A stretch of DNA of 32,374 nucleotides from a virus. This document shows, in pieces, positions 1 to 32,374 of the stretch. The notes below the pieces were generated by a model. The model was not told the origin of the DNA, ran no database searches, and saw nothing but the letters and a program-made list of their open reading frames with translations. Position 1 is the first letter of the stretch. Each line of letters starts with the position of its first letter. A program made the translations under genes and the position numbers. The stretch is from IMG/VR virus record IMGVR_UViG_3300048506_000020, positions 1 through 32,374 of that record. One strand, 5' to 3'.

Positions 1-948
1 ACCATTGTCATCATATACAGGATTGCCGTTTGCATCTGTTGACGGTATTAGTAGTTGTGTATCGTCTGCTGTTACTAGTTCTGCATTACCAACTTCATCA
101 CGCTGTAATGTATAAAATTTAGTTGTGTCATAACCACTTTGTGGAGCATCTGCTTCTGCTTGATCAAGAACTGCACCTGTAATTTGCATTTCTTTTTCGT
201 ATGTAGACATAATATCTTTAAGTGTATCTGCAAGTTTCCAAGCGCCACCTGGAGGAGAATCAGTAGTTTCTGATAATGCTTCGTATTTCTCACCATTGTA
301 AGAAACTATATCTCCAGGAAAGTAAGTTGAATTAGTATTGTATTCGCCTTTGTTATTTTCTTCACCTGCAACGGCATCTAAAATATCTTTAAATTCTTGT
401 GAGTCTACTAGCGGTTTACATTTTGCTCTGTATAAATGAGGATACCAAGTTACAGAAAATCCTTCTGCTGCTCTGTTAACATCTTCAATTACATAAAATC
501 TTTTAAGTGCATAATTTAAATCATTTAATGCATATTCGTCTTGTAAGTGAGGTAATTCAATAACATCACCTGCTATAATTTTTCTGCCTAGTTTTTCAAC
601 TGTGTCATTAATATGGAATGTAACAAATAATGTATCATTTTGTAAAAACAAACCAAACTGACTAAGATTAAAATCTACATCATTTACATTGTATACTCCA
701 CGTAACTGATATACATCAGGATCATATTTACGATCTCTGTTTTCAAGAAACAACATATCTTGTATATTTGTAGGATCGTCTGTACTGTACTTAGGTGTAG
801 TAGGAGTTTCTTCTCTACTGCTGCCTGGTCCCAGATATCGGTGAACAAGCACATCGGTTCCGCCTACCTGAAACATTTCCCAGGCAGTTTTATCAATAAA
901 TCTGTAATCGTTTCCCTTCTCGGGACGGTATAAACTCAGTCTTGGCAT
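1..948 (-). CDS. Virion structural protein (neck/tail region), C-terminus cut by window edge
   Basis: An open minus-strand frame of 316 codons runs off the left edge. It begins MPRLSLYRPEKGNDYRFID and continues through ENRDRKYDPDVYQLRGVYN and a GRKIIAGDVIELPHL stretch. I recognise this as a conserved structural protein of marine T4-like phages, encoded near gp13/gp14; its exact T4 counterpart is not certain (gp14-like is possible). Residues about 200-233 hold a compact Y-x2-GD-x-V-x-Y-x-G-x2-Y-x-A...W pattern like carbohydrate-binding module 5/12 (chitin-binding) domains. The ATG at 948 lies 8 nt downstream of a minus-strand GGTAAATA late box, so any leader would be only about 3 nt. It is divergent from the gp13-like gene. 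Confidence 0.75.
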   Translation of the reverse strand, partial: MPRLSLYRPEKGNDYRFIDKTAWEMFQVGGTDVLVHRYLGPGSSREETPTTPKYSTDDPTNIQDMLFLENRDRKYDPDVYQLRGVYNVNDVDFNLSQFGLFLQNDTLFVTFHINDTVEKLGRKIIAGDVIELPHLQDEYALNDLNYALKRFYVIEDVNRAAEGFSVTWYPHLYRAKCKPLVDSQEFKDILDAVAGEENNKGEYNTNSTYFPGDIVSYNGEKYEALSETTDSPPGGAWKLADTLKDIMSTYEKEMQITGAVLDQAEADAPQSGYDTTKFYTLQRDEVGNAELVTADDTQLLIPSTDANGNPVYDDNG

Positions 949-956
949 AGTATATG

Positions 957-964
957 TATTTACC
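957..964 (-). promoter_or_regulatory. T4-type late promoter box (minus strand)
   Basis: GGTAAATA on the minus strand ends 8 nt before the ATG at 948. It forms a divergent pair with the plus-strand box at 980-987. Confidence 0.55.
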
Positions 965-979
965 TAATCCGTCTCAAGG

Positions 980-987
980 CATAAATA
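980..987 (+). promoter_or_regulatory. T4-type late promoter box, leaderless type
   Basis: CATAAATA, then 5 nt (cttat), then ATG at 993. With T4 late geometry (box at -13 to -6) the first transcribed base is the A of the ATG. This decides the start of the gp13-like gene. Confidence 0.7.
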
Positions 988-992
988 CTTAT

Positions 993-1751
993 ATGAGCCA
1001 GATAGACAACGCAAAACAAGAAGTATTTGATTACGTAAAAGCAATGCTCGGCGACGGTATGATCGACGTCGAACTAGATCCCGTTCATTACGAAACAGGA
1101 TTAAAACGTGCGCTGGGAGTTTTTAGACAGCGTTCTGATAACGCAGTTGAAGAAAGTTATATTACACTTACACTTGAAAGTGAAAAGAATGATTATATTT
1201 TACCTGATGAAATACAGCAAGTAAGACAAATTTTTAGACGTTCAGTTGGTTCACGTACAGGTAACGGAACAGGCGGTACAGTATTTGAACCGTTCAACTT
1301 AGCATACACTAATACATATTTGTTAAGTTCAACCAATATGGGCGGACTTGCAACATACGAATTATTTGCAGGTTATCAAGAAATGGTAGGTAAAATGTTT
1401 GGTTCATTTATCAACTTTACTTGGAATCCGCAAAGTAAGAAACTAATTATTATGCAACGTCCTAGAGGAGAAGAACAAGTACTTCTTTGGTGTTACAATA
1501 ATAAACCTGATTACACAATTATTAATGATCAATATGCAGGACAGTGGGTTAAAGATTATACACTTGCTAATTGCAAAGTAATGCTAGGACAAGCAAGAGA
1601 AAAATTTGCTAGTATCGCAGGTCCACAAGGCGGAACTGCACTTAACGGTGCTAGTATTAAACAAGAAGGCTTTCAGGATATTGAAAGGCTGACAGCAGAA
1701 TTGGTAACACTAGTACCAGGTGGCCAAGGGTACTATTGGATTAACGGATAA
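993..1751 (+). CDS. 13: Neck/head-completion protein, gp13-like
   Basis: The product is 252 residues. The core carries short elements I associate with the gp13 neck family of marine T4-like phages: an N-terminal helix leading to a predicted beta strand with YITLTLESEKNDYILPDEI, and a C-terminal WVKDYTLANCKVMLGQ-AREKF segment followed by G-TALNG-x-I-x2-EG and a terminal helix. In T4, gp13 with gp14 closes the filled head and forms the neck to which the tail attaches. An in-frame upstream ATG exists at 954, but the late box CATAAATA at 980-987 lies inside that extension, 5 nt from the ATG at 993, so I use 993. The stop overlaps the next start (TAATG). Confidence 0.7.
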   Translation: MSQIDNAKQEVFDYVKAMLGDGMIDVELDPVHYETGLKRALGVFRQRSDNAVEESYITLTLESEKNDYILPDEIQQVRQIFRRSVGSRTGNGTGGTVFEPFNLAYTNTYLLSSTNMGGLATYELFAGYQEMVGKMFGSFINFTWNPQSKKLIIMQRPRGEEQVLLWCYNNKPDYTIINDQYAGQWVKDYTLANCKVMLGQAREKFASIAGPQGGTALNGASIKQEGFQDIERLTAELVTLVPGGQGYYWING

Positions 1752-2089
1752 TGAAAGCAACAGAATTTATATCAGAAGAGTACGAACAGTTTTATACAGA
1801 AACTGCAAAAATGGTTTGGGGACGAACTACAGGTACTGCAAAAGGTGGAAAGACCAAACTGCGTTTCCGTTGTTCAAGTGGACCTAGAGCAGGTAGACAA
1901 GTTAGTCATCCATCCAAATGCCATCAGCAGTATAATGTTGCCAAAGCACAAAAAATGAAGACGACCAGAGCAAGAACTGGTCCTACAGCAGTACGTAGAC
2001 AGCAACGTACTAAGTCTATTAACACAGCAAGTGTGTTAGCACGTAAACTTAATACGGGCAAACCAGGCCAGCCAAGACCGTATATTTAG
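1751..2089 (+). CDS. Small basic protein with capsid-targeting-like N-terminus; candidate internal head protein
   Basis: The product is 112 residues and strongly basic after residue 25, with many Lys/Arg, a CSSGPRAGRQVSHPSKCHQQ segment (two Cys, two His) and a KMKTTRARTGPTAVRRQQR stretch suited to nucleic-acid binding. The N-terminus MKATEFISEE resembles the capsid-targeting sequences of T4 internal proteins (MKTYQEFI-type), and I-S-E fits the gp21 protease consensus (L/I)-x-E. I infer a DNA-binding protein carried into the prohead and trimmed there; function is not otherwise known. The ATG overlaps the stop of the gp13-like gene, so it is translationally coupled. It could instead be a structural adaptor. 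Confidence 0.65.
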   Translation: MKATEFISEEYEQFYTETAKMVWGRTTGTAKGGKTKLRFRCSSGPRAGRQVSHPSKCHQQYNVAKAQKMKTTRARTGPTAVRRQQRTKSINTASVLARKLNTGKPGQPRPYI

Positions 2090-2091
2090 AC

Positions 2092-2119
2092 TTGACAATC
2101 CTACAGATGATGCTATAAT
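2092..2119 (+). promoter_or_regulatory. Sigma70-type early promoter
   Basis: TTGACA (2092-2097), 16-nt spacer, TATAAT (2114-2119). Both hexamers match the consensus exactly. It sits just after the stop of the basic protein and drives the dNMP kinase with a leader of about 20 nt that contains AGGAG at 2134-2138. Confidence 0.85.
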
Positions 2120-2147
2120 GTTTAGTATTACTTAGGAGATATCATTT

Positions 2148-2771
2148 ATGATTATAGGCATTTGCGGTTTTATTGGCTGCGGCAAAGACACAGTAGCAGA
2201 TTATCTAACAAACGATCACGGCTTTCGTAGAGAAAGTTTTGCAGGAACACTGAAAGATGCAGTGGCTCATATTTTTGGGTGGAATAGAGAAATGCTAGAA
2301 GGTAGATCTAAAGAAGCTCGTGAATGGCGTGAGCAAATAGATCCGTGGTGGGCAGAACGGTTAGATATGCCAACACTAACTCCAAGATGGGTGTTACAAT
2401 ATTGGGGTACAGAAGTTGCTAGAAAAGCATTCCACGATGATATTTGGGTAGCAAGTTTAGAAAATAAACTGCGTAACAGTACAGATGATGTTGTTATTAG
2501 CGACTGTAGATTTCCTAATGAAGTTGATGTGATCCATAAAGCAGGCGGAAAAGTTGTTTGGGTAAAACGTGGAGATTTGCCTAGTTGGTATACAAATGCA
2601 CAACAAGCAAATGAAGGATCAAACTATCATATCAATGAGATGAAAGTGCAAAAAATACATCCTAGCGAATGGGCGTGGATTAATAGTAAGTTTGATGCTG
2701 TAGTTGAAAATAACGGATCTATTGATCAGTTGTATGCGCAAGTAGAAAATCTACTAGTAGTCAGCCACTAA
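2148..2771 (+). CDS. 1: Deoxynucleoside monophosphate kinase (T4 gp1-like)
   Basis: The product is 207 residues. Residues 7-15 form a P-loop, GFIGCGKDT, and the protein continues with AGTLKDAVAHIFGW, a RWVLQYWGTEVAR motif and VVISDCRFPNEVDVI, the arrangement seen in T4 gene 1 and related phage dNMP kinases. The enzyme phosphorylates dNMPs to dNDPs and so feeds phage DNA synthesis in the host cytoplasm. It has its own perfect sigma70-type promoter and an AGGAG ribosome site, unlike the late genes on either side, in keeping with early expression. Its 3' end overlaps by 18 nt the convergent HNH-like gene on the other strand. Confidence 0.9.
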   Translation: MIIGICGFIGCGKDTVADYLTNDHGFRRESFAGTLKDAVAHIFGWNREMLEGRSKEAREWREQIDPWWAERLDMPTLTPRWVLQYWGTEVARKAFHDDIWVASLENKLRNSTDDVVISDCRFPNEVDVIHKAGGKVVWVKRGDLPSWYTNAQQANEGSNYHINEMKVQKIHPSEWAWINSKFDAVVENNGSIDQLYAQVENLLVVSH

Positions 2772-3089
2772 GTCACCCTGTTTCCAGCGTATATTCTCTT
2801 TAGATAATACGCTCCTACAATTAGCACATACAGTTTTAAGATTTTGCGGTCTACAATTGTCAAGGTTTTCATCTACGTGAAATACTCTGAATACTTCCTT
2901 GTGCTGTGATTTGAATCCGCATTTATCGCACTGTTTTTTAATTTTGTAACCTGCACGTTGCCATCTAGGCACACCGTGATACAGACCGTGTTTACTGCAA
3001 CCTTCACACAAACTTCTGTAGTATGTCTTTCCTTGCTTCTTATAGTTTACTGCACGGGGTCTTAATCCGCACTTACATAGTGGTCTCAT
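2754..3089 (-). CDS. HNH-like double zinc-finger protein
   Basis: The product is 111 residues. An N-terminal CKCG...CEGC knuckle is followed by CDKCGFKSQHKEVF and then FHVDENLDNCRPQNLKTVC-ANC. The second half has the shape of an HNH nuclease (Cys pair, H-x-D, N-L, Cys pair), but the last histidine of the triad is replaced (CANCR), so catalysis is uncertain. The longer in-frame start at 3155 is rejected because a minus-strand late box TGTAAATA (3102-3095) lies exactly 5 nt upstream of the ATG at 3089, and MRP-x-CxCG is a natural N-terminus. It may be a homing-type nuclease remnant or a DNA-binding late protein. Confidence 0.65.
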   Translation of the reverse strand: MRPLCKCGLRPRAVNYKKQGKTYYRSLCEGCSKHGLYHGVPRWQRAGYKIKKQCDKCGFKSQHKEVFRVFHVDENLDNCRPQNLKTVCANCRSVLSKENIRWKQGDLVADY

Positions 3090-3094
3090 ACATA

Positions 3095-3102
3095 TATTTA
3101 CA
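3095..3102 (-). promoter_or_regulatory. T4-type late promoter box (minus strand), leaderless type
   Basis: Minus-strand TGTAAATA, then TATGT, then ATG at 3089. The spacing is the same 5 nt as in the plus-strand late genes. Confidence 0.6.
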
Positions 3103-3154
3103 CCTTTTCGACCCCTTTTTATATAGGTATAAACAGCACTTTTTATCCGATCCA

Positions 3155-3162
3155 ACTAAATA
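3155..3162 (+). promoter_or_regulatory. T4-type late promoter box for the tail operon
   Basis: ACTAAATA. The expected start near 3168 gives a leader of about 53 nt, with AGGAGA at 3208-3213 and ATG at 3221. The sheath therefore has a conventional ribosome site, unlike the leaderless late genes. Confidence 0.6.
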
Positions 3163-3220
3163 CATTAGTAATACAGATTAGGTATAACAATATACTTTTA
3201 CATTACCAGGAGAAACAGGA

Positions 3221-6200
3221 ATGGCACTACAATCACCAGGCGTTGAAGTAACCGTAATAGATGAGAGTTTTTACACCCCCGCTGAACCGGGTACTACTCC
3301 TCTTATCGTGGTTGCAACAGCCCAAGATAAAATTAACGCTGCTGGCACGGGAACTGCTTCAGCGACAACAGCCGCAAATGCTGGAAAAGCATTTAAGGTT
3401 ACATCACAGAAAGAATTAGTAGATCTTTTTGGAGTTCCAAACTTTGAAAAGACAGCAAGTAATACACCAATTCACGGAAGCGAATTGAACGAATATGGTT
3501 TGTTAGCAGCATATTCATTGCTAGGCGTAAGTAACGCAGCATTTATTACACGAGCTAACGTAGACTTAGGTCAACTTGAAGGATCAGCAGATGCGCCGGG
3601 AGCGAATCCAAATGATGGTACTTGGTGGGTTGATACTAGGGGTACAACTTGGGGTATCCAGGAATGGAATGGCGCTGCAATAACAACAACAGGCGGCCAA
3701 AAGTTTACTAACAAAACTCCAATTGTATTAACTGATACAGATACAACTAAAATTGATTCCGGTACAGGATTACCTAAAGGTTCAGTAGGTGCTATCGGAG
3801 ATTATGCAATCGTTTTTGAAACAGTAGACGGTTCAGGATCATTTACTGCAAGCAAAGAAACAGCAAGAGTGTATTACAAATCCGCTGGTAATGGTGTTTC
3901 TCCAACAGCAGGTACTTGGGTACTTGTTGGTAGCAATGATTGGACTGCAAGTCACCCAACAATTACAGGTGGCACATTTACTGCATCAAGTGGTAAGTTT
4001 AGCATCAACAGTACAGACTTTGAAGTAACTGGTACACTTGACGATTTGGTAACATCAATTAACAGTCAAATTAGCAGATCACAAGGTATCTATGCTAGAA
4101 ACGTAAGCGGTAAACTTTACCTTTACGCACAAGGCAAAGAACAAGATGCTAACAACGCAGACAGTACTTTAACACAAGCAATTATTATTGATGATGCAAG
4201 TACAAGTCCAGCAGTTAACTTTAGCGACCTTGGTATTGCAAAAAATACATACTATGCACCCGCAATTCGTCAAAGCGCACACACAAGTGTTCCACAATGG
4301 AAAACACTTGATAGTGCTCCAAGACCAACAGGCAGTGTATGGATTAAAACAACTGAGCCAAACAATGGTGCAAGATGGAGAGTTTATAACTGGTCATCTG
4401 CAACAACAACTTGGAATGCAGTTAACAGTCCAATTTATGACAACGGACACACTGCGTTATATTGGTTAGACAGAAGCGGCGGCGGTGCTAACATTGCTAC
4501 TGACGCAATTTTTGTACAATCAAATGCTAACGAACATAGTGGATTTGATGCTACTCCTTCAACTGCAACATTTAGAATGTGGCGCAGAGCAGGAACAGGC
4601 AACACTACTATTAAGTCAGCAGCAGTAACAGCGTTAACATTTACAGCAGGTACAAACACATTTGAACTTGCAGAAAGTGTAAAAGGAAGTGCAAGTTTAG
4701 CAACAGCAGTAAGTGTATCATTTACAGCAACAGGTGCTACAACAGATGCAGATTTACTTGCAGATGCAGTTAACAGTGCAGGCTTTGTAAACATTGAAGC
4801 AGCAGTAACTACTGACAACGAAGTAGAAATTTTCCATAAACTAGGCGGTGACTTTAGAATGACTGACGGTGCAAATACACCGGTAGCATTGGCTTACACA
4901 GCATACAACATTGATACTTTAGCAGGAACAGCAAACTTATATGCTGCACCAGCAGGAAGCAGCGATGACTTTGTAGCAAGTAACTGGCAGCCATTAGCAG
5001 CAAGTAACTTTAAAGCAGGTGCTGATAATCCAGAAAATGAACCAGCAGACGGACAACTTTGGTACAACCCAGAGTTTAGTGAAGTTGATATTATGGTACA
5101 CAATGGTACTACTTGGGTAGGATACCAAAGTGTATACAGTACAGCATCACCAGCAGGTCCAATTGTTTCAGCAACTGAGCCAAGTGCAACTACTGGACAA
5201 AGCGATGGTACTGCACTAGTAGACGGTGATCTTTGGATTAGCACAGCAGATTTAGAGAACTTCCCAACTATTTACAGATGGAACGGAACTACACTGGCTT
5301 GGACACAGATTGATAAAACTGACCAAACTTCAGAAGAAGGTGTACTGTTTGCAGATGCACGTTTTGGTTTAGCAGGTGCTACTGGTAATACAGCAGCCGA
5401 TATCAAAGACTTACTAACAAGCAACTACTTAGATCCAGATGCTCCAGATCCTGCACTTTATCCGCAGGGAATGTTGTTATGGAACTTACGTAGAAGCGGT
5501 GGAAATGTTAAGAAGTACAACAACAACTACATTGACACAACTGCTGATAATGAAAGATTTAACAACAGTGAATCAATGACAGGGTACGCAACAGACAGAT
5601 GGACTACTGAATCAGGCAACCAAGAAGACGGTAGCGGATCATTTGGTAGAAAAGCACAGCGTATGGTTGTTACACAAGCATTGAAATCTGCAATTGACAC
5701 AAGTGATGAGATTAGAGACGAAGAAAGACGTAACTTTAACTTAATTGCTTGTCCAGGTTACACAGAAACAATGAGCAATCTTGTTAACTTAAACATTGAC
5801 AGAGGCTTAACAGCATTTGTAGTTGGTGACACACCATTTAGATTACCAGCAGATGCTACATCACTTACAAACTATGGTTCTAATGCAGAACTAGTTGTAG
5901 ATAACAACGATAACGGTATTGTTACATACGATGAGTATATGGCAGTATTTTATCCAAATGGATTTACAACAGACTTAGGTGGAGCAAACGCAGTTGTTCC
6001 TAGCTCACATATGATGCTAAGAACTATTGCACTAAGCGATCAAGTATCGTTTCCGTGGTTTGCACCAGCAGGTACAAGACGCGGTGGAATCAGCAACGCT
6101 ACAGCAGTAGGATATATTGATGCAGCAACTGGTGAATTCCAAACAGTTGCACTTAACGAAGGACAGCGTGATACGTTATATGATCAAAAGATTAACCCAA

Positions 6201-6580
6201 TTACATTCTTTAATGGTGTTGGTTTAGTTAACTACGGTCAGAAGACAAGAGGCAGAAATGCTTCTGCGCTAGACAGAATTAACGTTGCAAGATTGGTAGT
6301 ATACTTACGTAGCCAACTTAATAAACTGGCCCGTCCGTATATATTTGAACCAAATGATAAAATCACTAGAGACGAAGTCAAACAAGCAGTAGAAAGTTTA
6401 CTACTTGAGTTAGTTGGCTTAAGAGCTCTTTATGATTTCGCTGTTGTTTGTGATGAGACTAACAATACGCCAAGCAGAATTGATAGAAATGAACTATATG
6501 TTGATATTGCTATTGAACCTGTTAAGGCAATTGAGTTTATTTACATTCCATTGCGTGTCAAGAACACAGGAGAAATATAA
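3221..6580 (+). CDS. 18: Tail sheath protein (gp18), enlarged
   Basis: The product is 1119 residues, against about 660 for T4 gp18. The N-terminus (MALQSPGVEV-TVIDES) and the C-terminal half (PALYPQGMLLWNLRRSGGN, WFAPAGTRRGG, FNGVGLVNYGQKTRGRN, IDRNELYVDIAIEPVKAIEF) are the conserved contractile-sheath core. The extra length lies between residues about 125 and 700 and includes four copies of a module of the form DG-x-lW-x-(D/K/N/S)-T/P...W-NG-x-TW, near residues 131, 370, 610 and 668. These inserts probably project from the sheath surface. Sheath subunits wrap the tail tube and contract on infection. The gene is the first of a coupled sheath-tube pair; its stop overlaps the gp19 start. Confidence 0.95.
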   Translation: MALQSPGVEVTVIDESFYTPAEPGTTPLIVVATAQDKINAAGTGTASATTAANAGKAFKVTSQKELVDLFGVPNFEKTASNTPIHGSELNEYGLLAAYSLLGVSNAAFITRANVDLGQLEGSADAPGANPNDGTWWVDTRGTTWGIQEWNGAAITTTGGQKFTNKTPIVLTDTDTTKIDSGTGLPKGSVGAIGDYAIVFETVDGSGSFTASKETARVYYKSAGNGVSPTAGTWVLVGSNDWTASHPTITGGTFTASSGKFSINSTDFEVTGTLDDLVTSINSQISRSQGIYARNVSGKLYLYAQGKEQDANNADSTLTQAIIIDDASTSPAVNFSDLGIAKNTYYAPAIRQSAHTSVPQWKTLDSAPRPTGSVWIKTTEPNNGARWRVYNWSSATTTWNAVNSPIYDNGHTALYWLDRSGGGANIATDAIFVQSNANEHSGFDATPSTATFRMWRRAGTGNTTIKSAAVTALTFTAGTNTFELAESVKGSASLATAVSVSFTATGATTDADLLADAVNSAGFVNIEAAVTTDNEVEIFHKLGGDFRMTDGANTPVALAYTAYNIDTLAGTANLYAAPAGSSDDFVASNWQPLAASNFKAGADNPENEPADGQLWYNPEFSEVDIMVHNGTTWVGYQSVYSTASPAGPIVSATEPSATTGQSDGTALVDGDLWISTADLENFPTIYRWNGTTLAWTQIDKTDQTSEEGVLFADARFGLAGATGNTAADIKDLLTSNYLDPDAPDPALYPQGMLLWNLRRSGGNVKKYNNNYIDTTADNERFNNSESMTGYATDRWTTESGNQEDGSGSFGRKAQRMVVTQALKSAIDTSDEIRDEERRNFNLIACPGYTETMSNLVNLNIDRGLTAFVVGDTPFRLPADATSLTNYGSNAELVVDNNDNGIVTYDEYMAVFYPNGFTTDLGGANAVVPSSHMMLRTIALSDQVSFPWFAPAGTRRGGISNATAVGYIDAATGEFQTVALNEGQRDTLYDQKINPITFFNGVGLVNYGQKTRGRNASALDRINVARLVVYLRSQLNKLARPYIFEPNDKITRDEVKQAVESLLLELVGLRALYDFAVVCDETNNTPSRIDRNELYVDIAIEPVKAIEFIYIPLRVKNTGEI

Positions 6581-7224
6581 TGCCTATTACATCACTTAAT
6601 AACTTTGGGGTACCTACAGACGCAGGCAACCAAGTGCTCTTGATGCCAAAATTAAAGTATCGCTTCCGCGTTACTTTACTTGGATTCGGAGTAAATGCTG
6701 CCACTGAACTTACTAAGCAAGTAGTTGATGTTTCAAGACCAAAAGTTGGTTTTGAAGAAATGCCGTTAGACGTATACAACTCAAAAGTATACCTAGCAGG
6801 TAAGTATACATTTGAAACATTAGCACTTAACTTACGTGACGATGCGACAGGTGAAGTACAAAAACTTGTCGGTCAACAGGTTCAGAAACAGTTCGACTTT
6901 GTTGAACAGGCTTCTGCAAGATCTGGTATTGATTACAAATTTACAACAAAAATTGAAGTATTAGACGGTGGTAACGGAAATAACGCAGCAGGCGTTAACG
7001 TACTAGAAACACAAAATATGTACGGTTGTTTCCTAACTAACGTTGATTACGGCGATGCAAACTATGCTACTAATGAAGCGATGCAAGTTGCACTAACTAT
7101 ACGCTTTGATAATATGGTACAATGGGGTGCAGGCGAACAAGGTGTTGGTGTTGGTATTGGTGCTACTGTCGAAAGAACACTCGGCAACACTACTACTGGT
7201 GCTACTACAGCCGCTGGCGCTTAA
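6580..7224 (+). CDS. 19: Tail tube protein (gp19)
   Basis: The product is 214 residues. The start (MPITSLNNFGVPTDAGNQ) and the segments YRFRVTLLGFG, TKQVVDVSRPKVGFEEM and YLAGKYTFETLALNLRDD match T4-type tube subunits, which stack as hexamers inside the sheath and conduct DNA. The C-terminus adds a Gly/Val/Thr/Ala-rich tail (about residues 185-214) that the fold does not need. The ATG overlaps the sheath stop (taATG) with AGGAGA just upstream, so tube and sheath synthesis are coupled. A strong terminator follows at 7247-7277. Confidence 0.93.
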   Translation: MPITSLNNFGVPTDAGNQVLLMPKLKYRFRVTLLGFGVNAATELTKQVVDVSRPKVGFEEMPLDVYNSKVYLAGKYTFETLALNLRDDATGEVQKLVGQQVQKQFDFVEQASARSGIDYKFTTKIEVLDGGNGNNAAGVNVLETQNMYGCFLTNVDYGDANYATNEAMQVALTIRFDNMVQWGAGEQGVGVGIGATVERTLGNTTTGATTAAGA

Positions 7225-7246
7225 TACTAGTTTTAATAAAACCATT

Positions 7247-7277
7247 AAAAGCCCGGATTTATTTCCGGGCTTTTTTT
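7247..7277 (+). terminator. Intrinsic terminator after gp19
   Basis: An 11-bp stem, AAAAGCCCGGA / TCCGGGCTTTT (7247-7257 with 7264-7274), 6-nt loop and T tract. It separates the sheath-tube operon from the next late gene. Confidence 0.9.
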
Positions 7278-7280
7278 ATG

Positions 7281-7288
7281 GCTAAATA
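7281..7288 (+). promoter_or_regulatory. T4-type late promoter box, leaderless type
   Basis: GCTAAATA, then ATAGT (5 nt), then ATG at 7294. It lies directly behind the terminator, so there is no room for a ribosome site on the new transcript. Confidence 0.7.
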
Positions 7289-7293
7289 ATAGT

Positions 7294-8409
7294 ATGGCCA
7301 ACAAATTTACTAGATTTCTTACAGACGTATTCACAGGATTATCAAATCCTAAAGGTAGAGTAGCGAACTATACACACGCTACTAGATTGTTTATTGATGA
7401 CAATATGCGTCTGTCACCTAAACACAAATATAATTATTATGTTAGAGTTGAGCTAGATTCATCTGCACACAAAGCACCTAACTTTACTGCTAAACACGCA
7501 GAAGAAGTTGGACTGCTTGTTAAGAATATTAACTTACCAAGTTTTAAATTTGATACCGAAGTTCTTAATCAGTATAATAGAAAGAAAATTATCTATAAGA
7601 TGATTAATTATGATCCTGTACAGTTTACATTTCACGATGATAATCAAGGTGTAGTAAACGCACTTTGGGCATTGTACTATGGTTACTATGTTGCAGATAG
7701 AAACTTGCCAAATGCTGCATATGACTTTAACCATTATCGTGTTACTGATACTAATATGGACCAATATAGATATGGTCTAGATAATAATATTACAACACCA
7801 TTGTTTAAGAGTGTACAAATTTACACAATGGGACGCAGAAGATTTATCGGTTACGAATTAATTAATCCAAGGATTACTTCTTGGCAACACGGTGATTACG
7901 ATTATATGGCAGGCAGTGAACCTGCAGAAAGTACAATGCAATTACAGTACGAAGGTGTACGTTATTCAGCAGGAACTGTAAGTGAAGGTTCACCGAAAGG
8001 CTTTGCTACATTACATTATGATACTACACCTGGTCCTTTACAAATGGGCGGTGGCGGAGTAAGTAACTTACTCGGCGGCGGCGGAGTACTAGACGGACTA
8101 GAATCAGTCTTTGGTGCAGTTGGTGACGGTAGTGCATTTAGTTCACCACAAGGTTTCTTAAGTACAGCAGTAAGTGCAATTAACACTTACAAGAATGCAA
8201 AAGGATTAAGCAAAGATAGTATTCTACAAGAAGGTATTAATATTTTAACTAGTCCAGCAGGACAACAAACTGTTGCTAACACTATTAACGGAGTTGTTGG
8301 TGCAGTGTTTCCTAAAAATAGAAACACAACCGGTGAAACTAAAGCAACACCTAAAAAGGTTATTGGTAATACCGGAGAAGGAAGACAAGATAGGTTTGAT
8401 AGGGCATAG
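7294..8409 (+). CDS. Second tail-tube-like virion structural protein (gp19/gp54-type)
   Basis: The product is 371 residues. The first 230 residues (LLVKNINLPSFKFDTEVLNQ, KIIYKMINYDPVQFTFHDD, YRYGLDNN, FKSVQIYTMGRRRF-IGYELINPRI) read like the tube-fold structural protein of marine T4-like phages encoded beside gp19. From its position and fold type I infer a tube initiator or baseplate-proximal ring protein; this is not proven. Residues about 250-270 are a glycine-rich linker (GGGGVSNLLGGGGVLDG), and the C-terminal 100 residues are low-complexity/helical. Translation starts at the A of a leaderless late transcript by the promoter rule. Confidence 0.75.
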   Translation: MANKFTRFLTDVFTGLSNPKGRVANYTHATRLFIDDNMRLSPKHKYNYYVRVELDSSAHKAPNFTAKHAEEVGLLVKNINLPSFKFDTEVLNQYNRKKIIYKMINYDPVQFTFHDDNQGVVNALWALYYGYYVADRNLPNAAYDFNHYRVTDTNMDQYRYGLDNNITTPLFKSVQIYTMGRRRFIGYELINPRITSWQHGDYDYMAGSEPAESTMQLQYEGVRYSAGTVSEGSPKGFATLHYDTTPGPLQMGGGGVSNLLGGGGVLDGLESVFGAVGDGSAFSSPQGFLSTAVSAINTYKNAKGLSKDSILQEGINILTSPAGQQTVANTINGVVGAVFPKNRNTTGETKATPKKVIGNTGEGRQDRFDRA

Positions 8410-8411
8410 AT

Positions 8412-8789
8412 ATGGCAGGCGAAGTACAAACAAATTTACCAGCAAAAGTAATACAAGATAGTGGTGCAAGAACTAAACTATTTTTTGACACATATGGAAA
8501 AGAACCTTTATCGTATAAAGTTCCAGACATTGATGCTGCAATAAACTTTTTTAGAAAAAAAGGTTTCAGCGATCCTGCTGCAAACTTATCAGCAGCCGTG
8601 TTACTTAAACAGGCAAAACTTGAAAACATTTCAATTAATGAAATCTTAGATACAGTAAATGCATTAAATGAATTACAAGTATCAGCATTAGTAGGCGAGA
8701 TTATGAATAATCATAGACCGTCAACATCGACACTAGGATACAAACAACCTGCACCTGATGTAAGTAAAGAACGTAATGTGGTTGTGTAA
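8412..8789 (+). CDS. Conserved small virion-associated protein, function unknown
   Basis: The product is 125 residues. The central segment FFDTYGKEPLSYKVPDIDAA, a following helix (INFFRKKGFSDPAANLSAAVLLK in part) and a C-terminal LVGEIMNNHRPSTSTLGYK are features I associate with a small protein conserved between the tube-like protein and gp4 in marine T4-like phages. No catalytic motif, membrane segment or signal peptide is seen. It starts 2 nt after the preceding stop with AGGG about 9 nt upstream, and its stop abuts the gp4 start, so it is part of the same late operon. A tail or baseplate role is an inference from location only. Confidence 0.65.
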   Translation: MAGEVQTNLPAKVIQDSGARTKLFFDTYGKEPLSYKVPDIDAAINFFRKKGFSDPAANLSAAVLLKQAKLENISINEILDTVNALNELQVSALVGEIMNNHRPSTSTLGYKQPAPDVSKERNVVV

Positions 8790-9230
8790 ATGGCAAAGTT
8801 TGCACAGGGTCGTTACACTGTAAAAAATCCAGAGAAGTACGTAGGTACAAAAAGTCCATTAGCACGAAGTAGTTGGGAAACTGTCTTTATGCGTATGTTA
8901 GATGAACATCCAAGTGTAGCAAAATGGGCAAGTGAAAGTATTAAGATACCGTATCAAGATCCACTTACAGGAAAGTATTCCGTTTATGTTCCTGATTTTT
9001 TTATTGTTTATAACGATAAGAATGGTAAGCAACACGCAGAGGTAATAGAAGTAAAACCTCAGAATCAAACGTTACGTGAGAAGGTAGGCAAAAGTAGATT
9101 CAATCAAGAGCAATATATTAAAAATATGGCTAAATGGGAGGCTGCTGCTGCTTGGTGTAAACAAAAACGTGTTAGATTCCGCATCGTTAGTGAAGAAGAA
9201 ATATTTCACCAAGGTGGCAAGCGTAAATAA
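8790..9230 (+). CDS. 4: Head completion protein (gp4), TnsA-like nuclease fold
   Basis: The product is 146 residues, close to the T4 gp4 length. Recognisable parts are GRY-x-VKNPEKYVG at the N-terminus, RSSWE (E30), VPDFF (D69), E87-V-K89 and a C-terminal KWEAAAAWCKQKRVRFRI. The E...D...ExK layout is that of PD-(D/E)xK/TnsA-type nucleases. T4 gp4 acts after packaging in making heads competent to join tails. The start directly follows the previous stop (taaATG), so translation is probably coupled. Confidence 0.88.
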   Translation: MAKFAQGRYTVKNPEKYVGTKSPLARSSWETVFMRMLDEHPSVAKWASESIKIPYQDPLTGKYSVYVPDFFIVYNDKNGKQHAEVIEVKPQNQTLREKVGKSRFNQEQYIKNMAKWEAAAAWCKQKRVRFRIVSEEEIFHQGGKRK

Positions 9231-9233
9231 ATA
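9226..9233 (+). promoter_or_regulatory. T4-type late promoter box
   Basis: AATAAATA at the end of gp4. The next gene's ATG (9257) is 23 nt further on, so this transcript would have a leader of about 18 nt, an exception to the 5-nt rule. Confidence 0.5.
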
Positions 9234-9256
9234 CTATTATAAAATGGTAGAATAAA

Positions 9257-9769
9257 ATGACCAAGAAGTTAGAAGAATTATTTAATATGGAAGATCAAAA
9301 AGTTGCAGAAGAACAAATTGCAACTGAAGAACCACTTGTGGAAAGCAAAGCAATTGATCCAGAAGTAGCACAAGAAGAAATTAAAAGTGTGGATGCTTCT
9401 TATAAAGCAATATCACAAGTAACACAAGATTTACCACAGATGCGTGAACTAGACTCAATGGGTGAAGGTGAGTTAGATCATTTAGCAACTAAAGCAGAAC
9501 AAGCATATGACGATCTAATGGATTTGGGTATGAATGTAGAAGTACGTTACAGCGGACGTATATTTGAAGTAGCAGGTAGTATGTTAAAGAATGCTATTGA
9601 TGCAAAAACCGCTAAAGTAGATAAAAAACTTAAAGCAGTTGATTTACAACTGAAAAAACTTAAAATTGATCGCGATTCACCGGAAGATCCTAATGAATTA
9701 GTGGATGGAACCGGATATGTTATGCTAGATCGCAATGAATTAATTAGGAAATTAGGCGGAAAGGAATAA
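9257..9769 (+). CDS. 16: Probable small terminase subunit (gp16-like)
   Basis: The product is 170 residues, close to T4 gp16 (164). It has an acidic, disordered N-terminal 45 residues, then a helical core (about 60-140: LDHLATKAEQAYDDLMDLG, RIFEVAGSMLKNAIDAKTAK, and a Lys-rich coiled segment) and a C-terminal YVMLDRNELIRKLGG that resembles the terminal segment of gp16 proteins (a V-F/M-x-G/D-x2-x-EL/LI helix). Small terminases form rings that recognise DNA for packaging and regulate gp17. Location in the head/packaging block supports the call. Sequence similarity in this family is weak, so an alternative head protein is possible. Confidence 0.68.
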   Translation: MTKKLEELFNMEDQKVAEEQIATEEPLVESKAIDPEVAQEEIKSVDASYKAISQVTQDLPQMRELDSMGEGELDHLATKAEQAYDDLMDLGMNVEVRYSGRIFEVAGSMLKNAIDAKTAKVDKKLKAVDLQLKKLKIDRDSPEDPNELVDGTGYVMLDRNELIRKLGGKE

Positions 9770-9772
9770 ATA
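9765..9772 (+). promoter_or_regulatory. T4-type late promoter box, leaderless type
   Basis: AATAAATA, then GTAAT (5 nt), then ATG at 9778; the box overlaps the gp16-like stop codon. An AAGGA at 9761-9765 lies too far upstream to be kept on this transcript, though it would serve read-through mRNA. Confidence 0.65.
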
Positions 9773-9777
9773 GTAAT

Positions 9778-10359
9778 ATGAAGACGTTTAAAGAATATCT
9801 CACAGAGAGCAAAAAAGTATACAGTATTAAGGTAAAGGTTGCTGGAGAGCTACCTGAAGGCTTTGCTGATGAATTAAAGTCGAGACTTGACAACAGAAGT
9901 GTTGTTGAATTTACGCAGTTGAAAACTACACCAGTTACTGAAACACCGCTAGACTTTCCAGAGTTAGCGAACTGTGAAGTACATACGTTTTCACTAGTTA
10001 CAGAATATCCGGTTACACCAACTGATGTTGAAAAAGAAATTTTTGAAATGCAGTGTTGTGAGCCAGGTCATTATGTGGCACGTAATGCACTAAGTCCGTC
10101 AGAAGAATATCAAGCAACTGATGGAAAACGTGAAGGTGCATTATTACACGATAATGAATATAAAGAGGCTGTTGCTGTAGCACATAAAGATTATTTTGGT
10201 GATGATTTTAATAAGTCGTTTTTACAAGACTTATCAAAAGTAGCAGCCGATCGTGCTAAAGAATTAGGACACGACAAATTAAAGGCGGACGTTTACACAG
10301 ACGTACCGGAACTAAAACAAGATGACGCAGGTTTAAAAAGTCCTGTAGGGAGTAACTAA
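9778..10359 (+). CDS. Putative internal head (prohead core) protein with capsid-targeting sequence
   Basis: The product is 193 residues. It begins MKTFKEYLTES, nearly the same pattern as the capsid-targeting sequences of T4 internal proteins (MKTYQEFI-x-E), and L-T-E fits the gp21 protease recognition rule (L/I)-x-E. The remainder has a predicted alpha/beta segment (about residues 15-80) with YSIKVKVAGELPEGF, resembling a small two-layer domain, then a helical C-terminal half and a Lys/Asp-rich tail. I do not recognise an enzymatic motif. I infer that it is co-assembled with the scaffold and cleaved in the prohead. It is in the packaging block with a leaderless-type late promoter. Confidence 0.65.
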   Translation: MKTFKEYLTESKKVYSIKVKVAGELPEGFADELKSRLDNRSVVEFTQLKTTPVTETPLDFPELANCEVHTFSLVTEYPVTPTDVEKEIFEMQCCEPGHYVARNALSPSEEYQATDGKREGALLHDNEYKEAVAVAHKDYFGDDFNKSFLQDLSKVAADRAKELGHDKLKADVYTDVPELKQDDAGLKSPVGSN

Positions 10360-10360
10360 A

Positions 10361-11110
10361 ATGGATTTCCAAGATCTAGTCAGAAAGATGACTGCTATTG
10401 ACACAGCGCAAAACGCACCTATAGAAACAAAGACAGATGAATGTGGTATGAACGAGATGCCACCTATGATGGCACCAAACGCACCAGATATGCCGCAAAA
10501 AGAAGAAGCAACAATGAACGTTAACATTACTGCTAAAGGCGATGCTATTCAAGATGTGTTAAAGTTAATGACAAAAGTTAATCCAGATATGATTAATCAA
10601 CCAGCAAAACCTGAAATGCCTACGTTGTCAATTATGTCACCAGGAATGGACGGACCAATGGACGGACCAGAAGGTCCAGAGATGCCGCCAATGCCAAAAC
10701 CAATTAATAAAATTATTCCAGACTTCGATGGCGACAATGACGATATGCCAGGCGGAGAAAAGGATCTTCCAAAAGACCACGATAAAGATCACGTTATGAT
10801 TAAGTCACTTGATAAAGATGGCGATGATGATCACGATATGGACGATCACGATATGGAAAAAGACGATAAAGACGATAAAGATGATGACAAGGAAAAAGAA
10901 GAGGCTTGGGCAAATGAGCCTGACGAAGATCAAAGATCCGTTCATTATCAAATGAATAAACTGCAAGGTGGAATGAACCGCAGAAAAGGAACACATCCTA
11001 AAGTTGCAGGCGCAGATAATCCAATGCAAAAAGTAAAAGAAGGCGAAGACTTACGTGCTTCTATTAAAGCAGAATTGCAAAAAGCATTAGCAGAAACTAA
11101 AGGAGCATAG
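10361..11110 (+). CDS. Acidic Met/Pro- and Asp/His-rich protein, conserved in marine T4-like phages, function unknown
   Basis: The product is 249 residues. A short N-terminal helix (MDFQDLVRKMTAID) is followed by a Met/Pro-rich stretch (about 28-45 and 85-120), a strongly acidic Asp/His/Lys tract (about 125-185, with repeated DDHDM and DKDD units) and a C-terminal part with WANEPDEDQ, a GGMNRRKGTHPKVAGADNP segment and a terminal helix. The ANEP and GG-x-NR-K...GDNPM-type elements are shared with a protein of unknown role found before gp17 in marine T4-likes. The acidic tract could bind metal or mimic DNA. TAGGGAG 8 nt upstream of the ATG gives a normal ribosome site. Confidence 0.6.
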   Translation: MDFQDLVRKMTAIDTAQNAPIETKTDECGMNEMPPMMAPNAPDMPQKEEATMNVNITAKGDAIQDVLKLMTKVNPDMINQPAKPEMPTLSIMSPGMDGPMDGPEGPEMPPMPKPINKIIPDFDGDNDDMPGGEKDLPKDHDKDHVMIKSLDKDGDDDHDMDDHDMEKDDKDDKDDDKEKEEAWANEPDEDQRSVHYQMNKLQGGMNRRKGTHPKVAGADNPMQKVKEGEDLRASIKAELQKALAETKGA

Positions 11111-11112
11111 AG

Positions 11113-11547
11113 ATGGCAGATTTAACACAAGCAACAATCGGTGGCGGCAGTGCAGTACTAGTGGCTGCAAACAGAAAACCATACGCTGATATGACAGCAA
11201 TTCATTATAACGGTAACAAGCCACTTACATTTTTTGAAGTCGCTTGTGGTGCAGCAGTAAACGCTCAAACAGGAAGCGGACTAGCAATTGAAAGCATTAT
11301 GCGTATTATTGAAAAATATGCAACAGTTGTTATTCGTGGCGCACTATATGGTACAAACCAAAAGTTTACAGTTGCAATTGAACAGCCAAATGATTCATTA
11401 GACTACGATGGTGCAGGCGCAGAAACAATTGTAGAACAAATTGAAGATGAAATTATTGCACTAACTGATTTATCAGCAGCAAGTCCAGCACAAATTGACT
11501 TTACTGGTGTTACTTGCACAGTAAAAACTACACTAGAATTAGCATAA
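11113..11547 (+). CDS. Small late protein of the packaging block, function unknown
   Basis: The product is 144 residues and I do not recognise it. It is Ala/Thr/Ile-rich with alternating hydrophobic strands (TFFEVACGAAVNA, ATVVIRGALYGTNQKFTVAI) and a last strand FTGVTCTVKTTLEL, suggesting a compact beta-rich fold such as a structural or decoration protein; this is only an impression. Two Cys are present, with no metal motif and no signal peptide. It starts 2 nt after the acidic protein's stop with AAGGAG upstream, and it closes the transcription unit: a UUCG terminator follows. Confidence 0.55.
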   Translation: MADLTQATIGGGSAVLVAANRKPYADMTAIHYNGNKPLTFFEVACGAAVNAQTGSGLAIESIMRIIEKYATVVIRGALYGTNQKFTVAIEQPNDSLDYDGAGAETIVEQIEDEIIALTDLSAASPAQIDFTGVTCTVKTTLELA

Positions 11548-11571
11548 GTTAGTACGTTTCATACTAATCCA

Positions 11572-11600
11572 AATAGGCTCTTCGGAGCCTATTTCCTTCT
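11572..11600 (+). terminator. Intrinsic terminator with UUCG tetraloop
   Basis: AATAGGCTC-TTCG-GAGCCTATT, a perfect 9-bp stem (11572-11580 with 11585-11593) followed by a T-rich tail, just before the gp17 late promoter. Confidence 0.85.
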
Positions 11601-11607
11601 ATAAATA
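11600..11607 (+). promoter_or_regulatory. T4-type late promoter box, perfect TATAAATA, leaderless type
   Basis: TATAAATA, then CTAGT (5 nt), then the gp17 ATG at 11613. It lies immediately behind a terminator, so the terminase transcript probably begins at its own start codon. Confidence 0.78.
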
Positions 11608-11612
11608 CTAGT

Positions 11613-13202
11613 ATGGCAAAGAGTTTAGATGGCGTTCAGATTAAGAAGGCCCATAAAAAAGAAAAATATACACTTGAAGAAATCAAGCACTTAGAAAAGT
11701 GTATGGATCCTATTAACGGACCATTATATTTCTGTGAAAACTTTTTAACAATTCAACACCCTACCAAAGGTTCAATGAAATTTGTTCCTTACGGATTTCA
11801 ACGAGAACTTATACAAGCATACGCAGAAAATAGATACTGTGTTGCTATGTTACCAAGACAGATGGGCAAAACAACTTGTGCTGCTGGTTATTTGTTATGG
11901 TATACAATGTTTACTCCTGAAGCACAGGTATTAATTGCTGCACACAAATATACAGGTGCACAAGATATTATGAATAGATATAGATTTGGGTATGAAACTT
12001 TGCCAGACTTTATTCGTGCAGGAATCTATACATACAACAGAAACACAATTGAATTTGATAACGGTAGTAGAATACAAGCAACTACTACAACAGAAGATAC
12101 TGGACGTGGTAAATCACTTTCATTAATATACTGTGATGAGTTTGCATTTGTGCAACCACCAGAAAAAGCCAAAGAGTTTTGGACTGCACTATCTCCTACA
12201 CTGTCAACAGGTGGTAAAGCAATTGTTACAAGTACACCAAACTCAGATGAAGATCAGTTTGCTATGATTTGGGCAGAAGCAAATAAAAAGTTTGATGAAC
12301 ACGGCAATGATAAAAAAGTAGGAACAAACGGATTTTTTCCTTACTTTGCTCCTTGGGTGGAACATCCAGATAGAGACGAAGACTGGGCAAACCAGGAACG
12401 TGCAAAGATCGGCGAAGAAAGATTCCGTCGTGAGTTTGATTGCGAATTCCTAATCTTTGATGAAACATTAATTAACAGTGTTAAACTAGCAACACTTGAA
12501 GGCAAAGAACCAATTGCTAATACAGGTCAAACACGTTGGTACAGTAAAATTAATCCTAAGGCTACACATTTAATTGCACTTGATCCTAGTTTAGGTACAG
12601 GTGGCGATTATGCTGCTATCCAGATATTTGAAATGCCTGCAATGAAGCAAGTTGGAGAATGGCGACACAACCTAACACCAGTACAGCAACAAATACGTGT
12701 ATTACAAGATATTCTAAAATATATTGCTAACGAGCAAACAGCAGCAGGCAATAATAACCCTAATATCTACTATAGTGTAGAAAACAATACTATTGGTGAA
12801 GCAGCACTAGTTGTTATACAAGATATTGGTGAAGAGAACTTTAACGGATTATTTTTAAGCGAACCTATTAGAAAAGGACACGTAAGACGTTATAGAAAAG
12901 GGTTTAATACTACACACAAAACTAAAATTACAGCGTGTAGTTTGTTTAAAAATGCACTAGAAAAAGATAAGATGCAAATATCAAGTAAACCATTGATATC
13001 TGAACTTAAGACATTTGTAGCAACAGGCGTAAGTTACAATGCTAAAACAGGTGAACACGATGATCTAGTATCAGGAGTACTATTGATTTTGCGTATGGCA
13101 GATCAACTAGCAAACTGGGATCCTAAAATATATGAAAAAATGACGGAGAGAATGACCGACGACGAGTATCCATTGCCGATATTCGTATCCGGCGGCTTTT
13201 GA
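11613..13202 (+). CDS. 17: Terminase large subunit (gp17), packaging ATPase/nuclease
   Basis: The product is 529 residues. The N-terminal ATPase shows PYGFQRELI (Q-like motif), LPRQMGKTT (Walker A, about 80-87) and SLIYCDEFAFV (Walker B, about 169-178), followed by VTSTPNSDEDQF (coupling motif). The C-terminal RNase-H-fold nuclease shows LIALDPSLGTGGDYAAI (first Asp about 323), an YYSVENN segment and GEHDDLVSGVLL (about 480-490). It pumps DNA into the prohead and cuts the concatemer at headful. It is somewhat shorter than T4 gp17 (610) but all motifs are intact. The stop overlaps the late promoter of the next gene. Confidence 0.97.
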   Translation: MAKSLDGVQIKKAHKKEKYTLEEIKHLEKCMDPINGPLYFCENFLTIQHPTKGSMKFVPYGFQRELIQAYAENRYCVAMLPRQMGKTTCAAGYLLWYTMFTPEAQVLIAAHKYTGAQDIMNRYRFGYETLPDFIRAGIYTYNRNTIEFDNGSRIQATTTTEDTGRGKSLSLIYCDEFAFVQPPEKAKEFWTALSPTLSTGGKAIVTSTPNSDEDQFAMIWAEANKKFDEHGNDKKVGTNGFFPYFAPWVEHPDRDEDWANQERAKIGEERFRREFDCEFLIFDETLINSVKLATLEGKEPIANTGQTRWYSKINPKATHLIALDPSLGTGGDYAAIQIFEMPAMKQVGEWRHNLTPVQQQIRVLQDILKYIANEQTAAGNNNPNIYYSVENNTIGEAALVVIQDIGEENFNGLFLSEPIRKGHVRRYRKGFNTTHKTKITACSLFKNALEKDKMQISSKPLISELKTFVATGVSYNAKTGEHDDLVSGVLLILRMADQLANWDPKIYEKMTERMTDDEYPLPIFVSGGF

Positions 13203-13208
13203 TAAATA
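13201..13208 (+). promoter_or_regulatory. T4-type late promoter box, leaderless type
   Basis: GATAAATA, then CTTAT (5 nt), then ATG at 13214; the box overlaps the gp17 stop codon. This decides the downstream start. Confidence 0.7.
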
Positions 13209-13213
13209 CTTAT

Positions 13214-16126
13214 ATGGACGCAACAAACAATATAGCAACAGACTTATTTTTTAAGGTTAGAAGCAGATTTTCTAATCTAAAACTTGGTGACGATTCAGGG
13301 CAAATTACAATTAATCCTGAAATGGCACGTTTTTTCGACTTTGATTATGTCGAGGAAGACAAAAAAATTGGACACGTAAGCATCAGTCTTGCTGAGCCTA
13401 ACTCAATGAAAGTATACTTTTCAAATGGTATTACTGAGGGTATGGACAGGGATCAAAAAGATGGTTGGTATGGGTTTTTAAGAGAATTAAGAAAATTCTC
13501 AAAACGTAGACTATTAGCATTTGATACAAGAGACATTGCAAAAGATAATTTAGATAAACGAGATTATGCTTTTCTAAGTCAATATGCAAACCCAGCGTCG
13601 GACAATGATACAATTACAAAACCTGTCGGAGAGAGTGTAATGAATGAAAGTAATTTATATGGAACTAAAACACAAAGTTTCCAAAAACTAGAAAATACAA
13701 AACTTATTATTAAGCATAGTAAAAAACTTGCTGATGATATGGAACTAAAGCCAGGTGCTAGATCAAGAAATATATCTGCACTATTTGTACAAAATGAATC
13801 AGGGGAAAGATTTAAATATCCTTTCGTTCATTTAGCAGGCGCAAGAGCAATGCAGCGACACGTAGCAAACGGTGGCGCACCATATGATTCAATAGGTGAA
13901 TCATTAATTAAAATGAGTGAAGAAATTGCTCAACTAAAAACATTTACAGGCTATGTTGTACGTAACGATTTGATGAACTCCGACACTAATCGAATTGTTG
14001 AACGTAGTAAAGTACAACTTGACACTCTTAGAGAAAGAATTGCAAAATTATCCAAACAGTCATACTACGAGGCTTTTAAAGAATCATTTGAGGCAAGAGC
14101 AGACGTTGAAGTAGACGATACGCAGATGGAACAATACAAAGATATGTTTACTGTTAAGAACTTTAAAGAAGACTTAACAGATGTATTTCCAGTGATTCAT
14201 AGATTAATGAAAGAAGAAGAAACAGTAGGCTATGACGACATAGTCGGTATGACAGCAGAGGCTGATGATAACGTAGAAGTTTCAGATGAAATGAATGGAA
14301 TGATTTCCGATTTGGTTGAAAAATTCTCTAAGTTCAGAGGCGGCAACGGAGACAGATTACCAGACGGTTATATACAGTGGGCATTGAACTCAGGCATTAC
14401 TACAGACTTTGTTGAAGAAAATGAGGCTGAAGCAATGAGGGAAAAATACGGCGAAGAAGAATTTGAAAATGATCCGCTGGGACACGTTGACGAAATGCCA
14501 ATTACAAAAGCATTTATGGATGAAATTGAAAAAATTACAGGCAATGATGACATTGATACGAATGCAAGAATTATTGATAAAGTTCAGTCAGGTGACGCTG
14601 ACGAATCTGCATCAACAGACGAGATGGCAAAATTTGAGGCTTGGGTAGATGCACTGGGCGAAGAAAGTCCAATTCAAATTGCAGACCAAGAAGAAAAGGC
14701 AGATATGATTAGAAGTTTAAGTGAACTTACTAGTCAAGAATTTACTGCCGGTGTTGATGGTACTAATGCTATTACAAGTTTAGAAGGTATCATTGACGAT
14801 CCTAAATTAGAGCAAGATATCAAAGCAAAAGCAACTGAAGATACAACAGCAGATGTAAGGCCTTTAGTTAAAGCGTGGATTGAAGAAAATGCACCAGACT
14901 TATTAGGCGAATTAGATTTTGGCGATATGGCAGAAGAACCTGCTGCTGAAGAACCTGCTGCTGAAGGGATCACAGATAAATTTATGAAAGATCCATCAAT
15001 GGGTATGAACAAGTATGGACTTGCTGCTATTCAAAAGGACGGTATGTTCTTTAGTATTAAAGATAAGAAAATTACAGGCGGACCATTTGACAGTATTGAT
15101 GAACTTAAAAAGCATCAAGAAGAATTAATGAACAAAGACTCCGATGATGACTACAAAGATACGCAACCAGAGTTAAAAGGTGGCGGTAGTGCATTCAAAG
15201 GTTTCAAAGGCAAAGATCCTGAAGCAGATGAACTAAATGATATTATGAAACTGTCAGGCGAATCATATAGCAAAACACAAGAAGCCGGCGATCCATACAG
15301 ACAATCCAGTCTGCATATTGGACAAACGAATGATCCGATAATGTTTAAAGGCAAAGAAATTGATCTTGACAAACTAGACTATGATATGCAAGATATTAGT
15401 GACGGCATATATGAATTAAATGCTCCTGTGTATTACACAGACGGTACAGAAGTTGACGATTCAGATATGGCAGAGTTAGAAGAACTTCCAGAACTAAACG
15501 ATTATATCTACCAAGATTATATGGACAGACAAGCACCACAAGAAGGAGCAGTTTCAGAAGGTGGCAATGCTTGGGATATGGCACTTACAGGCGGAATGGA
15601 AATTATTTCAAACTGTGATGACCAAGAAGAATGCATTAAGCAACTAGAAGCAGAAATAACAGGCGGCAAAGATGCTGATGATGCATATGCTGATATGATT
15701 ACCAAAGACTTCATCGAAAAAATTAAAAAGCACGGACTTGAAAAAGTAAAACGTGATGTAGACGCTGAAGATATAATGGGTGAGCCTGTTGATTTAGAAG
15801 GACAAGAAACTGAAGGCAACGAATACGGCGATAAAGTTTCAACTCTTAAAGCACAAGGTGCTAAGAAAGGCACTAAGTTTAAAACATCAGATGGTGAAGA
15901 GCATACACTAGAAGGTTTAGCAGAATTTATTAAATCTTTTTATGATGAATCTACAAATACTTTTCCAAAAGGCCCAGAAGGTGTAGCAACAATGGTAGGC
16001 AAGAAGTTCGGTGAACAGGCTGAGCAGGTTGCACGTAAGATGGTAGAAAGAATGGCTCCTGCACAAGAACAAGGCGCAGAAGAACTAGAAGAACTAGGTA
16101 GAATTAAAGATCTTATTAAATTTTAA
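13214..16126 (+). CDS. Giant conserved protein downstream of gp17, function unknown
   Basis: The product is 970 residues from this start. An in-frame start at 13199 is rejected because the late box lies between it and ATG 13214. The first 300 residues are the conserved part (NPEMARFFDFDYVE, ISLAEPNSMKVYFSNG, GFLRELRKFSKRRLLAFDTR, DIAKDNLDKRDYAFL, FKYPFVHLAGARAMQRHVAN, LSKQSYYEAFKESFE), a family I know as uncharacterised in marine T4-like phages. The rest is highly acidic and low in complexity, with duplicated EEPAAEEPAAE and several GG-x-x-D/K segments, and looks largely disordered. No enzymatic motif is seen. Size, late promoter and location suggest a virion or head-assembly component. A terminator follows. 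Confidence 0.7.
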   Translation: MDATNNIATDLFFKVRSRFSNLKLGDDSGQITINPEMARFFDFDYVEEDKKIGHVSISLAEPNSMKVYFSNGITEGMDRDQKDGWYGFLRELRKFSKRRLLAFDTRDIAKDNLDKRDYAFLSQYANPASDNDTITKPVGESVMNESNLYGTKTQSFQKLENTKLIIKHSKKLADDMELKPGARSRNISALFVQNESGERFKYPFVHLAGARAMQRHVANGGAPYDSIGESLIKMSEEIAQLKTFTGYVVRNDLMNSDTNRIVERSKVQLDTLRERIAKLSKQSYYEAFKESFEARADVEVDDTQMEQYKDMFTVKNFKEDLTDVFPVIHRLMKEEETVGYDDIVGMTAEADDNVEVSDEMNGMISDLVEKFSKFRGGNGDRLPDGYIQWALNSGITTDFVEENEAEAMREKYGEEEFENDPLGHVDEMPITKAFMDEIEKITGNDDIDTNARIIDKVQSGDADESASTDEMAKFEAWVDALGEESPIQIADQEEKADMIRSLSELTSQEFTAGVDGTNAITSLEGIIDDPKLEQDIKAKATEDTTADVRPLVKAWIEENAPDLLGELDFGDMAEEPAAEEPAAEGITDKFMKDPSMGMNKYGLAAIQKDGMFFSIKDKKITGGPFDSIDELKKHQEELMNKDSDDDYKDTQPELKGGGSAFKGFKGKDPEADELNDIMKLSGESYSKTQEAGDPYRQSSLHIGQTNDPIMFKGKEIDLDKLDYDMQDISDGIYELNAPVYYTDGTEVDDSDMAELEELPELNDYIYQDYMDRQAPQEGAVSEGGNAWDMALTGGMEIISNCDDQEECIKQLEAEITGGKDADDAYADMITKDFIEKIKKHGLEKVKRDVDAEDIMGEPVDLEGQETEGNEYGDKVSTLKAQGAKKGTKFKTSDGEEHTLEGLAEFIKSFYDESTNTFPKGPEGVATMVGKKFGEQAEQVARKMVERMAPAQEQGAEELEELGRIKDLIKF

Positions 16127-16159
16127 TGATTTTACGTATTGATTTTTTACGTAAAGATG

Positions 16160-16167
16160 TTTAAATA
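16160..16167 (+). promoter_or_regulatory. Late-promoter-like box before a terminator
   Basis: TTTAAATA, directly followed by the terminator stem at 16167. A transcript started here would begin inside the hairpin, so this may be a chance match. Confidence 0.25.
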
Positions 16168-16201
16168 ATAGTGTAGTAGGAAACTGCTACACTATTTTTT
16201 T
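16167..16201 (+). terminator. Strong intrinsic terminator with GAAA tetraloop
   Basis: AATAGTGTAGTAG-GAAA-CTGCTACACTATT: a 13-bp stem (16167-16179 with 16184-16196) with one G-U pair, then a T7 tract. It ends the gp17 transcription unit. Confidence 0.92.
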
Positions 16202-16221
16202 CACTTTATAAAGGAAACATT

Positions 16222-16293
16222 ATGTGGACAAAGCCTCAAGCAATAGAAATGAGATTCGGCTTCGAAGTAACGATGTACATAGCCAACCGATAG
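16222..16293 (+). CDS. pqqA: PqqA-like peptide (PQQ precursor), 23 residues
   Basis: ATG with AAGGA 6 nt upstream opens a 23-codon frame. It starts MWTKP and ends with GFEVTMYIANR. PqqA of Klebsiella, as I recall it, is also 23 residues and can be aligned without gaps: M1, W2, K4, P5, I8, R11, G13, E15, V16, T17, Y19, I20, N22 and R23 coincide (14 of 23). E15 and Y19 are the pair that PqqE (radical SAM) cross-links, with PqqD as chaperone, to begin PQQ synthesis. No pqqB-F gene is in this window. The gene stands alone between two terminators, like a phage moron. Whether it feeds host PQQ synthesis or does something else is unknown. Confidence 0.82.
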   Translation: MWTKPQAIEMRFGFEVTMYIANR

Positions 16294-16367
16294 ACAAAGA
16301 AGTAGAAGAACACAAAGAAGTAAAGGTAGACATACGCAAACTAATTGAAACATTAGATTGCGAATAA
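16224..16367 (+). CDS. Possible GTG-start ORF overlapping pqqA, 47 residues
   Basis: A second frame opens with GTG two bases after the pqqA ATG and runs past the pqqA stop to TAA at 16365-16367, next to the terminator. The part beyond pqqA (PIDKEVEEHKEVKVDIRKL then IETLDCE) looks like a short charged helix and has coding-like codon choice, while the part overlapping pqqA looks unstructured. No better start exists in this frame. It may be a small phage protein, or the remnant of a gene interrupted by the pqqA insertion. Weakly supported. Confidence 0.3.
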   Translation: MDKASSNRNEIRLRSNDVHSQPIDKEVEEHKEVKVDIRKLIETLDCE

Positions 16368-16369
16368 AG

Positions 16370-16395
16370 AAAGGATCTTCGGATCCTTTTCTTTT
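16370..16395 (+). terminator. Intrinsic terminator with UUCG tetraloop
   Basis: AAAGGATC-TTCG-GATCCTTT (8-bp stem, 16370-16377 with 16382-16389) and a TCTTTT tail. It closes the pqqA cassette. Confidence 0.88.
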
Positions 16396-16429
16396 GGCTA
16401 AACAAATCTATTTTAAATTAAAAATAGAC

Positions 16430-16458
16430 TTGACGGGCTAAATAAAAGAGCATATAAT
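16430..16458 (+). promoter_or_regulatory. Sigma70-type promoter for gp32
   Basis: TTGACG (16430-16435), 17-nt spacer, TATAAT (16453-16458). A leader of about 55 nt leads to AAAGGAGG and the gp32 ATG at 16520. A late box lies inside the spacer. Confidence 0.85.
16437..16444 (+). promoter_or_regulatory. Late promoter box nested in the gp32 sigma70 spacer
   Basis: GCTAAATA inside the 17-nt spacer of the sigma70-type promoter. It would allow gp32 to be transcribed both early and late from nearly the same place. Confidence 0.5.
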
Positions 16459-16519
16459 ACATAGTATGCATTAGGCATAAAATGACATTTTTTATTAGGC
16501 AAACAAAGGAGGCTAACAA

Positions 16520-17527
16520 ATGGCATCATTAGCAGAAATTCGTGCAAAACTGCAGGAAGCAAACAATCGCTCAACTGGTAATTCTACTGGAGGCGGTGAC
16601 AACGCAATTTACCCACATTGGAATATGCAAGAAGGCAGAGAAGCCGTGGTAAGATTCTTACCCGACGGTAACACTGACAACACATTCTTTTGGGTAGAAC
16701 GTGCGATGATTAAATTACCATTCGCAGGTATTAAAGGTGAAACGGATAGTCGTAATACTATTGTGCAAGTTCCGTGTGTGGAAATGTACAATGACGGTAC
16801 TACTTGTCCAATTCTATCTGAAGTACGTGGTTGGTTTAAAGACAAATCACTAGAAGATATGGGTCGTAAGTATTGGAAAAAACGTTCATATATCTTCCAA
16901 GGGTTTGTAAACGACGATCCTCTTAACGAAGAGAGAACACCAGAAAATCCTATTCGTAGGTTTATTATTGGTCCACAGATTTATCAAATCATTAAAGGTG
17001 CTTTGATGGATCCGGAGTTGGAAGAGTTACCAACTGATTTCCTTCGTGGTGTTGACTTTAGAATCAAGAAAACATCAAAAGGTGGTTATGCTGACTACTC
17101 AACATCACAATGGTCACGTAAAGAGCGTGCATTGGCTGAGAATGAGAACGCAGCAGTTGAACAACACGGTTTGTTTAACTTATCAGACTTCCTTCCTAAG
17201 AAGCCAGGCGAAGTTGAGCTTAAGGTTATGAAGGAAATGTTTGAAGCATCTGTAGATGGTGAAGCATATGATGCAGATCGTTGGGGACAATATTTCCGTC
17301 CAGCGGGTATGCAACAGCGTACAGGAGATCCGAATAAGGCACCACAAACGCCAGCGGCATCAGCACCTGTAACTGCTCCGACTGCTCCGGCAGCACCAGT
17401 AGCAACTGCTCCAGTAGTAGAAGCAACTGCGGCTCCAGCGGCAGCACCAGAAACAGTAACTACTGAAGACAATGGATCGGGTCGTGCGCAAGACATCCTT
17501 GCAATGATTCGCAACCGTCAGCAATAA
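16520..17527 (+). CDS. 32: Single-stranded DNA-binding protein (gp32)
   Basis: The product is 335 residues. The OB-fold core shows YPHWNMQEGREAVVRFLPDG, IVQVPCVEMYNDGTTCPIL, GRKYWKKRSYIFQGFV, RRFIIGPQIYQII and DFLRGVDFRIKKTSKGGYADY, as in T4-type gp32. Only C86 and C96 are visible where T4 has a His-Cys3 zinc site, so zinc may not be bound in the same way. Residues about 275-315 are a Pro/Ala/Thr linker, and the C-terminus (RAQDILAMIRNRQQ) is a basic helix rather than the purely acidic T4 tail. It coats ssDNA and recruits UvsY/UvsX and replication proteins. A strong AAAGGAGG site precedes the ATG. Confidence 0.95.
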   Translation: MASLAEIRAKLQEANNRSTGNSTGGGDNAIYPHWNMQEGREAVVRFLPDGNTDNTFFWVERAMIKLPFAGIKGETDSRNTIVQVPCVEMYNDGTTCPILSEVRGWFKDKSLEDMGRKYWKKRSYIFQGFVNDDPLNEERTPENPIRRFIIGPQIYQIIKGALMDPELEELPTDFLRGVDFRIKKTSKGGYADYSTSQWSRKERALAENENAAVEQHGLFNLSDFLPKKPGEVELKVMKEMFEASVDGEAYDADRWGQYFRPAGMQQRTGDPNKAPQTPAASAPVTAPTAPAAPVATAPVVEATAAPAAAPETVTTEDNGSGRAQDILAMIRNRQQ

Positions 17528-17536
17528 AAAAGAGTT

Positions 17537-17588
17537 TATGAGAGTTCCGGCAAAAACCTCCGTACGGTAACCAGCGAGGTCTCTCATA
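17537..17588 (+). ncRNA. Structured RNA candidate in the gp32-uvsX gap, possible pseudoknot
   Basis: An 8-bp perfect outer helix, TATGAGAG (17537-17544) with CTCTCATA (17581-17588), encloses ACCTC (17556-17560) with GAGGT (17576-17580). A further pairing of TTCCG (17545-17549) with CGGTAA (17565-17570, one bulged T) would cross it, giving an H-type pseudoknot stacked on the outer helix. There is no T tract, so it is not a terminator. It ends 22 nt before the uvsX ATG, next to AAAGGAAAGG. I do not recognise a known riboswitch class; translational control of uvsX or processing of the gp32 mRNA are possible roles. Confidence 0.5.
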
Positions 17589-17610
17589 CTTTAACAAAGG
17601 AAAGGTAATT

Positions 17611-18690
17611 ATGGCAAAAGCGTTTGACGTAACTAAATTTAGAAAGAGTCTTACAAAGTCTATTGACGGACTTGGTATTGGCTTTAATGATCCTACAGAT
17701 TGGATCAGCACAGGCAACTATGCACTTAACTATCTTGTAAGTGGCGACTTCCACAAAGGTGTTCCACTAGGCAAGGTAACTGTATTAGCAGGAGAATCGG
17801 GTGCAGGTAAATCATATATTGCTGCCGGTAATATTGTAAAATCGGCACAACAACAAGGTATCTTTGTAGTACTAATTGACACAGAGAATGCCTTAGATGA
17901 GAAATGGCTACACGCATTAGATGTAGACACATCTCCAGAAAAGATTCTTAAACTTAATATGTCAATGATTGATGATGTTGCTAAAACAATATCAGAGTTT
18001 ATGAAAGAATACAGAGATATGGCAGAAGAAGAACGCCCTAAAGTATTGTTTGTAATTGACTCACTTGGTATGTTACTAACACCTACAGATGTTGATCAGT
18101 TTAACAAAGGTGATATGAAAGGTGATATGGGTCGTAAGCCTAAAGCACTAACATCACTTGTACGTAATACTGTTAATATGATTGGTAGTTATAACGTAGG
18201 TATGGTATGTACTAACCACACATATGCATCACAAGATATGTTTGATCCAGATGACAAGATTAGTGGTGGACAAGGCTTTATCTATGCATCAAGTATTGTT
18301 GTTGCTATGCGTAAACTTAAACTAAAAGTAGACGCAGATGGTAATAAGACTACTACAGTACAAGGTATTCGTGCTGCGTGTAAAGTTATGAAAACACGTT
18401 ATGCAAAGCCGTTTGAAGCAGTACAAGTACAGATTCCATATGAAACAGGAATGGATCCATACAGTGGCTGTGTTGACTTGTTTGAAGCAAAAGGTTTGCT
18501 GAAGAAAGATGGTAATCGACTTAAATATACAGACTTAAATGGGGAGGTCCATTTAGAGTATCGTAAAAACTGGACTGGCGATAAACTAAACTTAATTATG
18601 GAAGAGCTTGGTAAAGAGCCAGAGACTGTAGAAGTAGAGGAACCAGTCGAAGTCGAGTTAGAGGAACCAGTAACAAGCAACGGAGAATAA
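17611..18690 (+). CDS. uvsX: UvsX, RecA-like recombinase
   Basis: The product is 359 residues (T4 UvsX 391). Residues about 60-69 form the Walker A GESGAGKSYI, followed by LIDTENALDEKWL, VLFVIDSLGML (Walker B, about 144-154), then TSLVRNTVNMIG and NHTYASQDMFDPDDKISGG (DNA-binding loop region). It forms filaments on ssDNA, with UvsY loading it onto gp32-coated strands, and drives recombination-dependent replication. The C-terminus is an acidic VEVEEPVEVELEEPV tail. Ribosome site AAAGGAAAGG. It is preceded by the structured RNA candidate and followed at once by two small genes. Confidence 0.96.
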   Translation: MAKAFDVTKFRKSLTKSIDGLGIGFNDPTDWISTGNYALNYLVSGDFHKGVPLGKVTVLAGESGAGKSYIAAGNIVKSAQQQGIFVVLIDTENALDEKWLHALDVDTSPEKILKLNMSMIDDVAKTISEFMKEYRDMAEEERPKVLFVIDSLGMLLTPTDVDQFNKGDMKGDMGRKPKALTSLVRNTVNMIGSYNVGMVCTNHTYASQDMFDPDDKISGGQGFIYASSIVVAMRKLKLKVDADGNKTTTVQGIRAACKVMKTRYAKPFEAVQVQIPYETGMDPYSGCVDLFEAKGLLKKDGNRLKYTDLNGEVHLEYRKNWTGDKLNLIMEELGKEPETVEVEEPVEVELEEPVTSNGE

Positions 18691-18695
18691 AAAGT

Positions 18696-18932
18696 ATGAA
18701 TAGTGATCTAATAGCAGATATATGGACTATAATGGTTGAACACATCGAAGAGAAGAAAAAGAAAGATGTGGCAGCAAGTTATATAAATGCGCTACTAGAT
18801 TATGGTGTGAGCGAATCAGTTATTCAAGGACTGTTTGGCATTGACACTTATCTAGATGAAGCAGTCGAATACGTCTTGGATGATGAAGAAGTCGAAGACT
18901 ATGATGAAGATGAAGATGATCGTTGGGATTAA
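18696..18932 (+). CDS. Small acidic protein between uvsX and uvsY, function unknown
   Basis: The product is 78 residues. A helical N-terminal part (DLIADIWTIMVEHIEEKKKK) leads into YINALLDYGVSESVIQGLFG, LDEAVEYVL and a C-terminus that is almost all Asp/Glu, ending RWD. A protein of this size and character is found next to uvsX in marine T4-like phages; I know of no function. It starts 5 nt after the uvsX stop with GGAG upstream and is spaced 3 nt from uvsY, so it is co-expressed with the recombination proteins and may bind one of them. Confidence 0.65.
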   Translation: MNSDLIADIWTIMVEHIEEKKKKDVAASYINALLDYGVSESVIQGLFGIDTYLDEAVEYVLDDEEVEDYDEDEDDRWD

Positions 18933-18935
18933 AGT

Positions 18936-19394
18936 ATGACAAATTGGTATGATCTAGTTTCGAAAGACATCAGCAAGATACCAGACGCTGTTGATTATTT
19001 CAATACGGAACTAATATCTGCAAAAGCAGAAATTAAAATTACTGGACGGATCGAGAAAGCATCAGCACACTTGCCTGCTTCCGTAGAAACTAGATTCAGC
19101 CAACTTCAAGAAATTGAAGCGATACTTGAATATCTTAATATTGAACTTCGTAGATTACGATCTTCACACTTTAGAAAATACGTTGAAAACTATCAAAGAC
19201 AATTAAGTTCACGTGATGCAGAGAAATTTGTAGACGGTGAAGCAGACGTAGTTGACTTTGAAAAAATTATTAACGAATTTGCTCTTATACGAAATAAGTG
19301 GTTAGGGATTATTAAAGGACTTGATCAGAAACAGTGGCAATTGACTAACATTGTTAAGTTAAGAACTGCTGGACTTGATGATGCTACTTTGTAA
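18936..19394 (+). CDS. uvsY: UvsY, recombination mediator protein
   Basis: The product is 152 residues (T4 UvsY 137). It is helical throughout: an N-terminal WYDLVSKDISKIPDAVDYFN segment, AKAEIKITGRIEKASAHLPA in the DNA-binding region, then an ELRRLRSSHFRKYVENYQRQ helix and a C-terminal KWLGIIKGLDQKQWQLTNIV helix used for oligomerisation in T4. UvsY forms heptamers that load UvsX onto gp32-covered ssDNA. It follows uvsX and a 78-residue gene in one operon. Its 3' end overlaps by 11 nt the convergent P-loop kinase gene, with no terminator between them. Confidence 0.85.
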   Translation: MTNWYDLVSKDISKIPDAVDYFNTELISAKAEIKITGRIEKASAHLPASVETRFSQLQEIEAILEYLNIELRRLRSSHFRKYVENYQRQLSSRDAEKFVDGEADVVDFEKIINEFALIRNKWLGIIKGLDQKQWQLTNIVKLRTAGLDDATL

Positions 19395-19758
19395 TTTCTA
19401 ACGCTTTTTTCTTTTTCTCAAGATAATTTTTTACTACATCCGCAAGTTGTGCGTGTGTATCATTAAACCACGTGGCTACGTGATAATTAAATTTTTTAGG
19501 TTTTTGAAAATCTGAATTGCTAGTTACTGTATCCATCCAAACAATATAGTCTGGTTCTAAGTAATCTTTAGCATCATTTGAGTTACAGCGTTTGTCGATT
19601 ATTACAATCTTGCCTGCTGCAACTATACCATCTACGTATCCACGTAGTTCATTTTGGTAACTATCTTTGTTAATATAAACTCCACCAACCAGCTCTGCGA
19701 ATGGTTTTGCTAGTGTTGTTTTACCTGACCCTTCTGGTCCACAAATTAGTATTTTCAA
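19384..19758 (-). CDS. Small P-loop kinase, adenylylsulfate-kinase-like
   Basis: The product is 124 residues from a TTG start. Residues 7-14 are a GPEGSGKT P-loop, followed by VYINKDSYQNELRG, IVIIDKRCNSNDAKDYL and VWMDTV. The order (P-loop, short lid helix, V-I-I-D-K/R segment) is that of APS kinase/CysC-like small kinases, but it is shorter (about 200 is usual) and the substrate is unknown. The start is fixed by AAGGAGG (19770-19764, minus strand) 5 nt before TTG 19758; there is no in-frame ATG. A minus-strand TGTAAATA box is at 19790-19783. The product may supply an activated group for the neighbouring glycan genes. Confidence 0.7.
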   Translation of the reverse strand: MKILICGPEGSGKTTLAKPFAELVGGVYINKDSYQNELRGYVDGIVAAGKIVIIDKRCNSNDAKDYLEPDYIVWMDTVTSNSDFQKPKKFNYHVATWFNDTHAQLADVVKNYLEKKKKALEITK

Positions 19759-19782
19759 TATGTCCTCCTTGTTTCACTTCTA

Positions 19783-19790
19783 TATTTACA
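19783..19790 (-). promoter_or_regulatory. Late promoter box for the P-loop kinase (minus strand)
   Basis: Minus-strand TGTAAATA, giving a leader of about 19 nt that contains AAGGAGG. It is divergent from the TATAAATA at 19804-19811, only 13 bp away. Confidence 0.5.
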
Positions 19791-19803
19791 CATAAACTGA
19801 GCA

Positions 19804-19811
19804 TATAAATA
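19804..19811 (+). promoter_or_regulatory. T4-type late promoter box, perfect TATAAATA, leaderless type, for the glycan operon
   Basis: TATAAATA, then GAAGT (5 nt), then ATG at 19817. It is the only promoter seen for the overlapping run of genes 19817-25622. Confidence 0.78.
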
Positions 19812-19816
19812 GAAGT

Positions 19817-20587
19817 ATGAAAACAATTGTATTAGTAACCGGTGGCTTTGACCCACTACACAGTGGACACATTGCCTATTTCAAAGAAGCAAAGAAGCTC
19901 GGCGACAAACTTATTGTTGGCGTGAATAGTGACGATTGGCTTACACGTAAAAAAGGCAGACCATTTATGCCTTTTGATGAACGTCTTGCAATCATTAGAG
20001 AACTAGCAGTCGTAGATGATGTACTTTCGTTTGATGATAGTGACGATAGTGCGTGTGGTGCAATTTTTAAAGCAATGGCCACAAACGGCGCAGTTAAAAT
20101 TCTATTTGCAAATGGTGGCGATAGAGAACAAACTAATATTCCTGAATACGAAACATACGGTGATCATCCTAATGTAGAATTTGCATTTGGTGTAGGTGGC
20201 CAAGATAAAAAGAATTCAAGTAGTTGGATACTTCAAGAATGGAAAAATCCTAAGACAGAACGTGCTTGGGGCTATTATAGAGTACTTCACGAATACGGTA
20301 AAAAAGTTAAAGTAAAAGAACTTACTGTAGAGCCAGGTAAAAAACTTAGTATGCAACGTCATCAAGATAGAGCAGAACATTGGTTTGTAGCAAAGGGCGA
20401 AGCAAGTGTATATACTATTAACAACGCAACAGACTACGAACTTCGTGGCACATTCAAAGAACACAAGTCACTGCACATAGGTAATAAGGAGTGGCATATG
20501 TTAGCAAATGAAACAGATAAACCGCTTCAAATAGTAGAAATTCAATACGGACGTAATTGTGTTGAAGAGGATATCGAACGCAAATGA
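19817..20587 (+). CDS. Nucleotidyltransferase-cupin fusion for sugar activation
   Basis: The product is 256 residues in two parts. The N-terminal 140 residues are a cytidylyltransferase-like domain: VTGGFDPLHSGHIAYFKEAK with the HxGH motif at 15-18, VGVNSDDWLTRKKGRP and a KNSSSWILQEW segment in the place of the ISSTS motif, as in RfaE/HldE C-domains and TagD. The C-terminal 100 residues are a cupin of the mannose-6-phosphate isomerase type II class (VKELTVEPGKKLSMQRHQDR, then AEHWFVAKGEASVY). I infer activation and isomerisation steps for an unusual sugar. It is the first gene of the glycan operon; its stop overlaps the next ATG. Confidence 0.82.
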   Translation: MKTIVLVTGGFDPLHSGHIAYFKEAKKLGDKLIVGVNSDDWLTRKKGRPFMPFDERLAIIRELAVVDDVLSFDDSDDSACGAIFKAMATNGAVKILFANGGDREQTNIPEYETYGDHPNVEFAFGVGGQDKKNSSSWILQEWKNPKTERAWGYYRVLHEYGKKVKVKELTVEPGKKLSMQRHQDRAEHWFVAKGEASVYTINNATDYELRGTFKEHKSLHIGNKEWHMLANETDKPLQIVEIQYGRNCVEEDIERK

Positions 20588-21396
20588 ACGATTGGATATT
20601 CTTAAGTAAGGATAATAAAGATCCGTATATTAATGAATTTGCAGCAGGTTGTAAATCTAGTACAACCGATGCCAACGACTTTAAGTATGACAGTGAAGAT
20701 GAACGTCCAATCGTGCTCAGAGGAATACTTAAAAAGAAAATTATGCACAAGTGTTTTGAAGATAATAGAGATTTCTATTATATGGATACAGGATACTTTG
20801 GCAATGAAGTTACAAAAAGCAATCCTAACGGTTGGAAGTATTGGCACAGAATTGTTAAAAACGATTTACAACACGGCAATATTATTGAACGACCAGATGA
20901 CAGATTTAAACAGTTTAAGAAAGAGTTTGCGCCTTGGAAGAAAAGCGGACGTAAAATTTTAATTGCTGCTCCTGATGAAAAGCCTTGTAAATTCTACGGT
21001 ATTAATTTGGAAGAGTGGTTGCACACAACTGTTGCTCAATTAAAAAAATACACTGATCGTCCTATCGAAGTAAGACGCCGAGATAAACAAAGAAGCACAC
21101 GTTTAACAGATACATTAGAACAAGCATTAAACAAAGATGTATTTGCACTAGTTACATTCAACAGCAATGCAGCAACAGAGTCAGTATTTCACGGTATACC
21201 TGTGTTTCCACTAGCACCTGCAAACTCTGCAATAGCAGTTGGGAGTAAAGATTTAAGTCTAATAGAAACACCTTACTATCCATCAGAAGATAAAAGATAT
21301 GCTTGGGGTTGTCATTTAGCATACGGCCAATATCACGTAAGTGAATTAAGAACAGGCAAGGCCAAAAAACTTTTGGAGGAACAATGGAAAAACTAA
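20584..21396 (+). CDS. GT-B-like glycan protein, family copy A
   Basis: The product is 270 residues. Elements shared with the genes at 22066 and 22842: IVLRGI near 44-49, DTGYFGN (68-74), WHRIVKN (87-93), KKYTDRPIEVR (about 155-165) and NSNAATESVFHGIPV (194-208). The last motif resembles the nucleotide-sugar-site segment of capsular/LPS-type GT-B transferases (S-x-A-x-E-x...G-x-P), and the Y-T-D-R-P strand precedes the spot where copies D and E carry an R-x-HP motif, absent here. I infer a glycosyltransferase-fold protein acting on a glycan; activity is uncertain. The ATG overlaps the upstream stop (ATGA). Confidence 0.6.
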   Translation: MNDWIFLSKDNKDPYINEFAAGCKSSTTDANDFKYDSEDERPIVLRGILKKKIMHKCFEDNRDFYYMDTGYFGNEVTKSNPNGWKYWHRIVKNDLQHGNIIERPDDRFKQFKKEFAPWKKSGRKILIAAPDEKPCKFYGINLEEWLHTTVAQLKKYTDRPIEVRRRDKQRSTRLTDTLEQALNKDVFALVTFNSNAATESVFHGIPVFPLAPANSAIAVGSKDLSLIETPYYPSEDKRYAWGCHLAYGQYHVSELRTGKAKKLLEEQWKN

Positions 21397-22073
21397 AAGT
21401 ATTTGTAGGATATGATCCTAGAGAAGACATTGCATATCAAGTATGCAAACACAGCATTGAGTCGAGAAGTCCTAATGCAGAAGTAATACCTTTAATACAA
21501 AAAGATTTAAGAGAGCAAGGGTATTATGACAGACCAATTGACAAACTAGCAAGTACAGAATTTACATTTACAAGATTCTTAGTACCTGAACTAAGCAACT
21601 TTAATGGCTGGGCAATGTTTATGGATTGTGATATGATCCTTACAACAGACATTGCAGAACTATTTGCACAAGCAAATGACGACTATGCTTTAATGTGTGT
21701 AAAGCACGACTATACACCTAAAGCAGGTATTAAAATGGACGGACAAGCACAAACTGTGTATCCACGTAAAAATTGGTCAAGTGTAATGCTTTTTAATTGT
21801 AGTCATCCAAGCAATCAAGATATTAACGTACAACTTGTTAATGATCCAACAGTTACAGGAAAATATTTACATAGATTTAGTTGGCTTGACGATAAAGAAA
21901 TTGGAGAACTAAGTCCGGAGTGGAATTGGTTAGTAGGTTGGTATAAAGAACCACAAGACGGAACTCCAAAACTGTTACACTATACAGAAGGCGGTCCTTG
22001 GTTTGAAAACTACAGACACTGTCAATATAATCAACTATGGAAAAAAGAACTAAGTGAGATGATGAATGGATGA
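21384..22073 (+). CDS. Glycosyltransferase, GT8-like (GT-A fold)
   Basis: The product is 229 residues. It begins with VFVGYDPREDIAYQV (nucleotide-binding strand), has STEFTFTRFLVPEL (about 57-70) and the metal-binding DCD at 81-83 in AMFMDCDMILTTDI, and later KNWSSVMLFN and LLHYTEGGPW. This order is typical of GT8-type retaining transferases that use UDP-sugars with Mn2+. It would add a hexose or similar sugar to a phage- or host-borne acceptor. GGAGG lies just before the ATG, which overlaps copy A by 13 nt, and its end overlaps copy B by 8 nt. Confidence 0.8.
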   Translation: MEKLKVFVGYDPREDIAYQVCKHSIESRSPNAEVIPLIQKDLREQGYYDRPIDKLASTEFTFTRFLVPELSNFNGWAMFMDCDMILTTDIAELFAQANDDYALMCVKHDYTPKAGIKMDGQAQTVYPRKNWSSVMLFNCSHPSNQDINVQLVNDPTVTGKYLHRFSWLDDKEIGELSPEWNWLVGWYKEPQDGTPKLLHYTEGGPWFENYRHCQYNQLWKKELSEMMNG

Positions 22074-22845
22074 AACACTAGGACTTGAAGAATCATTAGT
22101 AAAAGGTAGCAACAACCGTCTTACGTTAGATGCTAACGATACTACTAAGCCGCAAGTTATACGTGGTGTAATCAAAGACCATCATCGAAATAATGCACAA
22201 GCGATTGGAAGAGATTATTGGTATATTGATACAGGTTACTTTGGAAACTTTCCTAGTGCTGGTAACAAGAAAGGCCAAAAGAAGTGGCACCGTGTTGTTA
22301 AAAATGAAAATCAACAAGTTGACATTGTAGATGTTCCATCAGACCGTTGGGAAAGATTAGTTAATGACGATCCAAGACTAGTTTGGAAAGGATGGAAAGA
22401 TTACGATAAAAAAATACTGTTAGTAATGCCTAATCCAAAAGCCTGTAAATGGTATAACATCAATTACGATAAATGGGTTACTGATACACAAGAACAAATT
22501 GCCAAATACAGCGACTTGCCAGTTGAAGTACGTATAAAAGGATCACGCAGAGAACGTAATGCAGGCTATACAATATATGATGCATTTGATAGTGGTGTTT
22601 ATGCTACTGTTGCAATGAATAGTATGGCTGCACTAGAATCAGTTCTATACGGTATTCCTGCTTTTGTAAGTGTTCCGTGTGCTGCTAGTCCTTTAGCATC
22701 AATGGACTTATCACAACTAGCAAATCCAGTTAAACCTAAATTTAAACACATAGAAAGGCATTGTAAGAATCTTGCATACACACAATTTACTATTGAAGAA
22801 ATACAAAGTGGTATTGCATATAAACTTACTGAACAATATCGATGA
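22066..22845 (+). CDS. GT-B-like glycan protein, family copy B
   Basis: The product is 259 residues and is a clear relative of the 20584 gene over its full length: QVIRGVIKDH (30-39), DTGYFGN (55-61), KKWHRVVKN (72-80), QIAKYSDLPVEVR (about 144-156) and NSMAALESVLYGIPA (185-199). As in copy A, the R-x-HP motif of copies D/E is absent. The C-terminal FTIEEIQSGIAYKL matches the ending (E/D)-(E/L)-x-x-G seen in all five copies. Function is inferred only as glycan-modifying. Coupled by 8- and 4-nt overlaps with its neighbours. Confidence 0.6.
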   Translation: MDETLGLEESLVKGSNNRLTLDANDTTKPQVIRGVIKDHHRNNAQAIGRDYWYIDTGYFGNFPSAGNKKGQKKWHRVVKNENQQVDIVDVPSDRWERLVNDDPRLVWKGWKDYDKKILLVMPNPKACKWYNINYDKWVTDTQEQIAKYSDLPVEVRIKGSRRERNAGYTIYDAFDSGVYATVAMNSMAALESVLYGIPAFVSVPCAASPLASMDLSQLANPVKPKFKHIERHCKNLAYTQFTIEEIQSGIAYKLTEQYR

Positions 22846-23957
22846 AACTACTTTTAAATGACAAAGAAATAGCAAACTACTTACTGCACACTATCGGTGT
22901 GCCAGCAGGACTGTATAAATTAAGACCAACTGACAGAAATGCTGCCGAATGTGTACAGGCTTTCCTAAAGCGCAAAAACAAAGTCCGTGAATGGAATATG
23001 AATCCAGAAGTTGCAAGAGCAGAGAAGAAAAAGTTTGCAAATAAACTAAAAAAAGCAGTTGCTAACGATTTAACTGATTATCGTAATGCTGTGAAGCAAG
23101 AAAAATTTAATTTACGTAATGCATACTTTAATACTATTCATAAAGAGATAGAAACACTAATAGAGCATTTCGGCGAAGACAATATTCTTAAAAAATATAA
23201 AAAAAGCGATGTTACAGAGTTTGTAAAAGGCTGCGGACTTAACTTAGACCCTAAAGGGCAGTTAATGCGTAGACATAAGTTCACTAGTTACACAGAAGAT
23301 TGTGTAATTAGAAATACTGTTGGTAATGAAGAATTATTAGTTAATAAAATAGACAATAATCACCCTATGTGGTTTATTGACAGCGGATATACAAACTTTT
23401 TAGAACAAAATAAGAAATGGCATAGACTAGTACGCAACCATTTACATTACGGAGAGTTTTTTCAAGCACCTGCAGATAGATTAGGCAACTTTAAAACGTT
23501 TCCTAAGCCTTGGAGAGAAGACGGCGAGATAATCTACGTAATTGAGCCAGGACCATTTGCTGCAAGTGTATTTCATTGCGATTTAAAGACTTGGAAATAT
23601 GATGTAGCAAGAGAGTTACGTCAGTATACTGACAAGCGCATTAAATTTAGATCCAAAGCACCTAAAAGACAACGCACAAACTTATATAAAGAACTAGCAG
23701 ACGATGATTATTGCTGTGTTGTCAGTATTAATAGTAATGCTGCTACAGAAGCAATTTGGCAAGGTGTACCAGCCATTACATTAGGCGCACACGTAACTAA
23801 TCCAGTAACTGTAGACAAACTAAGTGACATAAACAACCTATATAGGGGTCCATTAGGCGAATGGTTATGTATGTTAAGTTACCAACAGTTTACTAAGGAA
23901 GAAATTGTAACAGGAACAGCAGGGAACTTGGTTAAAAAGTATACGGTCAATGAGTAA
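22842..23957 (+). CDS. GT-B-like glycan protein, family copy C, with extra N-terminal helical region
   Basis: The product is 371 residues. The last 220 align with copies A and B: CVIRNTVG (154-161), FIDSGY (178-183), KKWHRLVRN (191-199), LRQYTDKRIKFR (259-270) and NSNAATEAIWQGVPA (297-311), ending FTKEEIVTGTAGNL. The first 150 residues are a separate Lys-rich, mostly helical part (LKRKNKVREWNMNPEVARAE, KKAVANDLTDYRNAVKQEKF) that A and B lack; it may bind a partner or acceptor. The start overlaps copy B's stop (ATGA), and the end overlaps the next gene by 8 nt. Confidence 0.6.
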   Translation: MKLLLNDKEIANYLLHTIGVPAGLYKLRPTDRNAAECVQAFLKRKNKVREWNMNPEVARAEKKKFANKLKKAVANDLTDYRNAVKQEKFNLRNAYFNTIHKEIETLIEHFGEDNILKKYKKSDVTEFVKGCGLNLDPKGQLMRRHKFTSYTEDCVIRNTVGNEELLVNKIDNNHPMWFIDSGYTNFLEQNKKWHRLVRNHLHYGEFFQAPADRLGNFKTFPKPWREDGEIIYVIEPGPFAASVFHCDLKTWKYDVARELRQYTDKRIKFRSKAPKRQRTNLYKELADDDYCCVVSINSNAATEAIWQGVPAITLGAHVTNPVTVDKLSDINNLYRGPLGEWLCMLSYQQFTKEEIVTGTAGNLVKKYTVNE

Positions 23958-24873
23958 GAGAACAGCAGTAGCATATTTTGCTGGCATTCCGCCACAAAAT
24001 AACAATCCAGAGAAACCATTAATACTAAAAAACTTTATCGAAGGTGTAAATGCCGCTGGAGACACTGGTATTTCACATCAAGGCTTTAATGTTCTTGAGT
24101 GTGACGTTGCATTTATACAAGGTTTTGTACACGAACACGGAAAAACATCGCCGCATTTACTATTACGCAGAAACGCAGTAGAAAAACAAAAACAAGTGGG
24201 CAAACGGTCACTAATTGTTGATAGTAACTTGTTTTTATATGCAGATCAAGGTAATACAAAAACATATCTGCGTTACAGTTTCGATGGAGTCTTTCCTACT
24301 ACAGGATTTTACTTTGATAAGGATATTGATCCTGCAAGATGGAAAAAAATTAGTGCAGAACTTAATTTACCACTTAAAAATTACAGAAAAGATGGCAAAC
24401 ATATCTTAGTTTGCTTACAACGTAACGGTGGATGGTCAATGAAAGGCATTCCTGTAATGCAATGGCTAACTGATACTATTAGAGAAATTAAAAAACACAC
24501 TGACAGACCAATTGTAGTAAGAGCGCACCCAGGTGATAAAAAAGCAAGAAGATATTTGCATATTAATGAGCCAAATGTGTTTGTATCCTGGGCACCAAAC
24601 ATACGAAATGACTTACTTAATGCTTGGGCAACTGTAGTTTACAATAGTTCCCCTAGTGTAGCAAGTTTAATTGAAGGAGTACCTGTATTTGTTACAGATA
24701 CTGACCCAAGTGTAAGCCAAGTTAATGGAGTTTGCAATACAAACTTAAAAAGACTAGAAGATCCAAAAATGTATGACAGACAAGAGTGGATAGAAAGACT
24801 ATCAATGTGTCATTGGAACTTTAACGAACTAAAAAGTGGTGAAGCCTGGTCTTTTTTTAGGAGATACATATGA
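23950..24873 (+). CDS. GT-B-like glycosyltransferase, family copy D, with R-x-HP motif
   Basis: The product is 307 residues. The C-terminal half shows HILVCLQRNGGWSMKG (150-165), IKKHTDRPIVVRAHPGDKK (180-198), NSSPSVASLIEGVPV (232-246) and a closing FNELKSGEAW. R-x-HP...K plus S-x2-S-x-A-x-E-G-x-P is the pattern of KpsC/KpsS-type and CapS-like polysaccharide transferases. With copy E it keeps the presumed donor-binding residues that copies A-C have lost, so it is the better candidate for an active enzyme. The N-terminal half is the acceptor-side Rossmann domain. Overlaps copy C by 8 nt and the next gene by 4 nt. Confidence 0.68.
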   Translation: MSKRTAVAYFAGIPPQNNNPEKPLILKNFIEGVNAAGDTGISHQGFNVLECDVAFIQGFVHEHGKTSPHLLLRRNAVEKQKQVGKRSLIVDSNLFLYADQGNTKTYLRYSFDGVFPTTGFYFDKDIDPARWKKISAELNLPLKNYRKDGKHILVCLQRNGGWSMKGIPVMQWLTDTIREIKKHTDRPIVVRAHPGDKKARRYLHINEPNVFVSWAPNIRNDLLNAWATVVYNSSPSVASLIEGVPVFVTDTDPSVSQVNGVCNTNLKRLEDPKMYDRQEWIERLSMCHWNFNELKSGEAWSFFRRYI

Positions 24874-25622
24874 GAAAACTAGCCAATGGATGGCACGTAC
24901 CTGAAGGTGATACAAAAATGACAAGACATATCGAAACAGATAAGTCACCGTCACTTGCAGAGTATGAGCAAAAGCAAAGAAAAACAATTTTAGAACATAT
25001 TCCGCAAAAAAATACTTTTGTTGACGTAGGTGCTAACGTTGGTGTATGGAGTATGACACTACAACAACATTTTAAGCACGTTGTAAGTTATGAGCCAAGC
25101 AAACGTAATGTAGAATGCCTCGAGAATAATGTTCAAGGCAAGACAGAAATTAGAAATACTGCACTTTCCGACTTCAATGGCGAATCACAGTTTCACGATG
25201 AAATTAAAAATTGCGGAAACAGTAAATTATGGGCAGAATCATCACAGACTGGGTTATACAAAGTACCCGTAAGAAAATTAGACGATGAAAATATTGAAAA
25301 TATTTCACTAATTAAAATGGATGTTCAAGGATATGAATGGCAAGTTATACAAGGCGCACAAAATGTTATAGAGACACAACAACCTTGGATAGCATTTGAA
25401 GTAAGTGCTGATGTAGACGTAATTTGCAAGTTTTTAGAAGATAGAAATTACGATATGATTGATAATAAGAGTAAACGTATTCTTATCTATGCACCGAAAT
25501 CAGGAATCAATGCACCTACACAAAATGCATTTGGTAGACGTATGGGTCCTGGACCTTATGTGTTACTATTACCTGAAGATAAACAACAAATTGCAGCAGC
25601 ACGCCACGGAAATTTATCGTAA
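24870..25622 (+). CDS. FkbM-family methyltransferase
   Basis: The product is 250 residues. SAM-binding motif I is FVDVGANVGVWSM (50-62), the acidic strand-2 end is YEPSKRN (E75), and the FkbM-typical LIKMDVQGYEWQVIQGA is at 147-163. FkbM enzymes O-methylate sugars in polysaccharides and other natural products, so this one probably caps or decorates the glycan made by the surrounding transferases. AGGAGATA precedes an ATG that overlaps copy D's stop. It is the last plus-strand gene of this operon and runs convergently into a minus-strand glycosyltransferase (9-nt overlap) with no terminator. Confidence 0.88.
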   Translation: MRKLANGWHVPEGDTKMTRHIETDKSPSLAEYEQKQRKTILEHIPQKNTFVDVGANVGVWSMTLQQHFKHVVSYEPSKRNVECLENNVQGKTEIRNTALSDFNGESQFHDEIKNCGNSKLWAESSQTGLYKVPVRKLDDENIENISLIKMDVQGYEWQVIQGAQNVIETQQPWIAFEVSADVDVICKFLEDRNYDMIDNKSKRILIYAPKSGINAPTQNAFGRRMGPGPYVLLLPEDKQQIAAARHGNLS

Positions 25623-26459
25623 TTGATTTTGCCAGTAAGGCTCAGTACGCATAATTTTTAAATCATCACGCTTACTATGTCCTAATTTTTTTCTACCACC
25701 TTTAAGATGATCTAAGTATGCACCCCATTCACAATTAATTAATGGATGCCCTTCCCCTGTACTCATTCCAGGTCTTGGCCTAAGATCTCCAAGGTTAGAT
25801 GACCAACTGTGTGACGGCATTTTTGGAAACTTCCTTCTAACTTCATCAAATACAAAACTATCGTGCCATTCTGCCATTGTAAAGATTCCGTTTTCTGCTT
25901 CATCGTATACACGCTGGAATTCACCAAGGAATCTTTTAATACTTTTTGTACCTAACTTCATTGCATACAGTCCACATTCACTATATTTGCCTCTACGCCC
26001 TAAGTAAAACAATTCAGACGGTGCCGGAAGCAATCGTTGTATATCAGCGTGAGTAATTTTTGAGTGACAAATTGTATCAGCATCCATCCACATCAAATAT
26101 TCTGTATTGCATTCTTTAGCACAAGCAAAGATACTATAAACTTTGTGTGCAAAGCGAACAGCGTGCCATTTAAAACCTTTGCCACTGTCTCTTCTTCTAG
26201 ATCTAATTGGATCAGCAGATACATCGCCATTTGCTTTGGGTACATTTTTCCATTTATCTTTAAATGCAACAAGTTCAGGACTTGCTTGATGTAAATCTTT
26301 AACAATTAAATTATCTGCTGTTTCTTCTACTATGCAATCTTCAGCATATACATATAAATTAATATCTGCAGGCCAGTTTTCTAAGAAAGTCTTAATCATT
26401 CTTTTGCCGTATGTATCGTAACCTGCTTTGTGAAATGTTGTAACTATACTGATATTCAT
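25614..26459 (-). CDS. Glycosyltransferase (GT-A type, DAD motif)
   Basis: The product is 281 residues. It starts MNISIVTTFHKAGYDTYGKR, has FKWHAVRFAHKVYSIF (about 96-111), the presumed metal-binding D-A-D at 126-128 in YLMWMDADTICHSKI, and later ESGLYAMKL-like and HSWSSNLGDL segments. The layout matches small nucleotide-sugar transferases carried by marine phages. A truncated relative begins at 32012 (same VTTF start and FDADT motif). It is the second gene of a minus-strand pair; its start overlaps the stop of the upstream gene by 4 nt. Confidence 0.75.
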   Translation of the reverse strand: MNISIVTTFHKAGYDTYGKRMIKTFLENWPADINLYVYAEDCIVEETADNLIVKDLHQASPELVAFKDKWKNVPKANGDVSADPIRSRRRDSGKGFKWHAVRFAHKVYSIFACAKECNTEYLMWMDADTICHSKITHADIQRLLPAPSELFYLGRRGKYSECGLYAMKLGTKSIKRFLGEFQRVYDEAENGIFTMAEWHDSFVFDEVRRKFPKMPSHSWSSNLGDLRPRPGMSTGEGHPLINCEWGAYLDHLKGGRKKLGHSKRDDLKIMRTEPYWQNQLR

Positions 26460-26857
26460 TTAATTTTGTCCCATATATGATATTTGTCGCCTTGTACTAA
26501 ACAATTATAATTAGCCGCATAAAGTGCAACACTTCTGTCTCTTCCAATAACTTCTTTACCTTCGACTATAACTTCAGGACCTGGATTATGGTATAACGGT
26601 GATATTAAATCCAACGCCTTAATGTGTTCAAGGTCAACAAATACTGCCGACACTGATGACAACGCATACAAAGTTTTCATTTCTCTTCTATATACTACTT
26701 TTTTGTCTTTAACATACATTCCTGTTCTACTGTGTATAAAAACAGTATCAAACATTTCGATAATAGAAGGTAATAAGTTCATTCCTGAGCCTATTACAAT
26801 TGCATCTTTAGGAGTATGCAGTAAAGTTTTTTGTAATCTTTTGGTATGTTTTTTCAT
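26456..26857 (-). CDS. Conserved small protein in the glycan cluster, function unknown
   Basis: The product is 133 residues. It has a basic N-terminal helix (MKKHTKRLQKTLLHTPKD), then alternating strands and helices: AIVIGSGMNLLPSIIEMF, TVFIHSRTG, VSAVFVDLEHIKAL and a C-terminal GRDRSVALYAANYNCLV. The G-S-G turn after a hydrophobic strand suggests a small Rossmann-like fold (a methyltransferase-like or sugar-processing domain), but no complete cofactor motif can be seen. It is translated as a pair with the glycosyltransferase at 25614-26459, so it probably serves the same glycan. Confidence 0.6.
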   Translation of the reverse strand: MKKHTKRLQKTLLHTPKDAIVIGSGMNLLPSIIEMFDTVFIHSRTGMYVKDKKVVYRREMKTLYALSSVSAVFVDLEHIKALDLISPLYHNPGPEVIVEGKEVIGRDRSVALYAANYNCLVQGDKYHIWDKIK

Positions 26858-26922
26858 TGGCTAATTTACTTTAATATATTTAAGTAATTTGTCCATTCTG
26901 CACAAAATTATTGGCTACTGTA

Positions 26923-26930
26923 CTTAAATA
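26923..26930 (+). promoter_or_regulatory. T4-type late promoter box, near-leaderless
   Basis: CTTAAATA, then 6 nt (ctactg), then ATG at 26937, so the leader would be about 1 nt. Confidence 0.55.
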
Positions 26931-26936
26931 CTACTG

Positions 26937-27797
26937 ATGCGTTTTAAGTTATATAGACAACACGGTGCGTTAAACAGTCCTAGTATTTTTGATGCATTTC
27001 AGACAGGACTAATAGCACAAGGACACAAAGTCGTAAATGACAACGAAGATGTTGCTGTCATTTGGTCAGTATTGTGGAACGGCCGTATGTCTGCTAACCA
27101 ACAAATTTATGAAAAATGTCGGAAAGATAACAAGCCTATAATTATTATTGAAGTAGGCAACTTAAAAAGAAATACAACTTGGCGCATATGTCTTAATCAT
27201 ATTAATGGATTAGGAGAGTTTGGTAGTGACGCCGACTTAGATGTAAACAGACCTAAAAAATTAGGTTTACAAATGTCGCCACCTAATACAAATAGACGTA
27301 ACGAAATCCTTATTGCAACACAACATCATAAAAGTTTGCAATGGCAAGGAATGCCGTCAATGGCTGAATGGACATTACAAACTATAGAAAAAATTAAAAA
27401 ATATACAGATCGTCCTATTGTTATTAGGCCGCATCCAAGGTCACCTATGTCTGGCATCGAACACGAATTTACAAATGTAAAAAGACAACAACCTGTAAAA
27501 TTATCTGGAACATACGACAACTTTGATATCGATTATAACTATCACGCTGTTGTTAATCATAATAGTGGACCTCCTATACTTGCTGCTATTGCAGGCACTC
27601 CAGTAATTACAGGCGACAGCAGTCTTGCATATCCTGTTAGTGATACTATAGAAAACATTGACAATCCTAAACTTCCTGATGATAGACTTTTATGGTTTAC
27701 AAAACTTACGCATTGTGAATGGACTGTTGACGAAATAAAACAAGGCACTCCGATAAAAAGATTAGAAAAGTTTATAAAAATGCAAGTAAGTTATTGA
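26937..27797 (+). CDS. GT-B-like glycosyltransferase, family copy E, with R-x-HP motif
   Basis: The product is 286 residues. The C-terminal half shows EILIATQHHKSLQWQGMP (123-140), IKKYTDRPIVIRPHPRSP (153-170), NHNSGPPILAAIAGTPV (207-223) and the ending TVDEIKQGTPI. It is closest to copy D and, like it, keeps the R-x-HP and NS...G-x-P residues of KpsC/KpsS/CapS-like polysaccharide transferases. The N-terminal half has DVAVIWSVLWNGRM, resembling the first Rossmann domain of GT-B folds. It stands alone under a near-leaderless late box, and its stop codon lies inside the -35 element of the next promoter. Confidence 0.68.
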   Translation: MRFKLYRQHGALNSPSIFDAFQTGLIAQGHKVVNDNEDVAVIWSVLWNGRMSANQQIYEKCRKDNKPIIIIEVGNLKRNTTWRICLNHINGLGEFGSDADLDVNRPKKLGLQMSPPNTNRRNEILIATQHHKSLQWQGMPSMAEWTLQTIEKIKKYTDRPIVIRPHPRSPMSGIEHEFTNVKRQQPVKLSGTYDNFDIDYNYHAVVNHNSGPPILAAIAGTPVITGDSSLAYPVSDTIENIDNPKLPDDRLLWFTKLTHCEWTVDEIKQGTPIKRLEKFIKMQVSY

Positions 27798-27822
27798 CTT
27801 CTTAAGTTATAGACTTTATAAT
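27794..27822 (+). promoter_or_regulatory. Sigma70-type promoter, leaderless
   Basis: TTGACT (27794-27799), 17-nt spacer, TATAAT (27817-27822); ATG at 27829 is 6 nt after the -10 element, so the expected start base is at or within a base of the ATG. No ribosome site can be present on this transcript. Confidence 0.8.
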
Positions 27823-27828
27823 AAACTT

Positions 27829-29004
27829 ATGACACATTTAACTTACATAGAAGATCTATTCCTCAAGGTTATGGACATTATGGACCAGAACCTATTAGGT
27901 ATGCAACATCACGATCAGTCTGCTGCTAGAAGTTTTTATAACAGTATTAGTGCAGGAAAAGATTTAACTGAAAAACAAGGTGCATATATTTTAAAGATTA
28001 TTTACAAATATAGAAATAGTGTAAGGCCGTTTATCGAGGTTGAACCTTATCTAGATCATCCTCTGTGGAGTAAACCCTTTAGAGTTGTTGACCTAGCAAA
28101 AGAAGTGTGGGTAGAACAAGATACTATCAAGACACCATTGATATGTCTTAAATTTCCATACAGTCTAAAAGATGACTTTGAAAATGTGTTCAGACCAAAG
28201 ATTGAAAAAGGTCATTACTGGAACGCTGATAGACGTATTAGACAAATTAATCTTTACAAAGCAAATGTTGTAGAGATAGAAGAATGGTGTGTGAATAACG
28301 AATTTACTATTGACGATACATTTACAAGTTGCGTTGACCAAATAGAAGAAATATGGCAAGAGCGTTCTACATACGAACCACATAGTATTGTAGACGAAGG
28401 CGAAGTACAACTTGTAAATTGTAGCGAAGATACAGAAACATACTTTCTTAAAAAGTCAAATGGTAATATTGTTAATGATATGTTCCTTGCAAAAAGTATG
28501 GGATATCCGCTTCTTAATCCTGATAGATCTCTTGCACAACAAATAAGCAGTAACCGAGATAACACGTTTTGGATAAAAAATGTAGATGAGTTTTTAGAGT
28601 TAGGATATCAAGTAAACGGTCAAATTGTTATACTATTAGATAGAGCAGCAGATGCATTAGACTATATGAAAGAGTTAAAAAACACAATAGATTACTACAA
28701 ATATAACACAAATGACTTTAGAGTTTGCTTTAGAACCAATAACAAAGACAATCCAGAATTTAATGTTTGGGTACGTGATAACAAGTTTGGAGGAAAAATA
28801 GATGGTGCAAAGTTTCTAATCTTCCAACATAAGCCACCTAAGTGGTTGTTCAAACAGAAGAATGATGTTATAATAGTGGCTACTAATAACTTAATGCCTT
28901 CTACGTATGGCTTGACTAGAGATATGTTAGAGTCAAGTCCTATTGTATTTTACGTAGGAGAAATTGAACCAAGTAAAGGACGAAAGAAGATTGTCGAACT
29001 GTAA
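27829..29004 (+). CDS. Unrecognised 391-residue protein upstream of uvsW
   Basis: I do not recognise this family. It has a helical N-terminal third (IEDLFLKVMDIMDQNLLGMQ, then LTEKQGAYILKIIYKYRNSV), a middle region with strand-like CLKFPYSLKDDF and INLYKANVVEIEEW, and a C-terminal alpha/beta part (GQIVILLDRAADALDYMKEL, FRVCFRTNNKDNPEFNVWV, DVIIVATNNLMPSTYG). The last 40 nt overlap UvsW, and it has its own early-type promoter, so it is probably an early nucleic-acid-related partner of the helicase. The C-terminal part might be a degenerate helicase/topoisomerase-like domain, but no P-loop is present. No signal peptide or membrane segment. Confidence 0.6.
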   Translation: MTHLTYIEDLFLKVMDIMDQNLLGMQHHDQSAARSFYNSISAGKDLTEKQGAYILKIIYKYRNSVRPFIEVEPYLDHPLWSKPFRVVDLAKEVWVEQDTIKTPLICLKFPYSLKDDFENVFRPKIEKGHYWNADRRIRQINLYKANVVEIEEWCVNNEFTIDDTFTSCVDQIEEIWQERSTYEPHSIVDEGEVQLVNCSEDTETYFLKKSNGNIVNDMFLAKSMGYPLLNPDRSLAQQISSNRDNTFWIKNVDEFLELGYQVNGQIVILLDRAADALDYMKELKNTIDYYKYNTNDFRVCFRTNNKDNPEFNVWVRDNKFGGKIDGAKFLIFQHKPPKWLFKQKNDVIIVATNNLMPSTYGLTRDMLESSPIVFYVGEIEPSKGRKKIVEL

Positions 29005-30448
29005 GTTAATTATTAAAGATGAAGTAAACGTAAAGTTTGAAGGACTTGCCGTTGAAACACGAAGAAAAATTGTAAACAAACTAAAGTTTGATTTGCCGTA
29101 TGCTCGTCATATGCCTGCATTTAAACTAGGTAGATGGGACGGCACTGTAAGTTTCTTTGGTATTGGCGGTAACGGATATCTTGCACACTTAGACGTTGCA
29201 CTGCCAATTGTTGAGAATGACGGATATGATATTGAAGTAGTTGATCAACGTGTTGCACCTAATCTTGAGTTTGATAAAATTACAGAAAACTACTGGGCTG
29301 ATCAAGGAAAGACTTGGCCTAAAGGACATCCTGAAGAAGGCACGCCTATTGTGCTACGTGACTATCAGTATGATGTAGTAAACAAGTTTTTAGAAAATCC
29401 ACAGGCACTACAAGAAGTTGCAACAGGCGCAGGTAAAACAATCACCACAGCAACACTAAGTCATTTATGTGAACCATACGGTCGTACAATGATTATTGTT
29501 CCTAACAAAAGTCTTGTTGTACAAACTGAAGAAGACTATGTTAACTTAGGTTTAGATGTTGGTGTATACTTTGGTGATAGAAAAGAATTAAACAGAACAC
29601 ACACTATTTGTACGTGGCAAAGTTTAAACGTACTAGATAAGAAAAGTAAAGACTACGAAGCAGTACTAACACTTGCAGAATTTATTGAAGGTGTAAGTGC
29701 AATTATAATTGACGAAGTGCATCAAGCAAAAGCAGATGTACTTAAAAAATTACTTACAGTAAACTTCCGTAATGCTCCTATACGTTGGGGACTTACAGGC
29801 ACAGTGCCTAAAGAAAAGTGGGAGTTTCAAGGCATACTTGCAGGTATTGGTCCTGTAATTAATAACGTATCAGCGCACGACTTGCAAGAAAGAGGCGTGT
29901 TAGCAAACCTCGATATACAAATTTTACAAAGTAAAGATATCGAAACCTTTAGAAACTATGCCGAAGAATATACTTGGCTAGTAACTGATAACAACCGTTT
30001 AGATTGGATTAGTGATCATATCAATAAGATTATCAAAGACGGAAATACACTTATACTTGTTAATAGAATTGACACTGGTAAAAAACTACTAGAGAGATTA
30101 CCTGATGCTACATTTATCAGAGGAGATGTAAAACTTGATGATAGAAAAGAGCAATATGATGAAATTAAAACAAGCGATGGTAAAATTATTATCGCTACTT
30201 ACGGTGTTGCCGCAGTGGGTATTAATATTCCTCGTATTTTTAACCTTGTTCTTATTGAGCCTGGTAAGTCTTTCATACGTGTTATTCAGTCAATTGGCAG
30301 AGGCATACGAAAAGCAGAGGACAAGGATTTTGTCCAGATTTGGGATATGACTTCAAGTTGTAAGTACGCAAAGAGACACCTAACAGAAAGAAAAAGATTC
30401 TACCGTGAAGCAAAGTATCCTCACAGCGTCACGAAAGTAGATATTTAA
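28991..30448 (+). CDS. uvsW: UvsW, SF2 DNA/RNA helicase
   Basis: The product is 485 residues from TTG 28991. Conserved parts are the N-terminal domain (FKLGRWDGTVSFF), Q-motif RDYQYDVV, Walker A ATGAGKT (144-150), IIIDEVHQAKAD (DEVH at 241-244), WGLTGTVPK (motif III), LILVNRIDTGKKL and QSIGRGIRKA (motif VI, from about 433). UvsW unwinds branched DNA and R-loops and shifts T4 from origin- to recombination-dependent replication. No ATG is available. TTG 28991 (AAAGGA 10 nt upstream) gives an N-terminus SNCKLIIKDEV typical of the family; TTG 28964 would add 9 residues. It overlaps the preceding gene. Confidence 0.93.
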   Translation: MSNCKLIIKDEVNVKFEGLAVETRRKIVNKLKFDLPYARHMPAFKLGRWDGTVSFFGIGGNGYLAHLDVALPIVENDGYDIEVVDQRVAPNLEFDKITENYWADQGKTWPKGHPEEGTPIVLRDYQYDVVNKFLENPQALQEVATGAGKTITTATLSHLCEPYGRTMIIVPNKSLVVQTEEDYVNLGLDVGVYFGDRKELNRTHTICTWQSLNVLDKKSKDYEAVLTLAEFIEGVSAIIIDEVHQAKADVLKKLLTVNFRNAPIRWGLTGTVPKEKWEFQGILAGIGPVINNVSAHDLQERGVLANLDIQILQSKDIETFRNYAEEYTWLVTDNNRLDWISDHINKIIKDGNTLILVNRIDTGKKLLERLPDATFIRGDVKLDDRKEQYDEIKTSDGKIIIATYGVAAVGINIPRIFNLVLIEPGKSFIRVIQSIGRGIRKAEDKDFVQIWDMTSSCKYAKRHLTERKRFYREAKYPHSVTKVDI

Positions 30449-30457
30449 GGAGAATAA

Positions 30458-30964
30458 ATGAGAATATTAACACTCGAGAATAAGGCGTTTGATCTAAACG
30501 AACTGCCTGAAGAAGTAGAAGAAGATGCTAGATTCAGTGTGCTAGATAATAGTACACCTGCTGAGCCCGACTTTTTCTTTATGCCTCTTATATTTTTAGA
30601 AAGTTTTAACAGTCCTGCTATATGTTTAAACATTGGCGGATATGATATACAGATGCCGTTAGACTGGTGTATGCTTGTAGGAGATAGCGAATGTGGTGCT
30701 GATCCTGAAGTTATGCCATTAACAAGCATCAATGAAAGAGGGTTTGAAGCAATGGTTTACAACCCAATTAAAGGATATAGAATAGACTTCCAACCAGTAG
30801 AAATTACTAACATATACCAAGATGTACGCTGGTTCTTCCCCAAAATGAAAAACGGACAATTACTTACAGTGCCGTTACACAATGGCCATAATCCTCCGTG
30901 TGCATATTTTGTAAAAGAAATTAGTCGTCAATCAGAAATGGTTGATATAATGCAACTTTTATAA
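30458..30964 (+). CDS. Conserved protein following uvsW, function unknown
   Basis: The product is 168 residues. It has FDLNELPEEVEEDARFSVLD, EPDFFFMPLIFLESFNSPAI, GYDIQMPLDWCMLVGD, an INERGFEAMVYNPIKGYR segment, IYQDVRWFFPKMKNGQLLTVPL and a C-terminal YFVKEISRQSEMVDI. I recognise this as a protein conserved beside uvsW in marine T4-like phages, without a known role. It looks like a compact beta-rich soluble protein with no catalytic motif. AAGGAG precedes the ATG 9 nt after the uvsW stop, so it is co-transcribed with the helicase, and a role in late replication or transcription control is possible. Confidence 0.65.
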   Translation: MRILTLENKAFDLNELPEEVEEDARFSVLDNSTPAEPDFFFMPLIFLESFNSPAICLNIGGYDIQMPLDWCMLVGDSECGADPEVMPLTSINERGFEAMVYNPIKGYRIDFQPVEITNIYQDVRWFFPKMKNGQLLTVPLHNGHNPPCAYFVKEISRQSEMVDIMQLL

Positions 30965-31002
30965 TAATTACTAATAATAGAACAACAGGTAAGGAAGGAC
31001 TA

Positions 31003-31362
31003 ATGACTATGAAAGCAGGAAAGATTTGGGGTCAGACAGAATTGATCCACGCAAACGGTGTGCTAGAATTTCATCGTATCGAATACAAAAAAGGTTTCAA
31101 ATGTTCGGAACACGAACATCAATATAAGTGGAATGGCTTTTTTGTAGAGTCGGGTAAGATGATTGTCCGTGTGTGGCAAGACGCTGATCAAGCAGGTCTT
31201 GTTGATGAAACTATCTTAGGGCCAGGCGAGTTTACACAAGTTAAGCCAGGCAAGATACATCAATTTGAAGGTGTTGAAGATGGTGTTGCATTTGAATTGT
31301 ATTGGGCAGAGTTCAATCACGATGATATTGTAAGACGTACAGTTGGCACAAAAATCAAATGA
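31003..31362 (+). CDS. Cupin-domain protein
   Basis: The product is 119 residues, a single cupin barrel. It has FHRIEYKKGFKCSEHEHQY (the first metal-binding motif with H-x-H), VESGKMIVRVW, LGPGEFTQVKPGKIHQFEG (second motif, G-x5-P-x-G-x2-H) and VAFELYWAEFNHDDIVRR. The whole resembles the cupin halves of mannose-6-phosphate isomerase type II and dTDP-sugar isomerases. I infer a sugar-isomerase or regulatory cupin for the glycan pathway, parallel to the fused cupin at 19817. Ribosome site AAGGAAGGA. Its stop overlaps the next ATG. Confidence 0.78.
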   Translation: MTMKAGKIWGQTELIHANGVLEFHRIEYKKGFKCSEHEHQYKWNGFFVESGKMIVRVWQDADQAGLVDETILGPGEFTQVKPGKIHQFEGVEDGVAFELYWAEFNHDDIVRRTVGTKIK

Positions 31363-32015
31363 CCAATCCGACCATTGAAGGATTACAGAAGTTAAAACAG
31401 TACATTCCGCAAGATAATATTAAGTGTCTTGACGTTGGTGCTAATATCGGACAATGGGTCAATGCAATTAGAGAAGTATATTCCGCACCTGATATTTTTA
31501 GTATCGAAGTAAATCCTCACTGCGAAGGTCGCCTTGCTAGTAAGCAAGTAAAATATAAAATTATAGGACTATCTGATAAAGTTGGGCAGATGGAACTAAA
31601 AACATTTGCAACGAAACCTAGATCGAAAGGTGCAAGTTTTTATACACAATCTGATTGGCGTGACAAGGAAATTATGAAATTTGAAGTTCCAGTGTCAACA
31701 CTAGATGTATTGTTTCCAGAACAAACATTTGATATACTTAAGATTGATGTACAAGGTGCAGAGCTAGATGTTATTAATGGCGGCATTGAATTCTTAAAAA
31801 GACATCAGTATGTCCTTGCTGAAGTTGCTCTAACAGATTATAATAGCGGTGCACCGCAAGCAAGTGTTGTAGTTGCTAGACTTCAAGAACTTGGTTTCTA
31901 CGTTGTAGATTGTTTAGAAGAACATTTGTACGGCGATAAAATTATACAGATTGATTTGCTTTTTAGTTCTAAAGAAACAAAACACAATAAGAAAGTTTTA
32001 GGAAAATATGTATGA
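31359..32015 (+). CDS. FkbM-family methyltransferase, second copy
   Basis: The product is 218 residues. Motif I is CLDVGANIGQWVNAI (23-37), the strand-2 acidic residue lies in SIEVNPHCEG (E50), and the diagnostic ILKIDVQGAELDVINGG is at 126-142. It shares the fold and motif order with the gene at 24870 but is shorter and clearly divergent, so it is probably not a recent duplicate. Expected to O-methylate a sugar of the phage-directed glycan. It is coupled to the cupin by an ATGA overlap and to the next glycosyltransferase by another. Confidence 0.87.
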   Translation: MTNPTIEGLQKLKQYIPQDNIKCLDVGANIGQWVNAIREVYSAPDIFSIEVNPHCEGRLASKQVKYKIIGLSDKVGQMELKTFATKPRSKGASFYTQSDWRDKEIMKFEVPVSTLDVLFPEQTFDILKIDVQGAELDVINGGIEFLKRHQYVLAEVALTDYNSGAPQASVVVARLQELGFYVVDCLEEHLYGDKIIQIDLLFSSKETKHNKKVLGKYV

Positions 32016-32374
32016 TAGGAATTGTAACTACATTTAGTGATGCAAACTTTAGTGAGTATGCACATCAATTTATTAATAGTGCAAGGCAATATGTACATCA
32101 CGACATTAAAATGTATCTATATGTTGATAATGCAAGACCAGAACTTGCAAAGAATATGCAAACATTAGGACTAGAAGAATCTAATCCGCAACTAACACAG
32201 TTTAAACAAAGACACAAAGATAAAGACGAATCAAATTTTATGTACGGGGGCAAACGCTTTGCACATAAAAGTTATGCAATCTGTCACGCAGCATTAAATA
32301 GTGATGTAGAAAAACTGTTTTGGTTTGATGCAGATACTGTATTTCAACAAGCAATTACACCTGAATATCTTAAC
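32012..32374 (+). CDS. Glycosyltransferase (GT-A type), 3' end cut by window edge
   Basis: An open frame of 121 codons runs off the right edge, starting with an ATGA overlap to the methyltransferase. It starts MIGIVTTFSDANFSEYAHQF and has IKMYLYVDNARPEL, YGGKRFAHKSYAICHAAL and LFWFDADTVFQQ with D-A-D at 106-108. It follows the same plan as the minus-strand glycosyltransferase at 25614-26459 (VTTF start, Y-x-Y strand, F/R-x-AHK, DADT), so the two are paralogues in separate parts of the cluster. Confidence 0.72.
   Translation, partial: MIGIVTTFSDANFSEYAHQFINSARQYVHHDIKMYLYVDNARPELAKNMQTLGLEESNPQLTQFKQRHKDKDESNFMYGGKRFAHKSYAICHAALNSDVEKLFWFDADTVFQQAITPEYLN

Follow-up and report, generated by a model that had tools for sequence, protein, structure and literature searches.

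A predicted T4-type capsid-targeting sequence on a conserved virion protein family of marine T4-type and jumbo phages

A 193-residue protein encoded in the window analysed here (32,374 nucleotides of viral DNA, IMG/VR record IMGVR_UViG_3300048506_000020) is probably a core virion protein that bears a T4-type capsid-targeting sequence, is trimmed after residue E10 and has its mature part in the head. The N-terminus of its open reading frame (ORF) reads MKTFKEYLTES (9778–9810, plus strand). In the proposed mechanism, the phage would be a member of the T4 superfamily related to the RaK2/PA5oct-type jumbo phages, with the gene specifying a core virion protein. The amphipathic helix of the tag (F4, Y7, L8) would bind the prohead core, the gp21 protease would cut after residue 10 (L-T-E|S) as the head matures, and the decapeptide would be lost. 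The mature part, S11–N193, would be retained, in the head and not in the tail. The whole window is part of the 92-kb contig G001 (99.97% identity), so the features of G001 can be read as those of the same phage. The relevant features of the window are as follows.

1751–2089, plus strand: second candidate tagged protein, MKATEFISEE, 112 aa, pI 11.1, kept in three related contigs
8790–9230, plus strand: gp4 head completion protein (phrog_218, E=8e-40; PF08722)
9257–9769, plus strand: gp16-like small terminase homolog directly upstream of the tagged gene (phrog_445 terminase small subunit, E=7e-5; phrog_16202, E=1e-15)
9778–10359, plus strand: ORF of the tagged protein, 193 aa, phrog_14802 family (virion structural)
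9778–9807, plus strand: predicted propeptide, the capsid-targeting sequence MKTFKEYLTE, residues 1–10, matching T4 IPI, IPII and IPIII
9808–10356, plus strand: predicted mature protein S11–N193, acidic, residues 14–103 modelled as ferredoxin-like
11613–13202, plus strand: gp17 large terminase, T4 type (PF03237, E=2e-20); two uncharacterised ORFs lie between it and the tagged gene

We compared the N-terminus with controls from the T4 genome (AF158101), namely IPI (MKTFKEFTST), IPII and IPIII (both MKTYQEFIAE), gp24 (MAKINELLRES) and gp23 (SFLTE|AEI). A sequence-only reading had proposed that the start nearly copies the T4 internal-protein signals; the comparison bears this out, and the closest match is the start of IPI (MKTFKE followed by an aromatic residue) rather than the signal cited in that reading. 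The protein shares with IPI, IPII and IPIII, whose capsid-targeting sequence was described by Mullaney and Black 1996 (as reviewed in PMC9026906), the ten-residue start MKT[F/Y]xE[F/Y][I/L]xE and a phage-encoded gp21. Specifically, the ten-residue motif has F/Y at positions 4 and 7, I/L at position 8 and E at position 10, and F4, Y7, L8 and E10 are in register with the positions tested for IPIII. In those amber-suppression experiments targeting involved mainly residues 4 and 7 and processing residues 8 and 10, and D at position 10 stopped processing but not targeting (PMC9026906). The I-x-E site of T4 IPI lies at residues 17–19, apart from the targeting part, which indicates that targeting part and cut site are separable. 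The gp23 and gp24 propeptides likewise carry an [L/I]xE site cut by gp21, in gp24 at residues 8–10 (L-R-E in MAKINELLRE|S), although these two proteins belong to the shell and have targeting sequences of other kinds.

Each of nine related contigs has one match to the pattern MKxxx[QEDH][FY][LIMF]xE, always at the start of the tagged gene, and T4 has three (IPII, IPIII and gp61.1), while the pattern read backwards gave no match in the window, the nine contigs or T4. A search of the same genome for further such starts, suggested earlier, returned for the window a single match, the protein's own gene. Additionally, we observed that T4 gp61.1 (AF158101, 18966–19130; 54 aa, hypothetical) starts with MKTFKEFIKE, a full match to the capsid-targeting sequence; on this likeness gp61.1 is predicted to be packaged.

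The protease that would remove the tag is encoded by the same phage. G001 carries a T4-type portal (PF07230), gp23 (PF07068) and a gp21 protease (PF03420, E=1e-22) that retains the GExxHP and GVSSRG motifs common with T4 gp21; gp67-like and gp22-position ORFs adjoin gp21. At the position aligned to the T4 E65|A66 cleavage, gp23 of G001 reads YLSE|SATAG, which resembles the tag site of the 193-residue protein (YLTE|S) and of its relatives (YLSE|S or YLAE|S). The earlier proposal that L-T-E obeys the gp21 rule is thus upheld from the phage's own gp21 and gp23, the [L/I]xE specificity being read from the site.

In 56 distinct coding sequences, drawn from two clades, position 10 is always E. Position 8 takes L or I, position 4 takes F, Y or L, and position 7 takes Y, F or L; positions 5 and 9 drift. 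The drift at residues 5 and 9 and the fixed E10 agree with the roles tested in IPIII (PMC9026906). The relatives were collected partly via the search word MKTFKEYL/MKTFKEFL, so the conservation of residues 1–8 is somewhat inflated, while E10 lies outside the word. Residues S11, K13 and Y15 of the mature part are conserved about as strongly as the tag; therefore tag conservation alone is weak evidence.

The tag is not confined to this gene. In a stricter form, MKT[FY]xEF[ILFM]xE, it was found in at least 120 IMG/VR stretches, against 2 stretches in the full IMG/VR collection for a codon-permuted control. Among the matches listed, 98% lie at ORF starts, and the tagged proteins, many of them small and basic, fall into about 58 unrelated clusters (at E 1e-4, no detectable similarity past residue 11). 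A gp21-family protease is present in 10 of the 11 large contigs with the strict tag, each with as many as six tagged genes. In IMG/VR, 23 unrelated clusters start with a second spelling, M[KR]AT[DE]FIxE. This spelling is less strongly linked with gp21 (7 of 14 large contigs), and some mature domains are found under either spelling; no large contig of 25 carried both strict spellings together. The 112-residue MKATEFISEE protein of the window fits a classical internal protein better in size, charge and tag than the 193-residue protein does, and PA5oct has no counterpart of it at the same place.

Evidence that the protein is virion-borne comes from its family. The 193-residue protein matches the profile phrog_14802, 'virion structural protein', with E=2.3e-6 as a whole and 7.6e-4 without the tag, and tag-less homologs match it with E up to 1.5e-6. 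More than 80 relatives were found in IMG/VR. With tblastn, the window protein alone retrieved one isolate, Phosso; the Phosso hit as the next query retrieved Atu_ph07, PA5oct, RaK2, CBB, GAP32 and others, phages of very different hosts, and no IMG/VR relatives. In most jumbo phages, as in the window, the gene follows those for the tail sheath, tail tubes, gp4 and the gp16-position gene, with ribonucleotide reductase genes interposed in Phosso and Atu_ph07; gp17 lies near and downstream in PA5oct, Phosso and Atu_ph07, and elsewhere in RaK2-like phages. The strongest evidence is detection by mass spectrometry: the PA5oct record marks the homolog as ESI-MS/MS-detected, and CBB_210 was recovered from CBB virions with 13 unique peptides and 60.5% coverage (PMC5259590). 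The sources give no location within the virion, and both detected homologs belong to phages whose tags are weaker (MKSFRDYYDA and MNKLQKILTE). CBB_210, PA5oct gp282, RaK2 ORF047 and GAP32_204 are homologous to the 193-residue protein over the first ~110 residues and share its gene position after gp4 and the gp16-position gene; they differ in looser N-termini (MNKLQKILTE/D, MKSFRDYYDA), often without E10, and in their C-terminal halves. The annotated start of the Atu_ph07 homolog (AUZ94910.1) is apparently too far downstream; an upstream ATG gives MKTLQDYLTESKKCYTYHVKF.

These homologs raise the alternative that the N-terminal helix serves for permanent docking, to the capsid, connector or neck, and stays uncleaved, and that L-x-E is a by-product of a helix resembling the T4 tag. 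The jumbo homologs keep the helix as M-x-x-[F/L]-x-x-[I/Y/F]-[L/I/Y], and many of them have D, S, A or N at position 10: E10 is gone in RaK2 (LTD), XaC1 (LTA), PHA46 (LTS), Phosso (LSS) and PA5oct (YDA), and kept in CBB, GAP32, Vibrio 2.275 and Atu_ph07, the last with a complete tag (MKTLQDYLTE|S). Since RaK2 gp23 retains LFE|S, the RaK2 protease probably still wants E, and the loss of E10 in many jumbo homologs despite this site indicates that cleavage does not extend to the entire family. In nearly all homologs a constant distance separates the tag from the first strand, which is also compatible with an uncleaved helix, and the synteny is with tail, neck and terminase genes, not with the head gene block. 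Against permanent docking, E10 never varies in the two nearest clades, which otherwise diverge, the tag site agrees with that of the phage's own gp23, and the N-terminus is nearly identical to a known removable tag that heads the unrelated clusters described above. We therefore consider permanent docking unlikely for the window protein, though it is the most serious competitor of a trimmed targeting sequence.

Because many jumbo homologs lose E10 yet retain the N-terminal helix, targeting is probably older than cleavage, and trimming would be a trait of some lineages, including the window phage. In giant phages, processing of ejection proteins has been reported as not a stable feature (PMC5694885).

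We next consider the mature part. Its chain is conserved, with invariant residues throughout and, within its clade, an unchanging PVGS end. An AlphaFold2 model built on a more diverse alignment (mean pLDDT 65) shows a ferredoxin-like beta-alpha-beta-beta-alpha-beta domain at residues 14–103, with pLDDT ~70–84 for residues 11–105. The tag helix (residues 4–10) precedes this core domain at lower confidence, and the C-terminal tail is mostly disordered with one helix. A first model, built from 43 close sequences, was not of usable quality (pLDDT 55.7). Searching the PDB by fold returned only ribosomal protein bS6-like and ferredoxin-like folds with low TM-scores, which indicate no function, and neither a PDB sequence search nor Pfam gave a significant match for the 193-residue protein. 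Two candidate relationships to internal proteins were discarded. The match of a tag-bearing homolog to phrog_2667, 'internal head protein', is driven by the tag and disappears without the first ten residues. A structural resemblance to the phage MX01 protein 'Ip7' (E 0.03) was not taken to reflect homology, as the mature parts are unalignable with the internal protein tested (hhalign probability 0.3%).

These properties bear on the proposal that the protein is an injected anti-defence internal protein, which would enter along with the DNA and block a nuclease of the host. The idea draws on the tag that the protein has in common with T4 IPI, an injected GmrSD inhibitor, and with IPIII, which is needed to infect ECOR17. 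Among T4 internal proteins, those that protect injected DNA are small, basic, highly variable products of accessory genes, whereas the present protein is acidic (pI 4.8, against 8.9–9.5 for IPI–III), is conserved in both sequence and genomic position, has a mature part unrelated to theirs and belongs to a family that spans phages of very different hosts. An anti-defence function is thus improbable. The sequence-only reading had combined this function with head loading and a cut after residue 10. Loading and cutting gain from the T4-type tag, the gp21-type site and the presence of homologs in virions and remain the favoured prediction, while the anti-defence role is not supported, because the protein is acidic, conserved and syntenic and only the tag is common with internal proteins such as phrog_2667. 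For the same reasons, a structural or packaging-related virion component is most likely.

Even less probable is a core or scaffold protein like gp67, gp68 or gp22, which gp21 would degrade so that little is left in virions. The acidity of the protein, the predicted disorder of its C-terminal half and the extra I-F-E and L-P-E motifs within the mature part would suit such a role; it is made less likely by the recovery of CBB_210 from virions at high coverage, by the strong conservation of the whole chain and by the gp67-like and gp22-position ORFs already present beside gp21. The chance resemblance of an ordinary N-terminus, although the motif is short, is very unlikely, given that only ~1e-5 MKT[FY]xE[FY][IL]xE starts are expected from composition in the 331 ORFs of three related contigs, that the looser MK[TS][FYL]x[EQD][FY][IL]xE is expected 0.0005 times per set after shuffling residues 2–31 (the three observed starts are orthologs and were counted as one event), and that the permuted control lies so far below the tag in IMG/VR.

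With a trimmed, head-located virion protein as the preferred reading, the uncharacterised family, found in marine T4-type and several jumbo phages, gains a testable place and processing event. As far as its sequence indicates, the 193-residue protein would itself be a further case of known T4-type targeting; the more interesting by-product is how widely the tag is spread among metagenomic T4-type viruses. The T4 head-import tag becomes a searchable label that marks dozens of metagenomic viral protein families, which may be head-loaded and delivered into cells, and this is where undiscovered anti-defence proteins could be sought. None of the common tag spellings was found in print in the open-access papers searched. 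Much more tentatively, T4-superfamily viruses may have in common a portable code for head import, written in at least two ways, MKT[F/Y]xEF[I/L]xE and M[K/R]AT[D/E]FIxE, which, as part of the same speculative reading, might be carried by dozens of unrelated, mostly undescribed proteins. The 193-residue protein could then be an ancient core cargo whose targeting helix is older than its cleavage site, and the disposable tag of T4 may stem from a permanent docking helix.

Two further observations concern the rest of the window. A T4 late-promoter-like −10 element, TATAAATA, occurs at 11600 and 19804, 13 bases 5' of gp17 and of the ORF at 19817, respectively. In the region 20584–27800, the neighbouring ORFs at 20584, 22066, 22842, 23950 and 26937 look alike by eye and are perhaps duplicated glycan-related genes.
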